Assembly: GCF_002938425.1 (NCBI RefSeq) | Contig: NZ_POQU01000003.1 | Location: forward strand, 1 to 64,000 | Direction: 5' to 3' | DNA length: 64,000 bases | DNA from: Blastococcus atacamensis | GTDB lineage: Bacteria; Actinomycetota; Actinomycetes; Mycobacteriales; Geodermatophilaceae | In this document: positions 1 to 64,000 of the stretch, one piece after another | Position numbering within the stretch: position 1 is the first letter of the stretch | Layout of the letters: the number at the start of each line of letters is the position of its first letter | Made by a program: the position numbers and the translations under genes | The notes under the pieces: model-generated | Databases searched by the model: none | What the model saw: only the letters and a program-made list of their open reading frames with translations | What the model was told of the DNA's origin: nothing

Positions 1-77
1 TTTGTTGAATAGTCCTGCGAGCGTCGAGATCTATGATCTTCTCGTCGGCGACAGTTTTATATGTGTATAAGCGACAG
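1..77. other. Probable sequencing-adapter remnant at contig end
   Basis: Bases 58-77 match the Nextera mosaic end almost exactly (ATGTGTATAAGCGACAG against ATGTGTATAAGAGACAG). The stretch TCGTCGGCG at 42-50 and GAGATCTA at 26-33 resemble the adjoining read-1 and P5 adapter parts. The order P5, read-1 primer, mosaic end is the order in a library molecule. The AT content is far above the rest of the window. I take this as uncut adapter with sequencing errors, not genome; genomic sequence starts about base 78. Confidence 0.85.
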
Positions 78-160
78 GTCCTCGTGGGGGGCAGGGGAAC
101 GGGCACGGAGACCTCCGGTTGGGCGGGAAACGGCACCCCATCCTCTCCCGGCCGCCGGGC

Positions 161-194
161 ACCGTCGCGCCGGTGGCACCGTCGCGCCGGTGGC
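161..194. repeat. Two-copy 17-bp tandem repeat
   Basis: The unit ACCGTCGCGCCGGTGGC is repeated exactly at 161-177 and 178-194. It lies in the leader region before the transporter operon. No function can be read from it. The remaining bases 78-400 hold no convincing gene. Confidence 0.7.
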
Positions 195-349
195 GGCGGG
201 GCGCCGGCGGCGGGCAGTCACGTTCTGGGCACGGTCGTCCACCCCTTCTCCCGGGCAGGCCGCACCCCTGCCTACTGTGACGCCCGTAACCGGCCCCGCA
301 CGGCGCCCGCGGACATCACGCCCGGGTGGACCGGGACCGACGCGAGAGC

Positions 350-384
350 TGCACGACCACCCGGCCCGGCAGGGTCGTCGTGCA
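350..384 (+). promoter_or_regulatory. Inverted repeat upstream of livK
   Basis: TGCACGACCACCC (350-362) and GGGTCGTCGTGCA (372-384) form a 13-bp stem with one mismatch and a 9-base loop. It ends 16 bases before the livK start codon and just before the GGGGAG ribosome binding site. It could be an mRNA hairpin controlling translation or an operator for a repressor; the sequence alone does not tell. Confidence 0.4.
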
Positions 385-400
385 CGAACAGGGGAGATCC

Positions 401-1579
401 ATGCGCAGCACCACGCTCCACACCGTCGCCGCGGCCACCGCCGCGGTCTTCGTCCTCGCGTCCTGCTCGTCGGACGGCGGCAGCGGCGGGTCCGAGGCCT
501 CCGGCGAGCTCTCCGGCGAGGGCACCGGCGACTCCTGCACCATCGACGCCGAGGTGCCCCTGGGCGCCGTCCTCAGCCTGACCGGCGCCGCCGCCAGCTA
601 CGGCGAGTCCCAGCAGCGCGGCCTCGAGCTGGCCGCCAAGGAGCTGGCCGAGAAGGGCGGGGTCACCTACGACCTCACCATCGAGGACGACCAGACCGAC
701 CCTCGCCAGGGCATCACGCTCTTCGACCAGTTCGTGAACGACGACGTCAGCCTGATCATCGGCCCGACGCTGTCCAACGCGGCCGTGCAGTCCGACCCCA
801 TCGCCCAGGACGCCGGCGTGCCGGTGCTGGGCATCTCCAACACCGCGGCCGGCATCACCGACATCGGTGACTACATCTTCCGCAACTCGCTGACCGAGCA
901 GGCCGTCATCCCGCAGACGGTCGCGAAGGCGACGGAGGAGTTCGGCCTGGAGAACGTGGTCGTCATGTACAGCAACGACGACGCCTTCACCGAGTCCGGC
1001 TTCGAGGCATTCGAGGCGGCGCTCGAGGACGAGGGCGTGGAGATCGCCGACACCCTGACCTTCTCCAAGGCCGACACCGACTTCCGCGCGCTGCTCACCG
1101 AGGCGCAGAGCCTGGAGCCCGACGCGCTCGTCGTCTCCGGGCTGATCGAGGCCGCCATCCCGCTGGTCACCCAGGCCCGCGAGCTCGGCATCGACGTCCC
1201 GATCATCGGCGGCAACGGGTTCAACAACCCGCGGCTCATGGCCGACGCGGGCGAGGCCGCCGAGGGCGTCGTCGTCGGCGCCGCGTGGAACTCCGCGTCC
1301 GACAACCCGGAGAACCAGGCGTTCCTCGAGGCGTACCAGGCCGAGTACGACGCCGCTCCCGACCAGTTCGCCGCCCAGGCCTACACCGGCCTGATGCTCG
1401 TCGACGAGGCCGTGCGCTCCGGGTGCGCCGCCGACCGCGAGAGCCTCAAGACGGCGCTGGGCGAGCTGGAGAACGTGCCGACGGTGCTCGGCGAGTTCTC
1501 CATCGACGAGAACCGCGACGCCGTCCACCCGGCCGTCGTGCAGGTCGTGCAGGACGGGAAGTTCGCCGTCCTGGAGTGA
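401..1579 (+). CDS. livK: Branched-chain amino-acid-type ABC transporter substrate-binding lipoprotein
   Basis: This 392-residue protein is the extracytoplasmic binding component of the transporter encoded by the next three genes. It has a lipoprotein signal peptide: a hydrophobic stretch to residue 18 and a lipobox L-A-S-C with Cys22 as the lipidated residue, followed by a Ser/Gly-rich linker. The body reads as a type I periplasmic binding fold (start of domain near VPLGAVLSLTG; IIGPTLSNAA; VVVMYSNDDAF). The ATG at 401 was chosen over an in-frame GTG at 326 because it has a GGGGAG ribosome binding site and places the signal peptide at the N-terminus. Substrate is inferred from the family (Leu/Ile/Val, other amino acids, or amides such as urea). 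Confidence 0.88.
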   Translation: MRSTTLHTVAAATAAVFVLASCSSDGGSGGSEASGELSGEGTGDSCTIDAEVPLGAVLSLTGAAASYGESQQRGLELAAKELAEKGGVTYDLTIEDDQTDPRQGITLFDQFVNDDVSLIIGPTLSNAAVQSDPIAQDAGVPVLGISNTAAGITDIGDYIFRNSLTEQAVIPQTVAKATEEFGLENVVVMYSNDDAFTESGFEAFEAALEDEGVEIADTLTFSKADTDFRALLTEAQSLEPDALVVSGLIEAAIPLVTQARELGIDVPIIGGNGFNNPRLMADAGEAAEGVVVGAAWNSASDNPENQAFLEAYQAEYDAAPDQFAAQAYTGLMLVDEAVRSGCAADRESLKTALGELENVPTVLGEFSIDENRDAVHPAVVQVVQDGKFAVLE

Positions 1580-1586
1580 TCGGTCC

Positions 1587-1617
1587 GGTGCCCCCGGCCG
1601 GCCCGGCCGGGGGCACC
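1587..1617 (+). terminator. Strong GC hairpin between livK and livH
   Basis: GGTGCCCCCGGCC and GGCCGGGGGCACC form a perfect 13-bp stem around a 5-base loop, 8 bases after the livK stop. There is no T-run. In binding-protein operons such a hairpin commonly reduces transcription into the membrane genes or stabilises the upstream mRNA, giving more binding protein than permease; that role is inferred here. Confidence 0.6.
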
Positions 1618-1652
1618 TCGCCATCCCCATCCACGACGAGAACGGGACCGCT

Positions 1653-2528
1653 GTGCAGCAGCTCCTCAACGGCATCTTCATCGGGTCGATCTACGCGCTC
1701 TTCGCGATCGGCTTCACCCTGGTCTTCGGCATCCTCGACCGGCTCAACCTGGCCCACCCCGCGGTGTTCGCCGCCTCCGCCTTCGTCGGTATCGAGCTGG
1801 TCGCCCGCGGCGGGATGTCGTTGTGGACGGCGCTGCCCGTGGTGTTCGCCGTCGGCGCTCTGCTCGGGCTCGTCATCGAGCGGCTGGCGTTCCGACCGCT
1901 GAAGAACCGTGCCGACGCCCACTTCGCCGGGTTGATCTCCTCGATCGCCCTCGCCGGGATGCTCATCGCGCTGCTGCAGTGGCGCTACGGGCCCGACACC
2001 CGGCGCTTCCCGGCCGGCTCGTTCCCCGACTCCCGCTACGAGGTGGCCGGCGCGCAGGTGACGCTGGTGCAGATCGTCATCCTGGCCGTCTCCCTGGCGC
2101 TCATGGTGGGGCTCACCTACATGGTCACGCGGACCCGGCTGGGCCGCGGGATGCGCGCGGTCGCTGAGAACCCGACGGCCGCAAGAGTCCTGGGCGTGAA
2201 CGTCGACCGGGTCACCGCCGTCGTCTTCGCCATCTCCTCGGCCCTCGGCGCGGTCGCCGGCGTGCTCTTCGCCATCAACGTGAACACCGCGCAGCTCGGC
2301 ATGGGCGCGGCCATCGAGCTCAAGGGCCTGGCGGTCATCATCGTCGGCGGGATGGGCTCGCTGCCCGGCGCGCTGATCGGCGGCCTGGTGCTGGGCATGG
2401 CCGAGGTGTTCGCGGTTCAGCACATCGGCTCGTCGTGGCGGGACGTCATCGCCTTCGGCCTGCTGTTCGTCATCCTCCTGCTGCGCCCGCAGGGTCTGCT
2501 GGGTGCGCGGAAGGTGCGGGAGGTCTGA
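1653..2528 (+). CDS. livH: Branched-chain amino-acid-type ABC transporter permease
   Basis: A 291-residue polytopic membrane protein of the LivH family, one of two permease halves. Hydrophobic segments run through the length, starting with GSIYALFAIGFTLVFG. The typical LivH C-terminal region (AIELKGLAVIIVGGMGSLPG) is present. The GTG at 1653 is the first good start after the intercistronic hairpin; the ribosome binding site is weak. Its stop overlaps the next ATG (ATGA), indicating translational coupling with the livM-livG gene. Confidence 0.88.
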   Translation: MQQLLNGIFIGSIYALFAIGFTLVFGILDRLNLAHPAVFAASAFVGIELVARGGMSLWTALPVVFAVGALLGLVIERLAFRPLKNRADAHFAGLISSIALAGMLIALLQWRYGPDTRRFPAGSFPDSRYEVAGAQVTLVQIVILAVSLALMVGLTYMVTRTRLGRGMRAVAENPTAARVLGVNVDRVTAVVFAISSALGAVAGVLFAINVNTAQLGMGAAIELKGLAVIIVGGMGSLPGALIGGLVLGMAEVFAVQHIGSSWRDVIAFGLLFVILLLRPQGLLGARKVREV

Positions 2529-4353
2529 TGCTCGACGAGTACGCCACCACGCTGACCTTCATCGCCCTCGGGGCGATCTTCGCCTACTCGTTCTACGCGG
2601 TTCTCATCGCCGGGCAGTTGAGCCTGGGCCAGGCGGGGTTCGCCTCGCTGGCCGCCTTCTCCGCCGTCGCCCTCGCGCCGAGCGCCGCCGACGTCGGGGA
2701 CGTCCCCGCGCTGCTCACCGCGATCGTCATCGGCATGGGCGTCGGCGCCGCCGCCTCCATCGTCCTCGGGCTGCCGACGATGCACCTGCGGGGCGTCTTC
2801 CTCGCGATCGCGACCCTCGGGTTCGCCGAGGCCGTGCGGGTCGTGCTGCTCAACGCCGAGTGGACCGGCGGGGCGCAGGGCCTGGGCGTGCCCCGCGTCC
2901 TCACCGTCGGCATGGCGTGGACCGCGCTGGCCGTCGTCGCCTACTGGTTCTGGCGGATGGGAGGCTCCCGGTACGGCCGGGCGCTCGAGGCCATCCGCGA
3001 GGACGAGCTCGCGGCCCGTGCGATGGGCATCGACGTCGGCCGGCACCGGCTGGCCGCCTTCGTGACCTCCGGCGCCGTGGCCGGCCTCTACGGTGTGCTC
3101 TTCGCCTACTACGTGCGGCTCATCGCGCCCAGCGACTTCGACTTCACCGCCGCGGTCGAGGGCCTGGTCACCGCCGTGCTGGGCGGCTCGACCATGTTCC
3201 TCGGGCCGATCCTGGGCAGCGGGTTCCAGACGATGATCCCCGAGCTGCAGCGCGCGGTGGGCATCGAGGCCGGCTGGATCCGGCCGTTCCTGGCCAGCCT
3301 GCTGCTCCTGGTCGTCATCCTCTTCCTGCCCGGCGGCCTGACCAGCCTGATCCCGCGCCGGGTCCGCATGCCCGCGGCCGCGGACGACGGCGGGAAGGAT
3401 CTGGCCGGGCGCCGGCACCCCGCGGCCGGTGACACGGTCGTGACCCTGGCCGGGCTGGGGAAGGAGTACGGCGGGGTGCACGCCGTCCGCGGCGTCGACC
3501 TCGAGGTCCGCGCCGGGGAGGTCGTGGGCCTCATCGGCCCGAACGGCGCCGGCAAGACGACGCTGGTGAACATGATCAGCGGCCTGGTGCCGCCGAGCTC
3601 GGGCACGGCCACCGTGCTCGGGACGACGGTCGGCCGCACCCCGGTGCACCGGATCGCCGCGGCCGGTGTCAGCCGGACCTTCCAGCACTCGAAGCTCTTC
3701 GACCGGCTGTCAGCGCTGGACAACGTGCTGGTGGGCGCCCACCTGGTCAGCCGCCCGACGTTCCTGAGGCGGCTGCTGTGGCTGCCCTCGGCCCGGCGCG
3801 ACGAGCGGGCTGCGCACCAGCAAGCGGCCAGGTGCCTCCGGCGGGTCGGCCTGGCCGACGTCGCCGCGACCCGCGCCTCGGCGCTGTCCTACGGGGACCA
3901 GCGCCGGCTGGAGATCGCCCGGTCGCTGGCCTCGGACCCGTCGCTGCTGATCCTCGACGAGCCGGCCGCCGGCATGAACCACGTCGAGGCCACCCGGCTG
4001 TCGGAGCTGATCACGTCGCTGGCCGCCGACGGCCTGACCATCCTGTTCATCGAGCACAACGTCGGCATGGTCCTGCGCACCTGCACCCGCGTCGTCGTCC
4101 TCAACTTCGGCGAGGTGATCGCCAGCGGGTCCCCGGAGGAGATCGCCGCCGACCCGGTGGTGATCGAGGCGTACCTGGGAGCCGCGGAGGAGGACCGGGC
4201 CACGGGCCCGGCCGAGGCCTCGATCGCCGAGGGCACCGCCGTGGACCCGACCGCGAGCGGCCCGGACGCGGCCTCGCCGGACGCCGTGCTCAACGTGCGG
4301 CCGGGGGCCGCCGGCACGCTGGAACCACCGGACACCACCTCGAGGGATGCGAC

Positions 4354-4357
<4 letters not shown>
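2528..4357 (+). CDS. livM-livG: Fused ABC permease and ATPase (LivM-LivG)
   Basis: A 609-residue protein joining the second permease (LivM) and the first ATPase (LivG), which are separate genes in the classical E. coli operon. Residues 1 to about 280 are hydrophobic LivM sequence. From about residue 300 an ABC domain follows with Walker A GPNGAGKTT (about 337), signature LSYGDQ (about 453) and Walker B LLILDEP (about 474), and the LivG-type end of the domain. An acidic and Ala/Pro-rich tail closes the protein. The start overlaps livH by ATGA and the stop overlaps livF by ATGA. The reading frame is uninterrupted through the junction, so the fusion looks real. Confidence 0.85.
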
Positions 4358-5076
<719 letters not shown>

Positions 5077-5084
5077 CGGTCGGG

Positions 5085-5205
5085 GTGCTGGAACGGCCCT
5101 CGTGCAGGGTCCCGCCGCGAGCGCAGCGAGTGGTGGGGGGCGGGTGACGTGCTGGAACGGCCCTCGTGCAGGGTCCCGCCGCGAGCGCAGCGAGTGGTGG
5201 GGGGC
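5085..5205. repeat. Tandem 64-bp intergenic repeat (two copies)
   Basis: The block beginning GTGCTGGAACGGCCC starts at 5085 and again at 5149, with copy 1 at 5085-5148 and copy 2 identical up to base 5205. Each copy contains the palindrome-like core GCGAGCGCAGCGAG. Related GAGCATCGCAGCGAG elements occur at 8.2 kb and 13.2 kb, so this looks like one member of a dispersed intergenic repeat family of this genome. Confidence 0.75.
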
Positions 5206-5231
5206 ACGGGGGTCCTCTTAGGGTCACGGTC

Positions 5232-5591
5232 GTGACCGACTGCCTGTTCTGCCGCATGGTCGCCGGTGAGATCCCCGCCGACGTCGTCCACCGCACCGAC
5301 CGGGTGCTGGCCTTCCGCGACATCAACCCTCAAGCGCCCACGCACGTGCTGGTCATCCCGACCGACCACCACGCCACCGTGGGCGCTCTGGCCGAGGCCG
5401 ACCCGGCGCTGCTCGGCGACGTCGTCGCCGCGGCGCACGCGGTCGCCCGCCAACAGGGGCTGGTCACCGGCGACGGCGCCGAGCCCGGGTACCGGCTGGT
5501 CGCCAACACCGGCCCCGACGCCGGCCAGACGGTGCACCACGTCCACCTGCACGTGCTGGGCGGTCGCGGGCTGGGCTGGCCGCCGGGGTGA
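5232..5591 (+). CDS. HIT family protein (histidine triad hydrolase)
   Basis: A 119-residue HIT-domain protein, close in size and sequence to HINT-type purine nucleoside phosphoramidases. The N-terminus CLFCRMVAGEIPA is typical of bacterial HinT and carries a CxxC pair. The histidine triad is seen in HHVHLHVLGG near the C-terminus (about residue 101). The GTG at 5232 was chosen because family homology begins there and the in-frame sequence upstream lies in the intergenic repeat. It stands alone between the transporter operon and the hydratase. Confidence 0.88.
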   Translation: MTDCLFCRMVAGEIPADVVHRTDRVLAFRDINPQAPTHVLVIPTDHHATVGALAEADPALLGDVVAAAHAVARQQGLVTGDGAEPGYRLVANTGPDAGQTVHHVHLHVLGGRGLGWPPG

Positions 5592-5624
5592 CCCCGGTCG
5601 GCCGCGCCTGAGAGGGTGGGGGAC

Positions 5625-6437
5625 ATGAGCGAGCCCCTGCGCATCGAGCGCGACGGCGACGTCGCCGTCGTCGTCCTGGACAACCCGCCGCTGAACCTCT
5701 TCGACGCGGCGACGTTCGACGCGATGGAGCGGGTGGCGCGCGAGCTCGTCGCGTTGACCGACCCGGCCGACCCCGGCCGCGCGCGGGCGGTGCTGGTCGA
5801 GGCCCGGGGCAGGGTGGTCTCCGGCGGCGTCGACGTCACCTACTTCCGCGACATCGCCGAGGGCCCCGAGCCGGCGCAGCGCGGCGGCGAGCTGTGGGCG
5901 CGCCTCCTGGAGGTGGCCAACACCTTCGAGGACCTGCCGGTGCCGACGGTGTTCGCCGCGCACGGACTCTGCCTGACCGCCGCCTTCGAGCTGGCGCTGT
6001 CGTGCGACATCCTGCTGGCGGCGGAGAAGGCGTCGTTCGGGCTGGTCGAGATCGTCGTGGGCCTCACCCCCTCGATGGGTGGGCCGCAGCGGCTGGCGGA
6101 GCGGGCCGGGCCGGCGCGCGCCAAGGAGCTGATCTACACCGGCGAGCGCTATCCGGCCGCGGTCCTCGAGCGCTGGAACGTGGTGAACCGTGTGCTACCC
6201 GACGAGGGGTTCGCCGAGGCCGCCCGCGCCTACGCCCACAAGGTCGCGGCCGGCCCCACCGTGGCGCACGCGGCGACCAAGCAGTTGGCGAGCATCGCCG
6301 TCCGCGAGGGCGCCCGGGCCGCGGACGCCCGCGTCCCGGAGATCTCCGGCCCGCTGTTCGCCACCGACGACCTGCGCGGCGCCGTCGCCTCCTTCCTCAG
6401 CGAGGGGCCGGGCAAGGCCACCTACACCGGCCGCTGA
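5625..6437 (+). CDS. Enoyl-CoA hydratase/isomerase family protein
   Basis: A 270-residue crotonase-fold protein, which in this family binds acyl-CoA thioesters and hydrates, isomerises or hydrolyses them. The crotonase core is visible as HGLCLTAAFELALSCD followed by FGLVEIVVGLTPSMGG. The first stretch departs from the usual GGG-rich oxyanion-hole signature, so the exact reaction cannot be assigned. The ATG at 5625 follows a GGGTGGGGG sequence; an in-frame GTG three codons earlier is possible. No pathway partners lie next to it. Confidence 0.8.
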   Translation: MSEPLRIERDGDVAVVVLDNPPLNLFDAATFDAMERVARELVALTDPADPGRARAVLVEARGRVVSGGVDVTYFRDIAEGPEPAQRGGELWARLLEVANTFEDLPVPTVFAAHGLCLTAAFELALSCDILLAAEKASFGLVEIVVGLTPSMGGPQRLAERAGPARAKELIYTGERYPAAVLERWNVVNRVLPDEGFAEAARAYAHKVAAGPTVAHAATKQLASIAVREGARAADARVPEISGPLFATDDLRGAVASFLSEGPGKATYTGR

Positions 6438-6530
6438 CCCCCTTCGGGCGACCGGCGCTTCAGCGGCGCGTACGCGGGTAGAGTCGAGCGGTCCGCCATC
6501 GCCGTAGCAGGAAGGCAGGGTCGAGGGTTC

Positions 6531-7658
<1,128 letters not shown>

Positions 7659-7660
7659 CC

Positions 7661-8164
7661 GTGCCCGTCGAGGTGTCCAACGAGTCCGAGATCGCCGTCG
7701 ACGAGGCGGAGCTGGCCGGCATCTGCCGGTTCGTGCTGGGCGAGATGAAGATCAACCCGCTGGCCGAGCTGTCGGTGCTGTGCGTCGACGTCGACTACAT
7801 GAGCAGCCTGCACGAGCGGTGGATGGGCGAGAAGGGCCCCACCGACGTGCTCGCCTTCCCGATGGACGAGTTCGACACCGGCCGTCCCGACGACCCCGAC
7901 CCGGGCCCGGCGCTGCTCGGCGACATCGTGCTCTGCCCGGCCGTCGCCGTCCGACAGGCCCGCGCCGCCGGTCACTCGATGGACGACGAGCTCGTGCTGC
8001 TGGCCACCCACGGCGTGCTGCACCTGCTCGGCTACGACCACATGGAGCCCGACGAGGAGAAGGAGATGTTCGGTCTCCAGTCGCAGCTCATCGAGTCCTG
8101 GCGCGCGGCGCCCCGCGAGCCGGTGACGGGGGCCGCCACGGGTCAGGAGTCCGGCTCCCGATGA
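7661..8164 (+). CDS. ybeY: Endoribonuclease YbeY (rRNA maturation factor)
   Basis: A 167-residue metalloprotein of the UPF0054 family that acts in 16S rRNA 3'-end processing and ribosome quality control. The zinc site is intact in [11 protein letters not shown] (three histidines) near residue 112, and the conserved [10 protein letters not shown] segment is present. The GTG start lies 2 bases after the phoH stop, so the two genes are almost certainly cotranscribed. Confidence 0.92.
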
Positions 8165-8181
8165 CCGCCGCGAGGGCGACG

Positions 8182-8225
8182 GGCGAGCGAGCATCGCAGC
8201 GAGCGCCGGCGAGCGAGGAGCGGAA
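8182..8225. repeat. Dispersed intergenic repeat (GCATCGCAGCGAG type)
   Basis: Between ybeY and the CBS gene lies GCGAGCGAGCATCGCAGCGAG followed by GCGAGCGAGGAGCGGA-like sequence. The same two blocks, GAGCATCGCAGCGAG and GAGCGAGGAGCGGA, recur at 13,190-13,223, and a shorter version at 5.1 kb. The shared blocks are intergenic in each case. It may act as an mRNA hairpin or a target for a mobile element. Confidence 0.6.
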
Positions 8226-8243
8226 CGGGTCCGGAGCCGAGCA

Positions 8244-9599
8244 GTGAACTCGACTTCGATCACCATGCTCGTCGTCGCCTGCTGCCTGGTCCCGCTCGCC
8301 GGTGTGTTCGGCGCCATGGACGCCGCTCTCCAGCGGGTGTCCAAGGCCCGCGTCGAGGAGATGCGCCGCGAGGGCGTGAAGCGCGCCGCGGCGCTGGAGG
8401 AGGTCGTCGCCGAGCGCGCGCGCCACGTCTCGCTCCTGCTGCTGCTCCGCATCGCCTGCGAGATGGTGGCCGTCGTCCTGGTCACGGTCCTCCTCTACGA
8501 CCTGTGGGGCGGCGGCTGGCGCACCTTCCTCACCGCGGCCGGCGTGATGACCGTGGTCAGCTACGTGCTCGTCGGCGTCGGCCCGCGCACGCTCGGGCGC
8601 CAGCACGCCTACGGCACGGCGCTGGCCACCGCGGGCATCGTGCGCGTGCTCGGCCGGCTCCTCGGGCCGGTCGCCACCCTGCTGATCCTCGTCGGCAACG
8701 CGATCACCCCAGGTCGCGGCTTCCGCGACGGCCCGTTCTCCTCCGAGGTGGAGCTGCGCGAGCTGGTCGACATGGCCGAGGAGCGCGGCGTGGTCGAGTC
8801 CGGCGAGCGGAACATGATCCATTCGGTGTTCGAGCTGGGCGACACGATCGCCCGCGAGGTCATGGTGCCGCGCACCGACGTCGTCTACATCGAGCGCCAC
8901 AAGACGGTCCGGCAGACCCTCGCCCTCGCCCTGCGCAGCGGGTTCAGCCGCATCCCGGTGATCGGGGAGAACGTCGACGACGTCGTCGGCGTGGTCTACC
9001 TCAAGGACCTCGTCCGCCGGTCGCAGAACGCCGGTGACCAGCGCGGCCCCAAGGTCGAGGAGCTGATGAGGACGCCGACGTTCGTCCCGGAGTCCAAGCC
9101 GGTCGACGAACTGCTGCGCGACATGCAGGCGCAGCGCATCCACATCGCGATCGTCGTCGACGAGTACGGCGGCTTCGCCGGCCTGGTCACCATCGAGGAC
9201 ATCCTCGAGGAGATCGTCGGCGAGATCGCCGACGAGCACGACAGGTTCCAGCGGCCCGAGATCGAGCACCTCGAGGGCGGATCGGTGCGGGTGACCGCCC
9301 GATTGCCGGTGCAGGACCTCGTGGAGCTGTTCCCCGGCGTCGAGCTGACCGAGGACGACGACGTCGAGACCGTCGGAGGGCTGCTGGCCCGCGAGCTCGG
9401 CCGGGTGCCGATCGAGGGCGCGTCCGCCGAGGTGGGCGGCCTGGTGCTGGTCGCCGAGAGCACCGGTGGGCGGCGCAACCGGATCGACACGATGCTCGTC
9501 TCCCGGGTGCCCGAGCCGTCCGAGGACGGCGGGGACGACGGCGAGCGGCAGCCCGCCGGGGCCGCCGGGGCCGAGCTCCAGGCCGGCGTGGAGGGCTGA
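8244..9599 (+). CDS. CNNM/CorC (HlyC-type) transporter-like protein with CBS pair
   Basis: A 451-residue membrane protein of the CNNM/CorC family (often labelled hemolysin; homologues affect Mg2+ or Na+ transport). It has an N-terminal DUF21 membrane domain (hydrophobic segments to about residue 160), then paired CBS domains (MVPRTDVVYIE to EEIVGEIADE, about 205-330), and a C-terminal CorC-type domain with a charged low-complexity tail. GTG start 79 bases after ybeY, behind the intergenic repeat. Its place between ybeY and era is the conserved actinobacterial one. Confidence 0.88.
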   Translation: MNSTSITMLVVACCLVPLAGVFGAMDAALQRVSKARVEEMRREGVKRAAALEEVVAERARHVSLLLLLRIACEMVAVVLVTVLLYDLWGGGWRTFLTAAGVMTVVSYVLVGVGPRTLGRQHAYGTALATAGIVRVLGRLLGPVATLLILVGNAITPGRGFRDGPFSSEVELRELVDMAEERGVVESGERNMIHSVFELGDTIAREVMVPRTDVVYIERHKTVRQTLALALRSGFSRIPVIGENVDDVVGVVYLKDLVRRSQNAGDQRGPKVEELMRTPTFVPESKPVDELLRDMQAQRIHIAIVVDEYGGFAGLVTIEDILEEIVGEIADEHDRFQRPEIEHLEGGSVRVTARLPVQDLVELFPGVELTEDDDVETVGGLLARELGRVPIEGASAEVGGLVLVAESTGGRRNRIDTMLVSRVPEPSEDGGDDGERQPAGAAGAELQAGVEG

Positions 9600-9684
9600 G
9601 GAAGGACCCTCCGACCCCCGCCCCTCGACGGCTCGCGTCGGGCCCCTGCGGAAGGGCCGGACCGCGGGGATGGAGACTGACTCC

Positions 9685-10017
9685 ATGGCTGACCTGCACC
9701 CCGAGGACGCGAAGCTCGTCACCCTCGCCCGCTCGGCGCGCGCCCGCACCGGAGCGACTGAGGGAGCGGCGGTGCGCGACACCGACGGCCGGACCTACGT
9801 CGCGGCCAGCGTGGCGCTGCCCTCGCTGACCCTCACCGCGCTGCAGGCCGCCGTCGCCGCCGCGGTGTCCAGCGGGGTCGAGGGGCTGGAGGCGGCCGTC
9901 GTCGTCTCGGCCGCCGAGGCCGTGGAGCCGAACGGGCTGGCGGCCGTGCGCGACCTCACCGCCGGCGCGCCGGTGCACCTCGCCGGTCCCGACGGGGTCG
10001 TGCGCGCCAGCGCCTAG
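9685..10017 (+). CDS. Cytidine deaminase-like protein lacking the zinc site
   Basis: A 110-residue protein whose layout follows cytidine deaminase (MADLHPEDAKLVTLARSA; GAAVRDTDGRTYVAASV; ALQAAVAAAV). Actinobacteria carry such a gene immediately before era. However the catalytic CAE motif is replaced by TALQ and no PCxxC motif follows, so zinc binding and deaminase activity are not expected. The ATG at 9685 has GGAG 9 bases upstream and is preferred over ATG 9670. Its stop codon overlaps the stop of the convergent gene. A structural or regulatory role is possible but unknown. Confidence 0.75.
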   Translation: MADLHPEDAKLVTLARSARARTGATEGAAVRDTDGRTYVAASVALPSLTLTALQAAVAAAVSSGVEGLEAAVVVSAAEAVEPNGLAAVRDLTAGAPVHLAGPDGVVRASA

Positions 10018-10610
10018 CGCGTCAGCCGTACGCCGAGCGCCTCGGCGAACGCGTCGGGGTCCCGGATCCAGACGGTGAACGCCCGCTCCCCGTCGTCGGC
10101 CAGGTGCCGGACGGCGACGCGCGTCCGCCCGGGCCACCAGCCGCCGCGATTGTCGGCGGCCGGCCAGTCCGCGGGCGCCCGGCCGACGCGGACCGACCGC
10201 ACCGTCGTCGACGGGACGACGGCCGCGGCGTCGAGGCGCGTGCCGAGGGTGGTGAACGAGAGCCCGGAGTCGGAGACGGTGAGCCGGCCGACGTTGACGA
10301 CGTAGATCGCCAGCCCCGCCGCCAGGGCCACCGGCAGCTCGTCCCGGACGGCGTACTCACCGCCGCGCCAGGCGAACAAGCCCAGCCACACCGCGACCAC
10401 GACCAGCGCGAGGGCGGCCGCCAGCAGGCCCGGGGCGCGGTACTGCCAGTACCGCAGCGGGGCGGGGACGACGGTCGCCGACCGCTTCGTCCCCCAGCCG
10501 GCCACGAAGCGGTGCCCCCGCACCTGCTCGACGTGCAGCCGCCGAGCACGGTCCAGGGCTGCCTGGGGCGGCCGCGCCCGGTCGCGTTCGCGCTCTGCCA
10601 CGCCGGCCAT
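10014..10610 (-). CDS. Membrane-anchored hypothetical protein (PH/DUF3093-like)
   Basis: A 198-residue protein encoded against its neighbours. After a basic N-terminus with many Arg residues there are two hydrophobic segments (LLAAALALVVVAVWLGLFAW and VALAAGLAIYVVNVG), then a soluble part with the pattern of a small bacterial PH-like domain (LTVSDSGLSFTTLG; RTRVAVRHLADDGERAFTVWIRDP). Such proteins are frequent in actinobacteria with unknown function. The ATG at 10,610 was chosen; it faces away from era, leaving a 61-base divergent promoter region. Family assignment is weak. Confidence 0.65.
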   Translation of the reverse strand: MAGVAERERDRARPPQAALDRARRLHVEQVRGHRFVAGWGTKRSATVVPAPLRYWQYRAPGLLAAALALVVVAVWLGLFAWRGGEYAVRDELPVALAAGLAIYVVNVGRLTVSDSGLSFTTLGTRLDAAAVVPSTTVRSVRVGRAPADWPAADNRGGWWPGRTRVAVRHLADDGERAFTVWIRDPDAFAEALGVRLTR

Positions 10611-10671
10611 GATTTCAGGTCGTCTCCCGGCGCCGTCCGGTCCCGTCGTCCCCAGGTGGGAGACTGGAGCT

Positions 10672-11589
10672 GTGAGCAGCCCTGACCAGACGCCGCACCG
10701 CAGCGGCTTCGTCGCCCTGGTGGGCCGCCCCAACGCCGGCAAGACCACGCTGACCAACGCACTGGTCGGCGAGAAGGTCGGCATCGTCAGCAACCGGCCG
10801 CAGACCACGCGGCACGCCATCCGCGGCGTCGTCCACCGGCCGGGCGGGCAGATCGTCCTCGTCGACACCCCGGGTCTGCACAAGCCCAAGAGCCTGCTGG
10901 GCAAGCGACTCAACGACGTCGTCCGCGACACGCTGTCCGACGTCGACGTGATCGTCTTCTGCATCCCGGCCGACCAGCCCGTGGGCAACGGCGACCGGTT
11001 CATCGCCCGCCAGCTGCGCGAGGTCAAGGCGCCGGTGGTCGTCGTCGTCACCAAGACCGACGCCGCCGGCAAGAAGCAGATCACCGAGCAGCTCATCGCG
11101 GCCAGCCAGCTCGTCGAGGCCGCCGAGATCGTGCCGGTCAGCGCCGTGCAGGGCGACCAGGTCGAGCTGCTGGAGGACCTGCTGATCAAGCTGCTGCCCG
11201 AGGGGCCGCCGCTGTACCCCGACGAGCAGACCACCGACGAGGACGTCGAGCGGCAGCTGGCCGAGCTGGTCCGCGAGGCGGCGCTGGAGAAGGTCTTCCA
11301 GGAGGTGCCGCACTCGCTCGCGGTGACCATCGAGGAGCTGAACCGCCGCCCCGATCCGAAGCGTGCCGGACGCGAGCTGGTCGAGGTGCACGCGCTGCTG
11401 CACTGCGAGCGGCAGAGCCAGAAGCCGATGCTGCTGGGCAAGGGCGGGTCGATCATCAAGGCCATCGGCAGCGAGGCCCGGGTGGGCATGGAGACGCTGC
11501 TCGACGCCCGGGTGCACCTGGAGCTGCACGTCACCGTCCTCGGGGAGTGGCAGGACGACCCGAAGAAGCTCAACCGGCTGGGGTACTGA
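10672..11589 (+). CDS. era: GTPase Era
   Basis: A 305-residue essential-type GTPase that binds the 3' end of 16S rRNA during small-subunit assembly. Visible motifs are G1 GRPNAGKTT (about residue 18), G2 TTRHAIRG, G3 VDTPG and G4 TKTD, followed by a C-terminal KH domain with GKGGSIIKAIG near residue 255. The GTG at 10,672 has GGAG upstream and puts the G1 loop at the expected distance; the longer reading frame to 10,609 runs into the divergent promoter. The stop is directly followed by the recO ATG. Confidence 0.94.
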   Translation: MSSPDQTPHRSGFVALVGRPNAGKTTLTNALVGEKVGIVSNRPQTTRHAIRGVVHRPGGQIVLVDTPGLHKPKSLLGKRLNDVVRDTLSDVDVIVFCIPADQPVGNGDRFIARQLREVKAPVVVVVTKTDAAGKKQITEQLIAASQLVEAAEIVPVSAVQGDQVELLEDLLIKLLPEGPPLYPDEQTTDEDVERQLAELVREAALEKVFQEVPHSLAVTIEELNRRPDPKRAGRELVEVHALLHCERQSQKPMLLGKGGSIIKAIGSEARVGMETLLDARVHLELHVTVLGEWQDDPKKLNRLGY

Positions 11590-12417
11590 ATGTCCGCGCA
11601 CACCCCGAAGGCGCTCTACCGGGACGAGGGCATCGTGCTGCGCACCCAGAAGCTGGGTGAGGCCGACCGGATCGTCACCGTGCTGACCCGGCGCACCGGC
11701 AAGGTCCGCGCGGTGGCCAAGGGCGTGCGCCGCACCAAGAGCAAGTTCGGCGCCCGGCTCGAGCCGTTCACCCACGTCGACCTGCAGCTCTACACCGGCC
11801 GCAACCTCGACATCGTCAGCCAGGCGGAGTCCATCCGGTCCTACGGCCAGGAGATCGTCGCCGACTACCCGGCCTACACCGCCGGCACCGCGGTCCTGGA
11901 GACCGCCGACCGGCTCACCGCCGAGGAGAAGGAACCGTCGCTGCGCTTGTTCCTGCTCGTCGTCGGCGCGCTCCGGGCCCTGGGGGAGAAGACCCATCCC
12001 GCCGGGCTGGTCCTCGACGCGTTCCTGCTGCGCGCGATGTCGGTGGCGGGCTGGGAGCCCGCGCTCTCGGAGTGCGCCCGCTGCGGCGAGGCCGGCCCGC
12101 ACCGGCACTTCTCGGTGCCCGCCGGTGGCACGGTCTGCCCGGCGTGCCGGCCGACCGGATCGGCGATGCCCAGCCCGGTCACCCTCGAGCTGCTCGACTC
12201 GCTGCTCACCGGCGACTGGGTCCGGGCCGAGGCCAGCCAGGGCATCAACCGCCGGGAGGGGAGCGGTCTGGTCGCCGCCCTGCTGCAGTGGCACCTGGAG
12301 CGAGGACTGCGGTCGCTGCCGCTGGTCGACCGCTCCGACCCCGCCACCGATCCCCGTCGGCGGCCGGTCCCCGAGATGCCCGACCTGGCGATCGTCCCCG
12401 CGAGCGTGCGGCCGTGA
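11590..12417 (+). CDS. recO: DNA repair protein RecO
   Basis: A 275-residue RecO: N-terminal OB fold ([23 protein letters not shown]) that binds single-stranded DNA, then a helical domain with a zinc-finger-type cluster CARCG and CPACR (about residues 164-184). It works with RecR and RecF to load RecA at gaps. ATG begins in the base after the era stop; its own stop overlaps the uppS start (GTGA), so era, recO and uppS form one transcription unit. Confidence 0.93.
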
Positions 12418-13178
12418 AGCGCGAGGTGAAGGCCCCCGACCCGCACCCGTCCGGCGCCCGCCCGCCGGAGCTGCCCAAGGACAAGGTGCCCCGGCACGTC
12501 GCCCTGGTCATGGACGGCAACGGCCGCTGGGCGAAGTCTCGCGGGCTGCCGCGCACCGCGGGGCACGAGGCGGGGGAGTCCTCGCTGTTCGACTGCGTCG
12601 AGGGCGCCATCGAGCTGGGCGTCAAGGCGATCAGCGCCTATGCGTTCTCCACGGAGAACTGGCGGCGCAGCCCCGAGGAGGTCCGCTTCCTCATGGGCTT
12701 CAACCGCGACGTCATCCGCCGCCGGCGCGACGAGATGCACGAGCTCGGGGTGCGCGTGCGCTGGGCGGGGCGGCGTCCACGGCTCTGGCGCAGCGTGATC
12801 AAAGAGCTCGAGGTCGCCGAGGAGCTCACGCAGGACAACGACGTCCTGACTCTCACCATGTGCGTGAACTACGGAGGCCGGGCGGAGATCGCCGACGCCG
12901 CCGCGGCCATCGGCCGCGAGGTGGCGGCCGGCCGGCTCAACCCCGACAAGATCGACGAGTCCACCGTGGCCCGGTTCCTCGACGAGCCGGACATGGAGGA
13001 CGTCGACCTCTTCGTCCGCAGCTCGGGGGAGAACCGCACCAGCAACTTCCTGCTGTGGCAGTCGGCCTACGCCGAGTTCGTCTTCCTCGACACGCTCTGG
13101 CCGGACTTCGACCGCCGGCACCTGTGGGCTGCCTGCGAGGAGTTCGCCGCGCGCCAGCGGCGCTTCGGGTCCGCGTGA
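12414..13178 (+). CDS. uppS: Isoprenyl (polyprenyl) diphosphate synthase, UppS family
   Basis: A 254-residue cis-prenyltransferase that builds the C50/C55 lipid carrier for cell-wall synthesis. The catalytic signature MDGNGRWA is near residue 33, the conserved [10 protein letters not shown] segment follows, and the [13 protein letters not shown] motif is near residue 205. The N-terminal extension rich in Pro and Lys is typical of actinobacterial long-chain enzymes. GTG overlaps the recO stop. A dispersed repeat lies right behind the stop. Confidence 0.93.
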
Positions 13179-13189
13179 TGACAGCCGCG

Positions 13190-13223
13190 GGAGCATCGCA
13201 GCGAGGAACGAGCGAGGAGCGGA
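13190..13223. repeat. Dispersed intergenic repeat (GCATCGCAGCGAG type)
   Basis: GGAGCATCGCAGCGAGG followed by GAGCGAGGAGCGGAT lies between uppS and the next gene. Both blocks match the repeat at 8.2 kb in sequence and order, with a shorter spacer here. It is a second clear copy of the family. Confidence 0.6.
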
Positions 13224-13260
13224 TCGTGGCGCGGAATCACGCCCAGAGCGGGCCCGCCTG

Positions 13261-13557
13261 ATGTTCGCCGTGACGCGACTGCGCGTGGGCTCGGGCGACG
13301 AGCCCGTGCTGGCCGAGCAGGTGCGCGTGCTGCTCGACGCCCTGGCCGCGCGGCCGGGATTCGTCGACGGCGAGGTCGGCACGGCGCCCGACGAGCCCGG
13401 TCTGTGGGCCCTGGTCACCCGCTGGGACGGCGTCGGCTCCTACCGCCGGGCGCTCTCGGCGTACGAGGTGAAGCTCGCCGGGGGACCGGTGTGGGTGCAC
13501 GCTGTCGACGAACCCGGGGTGTATCTCACCGCGGCCGACCTGGGAACCCAGGCGTAA
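13261..13557 (+). CDS. Antibiotic biosynthesis monooxygenase-like (ABM fold) protein
   Basis: A 98-residue single-domain protein with the ABM ferredoxin-like pattern: MFAVTRLRV, then a helix ending in ARPGFVDGEV, then ALVTRWDGVGSYRRALSAYEVK. Members include small haem-degrading or quinone-modifying monooxygenases, but many are uncharacterised. No operon partner gives a substrate. ATG 13,261 is the natural start; it follows the repeat. Confidence 0.7.
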   Translation: MFAVTRLRVGSGDEPVLAEQVRVLLDALAARPGFVDGEVGTAPDEPGLWALVTRWDGVGSYRRALSAYEVKLAGGPVWVHAVDEPGVYLTAADLGTQA

Positions 13558-13616
13558 GCCGGGCCCGGGCGGGCACCCCAGGCGGGACGCAGCCGCTTCC
13601 CTGGGAGGACACCCGC

Positions 13617-14177
13617 ATGACCGGGCAGCCGCACGATCCGCCCCTTCCCGACGACCGCACCCGGGACATCACCCTCCCGCCGCTGCCCGACCGGCCGGCC
13701 CCGGCGCTGCCCAAGGAGTGGCAGGCGCTGTCGGCGGTGGACCAGCCGACGACGGCGGTTCCAGGCCCGGCTCCCGTTCCTCCGGCCACCGCCGGCCTGG
13801 CAGCGCCCGTCGCCGAGCCGGCCCCGACCACCGCCGCGCCCGTCGCCGAGCCGGCCCCGACCACCGCCGCGCCCGTCGCCGAGCCCTCCGCCGTCGATGC
13901 GGCGCGGCCGCAGGTGACGCAGGAGGAGGCGGTCGCCCGCATCGAGGCACGGATGCTGGCCTCGCAGCGCACCGACGAACTGGTCCAGCCCCCGGCCGCC
14001 CAGCGCCGGGAGCGCACCCTGTCGTTCAGCTCGCCCGAGATGCGCAACCGGCCGGTCGAGCAGGTGCAGGTGGGACGGACCTCGCGGCGGTGGCCCTGGG
14101 TGGTGCTCACCCTGCTGCCGATCCTCGTGATCGTGGGCGCGGCGATCGCCTGGATGCTCCTGCTCGGCGACGTCTGA
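13617..14177 (+). CDS. Tail-anchored membrane protein, proline/alanine-rich
   Basis: A 186-residue protein of unknown function. Residues 1-100 are low complexity (Pro, Ala, Thr) and contain an 11-residue repeat APVAEPAPTTA. A charged helix follows (EEAVARIEARMLASQRTDE), and one hydrophobic segment at the C-terminus (WVVLTLLPILVIVGAAIAWM) suggests a tail anchor with the bulk in the cytoplasm. ATG 13,617 is preceded by GGGAGGA, a good ribosome binding site. It precedes glyS on the same strand. Confidence 0.65.
   Translation: MTGQPHDPPLPDDRTRDITLPPLPDRPAPALPKEWQALSAVDQPTTAVPGPAPVPPATAGLAAPVAEPAPTTAAPVAEPAPTTAAPVAEPSAVDAARPQVTQEEAVARIEARMLASQRTDELVQPPAAQRRERTLSFSSPEMRNRPVEQVQVGRTSRRWPWVVLTLLPILVIVGAAIAWMLLLGDV
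13803..13885 (+). repeat. 33-bp in-frame coding repeat, two and a half copies
   Basis: The unit GCGCCCGTCGCCGAGCC... runs 13,803-13,835 and 13,836-13,868, with a partial third copy to 13,885. It encodes APVAEPAPTTA. The copies appear identical at DNA level, implying recent expansion or slippage. Confidence 0.75.
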
Positions 14178-14265
14178 GCCGGGCACCGGACCGAGGGCGG
14201 CCCTGCCGGGCGACTAACGTCAGGGAGTCACCCGCCGACCGCCAGCCGGATGGAGCTACTCCTTC

Positions 14266-15663
<1,398 letters not shown>

Positions 15664-15679
15664 CCGACCGGCACCCACC

Positions 15680-16162
15680 GACGCCCGGCTCGCCACCACG
15701 GGTGCCCTGCCCGACGGCGAGCCGGCACCCCGGGGCCTGCGGGCCGCCATCGCACGCGGCGTCGCGCTGGTGACCGGCGACCGCCGGCGGCTGGGGCTGA
15801 TGCTGGACAAGCCGATCTGGGACAACGCCGGGCAGGTCCGCTCGGTCGCCCTCGCCCGCGACGGCCTGCTGGTCCGGAAGCGGTCGCTGCGCGCGCGGGC
15901 CGGCGAGCACGCCTCGCGGGTCAACCTGGGCAGCTCTCGCTGGAGAAGAGCGCGGGGCTGCTGTCCGGCGGCAACCAGCAGAAGGTCGTGCTGATGAAGT
16001 GGCTGCAGACCCACCCCTCGGTGCTGCTGCTCGACGACCCCACCCGCGGGGTCGACATCGGCGCGGCACCACGGCCGGGTGTGCGCCGAGCTGTCGGGGG
16101 AGACGCTGCGCCAGCACGAGATCCTCGCCGCGATGAACACGGGCACCGTCCCGACCGCCTGA
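15680..16162 (+). pseudogene. Decayed sugar ABC transporter ATPase (RbsA/MglA type)
   Basis: Three reading frames together give the C-terminal half of a sugar-import ABC ATPase. Frame one has [16 protein letters not shown] up to about 15,930. Frame two has [16 protein letters not shown] and [15 protein letters not shown]. Frame three has [19 protein letters not shown] and a stop at 16,160-16,162. The N-terminal ATPase domain is missing, and the stretch between the Walker B region and the C-terminus is deleted. No permease or binding protein is nearby. This is a clear non-functional remnant. Confidence 0.85.
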
Positions 16163-16216
16163 TCCCTTCGACCGCCGAACGACCCACCCCGTACCGATCC
16201 AGTTCCAGGAGCGACC

Positions 16217-17668
16217 GTGTTCGAGACCAGCCTGCTCATCGGCAGTCAGCCGTCGTCCGCCGCCGGTGGGCGGACCTTCACCCGCGCCAACCCGGTCTCC
16301 GGCGATGTGGTGACGGTGTCGCCTGCCGCCGGCGTCGAGGACGCGGTCCGCGCCGTCGATGCCGCCGCCGCGGCGTTCGAGTCGTGGGCCGCCGCCACCC
16401 CCAGCACGCGGCGCATGCTGCTGCTGAAGGCCGCCGACCTGCTCGAGGCCGCCGGCGACCGCTTCGTCGAGCGGATGGCCGCCGAGTGCGGCGCCACCGC
16501 CGGCTGGGGCCACTTCAACGTGCACCTGGCCGCGGGCATCCTCCGCGAGGCAGCCGGCCTCACCACCTCCGTCGGCGGGCAGGTCATCCCCTCCGACGTC
16601 CCGGGCAGCCTGAGCATGGGCATCCGCCAGCCCGCCGGCGTCGTCATCGGCATGGCGCCGTGGAACGCGCCGGTCATCCTCTCGACCCGCGCCGTGGCCT
16701 TCCCGCTGGCAGCGGGCAACACCGTCGTCCTCAAGTGCTCCGAGCTGTCCCCGGCGACGCACATGCTGCTCGGCGAGATCCTGCTGGAGGCCGGCTTCCC
16801 CGCGGGCGTCGTCAACGTCATCACCGTCGCCCCCGAGGACGCCGCCGACGTCACCGAGGCGATGGTGGCCCACTCGGCGGTGCGCCGGCTCAACTTCACC
16901 GGCTCGACCCGGGTCGGCCGCATCATCGGCGAGGTCTGCGCACGGCATCTCGTGCCCGCGGTCCTCGAGCTCGGCGGGAAGAACCCGCTGCTCGTGCTGG
17001 ACGACGCCGACATCGACGCCGCCGTCCAGGGCGCGACCTTCGGCGGCTTCGTGAACCAGGGCCACGTCTGCATGTCGACCGACAAGATCATCGTCGACGA
17101 GTCGATCGCCGACGAGTTCGTGGCCAAGCTCGTGGCCCGGGTGGAGTCGCTGCCCATCGGTGACCCGCGAGAGGGCGACGTCGTCCTCGGCTCGGTCATC
17201 GGGCAGAGCACCGTGGACCACATCGGCCGGCTGGTCGACGACGCCGTCGCCAAGGGCGCGAAGGTGCTGACCTCGGGCGAGCCGAAGGGCACGATCATGC
17301 CCGGCGTCGTGCTGGACCACGTGACGTCGGAGATGGAGATCTTCTCCGAGGAGATCTTCGGCCCCGCCGTCACCATCACCCGGGTGAGCAGCCAGGAGGA
17401 GGCCATCGCCGCGGCCAACGACAGCGCGTACGGCTTGTCCGCCGCCGTCTTCACCCGGGACGCCGCTCGTGGGTTCCAGGTGGCCCGGCGGATCGAGTCC
17501 GGCATCTGCCACATCAACGCGCCCACCGTGCACGACGAGGCGCAGATGCCCTTCGGCGGTGTGAAGGACAGCGGGTACGGGCGGTTCGGCGGCCAGGCCG
17601 GCATCGACGCCTTCACCGAGCTGCGGTGGATCAGCATGCAGGTGGAGCCCCGCGTCTACCCCTTCTGA
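16217..17668 (+). CDS. NAD(P)-dependent aldehyde dehydrogenase
   Basis: A 483-residue aldehyde dehydrogenase. The catalytic region is complete: glutamate in [11 protein letters not shown] (about residue 255), and the nucleophile in [11 protein letters not shown] (about 285); the cofactor-fold segment FTGSTRVGR is also present. Sequence style is closest to salicylaldehyde/vanillin-type enzymes that oxidise aromatic aldehydes, but substrate is not determined. GTG 16,217 follows AGGAGCGACC. It stands alone, ending in a large inverted repeat. Confidence 0.85.
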
Positions 17669-17675
17669 GCAAACC

Positions 17676-17746
17676 CCGAGTGAGCACTTGCCGTCGTCCG
17701 ACCCGCCGGCATCCGGCGTGTCGCACGACGACGAGTGCTCACTCGG
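17676..17746. terminator. Long inverted repeat after the aldehyde dehydrogenase gene
   Basis: CCGAGTGAGCACT (17,676-17,688) and AGTGCTCACTCGG (17,734-17,746) are perfect 13-bp inverted arms around a 45-base loop that itself contains further short complementary pieces (CGTCGT/ACGACG; CGCCGG/CCGGCG). It may act as a terminator; the short T-run typical of intrinsic terminators is absent. A small non-autonomous inverted-repeat element is the alternative. Confidence 0.55.
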
Positions 17747-17790
17747 CCGGGCGGCGAGGGTGACCGGCGTCGCCACCTACTCTGGGTGCC

Positions 17791-18951
17791 GTGACCGCCA
17801 CCCTGGAGCCGACGACGACGGCGCTGCCGCCGCTGCGCCTCGGCGGCCTGAGGGTCGACCCCGCGGTGGTGCTCGCGCCGATGGCCGGCATCACCAACCC
17901 GGCGTTCCGCACGCTGTGCCGCGAGTTCGGGGCGGGCCTCTACGTCTGCGAGATGATCACCACGCGGGCGCTGGTGCAGCGCAGCACCAAGACGCTGCAG
18001 ATGGTGCGCGCGACACCCGACGAGAAGGACGCCTTCTCCGTCCAGCTCTACGGCGTGGACCCGGCGACCGTCGGCCGCGCCGTGGAGATGCTCGTGGACG
18101 AGGGCGTCGCGGGCACCCGTCCCGCGCACATCGACCTCAACTTCGGCTGCCCGGTGCCCAAGGTGACCCGCAAGGGCGGCGGCTCCGCGCTGCCGTGGCA
18201 CCGCGTCCTCCTGCGGAACATCGTCCGCGAGGCCGTGCGCGCAGCGAAGGACGTGCCGGTGACCATCAAGACCCGCATCGGCATCGACGCCGACCACGTC
18301 ACCTACCTCGACGCCGGCCGGATCGCCCAGGACGAGGGCGCCGCCGCGATCACCCTGCACGGCCGTACCGCCGACCAGCTCTACAGCGGCACCGCCGACT
18401 GGTCGCCGATCGCCCGGCTGGTCGAGGCCGTCGACATCCCGGTGCTGGGCAACGGTGACATCTGGGAGGCCGACGACGCGCTGCGCATGGTCGCCGAGAC
18501 CGGGTGCGCCGGCGTCGTCATCGGGCGGGGCTGCCTGGGCCGGCCGTGGTTGTTCGGCGATCTGGCCGCGGCCTTCGCGGGGGAGCCCCGGCGCGCGCTG
18601 CCGACCTTCCGCGAGGTCGCCGCGATCATGTACCGGCACGCCGAGCTGCTGAGCGAGGAGCAGGGCGAGCTGCACGGGTGCAGCGACTTCCGCAAGCACG
18701 TCGCCTGGTACCTCAAGGGCTTCAGCGTGGGCGGCGACGTCCGCCGGTCGCTGGCGATGGTGAGCGGCCTGGACGAGCTGGCCGGGCTGCTGGCAGGCAT
18801 CCCTGACCAGCCGTATCCGACCGCGGTCCTCGGTGCCCCGCGCGGCCGGACCAGCCCGCCGCGCCCGGTGTCGCTGCCCGAGGGCTGGCTGGCCGACCGC
18901 GACGACCCGCGGCCCCCCGTGGGCGCCGAACTGGAGACCAGCGGCGGATGA
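17791..18951 (+). CDS. dusB: tRNA-dihydrouridine synthase
   Basis: A 386-residue flavin enzyme that reduces uridines in tRNA D-loops. Dus signatures are present: VLAPMAGITNPAFR at the N-terminal side of the TIM barrel, DLNFGCPVPKV with the catalytic Cys, VTIKTRIG, and ITLHGRTADQLYSG. The C-terminal helical domain carries CSDFRKHVAWYLKG. GTG start at 17,791; the stop overlaps the next gene by ATGA. Confidence 0.92.
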   Translation: MTATLEPTTTALPPLRLGGLRVDPAVVLAPMAGITNPAFRTLCREFGAGLYVCEMITTRALVQRSTKTLQMVRATPDEKDAFSVQLYGVDPATVGRAVEMLVDEGVAGTRPAHIDLNFGCPVPKVTRKGGGSALPWHRVLLRNIVREAVRAAKDVPVTIKTRIGIDADHVTYLDAGRIAQDEGAAAITLHGRTADQLYSGTADWSPIARLVEAVDIPVLGNGDIWEADDALRMVAETGCAGVVIGRGCLGRPWLFGDLAAAFAGEPRRALPTFREVAAIMYRHAELLSEEQGELHGCSDFRKHVAWYLKGFSVGGDVRRSLAMVSGLDELAGLLAGIPDQPYPTAVLGAPRGRTSPPRPVSLPEGWLADRDDPRPPVGAELETSGG

Positions 18952-19394
18952 CGACCAACGGCCCCTTCCTCTACGACGACGGCCCCGCGCCGCTGCACAC
19001 CGGCACCCCCCGCAGCGCGAGGGGCTGGATCGTCGCCGGCATCCTGGGCATCACGCTGCTGGCCGGGGCGATGGTGGGCTTCCTGTACCTGCTGAAGGGG
19101 TCCCCGCAGGAGCAGGCGACCCAGGCCGCCGAGGTCTTCGTGGCCTCGATCTCCGACGGCGACACCGAGACCGCTCACCAGATGCTGTGCACGGAGGAGC
19201 GCGACCGGCTGCAGCCCGACGAGGTGGCGGGCGAGTATCTCGGCACCGGCGCCGGCGAGGTCGGCCCGGTGCGCGACGACGCCGTCGAGGGCGCCGCGGT
19301 GCAGGTCGTCGCCGTCCGCTGGGCCGACGGGACGACGACGGATCTGCGCGTCCTGAACGAGGACGGGCCCCGGATCTGCGGCATCGCCGGCTGA
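18948..19394 (+). CDS. Small membrane-anchored protein, DUF4878-like
   Basis: A 148-residue protein with one transmembrane segment (WIVAGILGITLLAGAMVGFLYLL, residues 24-46) and an extracytoplasmic domain of the lumazine-binding/NTF2 style (AAEVFVASISDGDTETAHQMLC; then alternating strands). Two cysteines may form a disulfide. It is translationally coupled to dusB, an arrangement seen in other actinobacteria, without known function. Bases 19,395-19,565 hold no gene. Confidence 0.7.
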   Translation: MTTNGPFLYDDGPAPLHTGTPRSARGWIVAGILGITLLAGAMVGFLYLLKGSPQEQATQAAEVFVASISDGDTETAHQMLCTEERDRLQPDEVAGEYLGTGAGEVGPVRDDAVEGAAVQVVAVRWADGTTTDLRVLNEDGPRICGIAG

Positions 19395-19565
19395 CTCTTC
19401 GGGGGTGGATGGCCCGGCTCACACGGACCACGGCTCGCGTCGAGCGCGCGGATCCGACACCATCGACGGACGCCGGTGGGGTGGACGTTTAGGACGTCTG
19501 CTCCGCGCGGCATCTCCTCCGCGAGGAACGCGCCCGCGGGGGCCGACGAGCGTGGAGGTACGGGG

Positions 19566-22259
19566 ATGTCGAGCGATGCGTCGGCCAAGTGGGTCTATGA
19601 CTTCAGCGAGGGCAACAAGGACCAGAAGGACCTGCTCGGCGGCAAGGGGGCCAACCTCGCCGAGATGACGAACCTGGGTCTGCCCGTGCCCCCGGGCTTC
19701 ACCATCACCACCGACGCCTGCCGCTTCTACCTGGAGCACGGCGGCACCCCGCCGGAGCTCGACGCGCAGGTCAGCGAGCACCTCACGGCGCTGGAGAAGG
19801 CCATGGGCAAGTCCCTGGGCGATCCCTCGGACCCGCTGCTGGTGTCGGTGCGGTCCGGTGCCGCGGCCTCCATGCCGGGGATGATGGAGACCGTCCTCAA
19901 CGTCGGCCTCAACGACGAGTCGGTGCGCGGCCTGGCCGCCCAGTCCGGCAGCGAGCGCTTCGCGTGGGACTCCTACCGCCGGCTTCTCCAGATGTTCGGC
20001 AAGACGGTGCTCGGGATCGACGGCGAGCTGTTCGACGACGCCCTCGACGAGGTCAAGCGCGAGCAGGGCACCGATCTGGACCTCGACCTGGACGCCGCCC
20101 ACCTCGAGGACGTCGTCGGCCGGTTCAAGGCGATCGTCAAGGAGCACACCGGCAAGGACTTCCCGCAGGACCCCCGCGAGCAGATGGACCTGGCGATCAA
20201 CGCCGTCTTCGACTCCTGGAACTCCGACCGGGCGATCATCTACCGCCGCCGCGAGCGCATCCCCAGCGACGCCGGCACCGCCGTCAACGTCTGCTCCATG
20301 GTGTTCGGCAACCTCGGCATGGACTCCGGTACCGGTGTCGCCTTCACCCGCGACCCGGGCAGCGGCGAGCAGGGCGTGTACGGCGACTACCTGCAGAACG
20401 CCCAGGGCGAGGACGTCGTCGCCGGCATCCGCAACACCGTGCCGCTGGTCGACCTCGAGCAGATCGACAAGCCCGCCTACGACGAGCTCATGGGCATCAT
20501 GTCGCGGCTGGAGTCGCACTACCGCGACCTGTGCGACATCGAGTTCACCGTCGAGCGCAACAAGCTCTGGATGCTGCAGACCCGCGTCGGCAAGCGGACC
20601 GCGGGCGCGGCCTTCCGCATCGCCACCCAGCTGGTCGACGAGGGCCTCATCGACATGGACGAGGCCGTGCGGCGGGTCAGCGGCGACCAGCTCGCACAGC
20701 TGATGTTCCCGCGGTTCGTCTCCGGCGGGAACGCCACCCAGCTGACCCAGGGCATGAACGCCTCGCCGGGTGCCGCTGTCGGCCGCGCGGTCTTCTCCTC
20801 CGAGGAGGCCGTGACGTGGGCCGACCGCGGGGAGAAGGTGGTCCTGGTCCGACGGGAGACCAACCCCGACGACCTGTCCGGGATGATCGCCGCCGAGGGC
20901 GTGCTGACCAGCCGGGGCGGCAAGACCTCGCACGCGGCCGTCGTCGCCCGCGGCATGGGCAAGACCTGCGTCTGCGGCGCGGAGGAGCTGCGGGTCGACA
21001 CCAAGGCGAAGAAGTTCACCGCGCCCGACGGCACCGTCGTGACCGAGGGCGACGTCATCTCCATCGACGGCTCCACCGGCAAGGTGTGGCTCGGCGAGGT
21101 GCCGGTCGAGCCGTCCGCGGTGGTCCGCTACTTCGAGGGCGAGATCGATCCGGGGTCCGACGACGCCGACGACCTCGTGAAGAGCGTGCACCGGATCCTC
21201 ACCCACGCCGACCAGGTGCGGCGCCTCGACGTGCGGACCAACGCCGACACCCCCGAGGACTCCGCCCGCGCCCGGCGCTTCGGCGCCCAGGGGATCGGGC
21301 TGTGCCGGACCGAGCACATGTTCCTCGGCAGCGACCGCCGCAAGCTGGTGGAGAAGCTGATCCTGGCCGATGGGGACGAGGAGCGGCAGGCGGCGCTGGA
21401 CGCGCTCGAGCCGCTGCAGAAGCAGGACTTCCTGGAGATCTTCGAGGAGATGGACGGGCTGCCGGTGACCGTGCGGCTGCTCGACCCGCCGCTGCACGAG
21501 TTCCTGCCCGACCTGACGGAGCTGTCGGTGCGCGTCGCGCTCGCCGAGGAGCGCGGCGAGCCCGACGAGGGCAACCTGCGGCTGCTGGCAGCCGTCCGCG
21601 GCATGCACGAGTCCAACCCGATGCTGGGTCTGCGCGGCGTGCGCCTGGGCCTCGTCGTCCCGGGCCTGTTCGACATGCAGGTGCGCGCGATCGCCGAGGC
21701 CGCGTGCGAGCGGAAGAAGGCCGGCGGTGACCCGCGGCCGGAGATCATGATCCCCCTGGTCGGGGCGGTGCAGGAGCTGGAGGCCATCCGCGAGGAGTCC
21801 GAGCGGGTGCTGGCCGAGGTGTGCCAGGCATGCGGTATCGACGTCGCACCGCTCATCGGCACGATGATCGAGGTGCCGCGGGCGGCGCTGACCGCCGGCG
21901 AGATCGCCGAGCACGCCGACTTCTTCTCCTTCGGCACCAACGACCTGACCCAGATGACCTGGGGTTTCTCACGCGACGACGTCGAGGCCGCGTTCTTCCA
22001 CCAGTACCTGGACAAGGGGATCTTCGGCATCTCGCCGTTCGAGGCCCTGGACCGCGACGGCGTGGGCCGGCTCGTGCGGATCGGCGTCGAGGCCGGACGG
22101 GCCGCCCGCCCCGACCTCAAGCTCGGTGTCTGCGGCGAGCACGGTGGCGACCCCGAGTCCGTGCACTTCTTCCACGAGGTCGGTCTGGACTACGTCTCCT
22201 GCTCGCCGTTCCGGGTGCCGGTGGCCCGGCTCGAGGCGGGTCGCGCCGCGCTCGGCTGA
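19566..22259 (+). CDS. ppdK: Pyruvate, phosphate dikinase
   Basis: An 897-residue enzyme interconverting pyruvate + ATP + Pi and phosphoenolpyruvate + AMP + PPi. The N-terminal nucleotide-binding domain begins KDLLGGKGANLAEM, the swivelling domain contains the catalytic histidine in GGKTSHAAVVARGMGK (about residue 460), and the C-terminal TIM barrel ends with GVCGEHGGDPESV. Length matches bacterial PPDK. ATG 19,566 has GGAGGTACGGGG upstream. In actinobacteria it supports gluconeogenesis or PEP/pyruvate balance. Confidence 0.93.
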   Translation: MSSDASAKWVYDFSEGNKDQKDLLGGKGANLAEMTNLGLPVPPGFTITTDACRFYLEHGGTPPELDAQVSEHLTALEKAMGKSLGDPSDPLLVSVRSGAAASMPGMMETVLNVGLNDESVRGLAAQSGSERFAWDSYRRLLQMFGKTVLGIDGELFDDALDEVKREQGTDLDLDLDAAHLEDVVGRFKAIVKEHTGKDFPQDPREQMDLAINAVFDSWNSDRAIIYRRRERIPSDAGTAVNVCSMVFGNLGMDSGTGVAFTRDPGSGEQGVYGDYLQNAQGEDVVAGIRNTVPLVDLEQIDKPAYDELMGIMSRLESHYRDLCDIEFTVERNKLWMLQTRVGKRTAGAAFRIATQLVDEGLIDMDEAVRRVSGDQLAQLMFPRFVSGGNATQLTQGMNASPGAAVGRAVFSSEEAVTWADRGEKVVLVRRETNPDDLSGMIAAEGVLTSRGGKTSHAAVVARGMGKTCVCGAEELRVDTKAKKFTAPDGTVVTEGDVISIDGSTGKVWLGEVPVEPSAVVRYFEGEIDPGSDDADDLVKSVHRILTHADQVRRLDVRTNADTPEDSARARRFGAQGIGLCRTEHMFLGSDRRKLVEKLILADGDEERQAALDALEPLQKQDFLEIFEEMDGLPVTVRLLDPPLHEFLPDLTELSVRVALAEERGEPDEGNLRLLAAVRGMHESNPMLGLRGVRLGLVVPGLFDMQVRAIAEAACERKKAGGDPRPEIMIPLVGAVQELEAIREESERVLAEVCQACGIDVAPLIGTMIEVPRAALTAGEIAEHADFFSFGTNDLTQMTWGFSRDDVEAAFFHQYLDKGIFGISPFEALDRDGVGRLVRIGVEAGRAARPDLKLGVCGEHGGDPESVHFFHEVGLDYVSCSPFRVPVARLEAGRAALG

Positions 22260-22322
22260 CCTGCACCTGCTCGCCGTCCCTTCCGGGAGCACGTCGTCAG
22301 TCCCGCGTGGTACCCATGACGG

Positions 22323-22946
22323 GTGTTCGTGTGGAGACTGACGACGCGGGTCGTGGGAGCGGCCGTGCTGGCCGCCGTCCTCCTCGTGCTCTCCACGGCG
22401 CTGGGCATCTGGTGGATCGCCCGGCAGGATTCCCGCCCGCAGTCCGACGCGATCGTGGTCCTGGGGTCGGCGCAGTACAACGGCGTCCCTTCGTCGATCT
22501 TCGAGGCCCGGCTCGAGCACGCCCGTGAGCTCTACGAGGCCGGCGTCGCGCCGGTCATCGTGACCGTCGGCGGCAGGGCGGAGGGTGACCAGTTCGCCGA
22601 GGCCGAGGCCGGCCGCGACTACCTGGCGGAGTCCGGCGTGCCGGCCGAGGCGCTGCTGGCGGTCCCCGAGGGTGTGGACACCCTGGAGAGCATGCGGGTG
22701 GTCGGTGCCGCCTTCGCCGAGCGCGGCTGGTCGCACGCGGTCGTGGTCACCGACCCGTGGCACGCGATGCGCGCCGTGCGCATGGCCGAGGACTCCGGCA
22801 TGGAAGCCGAGAGCTCGCCGACCCGGCAGGGCCCGGCCGTGCAGACCCGCGATACCCAGTTCCGCTACATCCTGCGGGAGACTGCTGCCTACCTGCTCTA
22901 CCGCGTGACCGGCGAGAGCGTCGCCGGCGCACCCGGCATCGGCTGA
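22323..22946 (+). CDS. YdcF/DUF218 family membrane protein
   Basis: A 207-residue protein with one N-terminal transmembrane segment (residues 9-31) and a DUF218 domain: SDAIVVLGSAQYNG, ARLEHARELYEAG, IVTVGGR, and VTDPWHAMRAV. Related proteins (SanA, YdcF) influence envelope integrity or bind nucleotides; no reaction is established. GTG start. A hypothetical gene follows 11 bases later with its own good ribosome binding site. Confidence 0.8.
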   Translation: MFVWRLTTRVVGAAVLAAVLLVLSTALGIWWIARQDSRPQSDAIVVLGSAQYNGVPSSIFEARLEHARELYEAGVAPVIVTVGGRAEGDQFAEAEAGRDYLAESGVPAEALLAVPEGVDTLESMRVVGAAFAERGWSHAVVVTDPWHAMRAVRMAEDSGMEAESSPTRQGPAVQTRDTQFRYILRETAAYLLYRVTGESVAGAPGIG

Positions 22947-22957
22947 GGAAGGACACA

Positions 22958-23476
22958 GTGCTCGAACTGGGCAAGGCCGACTCCGCCGGGACCGGCGCGG
23001 GCGTGGTCCCGGTTCTGCGCGACGGGACGGTGATCGCCGCGCTGCACGGCCGGGCGAGCAAGCAGCCGGGCACCGCCACCATCGGGGCGCAGACCTGCGT
23101 GCTGGAGCAGTCGAAGGGCGAGCTGACCGCCCGCCTGGCCGGTGAGTCCGACGGCACCGCGCGGCTGCGGGCCTGCCGGACGTCGGTGTGGAGGTCGGCC
23201 TGGACGGTGGAGCTGGAGGGCACCCCGGTCGAGGTCGAGAAGGTCTCGCTGTGGACGGGCACCCACCGGTACCTGACCGGCGGCCGGGTCATCGCCGAGA
23301 CCGGCAGCACCGGCGGCTGGACCCCGCGGCCCACGCTGACCGCCGAGCCGGACCTGCCCGTGCACCACCAGGTGTTCCTCCTCTGGCTGGAGACCGTGCT
23401 GCGGCCCACGGGCGACGGCGGTGTCGCGATCGGCGACGGCGGCAGCTGCGACGGCGGCGGGAGAGGCGGGGACTGA
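22958..23476 (+). CDS. Hypothetical protein coupled to dnaG
   Basis: A 172-residue protein I do not recognise. It is rich in beta-strand-like alternation (VVPVLRDGTVIAALHG; AWTVELEGTPVEVEKVSLW) and ends in a Gly-rich tail. The pattern slightly recalls tubby/LURP-like barrels but I cannot support that. GTG 22,958 follows GGAAGGA, a strong ribosome binding site. The stop overlaps the dnaG ATG, so it is coexpressed with primase. Confidence 0.65.
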   Translation: MLELGKADSAGTGAGVVPVLRDGTVIAALHGRASKQPGTATIGAQTCVLEQSKGELTARLAGESDGTARLRACRTSVWRSAWTVELEGTPVEVEKVSLWTGTHRYLTGGRVIAETGSTGGWTPRPTLTAEPDLPVHHQVFLLWLETVLRPTGDGGVAIGDGGSCDGGGRGGD

Positions 23477-25359
23477 TGGCCGGACGAGGTCGCATCCGGG
23501 CTGCGGACATCGCGCTGGTCCGCGAGCGGAGCAAGATCGACGAGATCGTCGGCGAGCACCTGCAGCTCAAGCGCGCGGGTGGCGGCAGCCTCAAGGGGCT
23601 GTGCCCGTTCCACGACGAGAAGTCGCCGTCGTTCCAGGTGACTCCCAGTCGCGGGCTCTGGCACTGCTTCGGTTGCGGGATGGGCGGCGACGTCATCTCC
23701 TTCGTCCAGCAGATCGACCACCTGTCCTTCTCCGAGGCCGTCGAGCTGCTGGCGAACCGGGCGAACGTTGAGCTGAAGTACGAGGACGACGGCGGGCGAC
23801 CGACCGCCGGGCCCGACCGCGCCTCGGTCGGCCAGCGCGCCCGGCTGGTCGCGGCCAACACCGCGGCCGCCGCGTTCTACGCCGAGCAGCTCGCCACCCC
23901 CGAGGCGGCGCCCGCCCGCCAGTTCCTCGCCGACCGCGCCTTCGACCGACAGGCCGCGCTCGACTTCGGCTGCGGCTACGCACCCGGTGGCTGGGACGCG
24001 CTCACCCGGCACCTGCGCGCGAAGGGCTTCACCCAGGCGGAGCTGGTCACCGGCGGGCTGGCGAAGGAGTCCTCCCGGGGCACGCTGATCGACCGGTTCC
24101 ACCGCCGGCTGCTGTGGCCCATCCGCGACATCACCGGCGACGTCATCGGCTTCGGCGCCCGCAAGCTCATGGACGACGACCCGGGCCCGAAGTACCTCAA
24201 CACCCCGGAGACGCCGCTCTACAAGAAGAGCTCGGTGCTCTACGGCATCGACCGGGCCAAGCGGGACATCGCCAAGCGGCACCAGGCCGTCGTCGTCGAG
24301 GGCTACACCGACGTGATGGCCTGCCACCTGGCCGGCGTCACCACGGCCGTGGCGTCCTGCGGCACCGCCTTCGGCGCCGAGCACATCGGCGTGCTGCGCC
24401 GGCTGCTCATGGACCAGGACGAGTTCCGCGGCGAGGTGGTCTACACCTTCGACGGCGACGCGGCGGGCCAGGCGGCGGCCATGAAGACCTTCGCGGAGGA
24501 CCAGCGCTTCGTCGGGCAGACCTTCGTCGCGGTGGAGTCCGAGGGGCGCGACCCGTGCGAGCTGCGCCAGGAGCACGGTGACGCCGCCGTGCGTGACCTC
24601 GTCGCCCGGCGCACCCCGCTGATCGCGTTCGTGCTGAAGACGACGCTGGCCGGCTACGACCTCGACACCGTCGAGGGCCGCGTGGCGGCGCTGGAGAAGA
24701 CGGTGCCGCTGGTGGCCCAGATCAAGGACCACGCGCTGCGCCCGGCGTACGCCCGCGAGCTGGCCGGGATGATCGGCAACATCGACGAGTCCCAGGTGCT
24801 GGAGCGGATGCGCCGGCTCAGCAACGACGGGGGAGGAACGCCTGCTCGTGGACGCCCGCGCGCTCCCCAGCGGACGCCGGACGACGCCGCCCTCGCCGTC
24901 GAGCGCGAGGCGGTGAAGGCCGCGCTGCAGGTGCCGGAGTACGCGGGACCGGCGTTCGACGCGGTGCCACCGGCCGCCTACACCGACCCGGACTACGCCG
25001 CCGTCGCCGCGGCGGTGGCGGGTGCCGGAGGGGCGGCCAACACGGCGGTCACCGGGCCGGCGTGGCTGGACGAGGTGGCCGCGCACTGCGAGCGCGAGAG
25101 CGCCCGCGCGATGCTCACGGCGCTGGCCGTGGAGCCGCTGCGGGCGGTGGGCGAAGGCGACGCCGGCTACGTGAACGCCGTCGTCGCCCGCCTGCAGGAG
25201 ATGGCCACCGTCCGCGAGATCACCGCGCTCAAGGGCCGGCTGCAGCGGATGAACCCGATCGAGGCCGGCGACGACTACATGAAGGCGTTCAAGCAACTCA
25301 TGGACCTGGAGCAGCTGGCGATCTCGCTGCGCAAGCGTGCGGTGGGTGGTCTGGGGTGA
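23476..25359 (+). CDS. dnaG: DNA primase
   Basis: A 627-residue primase that makes RNA primers at the replication fork. The N-terminal zinc-binding domain has CPFHDEKSPSF and HCFGCGMGGD (about residues 38-65). The Toprim region has VVVEGYTDVMACH and FDGDAAGQAA. A C-terminal helicase-interacting region follows a Gly/Pro linker. The ATG overlaps the preceding stop (ATGA) and the stop overlaps the next GTG. Confidence 0.93.
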   Translation: MAGRGRIRAADIALVRERSKIDEIVGEHLQLKRAGGGSLKGLCPFHDEKSPSFQVTPSRGLWHCFGCGMGGDVISFVQQIDHLSFSEAVELLANRANVELKYEDDGGRPTAGPDRASVGQRARLVAANTAAAAFYAEQLATPEAAPARQFLADRAFDRQAALDFGCGYAPGGWDALTRHLRAKGFTQAELVTGGLAKESSRGTLIDRFHRRLLWPIRDITGDVIGFGARKLMDDDPGPKYLNTPETPLYKKSSVLYGIDRAKRDIAKRHQAVVVEGYTDVMACHLAGVTTAVASCGTAFGAEHIGVLRRLLMDQDEFRGEVVYTFDGDAAGQAAAMKTFAEDQRFVGQTFVAVESEGRDPCELRQEHGDAAVRDLVARRTPLIAFVLKTTLAGYDLDTVEGRVAALEKTVPLVAQIKDHALRPAYARELAGMIGNIDESQVLERMRRLSNDGGGTPARGRPRAPQRTPDDAALAVEREAVKAALQVPEYAGPAFDAVPPAAYTDPDYAAVAAAVAGAGGAANTAVTGPAWLDEVAAHCERESARAMLTALAVEPLRAVGEGDAGYVNAVVARLQEMATVREITALKGRLQRMNPIEAGDDYMKAFKQLMDLEQLAISLRKRAVGGLG

Positions 25360-25910
25360 GCCTGCTCGAGTCGATCCGGCGGCGGTTCGCCGGCCCGCCG
25401 GAGCCGGTGCGGGCGGTCCTCGCCGACCCGGACGAGCGGGCGCTGGCCTGGGGGCCGATCGTCCGCGACGGCGGGTGGCTGGTGGCCACGTCCCGCGGGC
25501 TGCGCACGATCGACGCCGACGGAGCGACCGACGTACTGCCGTGGCACCGGGTCGGCTCCGCGCGGTGGACGGGCACGAACGACGGCGGCGGCAGCTTCAC
25601 CGTCACGGCGCTGACCGAGGTGGAGCCGGGGGTGCAGGCCCGGGAGCCCGCCGTCCGCTACGTGCTGAGCGACGCCGGCGACCTGCCGGCCGTGGTGCGC
25701 AAGCGGGTGGATCAGACGGTGCTCACCAGCCGCCGCACGGCGCTGCCCGGCAGGGGAAGGGTGCTGCTGGTGGCCCGCCGGGTGCCCGGTCAGGCCGAGC
25801 GGGAATGGACCGTCGTCTTCGACGAGGACGCCGACCGGCACGACCCGGAAGCGCGGGAGGCAGCGCGGCAGAAGCTCAGCGAGGCGCTGGCCGCCGAGCA
25901 GCCCACCTGA
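25356..25910 (+). CDS. Hypothetical protein downstream of dnaG
   Basis: A 184-residue soluble protein typical of the position after dnaG in actinobacteria. Strand-rich sequence (WGPIVRDGGWLVATSRGLRTID; FTVTALTEVEPG) followed by a charged helix (DPEAREAARQKLSEALAA) suggests a PH-like fold, but function is unknown. GTG start overlaps the dnaG stop (GTGA). Confidence 0.7.
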   Translation: MSLLESIRRRFAGPPEPVRAVLADPDERALAWGPIVRDGGWLVATSRGLRTIDADGATDVLPWHRVGSARWTGTNDGGGSFTVTALTEVEPGVQAREPAVRYVLSDAGDLPAVVRKRVDQTVLTSRRTALPGRGRVLLVARRVPGQAEREWTVVFDEDADRHDPEAREAARQKLSEALAAEQPT

Positions 25911-25916
25911 GCCGGT

Positions 25917-26126
25917 TCAGCGCGGGGGCTCGCCGCCCATGCGGGCCTTGAGCGCGGAGACGGCGTCGTCGGCGCGAGCCTGCGCCATGCCCGCCAGGCT
26001 CTGCAGACGCGGGTCGTCCTTCGCCTGCTCCCAGCCGCGGCGGATCTGCTCGTAGCGCTCACGCCCCGCCCGTGATCCGAGCACGTAACCAGCACCGAAT
26101 CCGGCGAGGAACGACAGCTTGGACAT
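25917..26126 (-). CDS. Small YtxH-like protein
   Basis: A 69-residue protein with a Gly-rich hydrophobic N-terminus (SFLAGFGAGYVLGSRAGRERYEQI) and an amphipathic charged remainder. The GxGxGYVLGSRAGRERYE signature is widespread in actinobacteria. It probably associates with the membrane; its role is unknown. GGAGGACC lies just upstream of the ATG. It is convergent with the dnaG operon, with 6 bases between stops. Confidence 0.75.
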   Translation of the reverse strand: MSKLSFLAGFGAGYVLGSRAGRERYEQIRRGWEQAKDDPRLQSLAGMAQARADDAVSALKARMGGEPPR

Positions 26127-26266
26127 GGAGGTCCTCCTGGGTGGACGTGCGGGAAACGACGATCACGCTACCTGTGGCGCACAACGCTTCGCCGCCGGTG
26201 AGCCCTGCGCGAAGCCTTCCAGGCCCTGGGGTACTCTCGTCGGGCCAGCGGGTTCGCCCCCGCTGA

Positions 26267-26339
26267 TCCCCCGTAGCTCAATTGGCAGAGCATGCGACTG
26301 TTAATCGCAGGGTTATTGGTTCGAGTCCAATCGGGGGAG
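26267..26339 (+). tRNA. tRNA-Asn (anticodon GTT)
   Basis: A full cloverleaf of 73 bases. Acceptor arms TCCCCCG and CGGGGGA pair, the D-arm is GCTC/GAGC, the anticodon stem TGCGA/TCGCA holds loop CTGTTAA with anticodon GTT, and the T-arm ATTGG/CCAAT holds TTCGAGT. Discriminator base is G; CCA is not encoded. The gene content changes from core to stress/accessory immediately after it, as at many integration sites, though no repeated 3' fragment was seen elsewhere in the window. Confidence 0.95.
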
Positions 26340-26745
26340 CAGAACCGCAGCTCAGCCGCTTGCGGAAGCGATTTCTCTCTGAGCAAACCATGAGAAGCCC
26401 TGATTTCGGCCGCGGGCAGTCGGGTGTGGACGTCCCGGCCGGCGAAGAGTTGAGGCGGGGAGCGGCGCGCTGCGAGCCGTAGTCGGGTCACCTCAGACAC
26501 GTAGAGCGCGAGTCGACAGGTGCCTCCGCGCGTGGGCTGTGTCGAGCTCCTGTCGCCGAAAACCCTCCACCTGAGGACCACCCTGGGCATGGGACGACGG
26601 ACGTCCTCCGGTTCTCCTCCGGTACTTCTCCAGCTGCCAATTCGTGCCGCATTCGGCGGCGAGACGCTGGCGGAGCGGGTGGGCGCTGGGGCTAGCGTTC
26701 ATGGCCGGGACCGGGTGTCCACCGAACGCCTGATGGGGGGCTGCC
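26340..26745. other. Intergenic stretch without a recognisable gene
   Basis: About 400 bases after tRNA-Asn. Base composition is slightly less GC-rich than the core, and the possible reading frames are short and unlike known proteins. I see no repeat of the tRNA end or integrase remnant. Confidence 0.5.
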
Positions 26746-27004
26746 GTGGCGCGGTTGCTGCTTCGAGGCGATCGCCTGCAGGCTGCCCGCGAGGCCGAAG
26801 GGCTGACCAGGGAAGACCTGGCCACGAGGCTGGAGCTCTCAAGCCCGGCGGCGCGTGCGGGTCTGGGAGACAGGGCGCGAGCGTCCGCAGCCTCGCTTTC
26901 TACCCCGGCTGGCTGCAGCGCTGGACGTCACCTCTGTCGATGGCGCGCCGGCTTCGTCTCTGAACAGCGCAGCCGCGCCTTACCGTCAGCGACTGTGCGC
27001 ATAG
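26746..27004 (+). pseudogene. Frameshifted XRE-family helix-turn-helix regulator
   Basis: From GTG 26,746 the frame reads RLQAAREAEGLTREDLATRLELS, the start of an XRE helix-turn-helix. Just after, the homology continues in another frame as VWETGRERPQPRFLPRLAAALDV and ends at TAG 27,002-27,004. Together they give a domain of about 85 residues, the usual size. One base has been gained or two lost around 26,850. It is either a pseudogene or an indel error. Confidence 0.7.
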
Positions 27005-27056
27005 GGAGTGGCGGAACCAGACCGGCTCGGCCTGTAAACCCGTTCGGCTAGGCGGT

Positions 27057-28010
27057 TCAACCTCTCTCGGCGGCCGATGAGCCCAGGGGGCCCGACGTCA
27101 CGCCCCCGGCGATGGCGGTCCAGCAGACGATCGCGGGCACTGCGGTCAAGACGCCGATGAACGTCATGGCCATCGCCGTGCCGGGGGTCGAGCCCGGGTC
27201 GCCGTGCCAGTTGTTCGACCAAGCCATCGCGGCTACGGCCACTCCGATAAGCGCGAGACATCCGCTGACAGCGAAGGCCGCGATACCCGCCCACCGTGCT
27301 CTACGGAGGAGGCCGATGCCGGCAGCCGCCGCGGCGGGCAGCAGCAAGGCGAGATCCTCGAAGGCGACGGTCCACCAGACACTGGGGCCGGCTACGTAGT
27401 CGGCCGAGGGCGTGCCGTCGACGATCGACAACCACGCAGGGAGGTATCGGCCGAGCACGAAAAGGGCCACGATGATCAGCAGCAGGCTGCCGATCACCGC
27501 GCGGGAACGACGACCGAGGCTAACTGCCGTCGTGGGAAGTGCACGCCACGCGCCGATGGCTACGGCCGCCGAGAGGAGGAGCACAGAAAGGAAGAGGGGG
27601 AAGAACGCCTCGTCATTGCCGGGTCGCCCCAAGCGGTCCGGGCCCAACACGAGCTCGGCCGCGAAGTACCAGGCGGCGAGTGCCGTACCGAGCGCCAGCA
27701 GAGGACCGTGCGGCGACCGCCGTCGGAACAGCCAGGCTGCCAGGAGGGTCAGCGGCGTGATGACTGCCAGGGACACCGCATCGGCTCCCATGAGCTGGTG
27801 TGCGAGCAGCGGCGACACCCGGTAGTCGATGACCCCGGTGACCAGTGGCCCGAGCAGCGCGACGACGACGATGTCGGCGGCCAGCACCGCTGTCGCGGTT
27901 GCCAGCCACCGCGCCGCGGCCTCGTCCACCGGGTCGACTGCCGAGCGCTGTCGAGTGCGCCCGCCCGGTGCATCCGTGCGGCGTCCTCGGGGGGCGCTGA
28001 TCGCGCTCAT
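27057..28010 (-). CDS. Eight-helix membrane protein of unknown function
   Basis: A 317-residue integral membrane protein with about eight hydrophobic segments, starting with ATAVLAADIVVVALLGPLV and ending with AMTFIGVLTAVPAIVCW. It has a short basic N-terminus. I do not recognise the family. ATG 28,010 is preceded by AGGAGGAACG. A DosR-box-like palindrome pair sits about 55-90 bases upstream of the start. Confidence 0.7.
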   Translation of the reverse strand: MSAISAPRGRRTDAPGGRTRQRSAVDPVDEAAARWLATATAVLAADIVVVALLGPLVTGVIDYRVSPLLAHQLMGADAVSLAVITPLTLLAAWLFRRRSPHGPLLALGTALAAWYFAAELVLGPDRLGRPGNDEAFFPLFLSVLLLSAAVAIGAWRALPTTAVSLGRRSRAVIGSLLLIIVALFVLGRYLPAWLSIVDGTPSADYVAGPSVWWTVAFEDLALLLPAAAAAGIGLLRRARWAGIAAFAVSGCLALIGVAVAAMAWSNNWHGDPGSTPGTAMAMTFIGVLTAVPAIVCWTAIAGGVTSGPLGSSAAERG

Positions 28011-28065
28011 CGTTCCTCCTGGGGCTCGATGAGCCCAGCTTCGCGTCCACGTGCGGGCACGGCAC

Positions 28066-28101
28066 CGGCCACGGGTCCTGGCGATGGGGGACCAAAGACC
28101 C
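28066..28101 (-). promoter_or_regulatory. Candidate DosR-like box pair
   Basis: GGGACCAAAGACCC at 28,088-28,101 matches 12 of 14 positions of the mycobacterial DosR core GGGACTWWAGTCCC, with its AT-rich centre. A weaker CGGCCACGGGTCCT lies 22 bases away at 28,066-28,079. They are 56 and 78 bases upstream of the minus-strand membrane protein start. The rest of 28,011-28,339 holds no gene. Confidence 0.4.
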
Positions 28102-28339
28102 GCCCTCCGTCGGCCCAGGTGAATGGACGAGGCTCTTCGACAGTGAGCGGCGGCTGCCCGAACGGGGCTACGGGCGCTCGTCTGTTCGGGCTGGTTGGCC
28201 GGAGTAGGGACGCACCATCTGGAGCGGCCTGAAGTGCGCGGGGCGAGCAGGCCAGCCGCGATCTGATCGCCAGCCTGAGTGACCGCTGCCGGAGCCCGGC
28301 GGGCGGCAGGAGTGACCACCGACCGCCCGGGCCGGTGCT

Positions 28340-28680
28340 TCAGCCGCCCAGTTCGGTCAGCAACTGCTCCCTCTCGTCGATCTCGGCGGTCTGGGTGTCG
28401 CGGATGTTCTCGGCCATCGCGATCGCGTCGGCGTTCTGACCGTCGGCGATCTCGGTTTCGGCCATCTCGACGGAGCCGGTGTGGTGCTCGATCGTCTGCT
28501 CCAGGAACAGCCGGTCGAAGTCCGCACCGGTGGCGGACGTCAGGGCGTGCATGTCCTCCTCGGACATCATTCCGCCGTCGTGGTCCATGCCGCCGTGCTC
28601 GACGCCCCACTCCTTCAGCCAGCCTGTGAGCGTGTCGATCTGTGGCTGCTGGGTGCCTGATCCTGCGCCGGTGGCCGGAG
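28340..28680 (-). pseudogene. 5'-truncated DUF305 protein
   Basis: The frame gives QQPQIDTLTGWLKEWG then GGMMSEEDMHAL and FLEQTIEHHTGSVEMA, the typical second half of a DUF305 protein. These are secreted four-helix proteins with two HHxxA-type metal-binding motifs. Only one motif remains: the frame is closed by a TGA near 28,690 and the first half with its signal peptide is absent. The first internal ATG is at 28,588 and could in principle still yield an 82-residue peptide. Confidence 0.65.
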
Positions 28681-28964
28681 GGCGGCGTCGATGACGACAT
28701 CAACGGCTCCTCCGCCGGGCGGGAGGCCCCCAGCGATGGTCGGGGACGCCGCCGTGTGCCCGGGTCGGGCCTCCGCTCCGGCGACGACGAACGTCCCCAC
28801 TGTGTGGGGGCGCCGCGGTCGCGTCCCATGCGGTGCGGACGAAGGTCGGTGGTGCATCGGCGACGAAGGGCTGTGTCGGTCCCGCTCGTTCGCAGCGAGG
28901 GTGGACGGTGACCGGCCGGCATCGGGCGACCGCCCTCCTGCGCCGCCGGAGAAGGAGGCCGCGC

Positions 28965-30524
28965 GTGACCGAGAACCGGAGGCCGTACCCGGTACGTGTC
29001 GACGCGGCGGTGGAACCGTCAGTCTCCCGCGGACTGTGGCTGGTCAAGTGGCTGTTGCTGATCCCGCACTACGTCGCCCTGGCGTTCCTCTGGATTGGGT
29101 TCAGCGTGGTGAGCGTGATCGCCTTCTTCGCGATCCTGTTCACCGGGCGGTATCCGCTCGGCCTATTCGACTTCAACGTGGGCGTGCTGCGCTGGACGTG
29201 GCGGGTGCACTACTACGGCTACGGCGCCCTGGGCACCGACCGCTATCCGCCGTTCACCCTCGCCGACGTCCCCGACTACCCGGCACACCTCCACGTCCCC
29301 TACCCGCAGCGGCTGTCACGCGGCCTGGTGCTGGTGAAGTGGTGGCTCCTGGTCATCCCGCACTACCTGATCCTGGCGGTGTTCGTCGGTGGAGGCGTCT
29401 GGTTGGGCACCCGGGGCGGTGACGGCGAGGGCTTCTTGGACACCGGTTGGGGTGCCGGCGGGCTCGTCGCGCTCCTGGTGCTCGTCGCCGGCCTGGTGCT
29501 GCTGTTCACGGGCCGCTATCCGCGTTCCCTCTACGACTTCGTGCTCGGCATGAACCGGTGGGCTCTCCGCGTGGCCGCCTACGCCGGGCTGATGACCGAC
29601 GAGTACCCCCCGTTCCGCTTGGACCTGGGCGGTCCCGACGCCGGTTCCGTGCCGGCTGGGCCGACGCCGCCGCCACCATCCGGCTCGCCCGTGGCCGGGC
29701 CACCGGCCCCCGCTCCGGTGGCCGGACCGGCGCCGCACAGCTGGACCGCCGGCCGGGTCGTAGCCCTGGTCATCGGCGTCGTGCTGCTGTTCACCGCCGC
29801 GGGCACCCTGCTCGGCGGTGCGGACCTGCTTTGGGTCGACCGCACGCAGCGTGACGGCGGCTACCTGTGGACTCCGACCGCCGAGCTCAGCACCGACCGC
29901 TACGCGGTCATCAGCGACAGCTTCCGGCTCGAGGGTGCGGGGCTGGACTGGGCGGTCGACGAGGTGCTCGGGCGGGCGCGGATCGAGGTCACGTCGGCCG
30001 ACGGGGAGACCGACATGTTCGTCGGGATAGCCCGAACCTCCGACGCTGCCGGCTACCTGCGGGGCGTCGGGTACTCCCAGCTCGATGACGCGAGCTTCGG
30101 CTGGGACGGCGGGCGGATCGCAGCCACGCGGACCACCGAACGCACCGGCGGCGCACCGGGTCAGCCCCCCGGCGAGGCAGACATCTGGGTGGCCGAGGCC
30201 GGTGGAACAGGCACACAGGCCCTGACCTGGCGGCCCGCGGACGGCGACTGGACGGTCGTCGTGATGCGCTCCGACGGTGGTGCCGGTGTGACCGCAGGCG
30301 TACGCGCCGGAGCGACGGCGCCCGGACTGCCCTGGATCGCCACCGGACTGACCGCCATCGGCGCGTTGCTCCTGGGGATCGGCGCACTGCTCGTCGCTGT
30401 TGCGGCGCGCCGCACCGGGACGACACCGCACAGCGACGTGTCGGCGTACGCGGGACCACCCGCGCCGCGGAGCCCGGGATCGACCGAGCCGGCGCTCACT
30501 CCCGAGACCATCGCCAACCGCTGA
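28965..30524 (+). CDS. DUF4389 domain membrane protein, duplicated domain
   Basis: A 519-residue membrane protein with two DUF4389 units: WLVKWLLLIPHYVALAF...FTGRYPLGLFDFNVG (about 20-90) and VLVKWWLLVIPHYLILAVF...FTGRYPRSLYDFVLG (about 115-190). A Pro-rich linker, a transmembrane helix (VVALVIGVVLLFTAAGTLL), an extracytoplasmic domain and a last transmembrane helix follow. Function is unknown; such genes recur beside stress genes in actinobacteria. GTG 28,965 follows GAAGGAGG. Confidence 0.8.
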   Translation: MTENRRPYPVRVDAAVEPSVSRGLWLVKWLLLIPHYVALAFLWIGFSVVSVIAFFAILFTGRYPLGLFDFNVGVLRWTWRVHYYGYGALGTDRYPPFTLADVPDYPAHLHVPYPQRLSRGLVLVKWWLLVIPHYLILAVFVGGGVWLGTRGGDGEGFLDTGWGAGGLVALLVLVAGLVLLFTGRYPRSLYDFVLGMNRWALRVAAYAGLMTDEYPPFRLDLGGPDAGSVPAGPTPPPPSGSPVAGPPAPAPVAGPAPHSWTAGRVVALVIGVVLLFTAAGTLLGGADLLWVDRTQRDGGYLWTPTAELSTDRYAVISDSFRLEGAGLDWAVDEVLGRARIEVTSADGETDMFVGIARTSDAAGYLRGVGYSQLDDASFGWDGGRIAATRTTERTGGAPGQPPGEADIWVAEAGGTGTQALTWRPADGDWTVVVMRSDGGAGVTAGVRAGATAPGLPWIATGLTAIGALLLGIGALLVAVAARRTGTTPHSDVSAYAGPPAPRSPGSTEPALTPETIANR

Positions 30525-30542
30525 GCCGTCCGCGGGCCCTCG

Positions 30543-30574
30543 CCGGCTTCCGGGACCTACGTCCCGGAAGCCGG
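30543..30574. terminator. Perfect 14-bp hairpin after the DUF4389 gene
   Basis: CCGGCTTCCGGGAC and GTCCCGGAAGCCGG flank a 4-base CTAC loop. The hairpin starts 18 bases after the stop and fits an intrinsic terminator except for the missing T-run. Its inner 14 bases also read as a DosR-type palindrome (see separate entry). Confidence 0.7.
30552..30565. promoter_or_regulatory. Candidate DosR-like box
   Basis: GGGACCTACGTCCC differs from the DosR core GGGACTWWAGTCCC only at the two inner positions next to the central TA. It lies 98 bases before the universal stress protein start. It coincides with the tip of the terminator hairpin, so it might be accidental. Confidence 0.4.
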
Positions 30575-30662
30575 GGACGTCGGGCCGCGGACGCGGCACG
30601 ACCCGGACGATGACGTGGGGAAGATCCGGGAAGGAACCGGGACATGCTCTGGAGGAGACCCC

Positions 30663-31631
30663 GTGAGCGAAGTGAGGCAGCGGATCGTCGTCGGCATCGA
30701 CGGCTCGGAAGGAGCACGCGGGGCGCTGACCTGGGCGCTGACGCAAGCGGCGCAGCGGGGTGCGGACCTCGAGGTCCTCTCCGCCTTTCCGGTCGACTTC
30801 TACTGGGTCGACCCCTACCTCCTGGACAGCGGCCGGATCGACGCCATTCGCTCGCAGACCGAGATCCGTGCCCAGGCGATGCTCGACGAGGTACGGCAGG
30901 ACCCGGCCATCGTCGCGCTGGCCGGAGCGGCCGCTGTCGACGTCCAGATCCTGGTTGTCGGCGGCGCGCCCGCCGCGCACCTGGTGCAGCGCTCCGAGGA
31001 CGCCGCGCTGCTCGTGGTCGGCAGCCGGGGACGCGGTGGTCTGCGTAGCACGGTCGCCGGCTCGGTCGCCCTGCACTGCTCGGCGCACGCGAAGTGCCCG
31101 GTCGTGGTCGTGCATCCGACGACGGCGCCGGCGGAGGAGCCGGCGCGGGTAGTGGTCGGCCTCGACGACTCCCAGCCCGCCCGCGCCGCCCTCGCGGCGG
31201 CAGTGGAGATGGCCGCGCCCCTCGGAGCACGCGTCGATGCTGTCGTCGCCTATGAGGCCCCGAATTACTGGATCGACCTGTACGCGGTCATGCCGCCACC
31301 GATCGGTGAGACCCAGCCGCACGCCCGCGCCCGCAGCGAATCGATCGTCGCCGAGGTGGTCGGGGCAGAGGCACTCGAACGGGGCGCCGTCCGGGTCGTC
31401 GCCGTCGAGGGTCACCCCGGCCAGGTGCTGGTGCGAGAGGCCGAGGGTGCCCGGCTGCTCGTGGTCGGCAGCCGCAGCCGCAACCAGCTGGAGGGTGTCG
31501 TCCTAGGGACCGTGGCGCTGCACTGCGTGATGCACGCCCCGTGCCCGGTGCTGGTCGTCCCCGAGCCGGCGGACCGGTCCCCCGAGTCGACGGTGCAGGC
31601 GACCGCGGGGGCCGGGCTCACGGTGGGCTGA
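30663..31631 (+). CDS. Universal stress protein, tandem UspA domains
   Basis: A 322-residue cytoplasmic protein with two Usp domains. Domain 1 runs from IVVGIDGSEGARGAL to CPVVVVH and has the ATP-binding loop GSRGRGGLRSTVAGS. Domain 2 runs from VVVGLDDSQPARAAL to CPVLVVP with GSRSRNQLEGVVLGT. This is the architecture of mycobacterial Rv2623/Rv2005c, ATP-binding proteins of the dormancy regulon. GTG 30,663 follows GGAGGAGACC-like sequence. A decayed alcohol dehydrogenase follows 10 bases later. Confidence 0.9.
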   Translation: MSEVRQRIVVGIDGSEGARGALTWALTQAAQRGADLEVLSAFPVDFYWVDPYLLDSGRIDAIRSQTEIRAQAMLDEVRQDPAIVALAGAAAVDVQILVVGGAPAAHLVQRSEDAALLVVGSRGRGGLRSTVAGSVALHCSAHAKCPVVVVHPTTAPAEEPARVVVGLDDSQPARAALAAAVEMAAPLGARVDAVVAYEAPNYWIDLYAVMPPPIGETQPHARARSESIVAEVVGAEALERGAVRVVAVEGHPGQVLVREAEGARLLVVGSRSRNQLEGVVLGTVALHCVMHAPCPVLVVPEPADRSPESTVQATAGAGLTVG

Positions 31632-31641
31632 GGTCCTCCCG

Positions 31642-32125
31642 GTGCAGGCGTGGGTAGTCGACGTTCCGGCAGCGATCGACGCGGTTTGCTGCGGCGGGCT
31701 GCAGCGCGAGCTGCCGAGCCGGCCCGGGACAGGTCCGGGGCTGGGCGTCACCGGCTGCGGGGCCTGCCGCACCGACCTGCACCTTGCGTTCTCGGTACGG
31801 GAGCGCATCAGGGCCGTGTGGCTGGGTGGAAGCGACGCCAGCTGCCGGTACTGCCGGCGGGGCGCCGAGAAGCTCTGCATTGGTCCGGCGTTCACCGGCT
31901 GAGACGTCCCCCGGGGCTGCGCCGACGCCTACCTGGTCGCTGAGAGCTTCGCCTACCGGCTGCCCGACAGCCCGGACGACGAACAGGCCGCCCGCTGCTG
32001 TGCGCCGGAATCGCCCGTTACCGGGCACTGCGCTGCGCCGATGGGGCACCCGCGGTCGCCTCGGAATCTACGGCTTCGGCGGCAGCGCTCACCTCGCCGT
32101 TCGAATCCTGGCGAGCCTCTCCGGT
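31642..32125 (+). pseudogene. Decayed zinc alcohol dehydrogenase
   Basis: From GTG 31,642 the frame reads MQAWVVDVPA then GCGACRTDLHLAF (zinc-ligand region) and CRYCRRGAEKLC (structural zinc). At 31,900-31,902 a TGA replaces the Trp codon expected after PAFTG, and the same frame continues with DAYLVAESFAYRLPD. Two further frameshifts are needed to read LLCAGIARYRALR and RLGIYGFGGSAHLAV. The C-terminal half is gone. It was probably cotranscribed with the stress gene upstream. Confidence 0.8.
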
Positions 32126-32252
32126 GGGGAGTGCCGCTTGCGCAGCTCGGTGTCAGGGGTCACCGGTGGGGTCCGGCCGCGGGTCCTGAGTCACGGTCGT
32201 GCGGGACGTCTTCCCCTGGGACGCGTCGACGCGCGGACACGAGGCTACTGAG

Positions 32253-34811
32253 GTGGAACCCCGCGCGTTCTCGGCCTGCTCTGACGCCGTATCCGGTGAG
32301 CCAGTTCTGACCGGCCTCGATCAGGTCGGGGGGGCGGCGCCGTGGTCGCGGCCCGCCACAGAGGTCGCCCGGGATCTGGAGGCCGACCCGCGCACCGGTC
32401 TGGACGACCCCGTAGCGAGAGCCCGGCTGGCTGCCGACGGTCCGAACGAGATAGCGACCCGACGGCCGCTGTCGCTCCTGCGGTCGATCCTCGCCCAGCT
32501 CACCGACCCGCTGATCCTGGTGCTGATCGGGGCCGCTGTGCTCACCGCCATAACAGGGGACTTCGTCGACTGTGCAGTGATCCTGCTGGTCATCACGGTC
32601 AACACCACCCTCGGCGTCGTCCAGGAACGGAGGGCGATCCGCGCCGTCCGCGCCCTGACGACCCTCGTGGCGCCGAACGCCCGGGTGGTCCGTGGCGGAC
32701 GGGACGTCTGGGTCCCGACGCGAGGCCTGGTTCGCGGCGACGTCCTGCGACTGAGCGCCGGGGACATCGTCGGCGCCGATGCGCGCCTGGTGCGCAGCAC
32801 CCGCCTACAGGTGGACGAGTCGCTGCTGACGGGCGAGGCACTCCCGGTCGACCGATCCGCCGAGGCGATCGCACCCGAAGACGGGCCGGTGGCGGATCGA
32901 AGCGGCATGGTGCACGCGGGTACGTCTGTGGTCCGCGGTACCGGAGAGGCCGTCGTCGTCGCCACCGGCATGGCCAGCGCCATCGGTCGGGTGGCCGCGC
33001 TGGTGCAGGAGGGAGAGTCACCCCGCACGCCGCTGCAGCGGCGGCTCGACCGGCTGGGACGGCAGATCTCGGTCGCAGTCGTGTTCGCGTGCCTGGTCTT
33101 CCTCCTGCTCGGGCTGCTGCGCGGACAACCGTGGGAGATCACGGCCGTTGCCGCCGTGGCGCTGGCCGTGGCGGCGGTGCCGGACTCCCTGCCGGCCGTC
33201 GTCACGCTTGCACTGGCAGGGGGGGCCTCCCGGATGAGCAGGCGGGGCGCCGTCGTCCGCTCCTTGCCGGCGGTCGAGACGCTGGGGTCGGTGACCCTGC
33301 TTGCCACGGACAAGACCGGCACGCTGACCCGCGGCGCCATGGTCGCCGACCGCTCGTGGACCCCGGCGGACGGAGACCGCCCGCTCGACGGAGCGGTCCC
33401 TGCTGGCACCCGGTCTCTGCTGGAAGCGGCAGCGCTGTGCAACGACGCGGACCCGACGGGGGCGGGCGAGGCCGGGACCGCGGGATCGGCCGACACGGAG
33501 ACCTCACTCGTACGGGCAGCCCGCGACGCCGGTATCGACGTCGCGGCGCTGCGCTCCGCATACCCGCGTGTGCACGAGGAGCCCTTCGACGCGGTCACCC
33601 GCAGAATGACCACGGAGCATCGGGAGCCGGGTTCCGGGTCCAGCACGATCACCAAGGGTGCGCCGGAGGTGATCTTGCCCGGGCTGGCCGGTGCCGGGGA
33701 CGCCGTGCCGGTCGCCGAGCGCTGGGCAAGGGAGGGTCGGCGGGTGCTCGCCGTGGCCCGCGACGGTCGCCTCCTGGGTTTGGTCGCGCTCGATGACCCG
33801 GTCCGCCCGGAGGCGGCGGAAGCCATCGCGTCTTGCCACCGTGCCGGGATCCGGCCGGTGCTCGTCACCGGCGACCACGCCGGTACGGCCGAGGCCGTGG
33901 CGCGAGCCGTCGGCCTGGTGGACGACGCGCACCCCGCCGAGGGGCACGTGCTGGCCCGGGTGGAACCTGAGGGCAAGCTGCGGTACATCACCGGGTGGCA
34001 GGCCGCGGGGCACGTCGTCGCGATGACCGGGGACGGTGTCAACGACGCGCCGGCCCTGCGCGCGGCCGACATCGGCGTGGCGATGGGACAGCGCGGCACC
34101 GAAGTGGCCAAGGAGGCCGCTGACCTCGTCTTGGCCGATGACAGCCTGGCCACGGTGACCGCGGCCATCGCCGAGGGCCGGCGCGTGTACGACAACGTGC
34201 GGCGGTTCGTCGGCTATGGCATCGCCGGGGGCGCGAGCGAGGTCCTGGTCATGCTCCTGGGCCCGTTCTTCGGACTGGCACTGCCCCTCCTGCCGGCCCA
34301 GATCCTCTGGGTCAACCTGCTCACGCACGGGCCCGTCGGTGTGGCGATGGGAGCCGAGCCTGCTGCCCCCGACGTCCTGCGTCGGCCACCCCGCGATCCG
34401 TCGAGCGGAGTGTTCGACCGCTCGTTGACGCTGCGCACGATCGGGCTCGCCGTCGCCATCGCCGCCGTCTGCCTCGCGGTGGCCACCTGGTCGCGGGCCG
34501 GTGGTGGGCCCTGGCAGACGCAGTTGTTCGTGGTCCTGACCGTGGCGCAGCTGGCCCTGGCGCTGGTCCTGCGGCCGGGCGGCGCCTGGCGCGGCGGAAC
34601 GGGTGCCCTCTGGCTACCGGTCGCCGTCGTCACCAACGGGCTGCTCCTGGTTGCCGGGGTGTACCTGCCGGGTCTGTCGGATGTGCTGCGCACGGAGCCG
34701 CTCGCCGGCGCCGAGTTCGCTGTCGCCGCCGGGGCAGGGTTCCTGCCCGCGGCCGTCCTCTTGCTCGTGCGCCTCGTCGGCCGGCACACCCGGGCGGACC
34801 TGGCCCGTTGA
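32253..34811 (+). CDS. P-type cation-transporting ATPase (P2/CtpF-like)
   Basis: An 852-residue P-type ATPase. N-terminal cation-ATPase segment (GLDDPVARARLAADGPNEI), dephosphorylation motif LLTGEALPV, phosphorylation site DKTGTLT (Asp about residue 352), hinge MTGDGVNDAPAL, and a C-terminal set of transmembrane helices are complete. The fourth-helix motif PEGLP of P2-type pumps reads PDSLP here, which may change ion selectivity. It resembles the DosR-regulated CtpF of mycobacteria. Start is uncertain: GTG 32,253 is preferred, GTG 32,199 is an alternative. Confidence 0.85.
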   Translation: MEPRAFSACSDAVSGEPVLTGLDQVGGAAPWSRPATEVARDLEADPRTGLDDPVARARLAADGPNEIATRRPLSLLRSILAQLTDPLILVLIGAAVLTAITGDFVDCAVILLVITVNTTLGVVQERRAIRAVRALTTLVAPNARVVRGGRDVWVPTRGLVRGDVLRLSAGDIVGADARLVRSTRLQVDESLLTGEALPVDRSAEAIAPEDGPVADRSGMVHAGTSVVRGTGEAVVVATGMASAIGRVAALVQEGESPRTPLQRRLDRLGRQISVAVVFACLVFLLLGLLRGQPWEITAVAAVALAVAAVPDSLPAVVTLALAGGASRMSRRGAVVRSLPAVETLGSVTLLATDKTGTLTRGAMVADRSWTPADGDRPLDGAVPAGTRSLLEAAALCNDADPTGAGEAGTAGSADTETSLVRAARDAGIDVAALRSAYPRVHEEPFDAVTRRMTTEHREPGSGSSTITKGAPEVILPGLAGAGDAVPVAERWAREGRRVLAVARDGRLLGLVALDDPVRPEAAEAIASCHRAGIRPVLVTGDHAGTAEAVARAVGLVDDAHPAEGHVLARVEPEGKLRYITGWQAAGHVVAMTGDGVNDAPALRAADIGVAMGQRGTEVAKEAADLVLADDSLATVTAAIAEGRRVYDNVRRFVGYGIAGGASEVLVMLLGPFFGLALPLLPAQILWVNLLTHGPVGVAMGAEPAAPDVLRRPPRDPSSGVFDRSLTLRTIGLAVAIAAVCLAVATWSRAGGGPWQTQLFVVLTVAQLALALVLRPGGAWRGGTGALWLPVAVVTNGLLLVAGVYLPGLSDVLRTEPLAGAEFAVAAGAGFLPAAVLLLVRLVGRHTRADLAR

Positions 34812-35471
34812 GTGATGCCAGGACATCCGAGCCGGGCTCGCGGCGCGACCCCGATTACCAGGGCCGCGGACAGGGACGCCGACCAGCAGGTTGAGCAGAG
34901 CGCCCGCTGTGACCCCGGCAGTTCCTCCGCCGACCACGTCGAGAGGGGCGTGCCCGCCGAGGTACACGCGCGCCACGGCGTTCAGGACCGCCAGCGCGAC
35001 TACGACGACCAGCCAACGGCGGCGCAGGTACGGGGCCAGGACGACCACGATCCCGAACGCGATGATCGCGTGGCCCGACGGGAAGGACAGCCCCGCCGAG
35101 GGGACGTCCCGCAGGACCGCGCCGGGGATCGTGGTGCCGGGGCGCTCGCGGTGCACGAACTCCTTGAGCAGCCCACGCTCGACGCCCAATTTGACCGGCA
35201 CGAGCAGCCCAAGCCCCAGCGCCAGCCGCCACCGCCGCAGCGCCAGCGCGGCGGACGCCACGAGCAGTGGCATCCCGAGCACGCCGAGGGTCTGGAAGAC
35301 CCACAGCGGCCGCTCCAAAACATCTGGCCACCGGTTCACGAAGGCGAAGACCTGTCTTTCGGGGTTCCCGACGGTCCCCGGCGACACCGCCCAGGCGCAC
35401 AGCCCCGTGACGGCGGCTGCGGCGAGCGCGGTGCCCGCGTCGGCCGTTCGGCGCCGGAAGGCCCGGCTCAT
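34614..35471 (-). CDS. PAP2 family phosphatase
   Basis: A 285-residue membrane phosphatase of the PAP2 (type 2 phosphatidic acid phosphatase) superfamily. The three motifs are present: KEFVHRERP (K-x6-RP), FPSGHAI, and RVYLGGHAPLD. Five or six hydrophobic helices surround them. The frame stops at 34,614 after a hydrophilic tail of about 60 residues that overlaps the 3' end of the convergent ATPase gene by 198 bases; the tail is not family-like and may reflect a lost stop. ATG overlaps the stop of the upstream YbhN gene (35,468). Confidence 0.78.
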   Translation of the reverse strand: MSRAFRRRTADAGTALAAAAVTGLCAWAVSPGTVGNPERQVFAFVNRWPDVLERPLWVFQTLGVLGMPLLVASAALALRRWRLALGLGLLVPVKLGVERGLLKEFVHRERPGTTIPGAVLRDVPSAGLSFPSGHAIIAFGIVVVLAPYLRRRWLVVVVALAVLNAVARVYLGGHAPLDVVGGGTAGVTAGALLNLLVGVPVRGPGNRGRAASPARMSWHHSTGQVRPGVPADEAHEQEDGRGQEPCPGGDSELGAGERLRAQHIRQTRQVHPGNQEQPVGDDGDR

Positions 35472-36553
35472 GCGAGGGTCCGTCGCTGCTCGGGTCGGGA
35501 CGGCACTCGCCCGGCGCCACGTCGCCACAGCAGCCAGGCGCCCAGCCCCAGCGGGATCGGCAGGAACCAGGTCAGCAACCGGAACAGCAGCACCGCGCCC
35601 GCTGCCCCTGTGGAGGCCACCCCGACGGCGGTCAGGCCGGCGACGTAGCTGAGCTCGGCCACCCCGAGCGCGCCTGGCGTGAGGGGCACGATGGTGACGA
35701 GCCGGGTCACGGAGAACACCGCCAGGACGACGATCCAGTGGACGTCGGCGCCCTCGCCGTCGACGGTCCGCAGGCAGGCCAGGAGCAGGCAGAACAGCGC
35801 CGCGTGGCTCGCGATGGCGGCTGCAGTGAGATTCAACCAGCGATGTCTCAGCAGCTCGAGGGAGTCGGTCCGGAACCGGTCGGTCCGCTCCACCCACTCC
35901 GACGGACCCGTGCGGCCCCGCCGGAGTGCGATCCGGGTCGCGAGCCGCTCGGCGGTGCCGGCCAGCGCCGCGCCGGCCCGGCGGTTGGTGAGGGTGACCA
36001 GCAGCGCGGCTACGGCGGCGAACAGGACGACGCTGCCGAGCACGGCAGCGACGGTCAGCCCTGCTGTCGCGTCACTCACCAGGACCAGCCCGCCCAGCGC
36101 CGCCGCGGGCATGGCCGATTTGACGAGGTTGTTCCAGATGCCGGTCAGCGCCACCGCGCGCGTGATGATCGCGCTCGTGAACCCGAAGGAGTGGTACATC
36201 GCCGCCGTGGTCCCCACGCCGAACGCGAACCCGGCCGGCACCGTGTTCGAGATCGCCGTCGAGGCCTGATCGGCCATCAGGGCGCGCCACCACGTCAGTC
36301 CCGGAACGGCTGCCATCCAGAGGGGGGCGTAGGACATCAGATTCACTGCGCCGAGGACCGCGACGAGCACCGCCTCCGGTCCTGACAGCGAGCGCACGAG
36401 GCGCCAGGCCAGTCCGTAGTCGGCGATCTGCGGCAGCACGCCGGCGAAGACTGCGACCACCACGCCGATGGTGAGCCCGAGGCGCACGGCCGGACCGGAG
36501 GCCACCCGTCGCAGCCCGGCGCCCCTGCGGGGTTGCGGCTGGGCGATGGTCAC
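35468..36553 (-). CDS. YbhN/UPF0104 (LPG-synthase-type) membrane protein
   Basis: A 361-residue membrane protein of the lysylphosphatidylglycerol synthase transmembrane family (UPF0104, YbhN). The conserved segments are present: AISNTVPAGFAFGVGTT near residue 105 and TRLVTIVPLTPGALGVAEL near residue 290. The family has flippase-like or lipid-modifying membrane domains. There is no synthetase domain. GTG start overlaps the stop of the following upstream gene; the stop overlaps the PAP2 start, so three genes form one minus-strand operon. Confidence 0.82.
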   Translation of the reverse strand: MTIAQPQPRRGAGLRRVASGPAVRLGLTIGVVVAVFAGVLPQIADYGLAWRLVRSLSGPEAVLVAVLGAVNLMSYAPLWMAAVPGLTWWRALMADQASTAISNTVPAGFAFGVGTTAAMYHSFGFTSAIITRAVALTGIWNNLVKSAMPAAALGGLVLVSDATAGLTVAAVLGSVVLFAAVAALLVTLTNRRAGAALAGTAERLATRIALRRGRTGPSEWVERTDRFRTDSLELLRHRWLNLTAAAIASHAALFCLLLACLRTVDGEGADVHWIVVLAVFSVTRLVTIVPLTPGALGVAELSYVAGLTAVGVASTGAAGAVLLFRLLTWFLPIPLGLGAWLLWRRGAGRVPSRPEQRRTLA

Positions 36554-38985
36554 GTCACGAAGCGGTGCTCGAACCGCGCCGCCAGCAGTGAGCCGAGTCC
36601 AGCCGGCACCCAGTACGTGAGGAGCCGGAAGGCGAGGACGCCGGCGCAGGCGCTGGCCAGTGGGGCGCCCAGCGAGGTGAGCGTCAGGAGGAGGCCCACG
36701 TCGGCGGCGCCCGGCAGGCCCGTCGCCGGCAGGACCGACCAGAGCAGGTGCAGGGCGCCGTAGACCGCCACCGTGGCCAGCAGTGGCACGTCAGCGCCCA
36801 CGGCATGCACCGCGGCTGCGAGTGCGGCGGCCTCGAGGGCCACACCGAGTGATGCCCAGCCGAGCTGCGGCCACCACTTCCAGCCGCCCGGGGCGCTGCG
36901 GTGCCGCCGCCAGGTCAGGGCCTCGCGCAAGGTCAGGGCCACGTGCCGTTGCGGGTCCCCGGCGCCCGCCGGCCGGGTGGCCGATCCGTGCCGGTGAGCC
37001 AGCCATTGGCCCACCAGCACCAACGCCCACGCTGCGATGCCCAATAGGCCGGCCGGGACAAGCGATTCCGGCGTACGCCACCCCGTGAGCCGGCCCTCCA
37101 CCATCGCCAGCACGAACGTGCCGATCGCCACCACGGCCGCCGCCCCGATCGCCCCAGCGAGGAACCGGTCGGTCGCCCGCCGGGCCGGCTCCTCGAGGAC
37201 GCCGGCCCGCTCGAGATAGCGGGCGGTGGAGCGGCGCCAGCCGGTGCGGCCGTGGAGCAGAGTCGCTCCCTCCGCCACCATGGCGGCGCCGAAGGTCCGG
37301 GCAAGAGCGATTCGTCGGTCGACTGTCAACAACGCGGCGGCCGCCATGGCGGCGCGCGCCAGGATCACGAGGGCCAGGGCGCCGCCCAGCCACCGCCATC
37401 CGCCGACCTCCACCGACTCGATGACATCCGTCGCCCCGCCGAGGAACGGCACGCCGGCCAGGATCAGGGCGACGCCCGCCCCTACGGCCGCGCGGGCGGC
37501 GACGCTTGCGGGGCCGAACTGGGGACGAGTCGGATCGGGCAGGTTCAGTTGGCGGCGGAGCTCGCGCCGCAGTCCGCTGAGCCGTCCGGGCTGTCCCCGC
37601 TCACCCTCCCGTGTCGCCGCGGAGAGAGTCAGCGGCCGGAGGCCGGGGAGTGCCGCGCTGACGACGTCGGGACCGAGGGTGCCCAGCGCGGAGTCGACGA
37701 CGAGGGCCGGGTCGATCCGGAGGGAGAGGGACGCCATCAGCTCGGCCACATCTCCGTCGAGCGCCCGATCGTCCGCCCCCGTCAGCGCGTTGCCGAAGTC
37801 CACGAGCCACGGCTCGCCGCCCCCGTCGACCAGCACGCTGGAGGCCACCAGGTCGTGGTGAGCCACCCTCGCCGCCCGTAGCCGTGCCACCTGCTGCCAG
37901 ACCCGGGCCAGGAGGTCGGGCGTGAGGTCGTCCGGCCGCAGCTCCTCGAGCGTCCGACCGGCGATGAACTCCTGCACGACGACAGCGCCACGGTCGCTGC
38001 CCCGGGCGAGGACGACCGGCGGGGTCCGGACGCCTCGTTCCCGGGCCGTCATCGCCGCCACCGCCTCGTGCTCCGCCTGCTGACCCAGCGGCGCCACCGC
38101 GTCGGCATCCTTGATGTCGCGCACGGCGATGAGGCGATAGAGGCGGTAGAGCCAGTCCCGCTCGAAGCGGTCCGGGTCCAGGACCTTCACGTACAGGCGA
38201 CGACCCGCCTCGTCCACGGCCGTGAAGGGGTGGGAGCTGCGCGCATGGACGCCCGCCGGACGCAGCTGGTGGACGGGCAGGCCACACCGTTGAAGCATGC
38301 CGGCGATCTGGGCTGTCGCCGGCTCCCACCGCGGGACGCCGAACAGGTAGTGCACGAGCGCGCCGATCGCCCAGCCCACCGCCGCACCGCACAGGACGTC
38401 CAGGGGGAGGTGCGCGCCGACGTAGACCCGGGCCATGGCAACCGTGAGGGCCAGTGCCCATGCCACCCGCCGTCCTCTGCGGGAGAGGTACGGGACCGCC
38501 GCGGTGGCGAGGGCCGCGGCTACGGCGGCGTGCCCGGAGACGAAGCCGATGCCGCTCACGTCCCCGTCGAGCAGATTCGCGTCGACGAGACCGGCCGGTC
38601 GCTCCCGCCCGACGACGCTCTTCACCAGGTCGGCGGCGACGTAGGCCAGGAGTCCCGAGGTCAGCATGTCGCGGGCCATCCGAAAGCGGCCGGTCAGCGC
38701 GGCGACCGCCGCAACGGCCGGTACGGCGACCATGTTCCCGAGTTGCATGACCGCCCAGACCATCGGAAAGACGTTCTCCGGCAGGTCGTTGACGATCCGG
38801 AAGAGATCGTGCTCCAACACCGGGAGCTCGCCTCGCTGCGCGATCAGGAAGCCGATCCCGAACACCGCCAGGCCGAGAGCCGCCCGCACGAGGTCGACCT
38901 GATTCCGCTGCACCTTCCTGCGGCGGGCATGGTCCCCGCCCTCGGTGCGGCGGGCGGGTGGCGTCGTCATGACCGGGATCGTCAT
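36550..38985 (-). CDS. PAP2 phosphatase - kinase-like - YbhN triple fusion
   Basis: An 811-residue protein joining three modules. Residues about 60-220 are a PAP2 phosphatase with intact motifs KSVVGRERP, VSGHAAV and RVYVGAHLPLD. Residues about 240-480 are a protein/lipid kinase-like domain: VKVL lysine, HHDLVASSVLV catalytic loop, VDFGNA. In the loop the metal-binding Asn of kinases is replaced. Residues about 510-811 are a YbhN-type membrane domain (ending PATGLPGAADVGLLLTL). It begins the three-gene operon. Known actinobacterial architecture but of unknown function; a link with polyprenyl- or phospholipid phosphate handling is an inference. Confidence 0.8.
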   Translation of the reverse strand: MTIPVMTTPPARRTEGGDHARRRKVQRNQVDLVRAALGLAVFGIGFLIAQRGELPVLEHDLFRIVNDLPENVFPMVWAVMQLGNMVAVPAVAAVAALTGRFRMARDMLTSGLLAYVAADLVKSVVGRERPAGLVDANLLDGDVSGIGFVSGHAAVAAALATAAVPYLSRRGRRVAWALALTVAMARVYVGAHLPLDVLCGAAVGWAIGALVHYLFGVPRWEPATAQIAGMLQRCGLPVHQLRPAGVHARSSHPFTAVDEAGRRLYVKVLDPDRFERDWLYRLYRLIAVRDIKDADAVAPLGQQAEHEAVAAMTARERGVRTPPVVLARGSDRGAVVVQEFIAGRTLEELRPDDLTPDLLARVWQQVARLRAARVAHHDLVASSVLVDGGGEPWLVDFGNALTGADDRALDGDVAELMASLSLRIDPALVVDSALGTLGPDVVSAALPGLRPLTLSAATREGERGQPGRLSGLRRELRRQLNLPDPTRPQFGPASVAARAAVGAGVALILAGVPFLGGATDVIESVEVGGWRWLGGALALVILARAAMAAAALLTVDRRIALARTFGAAMVAEGATLLHGRTGWRRSTARYLERAGVLEEPARRATDRFLAGAIGAAAVVAIGTFVLAMVEGRLTGWRTPESLVPAGLLGIAAWALVLVGQWLAHRHGSATRPAGAGDPQRHVALTLREALTWRRHRSAPGGWKWWPQLGWASLGVALEAAALAAAVHAVGADVPLLATVAVYGALHLLWSVLPATGLPGAADVGLLLTLTSLGAPLASACAGVLAFRLLTYWVPAGLGSLLAARFEHRFVT

Positions 38986-39071
38986 CCCGTCACTTCATAC
39001 CGTGACCGGTTCCGGTGGGCAGGGTCTTGCGGCCCGTTGCAGCAGGCCCGCGGTCCTCCCTCGGCAGGGAG

Positions 39072-39108
39072 CGGACGTTGGTCCCGGGCGATCGGGGACG
39101 GTCGTCCC
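39072..39108. promoter_or_regulatory. Candidate DosR-like box pair between divergent kinase genes
   Basis: GGGACGGTCGTCCC at 39,095-39,108 is a perfect GGGAC-N4-GTCCC palindrome. CGGACGTTGGTCCC at 39,072-39,085 has one mismatch and is 23 bases away, about two helical turns. They lie 76 bases before the plus-strand kinase gene and about 90 bases before the minus-strand triple fusion, so one site could serve both operons. Confidence 0.5.
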
Positions 39109-39183
39109 GCGACCGCACGGCTCCCTAGCGGCAGTATCGCGGGTGGTTCGCGCGCATCGGGCGCCCACCATCAGGAGGACGAC

Positions 39184-40866
39184 GTGGACACCCCGCCCCG
39201 CGGTAGGCTGGCCCGCGTCGCTGACGTGCGGCGGCCATCGTGGCCGGCCGCCACCGCGCGGCGCCGTCCGTCGGGGCAGGAACGTGTCACCCACCTGCGC
39301 GACCCGGGCCGAATCCGGACCTGGGCCGTCGTGCTGGTGACGTCACTCACGGCGTTGGTCCTCTTGCGCCTCGTCACCGAGCAGGCGGGTCCCGTTCAGT
39401 CGGTCGATCGGGCGATCCGCGACGTACTCAGCGGCTGGCCGGCCCGTGGCGTGGCGGAGCATCTCGACGCCGCCGCCACCGCTGCCGGTTACCGACTGCT
39501 CTGGCTGCCCGTCGCGGTGGTCCTGACCTGGTTCGTACGCTGGCGGCACCTGATCGTCTACCTGGGCACGGTGTCGGTCGTCGCCGCCGCAACCCAGGTC
39601 GTGGCGGGAGACGCCCATTTTGCCGAGGTCGTGCGGCGCGGTGTCACGGGTTCCGCCGATGCCGTGGTCGTGCCGGCCTGGCCGGTGATCGTGCTGGCTG
39701 CGGTGGTCGGGGCGACGGTGCTCGTTCTGTTCCCGTCGGGCCGTGCGCGCCGGTGGGGTGCTGTGGCGGGGATCGTCGCCGTGGCGACCATGGCCGCGGC
39801 CCGGGTGAGCCTGGGGCTGGACAGCGCCTTCGCCACGATGGCCAGTGCACCCCTGGGCTGGAGTGCCGCGGCTCTCGCCTTCGTCGTGTTCGCCCCGGAC
39901 CGCGAGTTCCCCGTGCACTACCGGCGAGAGGTGAAGGCGCACCTGCGCCTCGACGACACCCGCAAGGCCCGGATCATCGCCGCGGTCCGGGCTCAGTTGG
40001 GTATCCCGCTCACCGGCCTCGCCCCCTACCGTCTCGACGGATCGGCCGGTTCCACGCCGTGCCGCCTGGTCGTCGCGGACGGTCCGCCCGACCTGCTGTT
40101 CGGCAAGCTGTACGCCACGACGCATCTGCGGTCGGACCGCTGGTACAAGTATCTCCGCGTGCTGCGCTACGGCCGCCTGGAGGACGAGGCGCCGTTCTCG
40201 TCGGTGCGCCGGCTGGTCGAGCACGAGGACTACATGCTCCGGCTGCTGCGCGACGGGGGCGTGCAGGTGCCTGAGCCCGGGGGAGTGGTCGAGGTGATAC
40301 CGGGCCGCGAGTACCTGCTGGTCACAGAACTCGTCCCGGGTGCCGTGGAGATCCTCGAGTCGGGCGTTTCCGATGAGGTGATCGATGACGCGCTGCTGCA
40401 GGTCTTCCGCCTGTGGCAGGCCGGGGCCGCGCACCGGGACATCAAGCCGTCCAATGTCCTGGTGCAGGGCTGCCGCGTCGTCCTGATCGACGTGTCCTTC
40501 GGGGAGTTGAGACCCTCGCGGTGGCGGCAGGCCGTCGACCTGGCGAACATGATGCTCATCCTCTCGCTCGCATCTGGCGCCGAGCGGGTACTCGAACGGT
40601 CGGCACGGTTCTTCTCGCATGACGAGGTGGCAGAGGCCTTCGCGGCGACCAGTTCCCTGACCGTTCCGCGCCAGCTCAGGCGACTGCTCGACGCCGACGG
40701 CCGCGACCTGGTGACCGAGTTCCGTCGTCTGCTGCCTGCCAGGCCCCCCATCAGGGTGCAGCGGTGGAGCCTCGTGCGGGTGTTGCTGGCCCTGGCGGCG
40801 CTGGCCGGTGCACTACTCACCATCCTGCTCGTGGGGCTGAACCTGCGGGCCGGCGGTCTGCTGTGA
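39184..40866 (+). CDS. Membrane protein with degenerate PAP2 and kinase domain
   Basis: A 560-residue protein with about six N-terminal transmembrane helices laid out like PAP2 but without its catalytic residues (the third motif reads RVSLGLDSAFA with the His and Asp missing; no PSGH). A kinase-like domain follows (about 270-480): LLFGKLY, VTELVPGAVE, HRDIKPSNVLV and LIDVSFGE in the DFG position. A last hydrophobic helix closes the protein. Unlike the divergent fusion, its catalytic loop keeps the Asn. GTG 39,184 has AGGAGGAC upstream; the stop overlaps the next gene (GTGA). Confidence 0.78.
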   Translation: MDTPPRGRLARVADVRRPSWPAATARRRPSGQERVTHLRDPGRIRTWAVVLVTSLTALVLLRLVTEQAGPVQSVDRAIRDVLSGWPARGVAEHLDAAATAAGYRLLWLPVAVVLTWFVRWRHLIVYLGTVSVVAAATQVVAGDAHFAEVVRRGVTGSADAVVVPAWPVIVLAAVVGATVLVLFPSGRARRWGAVAGIVAVATMAAARVSLGLDSAFATMASAPLGWSAAALAFVVFAPDREFPVHYRREVKAHLRLDDTRKARIIAAVRAQLGIPLTGLAPYRLDGSAGSTPCRLVVADGPPDLLFGKLYATTHLRSDRWYKYLRVLRYGRLEDEAPFSSVRRLVEHEDYMLRLLRDGGVQVPEPGGVVEVIPGREYLLVTELVPGAVEILESGVSDEVIDDALLQVFRLWQAGAAHRDIKPSNVLVQGCRVVLIDVSFGELRPSRWRQAVDLANMMLILSLASGAERVLERSARFFSHDEVAEAFAATSSLTVPRQLRRLLDADGRDLVTEFRRLLPARPPIRVQRWSLVRVLLALAALAGALLTILLVGLNLRAGGLL

Positions 40867-42317
40867 CGGCGACGGAGAGGATGCGTGCCGGTAGAGCGCC
40901 CCGCGCCGGACCGGCCGCCGCGTCGAGGATGGACATCCCACGCCGGCCCCAAGTCCCGGAGAACGGGCTGAGTGCGCCCGCAGTCGCCGAGCGGGTCGCA
41001 GCGGGCCAGACCAACGCCACCTCGATGCGGACGAGCCGGACGCTCCCGGACATCGTGCGCGCCAACGTCTTCACCTTCTTCAACACCCTCCTCGCCGGCC
41101 TGTGCGTGATCGCGGTGATGACCGGTCGGTGGCAGAACGCGGTCTTCGGCGGCGTCGTTGTCGCCAACGCCGCGATCGGCATCGTCCAGGAGATGCGCGC
41201 GAAGCGAACCCTGGACCGGCTCGCCGTGCTGAACGCTCCCCGGGCCCGGGTCCTCCGGGACGGGGTCGAGTGTGATGTGCCGGTCGCCGCCGTGGTCCTC
41301 GACGACCTGCTGCTGGTCACCGCGGGGGACCAGGTGCCTGCCGACGGCCTCGTGCTGACGTCGAGTGGGCTCGCCGTCGACGAGTCACTGCTCACCGGCG
41401 AGGCAGATGCGGTCGCCAAGCGTCCGGGGGACGCCGTGTGGTCCGGCGCGATCGTGGTCTCGGGGCAAGCGCGGGTCCAGGCCGTCGCGGTGGGGGAGTC
41501 GTCGTATGCGGCTGGCCTGGCCGCAGAGGTACGCCGGTTCACCGTCACGTATTCGGAGCTGGTCGCGAGCACCAACCGAGTGCTGCGCTGGATCGCGATC
41601 ATGCTGCTGGTCGTCGGCCCCGCCGTTCTCTGGAGCCAGTTCCGCACGTCGGAGAACGAGGGCTGGCGAGAAGCGGTGACCGGCACGGTGGCGGCGATGG
41701 TCGGCATGATCCCGGAGGGCTTGGTCCTGCTGACGACGCTGGCCTTCATGGTGGCGACGCTGACGCTGGCCCGCAGGCAGGTGCTGGTCCAGGAGCTGCC
41801 CGCCGTCGAGGGCCTGGCCCGCGTGGACGTCGTCTGTCTGGACAAGACGGGCACCCTCACTTACGGCGACATCCGGTTCCACCGACTCGTCCTCCTGGAC
41901 GCCGACTCCGACCCGCCGACCACCAGCCGGCCACCCTCGAGGGCGGCGACGTCCCCGACCGTGGAGGTTCACATGTCCGACACCCCTTTCCCGTTCACCG
42001 GGGCTGGTCAGACCGTCGCCTTCGCTTCTCCCTACGAGAAGGACGGCGCCAACGTCGTCACCGTCACGGCGTGGCTTCCACGCGCAGATGTCGGGGCAAT
42101 CGCCCGATGGGGGCGTTCGTGGTCCGGGATGGCCGGGTCCGCTGGCATCCGGTCGTGGACTTCACCAGGGTCATCGCCACCGCAGAACTGGTGGTCGGGG
42201 TCTCATGATCGCGAGACGGCTTGCGGCTCGCCCCAGCGCCGCGAAGGCGGCCGTGACCATGGGGCCCGGGGGCTGGGGCAACATGAAGGGCGGCGTGATG
42301 GCAGTGCGGCCCGCTGA
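40863..42317 (+). pseudogene. 3'-truncated CtpE-like P-type ATPase
   Basis: From the overlapping GTG 40,863 the frame matches CtpE-type calcium/cation ATPases: GLSAPAVAERVAAGQTNA, RTLPDIVRANVFTFFN, LLTGEADAVAK, IPEGLVLL and the phosphorylation site LDKTGTLT (about residue 325). Homology stops about 41,910, some 20 residues after the phosphorylated Asp. The nucleotide-binding domain, GDGxND hinge and last six helices are missing. The frame then runs on through an unrelated gene to 42,317. No active pump can be made. Confidence 0.8.
41973..42208 (+). pseudogene. Frameshifted GerW/YtfJ-type protein fragment
   Basis: From about 41,973 the frame reads GQTVAFASPYEKDGANVVTV, and after a shift near 42,100 another frame reads PMGAFVVRDGRVRWHPVVDFTR to a TGA at 42,206-42,208. 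Both halves match the ends of GerW/YtfJ-family proteins (once called sporulation protein YtfJ). The Gly-rich middle part usual for the family is almost absent. It overlaps the read-through tail of the truncated ATPase. Confidence 0.6.
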
Positions 42318-42429
42318 ACCCGGCTGGTTGCGCCGACGCGCTCGTCCCGCCACCCCGGTCCCGGGCCCGCGCCGTCCGTGGTGGCCCCGCCTGCTCTCGG
42401 CAACCGCACTGGAATCGCTGCTCGGATGA
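42205..42429 (+). CDS. Small basic hypothetical protein
   Basis: A possible 74-residue protein starting at an ATG that overlaps the preceding TGA (ATGA). It is Arg/Pro-rich with a Gly segment (MGPGGWGNMKGG) and ends in PRPWWPRLLSATALESLLG. The coupling to the GerW-like gene supports it being real; I do not recognise a family. Confidence 0.45.
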   Translation: MIARRLAARPSAAKAAVTMGPGGWGNMKGGVMAVRPAEPGWLRRRARPATPVPGPRRPWWPRLLSATALESLLG

Positions 42430-42471
42430 TCCGCGCAAGCGTGTTGTTCGTCGACGTCGCGAGGAGTGCTC

Positions 42472-42882
42472 GTGTGGGTGCGTAACCACCTGGTCAACCC
42501 GGTCGTCCGGGCGATGGCTCGGACACCAGGGCATCGGCTGCTGGGTGGCCGGCTCCTGGTGCTGGCCTACACCGGCCGCCGCACCGGCCGCCGCCACGAG
42601 CTGCCCGTCATGTCGGCGCCGTTCGGCGACGGCCTCGTCGTGGTGGCCGGGAAGGGGGAGGGGAAGACATGGTGGCGCAACTTCGGCACCGTTCCGCAGG
42701 AGGTGACGCTGCGACGTGGCGGGCGTCGGTCGGTGGGTGCCGCTCGACGACTCCAAGAGGGTGACGTCGGCTACGGGGCGGCCGTGGAGGCATACCGCCG
42801 TGCCTTTCCGCGGGTCGAGGTGGCGGCCGGCACCCCGGTCATCCTGCTCGAGGCGATCCAATCGCCGGCACCGGGGCGCTGA
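42472..42882 (+). CDS. Deazaflavin (F420)-dependent nitroreductase family protein
   Basis: A 136-residue split-barrel protein of the DDN/nitroreductase (DUF385) family, whose members use F420H2 to reduce quinones or nitro compounds. Typical segments: NPVVRAMARTPGHRLLGGRLLVL, YTGRRTGRRHELPV, and KTWWRNF. GTG 42,472 has GAGGAG five bases upstream; in-frame GTGs at 42,466 and 42,478 are alternatives. Quinone reduction would fit the redox-stress setting. Confidence 0.82.
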   Translation: MWVRNHLVNPVVRAMARTPGHRLLGGRLLVLAYTGRRTGRRHELPVMSAPFGDGLVVVAGKGEGKTWWRNFGTVPQEVTLRRGGRRSVGAARRLQEGDVGYGAAVEAYRRAFPRVEVAAGTPVILLEAIQSPAPGR

Positions 42883-42907
42883 TCGGGGTCGGCCGCCGTC
42901 GGTGCCG

Positions 42908-43138
42908 TCACTCGGTGTCCGGGACCGAACGCCGGCCCCAGCGGAAGTAGGCGACCGGCCCCACGAAGTTGACCGCGATGACCGCCCCCCATACCGCCTT
43001 GCGCCCGTTGACGGCAGCCGACGGGCGGACGGCGAGGTCGGCCCACGCCGTCGCCGCCAGGGAGAGCTGGACGGATGCCAGCGTGAGGACGGCCGCCTGC
43101 TGTCGCGACGTCAGGTCTCGCCATTTCCGTCGAGTCAT
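42908..43138 (-). CDS. PLDc_N domain small membrane protein
   Basis: A 76-residue protein with two hydrophobic segments and the PLDc_N signature DLAVRPSAAVNGRKAVWGAVIAV...VGPVAYF.WGRR. This small module is common in actinobacteria and in front of cardiolipin synthases, but here stands alone. ATG 43,138 has GGAGGAACT upstream. It converges with the nitroreductase gene. Confidence 0.8.
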   Translation of the reverse strand: MTRRKWRDLTSRQQAAVLTLASVQLSLAATAWADLAVRPSAAVNGRKAVWGAVIAVNFVGPVAYFRWGRRSVPDTE

Positions 43139-43446
43139 GTGAGTTCCTCCGTTCGATAGACGGCTCCACCCGGGGGGCCAGGCCCGCGTACAGGAGAGCC
43201 TGCGGCACGTTGGCCAACCAGTACGGATAGGCCACCGCGGGGCTGATGCCCAGCACCCAGACGGTAGCCAGCGACAGTCCTGCCCCCTGGTGCCGGCTAC
43301 TGAAGAGCAGCGCGGCGACCACCGCCTCGAAGGCGACGGTCGCGCCGACGACCGGTCCGGCCACGGGCACCAGCCGGCCGAGGAGCACGCGGTGGGGCGG
43401 CAGCCAGGCGCTGTCCCGGAACCACTCGACTACCTGAGTGGCGTGC
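43139..43446 (-). pseudogene. Membrane protein fragment with lost C-terminus
   Basis: The minus-strand frame reads VVEWFRDSAWLPPHRVLLGRLVPVAG, then two hydrophobic stretches and PYWLANVPQALLYAGLA. It looks like the body of a small multi-helix membrane protein. The frame does not stop but runs out of phase through the PLDc_N gene and into the nitroreductase gene, so the natural end has been lost. The N-terminal limit is unclear (the frame is open up to 43,622). Confidence 0.4.
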
Positions 43447-43736
43447 GGCAGCGTCCCGACGGGTTCCCCACGGCGCAGGCCGCGAAGAACGCGCCCACCC
43501 TGCGGGCACCGGTCCGGACGGACACGTACGGGCGTCGTCGATGAAGGGACGGCGGAACGGCCGGGCCGCTGCCGGCCGTTCCCATTGCCGTCGGAAGTCA
43601 CTCCGTGCACAGAGACGACCATGTGCCAACTTTGTCGTCGCAGGGCCGTTGGTCCTGTCTTGCTGGGCCATGCGTCACCGGGTCGTCCGGGGCGGCTCGG
43701 GTCGGCTGAACACTGTGTCGGGAGTCCGTCCCCTAC

Positions 43737-43750
43737 AGGACCATGGTCCC
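43737..43750 (+). promoter_or_regulatory. Candidate DosR-like box before flavodoxin gene
   Basis: AGGACCATGGTCCC has one mismatch to GGGAC-N4-GTCCC and ends 36 bases before the flavodoxin ATG. A weaker GGGCCGTTGGTCCT lies at 43,643-43,656. The position is right for activation or for overlap with the promoter. Confidence 0.45.
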
Positions 43751-43786
43751 TGCCCGTTCTGGGTCGGCGCAGGTCAGTGTGGGGTC

Positions 43787-44362
43787 ATGCCAGTCACGGT
43801 CGACCCCCTGCGATCGATGAGCACACCCGGGGAAGCAGTCAGGCTTCGGGTGCTGGTGGCGGTCGCCACCCGGCACGGTGCGACCAGGGAGATCGCCGAC
43901 GCCATCGCGGCGGGGATGGCCGGGGCATCCGAGGACACGTGGACCGTGGACGTCCGTGACGCCGGCGACGTGGCCGATGTCCGGGGCTACGACGCCGTGG
44001 TCGTCGGCAGTGCCGTCTACTTCGGCCACTGGCTGGAGCAGGCGCAGAGCTTCGTCCTCCGCTGCGCCATCGACCTGTGGAACCGGCCGGTCTGGGCCTT
44101 CTCCAGCGGCCCGCTCGGGATTCCGCCCCGGCCGCCGGAGGAGCTGCTCGCGATCGAGGAGATGCTCGTGCATACCCGCTGCCGCGAGCACCGGGTCTTC
44201 CCGGGGCGCCTGGACCGATCACTTCTCGGACTGCGGGAGCGCGCCATGGTGACGGCACTCCGCGCGCCCGAGGGAGACTTCCGCGACCTCGCAGTCGTCG
44301 GGGAATGGGGCGCGGGGATCGCCGGAGAGCTCGCCGACGAGCTGTCCGGCGCGGCGGAGTGA
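43787..44362 (+). CDS. Flavodoxin domain protein (HemG-like), paralogue 1
   Basis: A 191-residue flavodoxin-fold protein. The FMN phosphate loop is ATRHGATREIADAI near the N-terminus; YDAVVVGSAVYFGHWL and the FSSGPLG loop follow. It resembles HemG-type flavodoxins and a family common beside Usp genes in actinobacteria. Two more copies lie at 46.8 and 47.8 kb on the other strand. ATG 43,787 is preferred, ATG 43,817 is possible. It likely shuttles electrons or oxidises a redox partner under low oxygen. Confidence 0.82.
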   Translation: MPVTVDPLRSMSTPGEAVRLRVLVAVATRHGATREIADAIAAGMAGASEDTWTVDVRDAGDVADVRGYDAVVVGSAVYFGHWLEQAQSFVLRCAIDLWNRPVWAFSSGPLGIPPRPPEELLAIEEMLVHTRCREHRVFPGRLDRSLLGLRERAMVTALRAPEGDFRDLAVVGEWGAGIAGELADELSGAAE

Positions 44363-44399
44363 CCGGGACCGCCGTCAGGGAGCGACGTCGATACCGGGG

Positions 44400-44637
44400 A
44401 CATGCTCACTGCGACCGGCCTGTTTGGCACCGAGCACCCGGCAGTTCCTCGACCGTGTCGGCGTCACCCACTGCTTGCGCCGGGACGCATGGCTCGCGGA
44501 TGCCGTGCCGGAGGTGATGGAGATCGACATCAACCCGCTGGTGCTGGGGTCCGCAAGGCGTCTTCGCTGTGGATGTGCGGATCCGGGTGGCCGCTGAACG
44601 TGCTGAAGCCGCGCCCGCTACCGGGTCAGCGACGTGA
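44400..44637 (+). pseudogene. Remnant of NDP-forming acyl-CoA synthetase C-terminus
   Basis: The plus strand reads ADAVPEVMEIDINPLVLG, and after a frameshift GVFAVDVRIRVAAERAE to a TGA at 44,635-44,637. This is the end of the ATP-grasp domain of acetyl-CoA synthetase (ADP-forming)/Pat-type proteins (EVxELDxNPLxx..GVxAVDxRxRV). Everything upstream is missing. Its end overlaps the convergent hydrolase by 20 bases. Confidence 0.7.
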
Positions 44638-45484
44638 GCATCTGAGGCAGGTGTCGCATCGGGCCCATGTGCCCTTCCCCGCTGTAGACGACCAGATGCG
44701 CGTCGGACAGGTGGTCGGCCAGCCACTCGCCGTGGGACACCGGCACGGTCGAGTCGCGCTCGCCGTACCAGAGGCGGACGGGACAGCGAACAACTGCAAG
44801 GTCGACGTCCCACGGACCCAGCCAGGCGACGTTGTCCCAGCCGCCACCTCCGGCTCCTTGCCGTAGTCCCTCGCTCACCATTGCGAACAGGTGGTGGCGC
44901 AGGGACGGATCCGCGAGGACGTCGGCGTCGGTGTCGCCGAAGAGAGCATCCATTCCCGACATGAACGTCTGCTCGTCGTCCCGAAAGGCGACCATCATCT
45001 CCGCGCCCACGCAGAACTGCTCAGCAGCACGGGCCGGCTCGTCGGGAAGGAACGAGAGCGCCACCCGGTCGCTCTCCTCGAGCTTCTCCATCGCCCCGGG
45101 AACTTGTTGGAATGGGCCGGGGCCAGAGGCCACGCCGACAGCCGAGACCCGTTCGCCCATGACTGCCGCCGCGGCTAGCGCGAAGGGCCCACCTCCCGAC
45201 CAGCCGAAGGCGGCGAGCCGGTCCAGTCCCAGCCTGTCGGCAATCTCGCGGCCGTCCTCAGCAACGCTCCTCAGGCCGAAGGGAGCCGGGTCGGAACGGC
45301 CGTAACCGGGGCGATCGAAGCTGATCAGACGCACGCCCAGATCTCCGGCCGCCTGGTCGCCGAAGTCGAGGTCGAGCCGGGAACCTGGTGTGCCGTGGAA
45401 GTAGAGGACCGGCGACCCCTTCGGGTCGCCCGCCTCGCGGACGCTGATTGCGCGCCCCTCGATGACGACCTCGCATTCACCCAT
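44618..45484 (-). CDS. Alpha/beta hydrolase
   Basis: A 288-residue alpha/beta hydrolase. The oxyanion region HGTPGSR (about residue 30), the nucleophile elbow GWSGGG (about 94), a late acid in YGERDSTVPVSHGEW and the His in GEGHMG complete the triad. Substrate is unknown. ATG 45,484 is used. It is a monocistronic gene between remnants and the alcohol dehydrogenase. Confidence 0.85.
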   Translation of the reverse strand: MGECEVVIEGRAISVREAGDPKGSPVLYFHGTPGSRLDLDFGDQAAGDLGVRLISFDRPGYGRSDPAPFGLRSVAEDGREIADRLGLDRLAAFGWSGGGPFALAAAAVMGERVSAVGVASGPGPFQQVPGAMEKLEESDRVALSFLPDEPARAAEQFCVGAEMMVAFRDDEQTFMSGMDALFGDTDADVLADPSLRHHLFAMVSEGLRQGAGGGGWDNVAWLGPWDVDLAVVRCPVRLWYGERDSTVPVSHGEWLADHLSDAHLVVYSGEGHMGPMRHLPQMLTSLTR

Positions 45485-45601
45485 TCAGTGACCTTAGCGG
45501 TGGGCGTCCCTCTCCGGCCGCGGCGCAGAGGCCGTGCGGCCGGGCGCTCCGGACCTCTCGCCCTGGGCTCGGCGGGGCCATGCGGAGGTTCTCGGGTGCC
45601 G

Positions 45602-46654
45602 TCAGCCCTGTGGGTCGGGCACGACGACGGCACGGCCGTTGACGGTCCCGGCACGCACGGCAGCGTAGGCCTCCGGCGCCCGGCTTAGCGGCCATGCCGT
45701 CGTCTCGGCGACCAGGTCGCCACGCGCGGCCAGGGCCAGGACCCGGTGCAGTTCGGGGCGGGTCCCCCAGTACGTCGTCGAGACCCGGACCCCGAACGGT
45801 AGCCCGAGGAAGGACACCGGCAGTGATCCGCCGCCGATTCCGACGAGGACGATGTGCCCGTCCGAACCGATCACCGAGGCGGCGAGAGTCAGGGTGCCGT
45901 CGGTTCCCACGATGTCCAGGACGGCGTCGGCGCCCTGCCCGTCCGTCAGGTCACGGATCTCTGCCGCCGTGGTCTCCGTCGCGTCAAGCGCCACGTCGGC
46001 ACCCACCTTCGTGGCCAGCGCGCGGGCCTCCGGTCGCCGATCGACGACGACGACCCTGGAGGCGGTCGTAGCCCGCAACACTTGGACGGCGAGGTGGCCC
46101 AGCCCTCCAGCGCCGATGACGACCGTGGTCGTCCCCGGGGCGAGCAGGTCCCGCACGCGCTCCACGGCGTGGTACGGGGTGAGACCCGCGTCCGTGAGAG
46201 GCGCTGCCTGGAGCGGGGTGAGCCCGTCGGGCAGGGGAAAGACGTGCCGTGCGGCCGGAACCAGGAGGAACTCGGCCATGCCTCCGTCACGGCCCAGGCC
46301 GGGGACGGGTGCTCCGGAGGCGGCTCGGCGGCAGTAGTTCTCAGCTCCGGTGGAGCAGGCCGTGCAGACCCCACACCCCCAGGGCCCGTAGAGGGCCACC
46401 GGCTGTCCCGGCTCCAGCGAGAGCATCCCGCCGCCGCCGATCTCCTCGACCCAGCCCGCGTTCTCGTGCCCGAGGGTGAAGGGCAGCTGCCACGGCATGG
46501 CTCCCTCGGGGAACTCCGTCAGGACGTGGATGTCGGAATGGCAGACACCAGCCGCGCCGATCCGGACGAGGACCTCTCCGGGACCGGGTCGCGGCACGGG
46601 GACCTCGCGCAGTAGCGCGTCCTGTCGCCAACCGGTCATTTGCAACGCGAGCAC
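45602..46654 (-). CDS. Zinc-dependent alcohol dehydrogenase
   Basis: A 350-residue medium-chain dehydrogenase. Catalytic zinc ligands in GVCHSDIH and GHENAGWVEE, structural zinc cysteines in WGCGVCTACSTGAENYC, and the NAD fold VVIGAGGLGHLAVQVL are all visible. It probably interconverts alcohols and aldehydes with NAD(H). GTG start has GGAGGAGGG upstream. Unlike the decayed copy at 31.6 kb it is intact. Confidence 0.88.
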   Translation of the reverse strand: MLALQMTGWRQDALLREVPVPRPGPGEVLVRIGAAGVCHSDIHVLTEFPEGAMPWQLPFTLGHENAGWVEEIGGGGMLSLEPGQPVALYGPWGCGVCTACSTGAENYCRRAASGAPVPGLGRDGGMAEFLLVPAARHVFPLPDGLTPLQAAPLTDAGLTPYHAVERVRDLLAPGTTTVVIGAGGLGHLAVQVLRATTASRVVVVDRRPEARALATKVGADVALDATETTAAEIRDLTDGQGADAVLDIVGTDGTLTLAASVIGSDGHIVLVGIGGGSLPVSFLGLPFGVRVSTTYWGTRPELHRVLALAARGDLVAETTAWPLSRAPEAYAAVRAGTVNGRAVVVPDPQG

Positions 46655-46768
46655 GGTGCCCTCCTCCGTCGCGGCGTCTTCCTGACGCCGTCAGGTGGGA
46701 CCGGCGTCGTGCCGACGGGGTCCCGGTCGTGGTCGAAGCGTGGCGCGGCGGGCGCCCGGGCGGATGGG

Positions 46769-47347
46769 TCAGCGGCCCTCTGCGTCGGAGATGAGGGACC
46801 GGTCGGCCCTCGATGAGGGCGCGGTTCTGCGGCTCTCCAGCTCGGCGGCGATCGTGTCGGCCCACGCCTCGATGGCCGGCCAGTCCCGCTGGTCGCCGGG
46901 TTGCCCGCCGGCGGCACGCCAGAAGAGGCGGCCGTACCAGGGCACGCCCGCCGTCTGCACCACACCGCCGAAGATGCGGTGCTCCAGGGGGCGAAAGCCG
47001 GTCGGGAAGCCTTGTTCGATGCGACGTAGTTCCTGCCCACTCAGGCGGCCGGCGCGCCCCGGGCCAGGCGCGAGCCCGCCCACGCTGAAGCACCAGGTCG
47101 GGCAGTGGCCCGTCGTGCTCGCCGCACGCCGCAGGAAGTCGAGGGCAGGCGGCAGCCAGCTCATCCCGTGGACGGCGCTGCCCAGGACCAGGGCGTTGAA
47201 CCGAGCGGGATCGAGGTCCGGCCCGACCGGGCGCACGACGACCTCGTCGGCCGCTCTCTCGAGCCGCCCGGCGATCCGTTCGGCAATCTCCTGCGTGGAA
47301 CCGGCTGCGGTGGCGTAGCCCACCAGAACACGGAAGCTCTCGGTCAT
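46769..47347 (-). CDS. Flavodoxin domain protein, paralogue 2
   Basis: A 192-residue flavodoxin-fold protein with FMN loop ATAAGSTQEIAERIA, FNALVLGSAVHGMSW and a FSVGG loop. It is a diverged paralogue of the copies at 43.8 and 47.8 kb. ATG 47,347 was chosen over one ten codons upstream because the fold starts there. A weak DosR-like box (AGGACGTGGGTCCG, 47,429-47,442) lies about 82 bases upstream. Confidence 0.82.
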   Translation of the reverse strand: MTESFRVLVGYATAAGSTQEIAERIAGRLERAADEVVVRPVGPDLDPARFNALVLGSAVHGMSWLPPALDFLRRAASTTGHCPTWCFSVGGLAPGPGRAGRLSGQELRRIEQGFPTGFRPLEHRIFGGVVQTAGVPWYGRLFWRAAGGQPGDQRDWPAIEAWADTIAAELESRRTAPSSRADRSLISDAEGR

Positions 47348-47433
47348 ACGACCACGATGGTCGGAAACCGCGGACACCCGGCAGGGGCCGAGGACCCGTC
47401 CTGTGTAGGTCGCACGTCGTCGTCCCGCAGGAC

Positions 47434-47772
47434 GTGGGTCCGCAGCTGGTCACCGGTCCCTCATCAGCCGGGACCTTCGGCACCACTCCGGTGCGCGCCC
47501 ATGTCGACTCCGCGGGACTGCCGTCAGGGCTCGAGGTGACCTGCCACGCCACCCACCAGCCCGCCGGCCGTGCGCTGCTCCAGTCGGCAGCCGGCGCCCA
47601 CCTCCTGGTCGTCGGCGCCCGTGGCATAGATGGTTTCGCCGGTCTGGTGCTGGCGTCCGTCAGCGACCAGTGCGTCCGCCACGCACCATGCCCGGTCACC
47701 GTCGTCAGGACCGGCGTCCAGGCCACTCCGGCGTGGCAAGAGGGGACGGCCGCCCTTCCGGCGAACCGTTGA
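47434..47772 (+). pseudogene. C-terminal fragment of a universal stress protein
   Basis: The frame gives ALLQSAAGAHLLVVGARG, then GFAGLVLASVSDQCVRHAPCPVTVV, the last third of a Usp domain including part of the ATP-binding loop. The front half, with the conserved VVGVDGS strand, is missing. The open frame begins at GTG 47,434, so a 112-residue product is conceivable, but I read it as a remnant. Confidence 0.65.
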
Positions 47773-47822
47773 GGCATGGGCCCGCCCCACCAGGCGTCGC
47801 CCGGTGCGGCGGGCCGGATGCT

Positions 47823-48359
47823 TCAGCGCGACCGGTTCGGGACCCGGGCGACGTCGGCGGCGATCTCCTCGGCCCAGGCGCGGAGTACTTCCCAGTCGCG
47901 GAAGTCACCCACGGGGGCGCGCATGGCGGTCACCATCGCGCGCTCGCCGAAGGTCAGCAGACTCTTGTCCAGCCGTCCGGGGAGGACCCGGTGCCCGCGG
48001 GCGCCCAGGATCGACCCGATCGGCTGCGCGTCGTGCGGCTCGTCCGGCGGGAACGGGGGCTCGCCGACAGGCCCGCTGGAAAGCAACCACACCGGTCGTC
48101 CGCGCAGTACCTCGGTGTGCGCGAAGGCGAAACTCCGGGCCGGCTCCAGCCATCGCCCGACGTAGACGGCGCTGCCGAGCACCACGGCGTCGAACGACGC
48201 CGGGTCGGGACGGTTCTCGACCGGGATGGCAGCGGCAGTCAGGCCGAGCCGACTGCCGGCCTCCGTCTCAGGCAGGCAGCGCGCAAGCTCCGCGGCGATC
48301 TCGTGAGTGGATCCGTGCTTGCTGGCCGCGGTCACCAGGACACGGGGACCGCCGCTCAT
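47823..48359 (-). CDS. Flavodoxin domain protein, paralogue 3
   Basis: A 178-residue flavodoxin-fold protein: phosphate loop ASKHGSTHEIAAELA, FDAVVLGSAVYVGRWLEPA, LLSSGPVGEPP, and FGERAMVTAMRAPVGDFRDW. The last segment is nearly the same in paralogue 1. ATG overlaps the stop of the universal stress protein gene upstream (ATGA), making CBS-Usp-flavodoxin one operon driven from the 50.0 kb promoter region. Confidence 0.85.
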   Translation of the reverse strand: MSGGPRVLVTAASKHGSTHEIAAELARCLPETEAGSRLGLTAAAIPVENRPDPASFDAVVLGSAVYVGRWLEPARSFAFAHTEVLRGRPVWLLSSGPVGEPPFPPDEPHDAQPIGSILGARGHRVLPGRLDKSLLTFGERAMVTAMRAPVGDFRDWEVLRAWAEEIAADVARVPNRSR

Positions 48360-49261
48360 CTGGACTCCTCGGCGGGGATCGGGACGACGGCCACCGGGCA
48401 GCCTGTCCGGTGCAGCACGCCGTGCGTCGTCGCGCCCAGCCGCGCGAAGGCCCGGCGGTGCCGATGCCCGACGACGAGCAGTTCGGCGGTGAGTCCGACG
48501 GCCACGAGCGCACGGGCGGTCCGTTCGCGGACCACCACTTCCCGCACTCGCACGTCGGGTTCCTTGTCCCTCCAGCCGGCCAGCGCTTCTGACAGCGCCC
48601 GCTCCTCGTCGGAGAGAACTCCGGCCCAGTCGACGAGCGGCCCCACCGACTGGAACGCCGTCTCCAGCGTGGCGTCCTGCCAGGCGTGAACCGCGACGAG
48701 ATCGGCGCGGCGCGCGGCCGCCTCGGCGAATGCGAACGCCAGGACGTCCTCGTCTCCCGCGCGGCCCTCCACCCCCACGACGACCGACGCGCGCTCGCGA
48801 ACGACCACGGACGTCTCGTCGGGGAGCACCACGACGGGGCAGGAGGCGTCGGTGACCACCCCGTTGGCGGTCGAGCCGAGGAGGAGACCTGCCACACCGC
48901 CCACACCCCGGCTGCCCACCACCAGGAGCTGGGCCTCTTCGGACGCCGTCCGCAGGGCGACGACCGGGTTCTCGTCGACCATCGCCCAGCTGACCCGGTC
49001 GGCGCCCAGGGTCTCGGTGGCGTGGTCGGCGGTGGCTCGCAGGATCGTCTCCGCCCCCTGGTGGACGAGTGTTCCCACGTCGCCCCCCTCGGTGGGGAGG
49101 TCGGCGATGCCACCGGACGGGAAAGTCAGCGCATGAAGGATCAGTAGGGGCACGTCCCGTCGTCCGGCCTCGGCGGTGGCGAACTCCGCGGCTCGCCGGG
49201 ACGCCTCGGAGCCGTCCATCCCGACGACCACGGGCCGGGGTTCACGTTGGTGGGTCATCAT
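48356..49261 (-). CDS. Universal stress protein, tandem UspA domains
   Basis: A 301-residue double Usp protein. Domain 1 (VVVGMDGSEASRRAAEF to CPVVVLP) has a good ATP loop GSRGVGGVAGLLLGS. Domain 2 (VVVGVEGRAGDEDVLAF to CPVAVVP) has a degraded loop GHRHRRAFARLGATT, so only the first may bind ATP. Second gene of the CBS-Usp-flavodoxin operon with 4-base overlaps on both sides. Confidence 0.88.
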   Translation of the reverse strand: MMTHQREPRPVVVGMDGSEASRRAAEFATAEAGRRDVPLLILHALTFPSGGIADLPTEGGDVGTLVHQGAETILRATADHATETLGADRVSWAMVDENPVVALRTASEEAQLLVVGSRGVGGVAGLLLGSTANGVVTDASCPVVVLPDETSVVVRERASVVVGVEGRAGDEDVLAFAFAEAAARRADLVAVHAWQDATLETAFQSVGPLVDWAGVLSDEERALSEALAGWRDKEPDVRVREVVVRERTARALVAVGLTAELLVVGHRHRRAFARLGATTHGVLHRTGCPVAVVPIPAEESR

Positions 49262-49938
49262 GCTTCCTCAGGAGTGAGTACTGAGCGGTGGTCTGCTGTC
49301 GCGGGCGCCTGCTCCCACGCGGGCGGAAGGACGTGGGCTGCGACGACGCCACCGACCGTGCGGGCCAGGGCGATCACCGCTCCCTCCTCGACGGCGACTG
49401 AGGGCTGCGGGGTTCCCCGGCGGCGCTGCAAGGTCGCCACGCCCTCGGTGACCTCGACGCCCCAGGCGTCCAACTCCCCGGTGTAGCTCTCCACCAGGCG
49501 GTGGAGTTCGTGTCGAATCTCCTCGTCGGGGCGGATCAGCGTGCGCAGCACGTCTCGTCGGCTCACGATCCCCACGACCCGGCTGCCGTCCGCCACGGGG
49601 ACGCTGCGCAGCCGGTCATCGAGGAAGAGCCGGGCGATGTCGGCGAGGTCCGCCGTGGCTTCCACCGACCGCACCTCACCGGTCATCACGCCGCTCACCA
49701 GCAGGGACGGCGCATCGCCGTCAGCATCGCCGTCCCGACGCAAGTGCAGTCGGGGGTCTCGGGGAATTCGGTCGCGCAGGACGTCGGCCTCCGCGACTAT
49801 GCCCACCAATCGGTCCTCGCCGTCGATCACCGGCAGCGCCGCGAACCCACGCTCGGCCATGACTTCGGCTGCGTACTTGGCGGAAGTATCCGGTCCAACG
49901 GTGACGACCTCACAGGTCATGACGTCTCTGGCCTGCAC
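49258..49938 (-). CDS. CBS domain pair with C-terminal BON domain
   Basis: A 226-residue protein. CBS1 begins VMTCEVVTVGPDTSAKYAAEVM and ends GIVAEADVLR; CBS2 begins VMTGEVRSVEATADLADIA and ends GIVSRRDVLR. A BON-like domain follows (LDAWGVEVTEGVATLQ). CBS pairs sense adenine nucleotides; mycobacterial Hrp1 (Rv2626c) is a dormancy-regulon CBS protein. GTG 49,938 has GGAGGAACC upstream. It heads the minus-strand operon, divergent from another Usp gene. Confidence 0.87.
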   Translation of the reverse strand: MQARDVMTCEVVTVGPDTSAKYAAEVMAERGFAALPVIDGEDRLVGIVAEADVLRDRIPRDPRLHLRRDGDADGDAPSLLVSGVMTGEVRSVEATADLADIARLFLDDRLRSVPVADGSRVVGIVSRRDVLRTLIRPDEEIRHELHRLVESYTGELDAWGVEVTEGVATLQRRRGTPQPSVAVEEGAVIALARTVGGVVAAHVLPPAWEQAPATADHRSVLTPEEA

Positions 49939-50021
49939 GGTTCCTCCTCCAGGAGCGGTTGCCGCGCCGGACGTTAGGCAGTCGTCGGGGCTTTCCCCAG
50001 GGTCTCCGGGCGCACCCGGGC

Positions 50022-50063
50022 GGGACCTCCGTCCCTGCCGGCCATCGGAGGGACGCAGGTCCC
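50022..50063. promoter_or_regulatory. Two perfect DosR-like boxes in divergent promoter
   Basis: GGGACCTCCGTCCC (50,022-50,035) and GGGACGCAGGTCCC (50,050-50,063) are both perfect GGGAC-N4-GTCCC palindromes, 28 bases apart. They lie 84 bases from the CBS start and 101 bases from the Usp start, in the only gap between two divergent stress operons. This is the strongest regulatory signal in the window. Confidence 0.6.
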
Positions 50064-50164
50064 TGCACGGCGGGACCCACGGCCTCGGTACGAGCACCAC
50101 GGTGATCGTCATCGTCAGGGACGACACCCGGCGGCGTGCCGGGTACCGGAGGAGGAGCATCACC

Positions 50165-51157
50165 ATGGACGCCAACGACACCCGACCGTCCGACGAGCTC
50201 GCCAGCCGGCCGCGGGTCGTCGTCGGGGTGGACGGATCCGCTGGTTCACGTTCTGCGCTCGGCTATGCCATGCGTGCCGCCGTCCAACGCGGTGCCGACC
50301 TCGACGTGGTCTCGAGCTACGCCCCGGACCTCTACTGGATGGGCGGCGCGCCGGTCGCGATCCCGGACATGGGGTCTGTCCGGGACGACATCGAGAAGCG
50401 TGTTCTGGACATGATCGGGGACGTCCGGTCCGACGTGGAGATGCCGCCGGGGACGGACACCCCACCGTTCCGGACGAACCTCATCCTGTCACCGGAGCCC
50501 CCCGCCGCCGAGTTGCTGCGACGGTCACGCGACGGCGACCTCCTGGTGGTGGGGAGCCGGGGGCGGGGTGCGGTCCGCAGCGCCCTGCTCGGCTCGGTGG
50601 CCCTCCACTGCGTCACCCACGCCCCCTGCCCGGTCGTGGTGGTACACCCGACGGTCGGCGAGCCGGGGGGCACGCCCCGGGTCGTGGTCGGCGTCGACGG
50701 CTCGGATGCCGCGCGCGCTGCGTTTGCCGCGGCCATCGACGAGGCGGTGCAGCGCAATTCGGAGCTCGATGTGGTGGCGACCTACGCGGTTGTGGACTAC
50801 TGGACCGACCTGTACTCGGTGGTCATCCCCTCGGTCGACGAGATTCGGTCCGACGCCCGGCGCGCCGCCGAGGAGCAGGTGACCTCGGTCCTGCAGGAGC
50901 GGCCGATGGGCTCGGCCGCTCCTGTCGTACGGATCGAGGCCGTCGAAGGAGCGGCATCGGACGTCCTGGTCGAGCGTGCCCGCGGAGCGGACCTCCTGGT
51001 GGTCGGGAGCCGCGGTCGGGGTGCCGTTCGCGCCCTGCTTCTGGGCTCGGTCGCGCTGCACTGCGCCATGCACGCGCCGGGCGCGGTGATGGTCGTCCAC
51101 CCGCAGCGGAGCGGGCCGGCGAAGACCCAGGAGGCTGCCGACCATGCGCAGCCCTGA
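50165..51157 (+). CDS. Universal stress protein, tandem UspA domains
   Basis: A 330-residue double Usp protein. Domain 1 (VVVGVDGSAGSRSALGY to CPVVVVH) and domain 2 (VVVGVDGSDAARAAFAA to GAVMVVH) both have the loop GSRGRGAVR.ALLGS, so both should bind ATP. It is closely similar to the Usp at 30.7 kb, including the DLYWM/WTDLYSV segments. ATG 50,165 follows GGAGGAGGAGC. The end overlaps the ABC ATPase gene by 14 bases. Confidence 0.9.
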   Translation: MDANDTRPSDELASRPRVVVGVDGSAGSRSALGYAMRAAVQRGADLDVVSSYAPDLYWMGGAPVAIPDMGSVRDDIEKRVLDMIGDVRSDVEMPPGTDTPPFRTNLILSPEPPAAELLRRSRDGDLLVVGSRGRGAVRSALLGSVALHCVTHAPCPVVVVHPTVGEPGGTPRVVVGVDGSDAARAAFAAAIDEAVQRNSELDVVATYAVVDYWTDLYSVVIPSVDEIRSDARRAAEEQVTSVLQERPMGSAAPVVRIEAVEGAASDVLVERARGADLLVVGSRGRGAVRALLLGSVALHCAMHAPGAVMVVHPQRSGPAKTQEAADHAQP

Positions 51158-52085
51158 GACTGCTGGCGTGATGCCCGACTCCGACGTCGTCGTCCGGACC
51201 GACGGGCTGACCAAGCGCTTCGGCCGCAGGGCGGCCCTCCGGGACGTTCACCTGGAGGTGCGCCGGGGGGAGGTTCTCGGCTATCTCGGGCCCAACGGCG
51301 CGGGGAAGACGACGACCCTGCGCCTCTTGATGGGCTTCATCCGCCCGACGGGAGGCTCGGCGCGGATCCACGGCCGCGACACCTGGCGGGAGGCGCACCA
51401 CGTCCATCGGCAGATCGGCTACCTGCCGGGGGAGCCGTCCCTGCACGACCGCCTGACCGGCCGCGACCACGTCCGGTTCACGTCTCGGCTACGGGCTCAG
51501 CGGGACGACAAGCGAGCGGTCGCGATCGCGGAGCGGCTGGACCTCGACCTCGACCGGCCGGCGCGGACGCTGTCGAAGGGGAATCGGCAGAAGCTGGCCC
51601 TGGTGCTCGCCCTGATGTCCGATCCGCAGCTCCTGGTCCTCGATGAGCCGACGAGCGGATTCGACCCGCTCGTGCAGCAGGAGTTCCAGGCACTGCTCCG
51701 CGAGCACACGGCCGCCGGAGGCAGCGCGCTCCTCTCGTCGCACGTTCTCGGTGAGGTGCAGCGCACGGCCGACCGCATCGGCGTGCTGCGCGCCGGCCGG
51801 CTGATCGCCGTGGAGGAGATGGCCGTGCTGCGGGAGCGGTCCCTGCACCGCGTGCGGGCGCGCTTCGACGACCCCGTCACTCCCGCCGACTTCGCGCGCC
51901 TGCCGGGCCTCCGCGATCTCACGGTGACTGCGTCCACGCTGACCTGCAGCGCGCCCGCCTCGGCTCTCGACGCTCTGTGCCGCCGCATGGCCGAACATCG
52001 GCTGGCCGACCTGGAGTGCACGGAAGCCGACCTCGAGGAGACCTTCCTCGCCTACTACGGAGGAGAGCCGTCCGATGCTGCCTGA
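51144..52085 (+). CDS. ABC transporter ATPase (export type)
   Basis: A 313-residue ABC ATPase of the CcmA/DrrA kind: Walker A GPNGAGKTTT, signature LSKGNRQK (variant of LSGGQ), Walker B LLVLDEPTSGFDPL, H-loop SSHVLGEV. A C-terminal domain follows. Together with the next gene it forms a two-component exporter of unknown substrate. ATG 51,144 overlaps the Usp gene; ATG 51,171 is possible. Confidence 0.87.
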   Translation: MRSPETAGVMPDSDVVVRTDGLTKRFGRRAALRDVHLEVRRGEVLGYLGPNGAGKTTTLRLLMGFIRPTGGSARIHGRDTWREAHHVHRQIGYLPGEPSLHDRLTGRDHVRFTSRLRAQRDDKRAVAIAERLDLDLDRPARTLSKGNRQKLALVLALMSDPQLLVLDEPTSGFDPLVQQEFQALLREHTAAGGSALLSSHVLGEVQRTADRIGVLRAGRLIAVEEMAVLRERSLHRVRARFDDPVTPADFARLPGLRDLTVTASTLTCSAPASALDALCRRMAEHRLADLECTEADLEETFLAYYGGEPSDAA

Positions 52086-52869
52086 AGTCCTGCGCCAGAC
52101 ACTGGTGCTGCAGCGGCGGAGCCTGACCACCTGGGTCACGGCAGTGATCCTCCTGGTGGCGTTGTACGCCTCGCTGTGGCCGAGCATCCGCGACCAGCCC
52201 TCGGTGACGGAACTGATGGATCAGATGCCGGAGGTGTTGCGCTCGCTCCTGGCCGCCGCCGACATGTCGACCCCCGTCGGCTACGTGCAGACCGAGCTGC
52301 TGGGCCTGACCGCCCCGCTGCTGGTGATTCTCTTCTCCGTCGTGATGGGGGCCTCCGGGATCGCCGGCGAGGAGGACCGGCGCCGGATTGACCTGCTGCT
52401 GGCCAACCCGGTCAGTCGTACGCGCGTGCTTCTGGAGAAGGTCGCCGCGATGATCGTCTCCACCCTCGTGCTGGTCTCGGCGGTCGGGCTCGCACTCCTG
52501 GCTGCAGGCGTCCTGGCGGGGCTCGACCTGCCCGTAGGCAACGTGGCCGCGGCCATGCTGCACCTGTGGTTGCTCGGCATCGTGTTCGGCACACTCGCCG
52601 CCGCCCTCGGCGCGGCGACAGGGCACGTGATCATCAGCCGGGCGGTTCCCGGCGTGGTCGCTCTCATGGCCTATCTGCTCAACGGTCTCGCTCCGCTCGT
52701 CGGCTGGCTGGCCCCGCTGCGGAAGTTCTCGCCGTTCTATCAGTACTCGGGACACACGCCACTGGTGAACGGAGTCTCCCTGGCAGGGGTGGCAGTCGCG
52801 GTCGCCACTGTCCTGGTCCTCGCCGCGGGCGCCGTCGTCGCATTCCGACGACGGGACGTGGCGGGCTGA
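52075..52869 (+). CDS. ABC-2 type transporter permease
   Basis: A 264-residue membrane protein with six hydrophobic segments and the ABC-2 feature GEEDRRRIDLLLANPVSRTRVLLEK between helices 2 and 3. It overlaps the ATPase gene by 11 bases. Substrate is unknown; the operon position next to a stress protein suggests a stress-related export role. Confidence 0.85.
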   Translation: MLPEVLRQTLVLQRRSLTTWVTAVILLVALYASLWPSIRDQPSVTELMDQMPEVLRSLLAAADMSTPVGYVQTELLGLTAPLLVILFSVVMGASGIAGEEDRRRIDLLLANPVSRTRVLLEKVAAMIVSTLVLVSAVGLALLAAGVLAGLDLPVGNVAAAMLHLWLLGIVFGTLAAALGAATGHVIISRAVPGVVALMAYLLNGLAPLVGWLAPLRKFSPFYQYSGHTPLVNGVSLAGVAVAVATVLVLAAGAVVAFRRRDVAG

Positions 52870-52886
52870 CGTCCTACCGTCGGCGC

Positions 52887-53361
52887 ATGTCGTCTCCTCC
52901 CCGTGGCGGCCGCATCCTCCCTGCCTCCCGGCGGCGTCACCCCGCCATACGGACCGGTGAACAGCTCACGATCGGTGAGCGCGCGGCCGACCGGCTGCGC
53001 AACGGCATGGGCTCGTGGACGTTCGTCTTGCTGGCTCGTGTTCCTGGCCGGCTGGATGGTCGGCAACGGTGGAGACGGATTCGACCCGTATCCGTTCATC
53101 CTGCTGAATCTCATCCTCAGCTGCCTGGCGGCGTTCCAAGGCGCGATCCTGCTCATCGCGGCGAGACGGGCCGATCAGATCTCCTCCGAGCTCGCCGCGC
53201 ATGACTACGCCGCCGATCTGGAGAGCGACCAGACGATCAAGGAGGTTCGCGCGCTCTTGCGCTGCGTGCACCGGCAGGTAGGTGCGCCGAGTCCCGACGC
53301 CGCCGGCTACAGGGAGGCCTCGGGTGACGCTGCCCGGTTCGAAGGTCCTTCCGATCACTGA
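52887..53361 (+). pseudogene. DUF1003 membrane protein with frameshift
   Basis: From ATG 52,887 the frame reads LTIGERAADRLRNGMGSWTFV, the classic DUF1003 opening. Near 53,030 the homology jumps to the next frame, CWLVFLAGWMVGNGGDGFDPYPF, and continues with LLNLILSCLAAFQGAILLIAA and ADQISSEL to TGA 53,359-53,361. One extra base at 53,026-53,032 explains it. Everything else is intact, so an assembly indel is as likely as real decay. Confidence 0.75.
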
Positions 53362-53406
53362 CGTCTGACCGTGCCCGGTATCGGTGCGGCGCGGGAGCGT
53401 GGACAT

Positions 53407-54450
53407 GTGAATCGGTGCCAGAGGCCCGGAGGGACGGCTTTCTCAGCTTCTTCCTCGGGACTGCGGCGTGCCGCTCGGGCCCTGGCGGAGGAGGTCCTCA
53501 TCGGCGGCTGCCAGGTGCTCGCCGCAGTGGCGGCGGCGCCACTGGCACGACGCTGGTACGCCCGCTGGGGGGCGCGGCCCGAGGAGGTAGCGGCCGCTCT
53601 GCCCGGTGACGACCTGATCCCCTCCCCGGTGCTCGGCTACACCCGGGCGATAACCATCGGGACCCCGGTCGAGTACGTCTGGCCCTGGGTGGCTCAGATG
53701 GGTCAGGGGCGGGGCGGCCTGTACAGCTACGACGCGCTGGAGAACCTGGTGGGATGCGACATCCACAGCGTCGACCGCGTGCTGCCGCGCTATCAGCAGG
53801 TGCAGACCGGAGACCTGGTGCGGCTCGGCCGCGAGGGTTATCCCTGTTTCCGGGTCGCCGACGTCGAGCCGCAGCGAACCCTCGTCCTGATCGGCGCGGA
53901 CGTCCGGCCGCCGCACGCCGCCGGCGCGGTCCAGAACGGGACCGCCGGCACCTGGCAGTGGTCCCTGCAATCGCGAGACGGCGGACGGCGGACCCGCCTC
54001 GTCGTCCGGCAGCGACTCCTCTTCCCGCCGTCGCAGCGGTTCATGTGGCGCATCGTGGACGCCGTGGGGTTCGTGATGGACCGCCGGATGCTGCGGGGCA
54101 TCCGACGCCGTGCCGAACAGCTTCTGGCTGGGTCTCCGCGTTCACCTAGGGGCGGTTCAGCGCGTGGAGGGACGGTTGAATGGGTCGAGCCCGTCGAGTG
54201 TCCCGCCCCGGGTCTGATGGAGGCTCTCGATCCACGTGAGGATGAGAGTTATCGCGGCACCGAGGAAGTACCCCGACGAGCTGCGGGAGCGAGCGATCCG
54301 GCTGGCGGTCGAGGCTCGGCGCGACCCGGCCACCCGGCCGGGGGCGCTGGCCCGGGTCGGGAAGCAGCTGGGCATCAACCCGGAGACCCTGCGGAATTGG
54401 GTGACGCAGGCCGAGATCGACGCAGGGCACCGGCCCGGGACGACCACTGA
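53407..54450 (+). CDS. SRPBCC-type protein, 3' end replaced by IS insertion
   Basis: Residues about 30-245 form a recognisable protein: an N-terminal hydrophobic helix, then YTRAITIGTPVEYVWPWVAQMGQGRGGLYSYDALENLVG, a START/polyketide-cyclase-like (SRPBCC) barrel seen in actinobacteria, ending RGIRRRAEQLL. From about 54,150 the frame enters the left end of the insertion element and runs to a stop at 54,450 inside it. Little of the native C-terminus appears to be lost. GTG 53,407 is preferred over GTG 53,371. Confidence 0.65.
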   Translation: MNRCQRPGGTAFSASSSGLRRAARALAEEVLIGGCQVLAAVAAAPLARRWYARWGARPEEVAAALPGDDLIPSPVLGYTRAITIGTPVEYVWPWVAQMGQGRGGLYSYDALENLVGCDIHSVDRVLPRYQQVQTGDLVRLGREGYPCFRVADVEPQRTLVLIGADVRPPHAAGAVQNGTAGTWQWSLQSRDGGRRTRLVVRQRLLFPPSQRFMWRIVDAVGFVMDRRMLRGIRRRAEQLLAGSPRSPRGGSARGGTVEWVEPVECPAPGLMEALDPREDESYRGTEEVPRRAAGASDPAGGRGSARPGHPAGGAGPGREAAGHQPGDPAELGDAGRDRRRAPARDDH

Positions 54451-54634
54451 CGAGGCGGCTCGAATCGCTGAGCTGGAGCGGGAGAACCGGGAGCTGCGCC
54501 GGGCCAACGAGATCCTCAAGACGGCGTCGGCGTTTTTCGCCCAGGCGGAGCTCGACCGCCGACTGAAGTGCTCGTCGAGTACATCGACGAGCACAGGGGG
54601 CGCTTCGGGGTCGAGCCGGTCTGCGCGGTGTTGA
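54236..54634 (+). CDS. IS3-family transposase OrfA
   Basis: A 132-residue frame: helix-turn-helix (YPDELRERAIRLAVEARR; INPETLRNWVTQAEID) and a leucine-zipper segment (ARIAELERENRELRRANEILK) as in IS3 OrfA. The native part ends near RRLK; the rest is overlap with orfB. A TTTTTC run at 54,533-54,538 is a candidate -1 slippage site for making OrfAB. Confidence 0.82.
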   Translation: MRMRVIAAPRKYPDELRERAIRLAVEARRDPATRPGALARVGKQLGINPETLRNWVTQAEIDAGHRPGTTTDEAARIAELERENRELRRANEILKTASAFFAQAELDRRLKCSSSTSTSTGGASGSSRSARC

Positions 54635-55502
54635 GGGACACCGGCGTGCAGATCGCCCCGAGCACCTACTACGCGGCCAAGATCCGGCCGCCCTCGGCAC
54701 GGTCGGTCACCGACGCGGCGACCACCGCGGTGATCGAGCAGGTGCACGCCGAGAACTTCGGCGTCTACGGCGCCCGCAAGATGCACGCCCAGCTGCACCG
54801 GCAGGGCCACCGGGTGGCCCGCTGCACTGTCGAGCGGCTGATGCGCACGGCCGGGCTGCGCGGCATTACCGGGGCGAAGGGTCCGCGGACCACGGTGCCC
54901 GGCACCGGCCCGGACACCCGCCCGGACCTGGTCGATCGGGCCTTCACCGCCACCGGCCCGGACCGGCTGTGGGTTGCCGACATCACCTACTGCCGCACCT
55001 TCGCCGGCTGGGTCTATGCCGCGTTCGTCGTCGACGTCTACTTCCGCCGGGTGGTCGGCCGGCAGCTGTCGCGCTCGCTGCGCACTGAGCTGGCCCTCGA
55101 CGTGCTGGAGATGGGCATCTGGACCCGCCGCCGGGCCGGCCGGGACCTCGGCGGACTGATTCACCACTCGGACAAGGGCGTTCAGTACGTCGCCGTGGGC
55201 TACACCCAGCGGCTCGCCGACGCCGGCCGGTCGCCTCCGTCGGCTCGACCGGGGACGCGTATGACAACGCGCTGGCCGAGGCGTTCAACTCGCTGTTCAA
55301 GGCCGAGCCGGTCCGCAACAGGGGCCTGTTGAAGGGCATCGACGACCTCGAGATCGCCGTCGCCGAGTACGTGGACTGGTTCGACCACCGACGCCTACAC
55401 GGCGAGATCGGCCTTGTTCCACTGGCCGAGCACGAGGAGGACTTCTACCGGCACAACACCGCGGCGACTACCGTCGCCGCGTCAGTTCCGAGTCTCCACT
55501 GA
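54568..55502 (+). pseudogene. IS3-family transposase OrfB, frameshifted
   Basis: The DDE integrase core starts in one frame with the first Asp in WVADITYCRTF and the second in HHSDKGVQYV. Near 55,225-55,238 the frame changes; the third catalytic residue appears in the new frame in NALAEAFNSLFKAE, followed by YVDWFDHRRLHGEIG and a TGA at 55,500-55,502. One frame alone stops at 55,332 without the Glu. So the transposase as written is dead. Confidence 0.8.
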
Positions 55503-55506
55503 ACCC

Positions 55507-55807
55507 GGGGCGGGACAGAGTCCCGGACGGTGGGCGCTCCCGACTCCGGCCCAGACCGCGTAGCCCGGCTCAGGGGCCGCCCGGCGCGCCCCGTGCTCCG
55601 CGTCTGTTCGCCCCGGTCGGCTCGAGCGGCGGCAGTCCGAGAACGAGCCCCTACCCGGGCAAGACCCCGCGGCTCATCCAGCCCTAAGACCTCTGTCGTC
55701 GGGACCTCCGCACCTCGTGCGGCGGTCGATGCGTCGCAGAAGGTGGCACTCGAGTGCACACGGCCGGGTCGCGACCGAGCGTCGGTCGACCGAGGAGTGG
55801 ACCTCCG
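55507..55807. other. Intergenic stretch without a recognisable gene
   Basis: Sequence between the IS element and the SHOCT gene. It has no convincing reading frame. It contains the palindrome GGGACAGAGTCCC (3-base spacer) at about 55,513 and a weak DosR-like GGGACCTCCGCACC at 55,701-55,714. Confidence 0.5.
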
Positions 55808-56074
55808 ATGATGTTCTGGACGGATCACAGTCCCACGGCGTGGGACTGGCTGACGATGACGGTGTCGATGCTCCTGTTCTGGGCGCTGCTGATCACGCTG
55901 ACCGGGGTGCTGGTACGGGAGCCGACCCGCCCGGCCCGGCACGGGCACGCGACAACGGCGACGCCGGACCGGTTGCTCGCGGAACGGTTCGCTCGCGGGG
56001 AGATCGACGAGGGAGAGTATCGGCGTCGACTGGCGACGCTGACGCGCTCGGGGCAGGAGCCACCGACGCCTTGA
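55808..56074 (+). CDS. SHOCT domain small membrane protein
   Basis: An 88-residue protein with one transmembrane helix (LTMTVSMLLFWALLITLTGVLV) and a C-terminal SHOCT motif (LLAERFARGEIDEGEYRRRLATL). Such proteins are abundant in actinobacteria with unknown function. ATG 55,808 (or 55,811) is used. Bases 56,075-56,284 hold no gene. Confidence 0.8.
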   Translation: MMFWTDHSPTAWDWLTMTVSMLLFWALLITLTGVLVREPTRPARHGHATTATPDRLLAERFARGEIDEGEYRRRLATLTRSGQEPPTP

Positions 56075-56284
56075 GGGCACCTGCGCCTCGGACGATCGCT
56101 GTCCCGCACGACGGCATCGGAGACGGCTGCATCCTGAACGAGCCGTGATGGAGACCAGGGTCGGGCGGAGTACCCACCGGCGGCGGTCATCCCAACAGCG
56201 CACGGTGGCTGGACATCCGACGCTCCGCGTCCTCTACCCACCGCATCACGCACCGCCCGGACCACGTACGGAGGAGGGGGACCT

Positions 56285-56761
56285 TTGTCCAGCACTGATG
56301 TTCACCGGCGCCTCGAGGTTTTCGACGAGACCGAGTGCCGGCGTCTGCTGGCAATCGCCGTGATCGGCCGGCTTGGCTACACCGAGGGCGCCCTCCCGTC
56401 CATTCAGCCCGTGCACTTCACGGTCTTCGACGGCCAGGTCATCATCCCCACCCGAGTGGGGAGCAAGGTCGCGGCCGCCAGCCGCGGAGCCGTCGTGGCC
56501 TTCGAGGTCGACGAGTACGACGCCGCGCTGCGCACCGGATGGAACGTCACCGTCATCGGGCCGTCCCGGGTGATCAGCGACCCGGACGGAGTGCACGCGT
56601 TGGACGAGCTCGGCGCGCAGGCCTGGGCGCCCCCGGACGCGGCGTGCTACGTAGCTGTGCAGATCGCCATCGTCCGCGGCCGACGCGTCATCGCCGCGTC
56701 TGCCGTCGCCGAAGGCACCGAGGCCGTTCTTGCCGCCGTCCCGTGCGGCGGAGCAAAGTAG
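56285..56761 (+). CDS. Pyridoxamine 5'-phosphate oxidase family protein
   Basis: A 158-residue flavin- or F420-binding split-barrel protein: CRRLLAIAVIGRLGYTEGALPSIQPVHFTV, IPTRVGSKVAAASRGAVVAFEVDEYD, and GWNVTVIGPSRVI. Similar small PNPOx proteins are members of the mycobacterial dormancy regulon. TTG 56,285 is the start, with GAGGAGGGGG just upstream. It is not a true PdxH judging from its length. Confidence 0.83.
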   Translation: MSSTDVHRRLEVFDETECRRLLAIAVIGRLGYTEGALPSIQPVHFTVFDGQVIIPTRVGSKVAAASRGAVVAFEVDEYDAALRTGWNVTVIGPSRVISDPDGVHALDELGAQAWAPPDAACYVAVQIAIVRGRRVIAASAVAEGTEAVLAAVPCGGAK

Positions 56762-56913
56762 CAGTGCCTGGCTTGTTCAGCTGGGTCGTCGACGGGCTCC
56801 GTCCAGCTGCGGGGAACCCCGTACCGATGTACCACCTGCCCATGCCGGCTGCCGGCGCCCGGGAGCTGCCCGAACGTCGGCTCGCCCGTGCCTGAATCAG
56901 CGGTGTACCGGCA

Positions 56914-57318
56914 CGACCGGGCCTCACCGACGACGAGCTCACCGAGCTGGCGGGGCAGGCGGGGGCCACTGGCCCGGACGTGGAGTGCGGCATCCGTGGC
57001 CTGGCCTTCGAGGAGTGGACCCGGACGGTCACTGATCGGGCCAGCGAGGACGGCGTCCGCGGCACGCCCACGGTGCTGCTCGACGGCCATCTACTGTCCC
57101 CGGCACAGCTGGAGCCGACTGCGGTCGCCGGAGCGGTCCGCCTGAGAGCGACGTCCCGGGTCGTCGGACGGCCCTCAGCCGTCGTGCGTCGCTCGCTGAG
57201 GAACGGAGACACTGAGCAGGACGACGCTGTCCTCATCGGCGTGCAGACTGTGGCGACAGTTTGGGATGGGGCTGATCTGCTGTACCCCCAGCTCGGCGCC
57301 CTGATCGCCGGTCAGTAG
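56914..57318 (+). pseudogene. C-terminal fragment of DsbA-like thioredoxin
   Basis: The frame reads LTDDELTELAGQAGATGPDVE, then FEEWTRTVTDRASEDGVRGTPTVLLDG, the C-terminal half of a DsbA/Thioredoxin_4 protein with its cis-Pro region (GTPT). The CxxC-bearing N-terminal part is absent. Homology ends near 57,150; beyond that the frame runs antisense to the cupin gene up to 57,318. Confidence 0.65.
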
Positions 57319-57515
57319 CCGCACGTGGCCCCGAAGCACCAGGAGACTGGCGGCGCCGGGACTCTCGTGCTCACTGAGCTCGGATCCGCTCGTCAGCGCT
57401 ATCACCGTCTGACGCAGCCCGTCGACAGGATGAGGCAACGTGCGCCCCGCCGGTCGGCGTGCTCGGTGCGAGCGCGTTGAAGCAGCTCGTCGGCAAGGGC
57501 GTGCAGATCGGTCAC
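57175..57515 (-). pseudogene. Cupin-fold protein with frameshift
   Basis: On the minus strand a GTG at 57,515 opens VTDLHALADELLQRARTEH. Around 57,440-57,460 the homology moves to another frame: GLRQTVIALTSGSELSEHESPGAASLLVLRGHVRLLTG and RHSLHADEDSVVLLSVS, a typical small cupin found near stress genes. The frame ends at 57,175. The second part alone has an ATG at 57,438. Divergent from narG. Confidence 0.65.
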
Positions 57516-57593
57516 GTCACTGTGCGACGCGTCGCCACGACTGTCCTCCGGGTCAGCTCGCTCCGGTCAGGTCGGACCCCTGGCGGCCCACTC

Positions 57594-57607
57594 AGGACCT
57601 CGGTCCC
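57594..57607. promoter_or_regulatory. Candidate DosR-like box upstream of narG
   Basis: AGGACCTCGGTCCC differs from GGGAC-N4-GTCCC at one base. It lies in the 247-base gap between the cupin gene and narG, 155 bases before narG and 79 before the cupin start. Confidence 0.4.
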
Positions 57608-57695
57608 TGACTCGGTGACCCGCCACTGCCGTACAAAGTCCCATCTGGATTCCTTCTCGCCTGAGTGTCGTGATGCGGCGCCGGGCCGCATTGGG

Positions 57696-57711
57696 TGTGA
57701 TGAGATTCACG
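57696..57711 (+). promoter_or_regulatory. Candidate CRP/FNR-family site upstream of narG
   Basis: TGTGATGAGATTCACG matches the CRP-family palindrome TGTGA-N6-TCACA at 9 of 10 fixed positions. It is 51 bases before the narG GTG, near where an activator of an overlapping promoter would sit. In actinobacteria CRP/FNR-type regulators control nitrate reductase and other respiratory genes. Confidence 0.5.
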
Positions 57712-57762
57712 TGTCTGCCGTGGTCCGAGTGACGCAGGCAACATCGACCGACGAGGAGAGAT

Positions 57763-60700
57763 GTGACTCGCTCACGAGCCGGCGGCGCCGGGACGACCGA
57801 CGGAAACTCTGGCTTCGACAGCGGAATCTCCGAAGCTCTCGTGAAGACCTCCCGGTTCTTCCGGAAGGGGGACGTGAGCGCCGACCTGCGCTCACTGCAC
57901 CAGATCGGCGGGCGGGACGCCGACAGCTTCTACCGGGACCGCTGGTCGCACGACAAGGTGGTCCGGTCCACGCACGGGGTGAACTGCACGGGTTCGTGCT
58001 CGTGGAAGGTCTACGTCAAGGACGGGATCATCACCTGGGAGGCCCAGCAGACCGACTACCCGTCGACCGGTGCCGACCGCCCCGAGTACGAGCCCCGCGG
58101 CTGTCCCCGTGGCGCCGCCTTCTCCTGGTACACCTATTCGCCCACGCGGGTGCGCTATCCGTACGTGCGTGGCTCCCTGCTGACGATGTACCGCGAGGCG
58201 AAGGCCCGACTCGGCGACGCGGTGCTGGCGTGGGCCGACATCGTGGACGACCCGGAGAAGGCGCGCACCTACAAGTCGCAGCGCGGCAAGGGCGGGCTGG
58301 TGCGGGCGTCGTGGGACGAGGCGACGGAGATGATCGCCGCCGCGCACGTGCACACGATCAAGAAGTACGGGCCGGACCGCGTCGCCGGCTTCTCCCCGAT
58401 CCCCGCGATGTCGATGGTGTCGCACGCGGCCGGGGCGCGGTTCATGTCGCTCATCGGTGCGCCGATGCTTTCGTTCTACGACTGGTATGCCGACCTGCCG
58501 GTGGCCTCCCCACAGGTGTTCGGTGACCAGACCGACGTTCCGGAGTCCGGTGACTGGTGGGACGCCGCCTACCTGATCCTGTGGGGTTCCAACGTCCCGG
58601 TCACCCGTACGCCCGACGCGCACTGGATGACCGAGGCCCGCTACCGGGGCCAGAAGGTCGTCGTGATGAGCCCGGACTACTCCGACGCGACGAAGTTCGC
58701 CGACGACTGGCTGGCTCCGCACCCCGGCACCGACGGCGCGCTGGCGATGGCCATGGGCCACGTGGTGCTCAAGGAGTTCTTCGTCGACCGGCAGGTGCCC
58801 CGCTTCCAGGAGTATGTGAAGAAGTACAGCGACCTCCCGTTCCTGCTCACCCTGACCTCGCGCGGGGACGGCTACGTGCCCGGCAAGTTCCTCACCGCGG
58901 CCGACCTGGGCGACCTCGAGGAGGGCGCGGAGTTCAAGACCGTGCTCGTCGACTCGGCCACCAACGAGCCCCATGTCCCGAACGGGTCGCTGGGCTTCCG
59001 CTTCGCCGAGGCCGGCAAGGGCAAGTGGAATCTCGACCTCGGCGAGGTGAACCCGCTGCTGAGCCTCTACGACGGTGGTGCCGAGTCGGTGACGGTCGAC
59101 CTGGCCCGGTTCGACACCCCCCGCGGCGAGGGCGCGACGATGCGCCGCGGCGTTCCGGTCCGCCGGTTCGGCAAGCATCTGGTGACGACCGTCTACGACC
59201 TGTTGCTGGCGCAGTTCGGCGTGGGCCGGACGGGGCTGCCGGGGGAGTGGCCGGCGGGCCTGGACGACCCCTCGCAGCCCTACACCCCGGCCTGGCAGGA
59301 GCAGTTCACCGGTGTGTCCGCGGCCGCCGCGGCGCGCATCGGCCGGGAGTTCGCGCAGAACGCCGACGAGTCCAAGGGCCGGTCCATGATCATCATGGGT
59401 GCGGGCACCAACCACTGGTTCCACTCCGACACGATCTACCGCGCGTTCCTCACCCTCACCACGCTGACCGGCTGCCAGGGAGTGAACGGCGGCGGGTGGG
59501 CGCACTACGTCGGCCAGGAGAAGTGCCGGCCGGTCACCGGCTGGATGACCCTGGCCTCCGCGCTGGACTGGGCCCGCCCGCCGCGGCAGATGATCCAGAC
59601 CGCCTACTGGTACCTGCACACCGACCAGTGGCGTTACGACCAGACGACGCTGGACGGTTTTGCCTCCCCGCTGGGGGAGGGGCGCTTCAACGGCAAGACG
59701 CCGGCCGACGTCCTCGCGCAGTCGGCGCGCATGGGGTGGATGCCGTCGTACCCGACGTTCAACCGCAATCCGCTCGACCTGGCCGACGAGGCGGCCGCCG
59801 CCGGGAAGGAACCTGGCGAGCACGTGCTCGACGGGTTGCGCGACGGCAGCCTGCGGTTCGCCGCCGAGGACCCCGACGCGCCAGAGAACTTTCCTCGGGT
59901 GTTGACGATCTGGCGGGCCAACCTGCTCGGCTCGTCGGCCAAGGGCAACGAGTACTTCCTCAAGCACCTGCTCGGTACCGACAACGCCGTCCGCGCGGAG
60001 GAAGCGCCGCCCGAGGCCAGGCCGAAGGACCTGGTCTGGCGGGAGGAGGCGCCCACCGGCAAGTTGGACCTGCTGCTCGCGCTGGACTTCCGGATGACCA
60101 GCACGACGATCTACTCCGACATCACGCTGCCGGCCGCCACCTGGTACGAGAAGCACGACCTCAACACCACCGACATGCACCCCTACGTGCACTCGTTCAA
60201 CCCGGCCATCTCGCCGCCGTGGGAGACGCGCACCGACTTCGACGCCTTCGGCAAGATCGCCAAGGCGTTCAGTCGGCTGGCCGCCAAGCACCTCGGCGTC
60301 CGCAAGGACCTGATGGCGCTGCCGCTGCTGCACGACACCCCCGACGAGATGGCCAATCCGCGGGGGGTGGTGCGGGACTGGAAGGCCGGGGAGTGCGACC
60401 CGGTCCCGGGGAAGACGATGCCGAAGTTCGTCGTCCAGGAGCGGGACTACGCGGCCGTCGCGCAGAAGTGGCAGGCGCTCGGGCCGCTGGTGGAGAAGCT
60501 CGGCCTGCAGGTCAAGGGAGTGACCACCAAGCCGGACAAGGAGGTCGAGTACCTCCGGCACAAGAACGGTGTCATCCGGGACGGCGTCGCGGCGGGCCAG
60601 CCGGCCCTGGCCCGGGACGTGCACTGGTGCGAGGCCATCCTGGCGCTGTCCGGGACGACCAACGGGCGGCTCGCGACGCAGGGCTTTCGGTTCTCCGAGG

Positions 60701-61479
60701 AGCGCACCGGCATGCAGATGGCCGACCTGGCCGCCGAGCACGAGGGCAAGCTGGTCACCTTCGCCGACACCCAGGCGGCGCCGACGCCCGTCATCACGTC
60801 ACCGGAGTGGTCGGGCAGCGAGCACGGTGGCCGGCGGTACTCGCCGTTCACCATCAACGTGGAGCGGCTCAAGCCGTGGCACACCCTGACCGGGCGGATG
60901 CAATTCTTCCTCGACCACGACTGGATGACCGAGGCGGGGGAGAACTTGCCGGTGTTCCGGCCACCGCTGGACATGCACACCCTGTTCGGCGAGCCGCAGG
61001 TCGGTGACCAGGGTGAGCTGGGCATCACCGTCCGGTACCTGACCCCGCACAACAAGTGGTCGATCCACTCGGAGTACCAGGACAACCTGTTCATGCTGTC
61101 GCTGTCCCGGGGCGGGCAGACCGTCTGGATGAGCACCCAGGACGCCGCCAAGGTCGGGGTGCGCGACAACGACTGGATCGAGGCGGTCAACCGCAACGGG
61201 GTCGTGGCCGCCCGGGCCATCGTGTCCTCCCGGATGCCCGAGGGGACGGTCTACATGTATCACGCGCAGGACCGGCTCATCGATGTACCGCTCACCGAGA
61301 CCAACGGCAGGCGCGGTGGCATCCACAACTCGCTGACCCGGCTGTTCCTCAAGCCCACGCACCTGATCGGTGGTTATGCGCAGCTGTCCTTCGCCTTCAA
61401 CTACCTCGGGCCCACCGGCAACCAGCGCGACGAAGTGACCGTCATCCGCCGCCGGCACAACCAGGAGGTTCAGTACTGA
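57763..61479 (+). CDS. narG: Respiratory nitrate reductase alpha subunit
   Basis: A 1238-residue molybdoenzyme subunit that reduces nitrate to nitrite on the cytoplasmic face. The N-terminal [4Fe-4S] (FS0) motif HGVNCTGSCSW is at about residue 70 with the downstream PRGCPRGAAFSWY segment; the Mo-bis-MGD signatures SMVSHAAG and ADDWLAPHPGTDGAL follow. Length matches NarG. There is no twin-arginine motif intact at the N-terminus, as usual for cytoplasmic NarG. GTG 57,763 has GAGGAGAG upstream. The stop overlaps narH. Confidence 0.95.
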   Translation: MTRSRAGGAGTTDGNSGFDSGISEALVKTSRFFRKGDVSADLRSLHQIGGRDADSFYRDRWSHDKVVRSTHGVNCTGSCSWKVYVKDGIITWEAQQTDYPSTGADRPEYEPRGCPRGAAFSWYTYSPTRVRYPYVRGSLLTMYREAKARLGDAVLAWADIVDDPEKARTYKSQRGKGGLVRASWDEATEMIAAAHVHTIKKYGPDRVAGFSPIPAMSMVSHAAGARFMSLIGAPMLSFYDWYADLPVASPQVFGDQTDVPESGDWWDAAYLILWGSNVPVTRTPDAHWMTEARYRGQKVVVMSPDYSDATKFADDWLAPHPGTDGALAMAMGHVVLKEFFVDRQVPRFQEYVKKYSDLPFLLTLTSRGDGYVPGKFLTAADLGDLEEGAEFKTVLVDSATNEPHVPNGSLGFRFAEAGKGKWNLDLGEVNPLLSLYDGGAESVTVDLARFDTPRGEGATMRRGVPVRRFGKHLVTTVYDLLLAQFGVGRTGLPGEWPAGLDDPSQPYTPAWQEQFTGVSAAAAARIGREFAQNADESKGRSMIIMGAGTNHWFHSDTIYRAFLTLTTLTGCQGVNGGGWAHYVGQEKCRPVTGWMTLASALDWARPPRQMIQTAYWYLHTDQWRYDQTTLDGFASPLGEGRFNGKTPADVLAQSARMGWMPSYPTFNRNPLDLADEAAAAGKEPGEHVLDGLRDGSLRFAAEDPDAPENFPRVLTIWRANLLGSSAKGNEYFLKHLLGTDNAVRAEEAPPEARPKDLVWREEAPTGKLDLLLALDFRMTSTTIYSDITLPAATWYEKHDLNTTDMHPYVHSFNPAISPPWETRTDFDAFGKIAKAFSRLAAKHLGVRKDLMALPLLHDTPDEMANPRGVVRDWKAGECDPVPGKTMPKFVVQERDYAAVAQKWQALGPLVEKLGLQVKGVTTKPDKEVEYLRHKNGVIRDGVAAGQPALARDVHWCEAILALSGTTNGRLATQGFRFSEERTGMQMADLAAEHEGKLVTFADTQAAPTPVITSPEWSGSEHGGRRYSPFTINVERLKPWHTLTGRMQFFLDHDWMTEAGENLPVFRPPLDMHTLFGEPQVGDQGELGITVRYLTPHNKWSIHSEYQDNLFMLSLSRGGQTVWMSTQDAAKVGVRDNDWIEAVNRNGVVAARAIVSSRMPEGTVYMYHAQDRLIDVPLTETNGRRGGIHNSLTRLFLKPTHLIGGYAQLSFAFNYLGPTGNQRDEVTVIRRRHNQEVQY

Positions 61480-63206
61480 TGCGCGTCATGGCTCAGATGG
61501 GCATGGTGATGAACCTCGACAAGTGCATCGGGTGCCACACCTGCTCGGTCACATGCAAGCAGGCGTGGACCAACCGCAGCGGCGTCGAGTACGTGTGGTT
61601 CAACAACGTGGAGACCCGGCCCGGGCAGGGGTACCCCCGCACGTACGAGGACCAGGAGAAGTGGCGGGGCGGCTGGGAGGTCGGCCGCAACGGCAGGCTG
61701 CAGTTGCGCACGGGCAGCCGACTCAAGCGGCTGCTCACGATCTTCTCCAGCCCCGTCCAGCCGTCCATCAACGACTACTACGAGCCCTGGACCTACGACT
61801 ACGAGACGCTGACCAGCGCTCCCGTCCAGGAGCACACCCCGGTCGCACGCCCGCGCTCGCTGCTGACGAACAAGCCGATGAACATCGAGTGGAGCGCCAA
61901 CTGGGACGACAACCTCGGCGGAGCCCCTGAGCTCACCAGGGACGACCCGGTCCTGAAGAAGATCTCGGCGGAGATCAAGGAAAAGTTCGAGCAGACCTAC
62001 ATGTTCTACCTGCCGCGAATCTGCGAGCACTGCATCAACCCGTCGTGCGCGGCCTCCTGCCCGTCGGGGGCAATCTACAAGCGCGAAGAGGACGGCATCG
62101 TCCTGGTCGACCAGGACCGCTGCCGCGGCTGGCGGCAGTGCGTCACCGGGTGCCCGTACAAGAAGGTCTACTTCAACCACCGCACCGGCAAGGCGGAGAA
62201 GTGCACCTTCTGCTTCCCGCGGGTGGAGGTGGGTATCCCGACCGTCTGCTCGGAGACGTGCGTCGGCCGGCTGCGCTACATCGGCATCGTGCTCTACGAC
62301 GCTGACAAGGTGCTCGAGGCCGCGTCCACGCCGGATGATCAGGACCTCTACAAGGCCCAGCGTTCGATCCTGCTGGACCCGCACGACCCAGAGGTCATCC
62401 GAGCCGCCGAGCAGGCCGGTATCTCCCGTGACTGGATCGATTCCGCGCAGCGCTCGCCGATCTACGCGCTGATCAACCGGTTCGAGGTCGCCCTCCCGCT
62501 GCATCCGGAGTACCGGACGATGCCGATGGTCTGGTACATCCCGCCGCTGTCGCCGGTGGTCGACGCGCTGACCGAGACGGGGCACGACGGGGAGGACGCC
62601 GGCAACATCTTCGGCGCCATCGAGTCGCTGCGGATCCCGGTGGAGTACCTGGCCGAACTGTTCGCCGCAGGCGACACGAACCTGGTCACCGGTGTGCTGA
62701 AGAAGCTCGGCGCGATGCGCTCCTACATGCGCGACCTGAACCTGGGGCGGCCGGCGGACGAGTCGATCGCGACCGCCGTCGGCATGACCGGCCGGGACAT
62801 CGAGGACATGCACCGGTTGCTGGCCATCGCGAAGTACGACGAGCGGTACGTGATTCCACTCGCGCACGCCGAGCAGGGCCCCGGCCAGGAGGAGCTCGAC
62901 ACCGGCTGCTCGCTGGACTACGACGATGGGCCGGGCATGGGCGGCTGGGGTCCGTTCGGGGAGACCTCGGGCGGCACGACCCCGATCGCGGTGGAGAACT
63001 TCCACATGTTGGCGGCACGGCAGACCAGCGACACCATGGCGGCCCCGGGGGACAAGGGTCAGCGGGTCAACCTGCTGAACTGGGACGGCAAGGGCGCGCC
63101 CGAGGGGATGTTCCCTGCCCGCCCGGAGGAGTCCGCTGCCCTGCACGGGCCCGACGGCGGAGGCGTGAGCGCCGACTCGCCCGCGGTCACGGATCCCAAG
63201 CCATGA
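61479..63206 (+). CDS. narH: Respiratory nitrate reductase beta subunit
   Basis: A 575-residue iron-sulphur protein passing electrons from NarI to NarG. Four cysteine clusters are present: CIGCHTCSVTCKQ, CEHCINPSCAASCPSG, CRGWRQCVTGCPY (Trp replacing one Cys, the hallmark of the [3Fe-4S] cluster) and CTFCFPRVEVGIPTVCSETC. ATG overlaps the narG stop (TGATG) and the stop overlaps narJ. Confidence 0.95.
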   Translation: MRVMAQMGMVMNLDKCIGCHTCSVTCKQAWTNRSGVEYVWFNNVETRPGQGYPRTYEDQEKWRGGWEVGRNGRLQLRTGSRLKRLLTIFSSPVQPSINDYYEPWTYDYETLTSAPVQEHTPVARPRSLLTNKPMNIEWSANWDDNLGGAPELTRDDPVLKKISAEIKEKFEQTYMFYLPRICEHCINPSCAASCPSGAIYKREEDGIVLVDQDRCRGWRQCVTGCPYKKVYFNHRTGKAEKCTFCFPRVEVGIPTVCSETCVGRLRYIGIVLYDADKVLEAASTPDDQDLYKAQRSILLDPHDPEVIRAAEQAGISRDWIDSAQRSPIYALINRFEVALPLHPEYRTMPMVWYIPPLSPVVDALTETGHDGEDAGNIFGAIESLRIPVEYLAELFAAGDTNLVTGVLKKLGAMRSYMRDLNLGRPADESIATAVGMTGRDIEDMHRLLAIAKYDERYVIPLAHAEQGPGQEELDTGCSLDYDDGPGMGGWGPFGETSGGTTPIAVENFHMLAARQTSDTMAAPGDKGQRVNLLNWDGKGAPEGMFPARPEESAALHGPDGGGVSADSPAVTDPKP

Positions 63207-63901
63207 GCGGCCGACTCCTGTCCCGTCGGTCGGCAGCGGCCGCCGACCAGCTGGCCACCGCCCGGCAGGCGGCGTCCCTGCTGCTCGGCTACCCGGACGA
63301 GCAGCTGCTCGCCCGGCTGCCGCTGGTCCGGGCCGCGGTCGCCCCCCTGCCCGTGGAGTTCGCCGGGCCGCTGGGCCGATTCCTCGACCACGTGGAGACC
63401 ACGCCGTTGGGGCAGCAGCAGGCCGACTACGTGGAGACGTTCGACCTGCGACGGCGCTGCTGCCTCTACCTGACCTACTTCACGCACGGGGACACCCGCA
63501 AGCGCGGCATGGCGCTGGTGCAGTTCAAGCACCTGTACTCCCGTGCCGGGATGACGCTGTCGGACGAGGAGCTACCCGACCACCTCGCCGTCGTGCTGGA
63601 GTTCACCGCGACCGGCGATGCTGCGCGAGGCGAGCGGCTGCTGACGGAGTACCGCTCGGGGCTGGAGCTGATCCGGCTGGCCTTGGAGGAGCGGGAGTCG
63701 CCGTACGCCTCGGTGCTGCAGGCGGTGTCCGCGACCCTGCCGCCGGTCGAGGCCGCCGACCGCGAGGCGGTGGTGCGGCTGGCCCAGCAGGGCCCCCCTG
63801 GTGAAGACGTCGGCCTCGACCCCTACGGCGCGCTGCCGTTCGCGCCACCGGAATTCATACCTCAGCCCGCATCCGGAGCGTCCGCAGGAGCCCCAGCATG
63901 A
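63203..63901 (+). CDS. narJ: Nitrate reductase assembly chaperone
   Basis: A 232-residue NarJ/TorD-family chaperone needed for molybdenum cofactor insertion into NarG. Typical segments: ASLLLGYPDEQLLARLPLV, ADYVETFDLRRRCCLYLTYF and DELPDHLAVVLEF-like sequence. It is not part of the final enzyme. ATG overlaps narH (ATGA) and the stop overlaps narI (ATGA). Confidence 0.93.
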   Translation: MSGRLLSRRSAAAADQLATARQAASLLLGYPDEQLLARLPLVRAAVAPLPVEFAGPLGRFLDHVETTPLGQQQADYVETFDLRRRCCLYLTYFTHGDTRKRGMALVQFKHLYSRAGMTLSDEELPDHLAVVLEFTATGDAARGERLLTEYRSGLELIRLALEERESPYASVLQAVSATLPPVEAADREAVVRLAQQGPPGEDVGLDPYGALPFAPPEFIPQPASGASAGAPA

Positions 63902-64000
63902 GCACCCTCGACATCCTGCTCTGGGTCGTGGTCCCGTACATCAGCCTGGCGATCTTCGTCGTCGGACACTACTGGCGGTACAAGTACGACAAGTTCGGCT
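63898..64000 (+). CDS. narI: Nitrate reductase gamma subunit, start only
   Basis: The first 34 codons are visible and run off the window. MSTLDILLWVVVPYISLAIFVVGHYWRYKYDKFG is replaced here by description: an N-terminal transmembrane helix (residues 5-24) ending HYWRYKYDKFG, the family's typical opening. NarI is the haem b membrane subunit that takes electrons from quinol. ATG overlaps the narJ stop. Confidence 0.9.
   Translation, partial: MSTLDILLWVVVPYISLAIFVVGHYWRYKYDKFG

Follow-up and report, generated by a model that had tools for sequence, protein, structure and literature searches.

In soil actinobacteria, a gene cluster apparently regulated by low-oxygen stress encodes paired proteins built from membrane phosphatase, kinase, and lipid-scramblase modules; one protein apparently retains a working phosphatase and the other a working kinase, which points to a possible undescribed membrane-lipid or membrane-sensing system. 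The cluster lies in a 64,000-nucleotide stretch of the Blastococcus atacamensis genome (hereafter the window) and comprises a stand-alone PAP2 gene, a stand-alone YbhN gene, and two fusion genes, F (PAP2-kinase-YbhN) and D (pseudo-PAP2, kinase, and transmembrane (TM) helix). Its domains, PAP2 and kinase folds, catalytic residues, predicted membrane sides, conserved neighbourhood, and a putative regulatory box pair were computed.

A first-pass annotation of the window had proposed four genes with combinations of these modules; open reading frame coordinates and Pfam matches confirmed that they are real. As also proposed, the stand-alone PAP2 gene, the stand-alone YbhN gene, and F form an overlapping operon on the minus strand, with 4-base overlaps at each junction. 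The whole genome contains three matches to PF03706 and 10 to PAP2, two of each being in the cluster. Since the arrangement also recurs in relatives, the clustering is, as judged from sequence, closer than chance would give, and chance clustering was ruled out by these genome-wide counts and the neighbourhood conservation.

The stand-alone PAP2 phosphatase (34614..35471, minus strand; 60 bits against a Pfam cut-off of 27.2) carries all three motifs, K-x6-RP, SGH, and R-x5-H-x3-D. Its tail beyond approximately residue 220 is antisense to the 3' end of an ATPase gene at 32199-34811. The stand-alone YbhN/MprF-type lipid flippase-scramblase domain protein (35468..36553, minus strand) matched LPG_synthase_TM (PF03706) with 63.5 bits, above the curated cut-off of 33.4, and TIGR00374 of NCBIfam with 44.1 bits (cut-off, 43.2). 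A bifunctional MprF was rejected, as NF033480 gave only 41.4 bits for this protein and 19.4 bits for F against an equivalog cut-off of 600. No match to the aminoacyltransferase domain PF09924 was found in the cluster genes by Pfam at E <= 0.1.

F (36550..38985, minus strand) encodes an 811-residue fusion identified with Pfam and NCBIfam, and its AlphaFold2 model had a pLDDT of 81.5 and a pTM of 0.77. Its PAP2 domain (residues 50-214; 38344..38838, minus strand) scored 69.9 bits in Pfam (cut-off, 27.2), has complete catalytic motifs, and superimposed on LpxE (6ebu) with a Z of 19.6 and an rmsd of 2.0 over 162 of 165 residues. The RIO/Bud32-like kinase domain (residues 218-482; 37540..38334, minus strand) keeps the Lys, HxD, and DFG residues and has Ser383 in place of the catalytic-loop Asn. 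It aligned with PRPK (7sza) over 198 residues (Z 17.8, rmsd 3.4) and scored 23.4 bits for RIO1 (PF01163; curated cut-off, 22). The YbhN-type membrane domain (residues 495-805; 36571..37503, minus strand), assigned by PF03706 and predicted helices, is borderline, with 30.9 bits in the Pfam scan and 33.5 bits in the genome search against the cut-off of 33.4. Its fold rests on sequence profiles, because kinases fill the structure matches listed and the YbhN part is not among them. On plasmids, copies of the fusion carry no annotation beyond "lysylphosphatidylglycerol synthase domain-containing protein".

Motifs of F were compared in 46 rows, namely the window, 28 of the 29 loci of one search (L019 was dropped for lack of a usable match), and 17 loci of another; L005 and L066 are apparently one record. 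Among Geodermatophilaceae, the PAP2 motifs were kept in 13/13 rows; Ser replaced the catalytic-loop Asn in all 13, with Lys, HxD, and DFG present. Elsewhere, both PAP2 and kinase halves are intact in L003, where F adjoins D, and the kinase is intact and PAP2 lost in L006, L007, and L108. Putative Mycolicibacterium/Streptomyces-type homologues of F have lost both active sites and kept the architecture. Rv0585c of M. tuberculosis is at most a candidate homologue of F, and no conclusion here draws on it.

D (39184..40866, plus strand) diverges from F and encodes 560 residues; its predicted model had a pLDDT of 86.5 and a pTM of 0.81. The start is most likely the GTG at 39184, judging by an AGGAGG just upstream. 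The earlier label of a degenerate PAP2-kinase fits D, whose N-terminal half is PAP2-like and lacks the catalytic histidines. This pseudo-PAP2 domain (residues 41-236; 39304..39891, plus strand) was located by a family profile, whose positions 49-227 matched PgpB/YodM (5jki; E 1.7e-11); the PDB matches listed after PgpB are protein kinases. In a family alignment of 69 rows (the window and 68 of 80 loci, 12 near-duplicates or cut-short sequences having been omitted by eye), the catalytic His of motifs 2 and 3 was present in 0/69 at each position. The RIO/Bud32-like kinase domain (residues 255-525; 39946..40758, plus strand) has complete catalytic residues: the beta3 Lys K308, HRDxKPxN, and the metal-binding D436 were kept in 69/69 rows over distant lineages. 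Its closest folds were RIOK3 (Z 16.0) and PRPK (Z 15.2), and RIO1 (PF01163) scored 18.4 bits, below the curated cut-off of 22. Bud32 proper was rejected for both fusions, TIGR03724 scoring 37.2 bits for F and 31.9 bits for D, below the Bud32/PRPK equivalog cut-off of 125. A C-terminal TM helix follows (residues 530-556; 40771..40851, plus strand; predicted model).

D had been described as leading into a P-type ATPase gene. Such a gene is present on the plus strand (Pfam; 40863..41921, end approximate), its first 4 bases being shared with D, but the copy here is truncated, with the E1-E2 domain and DKTGT only. A match to this ATPase was found in 10 of the 15 clade-1 loci described below: in nine it is full-length, the open frame spanning 766-823 codons, and in the tenth it is interrupted by a contig end.

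Each fusion in this genome thus has just one half with a predicted complete active site, and D and F are apparently complementary here, D with a working kinase and F with a working phosphatase. This division is not strict, because F of L003 has both halves intact beside D; a rule of opposite intact halves was ruled out by L003, L006, L007, L108, and the putative Mycolicibacterium/Streptomyces-type rows. The suggestion that the active sites within a fusion might face each other was not borne out. In the predicted models of D and F, Arg/Lys outnumber Asp/Glu in the short loops predicted to lie inside, and the fold and these loop charges would put the PAP2 motifs on the membrane face opposite to the kinase.

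Relatives of D were collected in one scan, in which 165 were confirmed; the best 80 were kept, 15 in clade 1, to which D of the window belongs, and 65 in clade 2. Neighbours were counted using tblastn and HMM searches, the HMMs being built partly from the same loci, because a codon-bias gene caller missed D in 6/80 loci. Many loci extend less than 10 kb on one side, and the following counts are to be read with this limit. F was found within 10 kb of D in 13/15 clade-1 loci (in L040 as the PAP2 part only, at a contig end). The genomes of L047 and L048 also encode F; in L047 its distance from D exceeds 10 kb, and L048 has only 2.4 kb upstream of D. YbhN and PAP2 were both within 10 kb of D in 9/15 clade-1 loci. 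In clade 2, YbhN was within this distance in 49/65 loci, PAP2 in 36/65, and both in 32/65; where at least 5 kb was available on each side, PAP2 was missing in 13/38 and YbhN in 5/38. All three motifs were present in 47/53 PAP2 domains near clade-2 D. The architectures therefore co-occur in other genomes, contrary to the pattern that the first-pass annotation had named as refuting its proposal.

A lipoprotein gene follows or is fused to D in 62/65 clade-2 loci, the three misses having a contig end within 68 nt. In seven of the 65, the D chain runs in frame past the TM helix into the lipoprotein domain, giving the order kinase, TM helix, outside domain. The members of this family that were scanned had no Pfam or NCBIfam name. 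No lipoprotein was found beside D in clade 1 (0/15), and one query, used without a positive control, found none in the genome of the window; the lipoprotein was thus rejected as a part of the module in the window.

We tentatively favour a stress-regulated module in which the D kinase, YbhN scramblase, and PAP2 phosphatase act on one membrane lipid, a reading we hold as possible rather than probable. On the cytoplasmic side, D would be the working kinase. The stand-alone YbhN protein and the YbhN domain of F would scramble the lipid between the two leaflets, and at the outer face the stand-alone PAP2 protein and the PAP2 domain of F would take off the phosphate, closing one cycle of phosphorylation, transbilayer movement, and dephosphorylation. 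The lipid would most likely be a polyprenol/polyprenyl-phosphate carrier or of diacylglycerol type. The dead PAP2 half of D may serve as a platform for docking or lipid binding, and the weakened kinase half of F may have a docking or regulatory role. The lipid substrate, direction, joint action, and regulation are what we infer here. The cycle is supported by the proximity of D, YbhN, and PAP2 in both clades, by the three modules in the single chain of F, by the conserved kinase residues and lost PAP2 histidines of D set beside the conserved PAP2 motifs of F, by the intact PAP2 domains near clade-2 D, by the match of F to LpxE, a lipid phosphatase, and by the predicted placement of PAP2 motifs opposite to the kinase. 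It is also supported by the MprF transport domain, which scrambles lipids and is often fused to lipid-modifying enzymes (PMC11980842), and by PAP2 fusions among undecaprenyl-phosphate translocase families (PMC9876793). The genome has 0 matches to the DgkA-type kinase PF01219, which was counted for the cycle; eight of 14 controls were positive, Corynebacterium glutamicum not being one of these eight, hence actinobacteria in general may lack it. On the other side, no PAP2 gene was found within 10 kb of D in 29/65 clade-2 loci and no YbhN gene in 16/65, and the F of L003 beside D is doubly intact. The putative Mycolicibacterium/Streptomyces-type F also argues against the cycle, as the architecture can be kept without either activity. 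A more specific version, in which D and F are a related pair that divides the work across the membrane, is improbable: an inner-face lipid kinase on a dead phosphatase (D) and an outer-face phosphatase/scramblase on a weakened kinase (F) would together be an ATP-driven one-way lipid pump or recycling cycle, switched on in dormancy.

The HRDxKPxN loop of D, a form that Ser/Thr protein kinases typically have, and the protein kinases listed after PgpB among the matches of the D profile also weigh against a lipid cycle. In a close rival, which we consider rather unlikely, D would be a receptor-like signalling kinase whose dead PAP2 domain senses lipid phosphate and whose TM helix, with the outside lipoprotein domain in clade 2, senses the envelope; the kinase would phosphorylate proteins, perhaps YbhN or PAP2, and so gate scrambling or turnover. 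The invariant HRDxKPxN, the retention of a catalytically dead PAP2 domain, the near-constant clade-2 lipoprotein, and the order of kinase, TM helix, and outside domain in the seven fused chains fit such a kinase, but clade 1 has no lipoprotein beside D, the single query without a positive control found none in the window's genome, and the kinase is structurally nearest to RIO/Bud32.

It is also improbable that the kinase-like domains regulate the membrane parts by binding or hydrolysing ATP, with no phosphotransfer to lipid or protein, by analogy with the pseudokinase domain of mycobacterial MviN and the ATPase role of UbiB/ADCK proteins. Such regulators would suit the Ser of Geodermatophilaceae F and the architecture that outlasts both active sites in the putative Mycolicibacterium/Streptomyces-type F; the catalytic residues of D, invariant over distant lineages, argue otherwise.

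The stress component of the favoured lipid cycle comes from the intergenic region of the divergent pair D and F, where the box pair proposed as common to both genes was found by pattern search. Two DevR/OsdR-like palindromes, 23 bp apart (39072..39108), lie at -112 and -89 of D; the first (39072-39085) has one mismatch to GGGACN4GTCCC, and the second (39095-39108) is exact. With one mismatch allowed, the pattern occurs 11 times in the window against 10.4 expected, which is no enrichment; exact boxes are enriched, with four of the genome's 19 in these 64 kb and a control pattern occurring four times in the genome. Boxes were upstream of D in 12/15 clade-1 and 0/65 clade-2 loci, with D starts in relatives estimated from alignments. 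Dormancy-type genes abound in the window. The cluster would thus be under DevR/OsdR-like regulation, and the earlier phrase "in response to stress" agrees with the boxes and the neighbours as read from sequence. DevR/DosR of M. tuberculosis and OsdR of S. coelicolor govern dormancy regulons with the consensus AGGGCCGATCGGCCCT (PMC5069765). The present locus is similar in having boxes that resemble AGGGCCGATCGGCCCT, together with nitrate reductase and universal stress genes; it differs in its PAP2-kinase-YbhN gene, no counterpart of which was seen in PMC5069765, where "phosphatase" occurs 0 times in the main text. The abundance of dormancy-type genes, with the distance of F from D in L047, would also suit independent members of one dormancy regulon, brought together by co-regulation only. 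We regard this as very improbable, because F fuses the modules in one polypeptide and because YbhN, PAP2, and the lipoprotein stay close to D in clade 2, where the boxes are absent.

No paper on the PAP2-kinase-YbhN gene set was found by searches of open-licence PMC papers, in agreement with the earlier statement that no function is established for it. If true, the lipid cycle would be a way for actinobacteria to phosphorylate a membrane lipid, move it, and dephosphorylate it in low-oxygen or dormant life. A widespread fusion that plasmid annotations name only by its synthase domain would thereby gain a testable role, and a conserved kinase family and the unnamed lipoprotein family would each gain a function.

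Among known systems, RIO and Bud32 (PRPK) kinases are the best structural neighbours of the D and F kinase domains, with the Kdo-WaaP kinase WaaP further down; unlike these, the D and F kinases sit in membrane PAP2 proteins, and their scores are far below Bud32 equivalog cut-offs. F shares the fold and three motifs, and the stand-alone PAP2 protein the motifs, of LpxE, PgpB/YodM, and undecaprenyl-diphosphatases, but F adds a kinase and a YbhN domain, and the PAP2 domain of D is catalytically dead. The MprF/YbhN/AglD flippase-scramblase family (PF03706, COG0392) is reviewed in PMC5898192; MprF is a promiscuous lipid scramblase (PMC11980842), and the hexSDF and gpgSDF operons pair a domain of this family with lipid-modifying enzymes (PMC10128005, PMC12713373). 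The cluster shares this membrane domain, placed next to or in one chain with putatively lipid-acting enzymes; its partners differ, being a PAP2 phosphatase together with a kinase of RIO/Bud32-like type, and Pfam gave no match to an aminoacyltransferase domain. DedA-PAP2 and DUF368-PAP2 fusions, noted among undecaprenyl-phosphate translocase families (PMC9876793), likewise fuse a phosphatase to a lipid translocase, whereas F uses another translocase family and adds a kinase.

Three overlapping genes occupy the minus strand of the locus, namely solo PAP2 (34614-35471), solo YbhN (35468-36553), and F (36550-38985), which encodes the 811-aa PAP2-kinase-YbhN fusion; neighbors overlap by 4 bases. 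D, the divergent pseudo-PAP2-kinase gene, runs on the plus strand from a GTG start at 39184, with AGGAGG immediately 5', to 40866. Pfam and NCBIfam searches confirmed a PAP2 domain in F as well as in the solo gene. Solo YbhN matched LPG_synthase_TM, F did so at borderline level, and both F and D gave kinase signals of the RIO1/Bud32/Kdo-like type. The P-type ATPase gene 3' of D (window 40863-41921) is cut off past the DKTGT motif. Long open frames occupy this position in nine clade-1 relatives, and the truncation may reflect a local deletion or an assembly junction.

A contig scan yielded 165 confirmed D relatives, of which the best 80 loci were kept. By title, these belong to Geodermatophilaceae, Frankiales, Acidimicrobiia, and other MAGs; those nearest to the window's D come from a Modestobacter MAG (79% identity) and from Blastococcus aggregatus (75%). 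Kinase domains of 69 D and 46 F proteins were placed in a midpoint-rooted FastTree phylogeny. D and F kinases were separated with support of 0.94 and 1.0. Clade 1 comprised the window and 15 others (support 0.66), and clade 2 comprised 53 members (support 0.87). In the class survey, D matched 7/296 genomes at E≤1e-12; two of these (G024 and G061) were weak matches to F proteins, leaving D matches in five genomes, the window's own included. The phylum survey gave D matches in 21/296 genomes (E≤1e-30). F-like matches were found in 78/296 class genomes (E≤1e-30), some of them partial; in G009, for example, the match is confined to PAP2, and in family f21 it covers approximately residues 20-470.

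AlphaFold2 models were obtained for F (18 sequences; pLDDT 81.5, pTM 0.77) and D (69 sequences; pLDDT 86.5, pTM 0.81). In structure searches of the models, the PAP2 part of F resembled Aquifex LpxE (Z 19.6, rmsd 2.0, 162/165 residues), the F kinase resembled human PRPK (Z 17.8, rmsd 3.4, 198 aligned), and the D kinase resembled RIOK3 (Z 16.0) and PRPK (15.2), tied within 1 Z unit. The D family profile matched PgpB/YodM at positions 49-227 (E 1.7e-11). All 69 D sequences retain the kinase residues Lys308 and Asp436 and the HRDxKPxN loop; none has the histidine of PAP2 motif 2 or that of motif 3. All three PAP2 motifs are conserved in the 13 Geodermatophilaceae F proteins examined (window F plus 12 others); their kinases retain Lys, HxD, and DFG, and the catalytic-loop Asn is Ser in 13/13. 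Judged from these motifs, the predicted reciprocal active-site defects of D and F are a feature of the Geodermatophilaceae lineage and no general rule. Strict reciprocity outside this family is contradicted by F of locus L003, with both active sites intact, by F of L006, L007, and L108, with only the kinase intact, and by F rows of apparent Mycolicibacterium/Streptomyces type, with neither left. Adjacent pairs of F-like fusions were also seen in one family, f22 (G124:C1, G217:C41, G090:C291, G164:C12, and G059:C1); both active sites are degenerate in the rows examined from it, L010, L011, L012, and L027.

F or its PAP2 part lies within 10 kb of D at 13/15 clade-1 loci, and a YbhN match outside D was found at nine. 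At L047 and L048, F is absent near D yet encoded in the genome (67% and 69% identity; the L048 match is cut at residue 718). No F match was found in the genome of L056, a clade-2 Blastococcus. On a Mycolicibacterium gilvum plasmid, an F homologue adjoins PAP2, and genes for a general stress protein and a P-type ATPase lie close by; F-like plasmid genes are annotated 'lysylphosphatidylglycerol synthase domain-containing protein'.

Two palindromes (39072-39108) lie at -112 and -89 of D. Equivalent pairs occur at -111/-89, -111/-89, and -112/-90 in L042, L043, and L045. With at most one mismatch allowed, the 400 bp preceding the estimated start of D contained a palindrome at 12/15 clade-1 and 0/65 clade-2 loci. 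In the 286 kb of clade-1 loci, the palindrome occurred 13 times exactly and 94 times with one mismatch or none (1 and 16 for the control pattern), giving an expectation of about 0.13 per 400 bp; clade-2 loci (1,078 kb) held 3 and 50 (control, 0 and 69). Palindromes upstream of F (4/12) were mostly D-side boxes viewed from the opposite direction. Genome-wide, 19 exact sites were found (control, 4), four of them inside the 64-kb window, where about 0.3 were expected by length; with one mismatch allowed, the window was not enriched (11 found vs 10.4 expected). Another exact pair, 28 bp apart, adjoins CBS and Usp genes (50022-50063). According to excerpts of PMC5069765, the OsdR consensus AGGGCCGATCGGCCCT conforms to the DevR site. 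The window carries three Usp genes, a CBS gene, flavodoxins, a zinc-type dehydrogenase, and PPDK-type, NarG/H/J-type, and F420 quinone-reductase-like genes, a content resembling the dormancy cluster in those excerpts. A transposase-like gene (HTH_21 + rve; 54568-55332) lies within this stress island.

At 62/65 clade-2 loci, a lipoprotein is encoded 3' of D or fused with it; in the other three, the contig ends within 68 nt of D. Eleven aligned members (e.g., L055:2857-3549) share the lipobox Cys and four more Cys, three of these invariant. The family had no Pfam, NCBIfam, or PDB-sequence match, one below-cut-off hit being judged chance. YbhN occurs within 10 kb of D at 49/65 clade-2 loci (closest copy same-strand in 42/49) and PAP2 at 36/65 (same strand in 32/36); 47/53 PAP2 domains outside D retain all three motifs. 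A gene cluster with members at 31/80 loci (e.g., L061:8769-9761) lies, in most cases, immediately 5' of D in divergent orientation; the one scanned member encodes an OpuAC-type binding protein. By eye, PHA synthase-like and alpha/beta-hydrolase-like genes often lie 3' of the D operon in Geodermatophilaceae clade-2 loci (L083:14508-16286 and L087:16262-17113 clusters).

Mean K+R vs D+E in the F loops was 3.8/2.6 (N-terminus), 2.9/0.1, and 1.9/0.0 for those predicted inside and 2.2/3.8, 3.3/3.4, and 0.9/1.0 for those predicted outside. The F PAP2 motifs sit in predicted outside loops, and the F kinase is predicted inside. The D values were 9.0/3.1, 0.7/0.0, and 2.0/0.1 inside and 3.1/3.7, 2.6/2.4, and 0.9/1.7 outside. 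Because D has one further TM helix at its C-terminal end (530-556), its C-terminus would be outside. This agrees with the in-frame D-lipoprotein fusions at 7/65 clade-2 loci (L057, L066, L097, L100, L102, L107, and L114; the L057 frame is cut by the contig end, and L034 is apparently the same record as L066).

By analogy, D, F, YbhN, and PAP2 could tentatively be assigned to a cycle acting on one lipid, a reading we hold at somewhat below even chances. The inside kinase would phosphorylate the lipid, the scramblase would move it between the faces, and the phosphatase would act on it outside. Alternatively, D would act as a receptor-like protein kinase whose pseudo-PAP2 senses lipid; this we regard as rather unlikely, and it is nearly as good as the lipid cycle because the D catalytic loop is protein-kinase-like and clade-2 D has an outside domain. 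Searches of open-licence PMC paper listings on YbhN/PAP2/kinase combinations, PF03706 names, and Geodermatophilaceae turned up no account of the gene set. Regarding the lipid cycle, parts of PMC11980842 describe MprF-type domains as passive scramblases of many lipids, often fused with lipid-modifying enzymes; hexSDF and gpgSDF are operon examples. Work on undecaprenyl-phosphate translocases noted DedA-PAP2 and DUF368-PAP2 fusions (excerpts of PMC9876793). The domains are known; their conserved arrangement with complementary defects appears to be undescribed.
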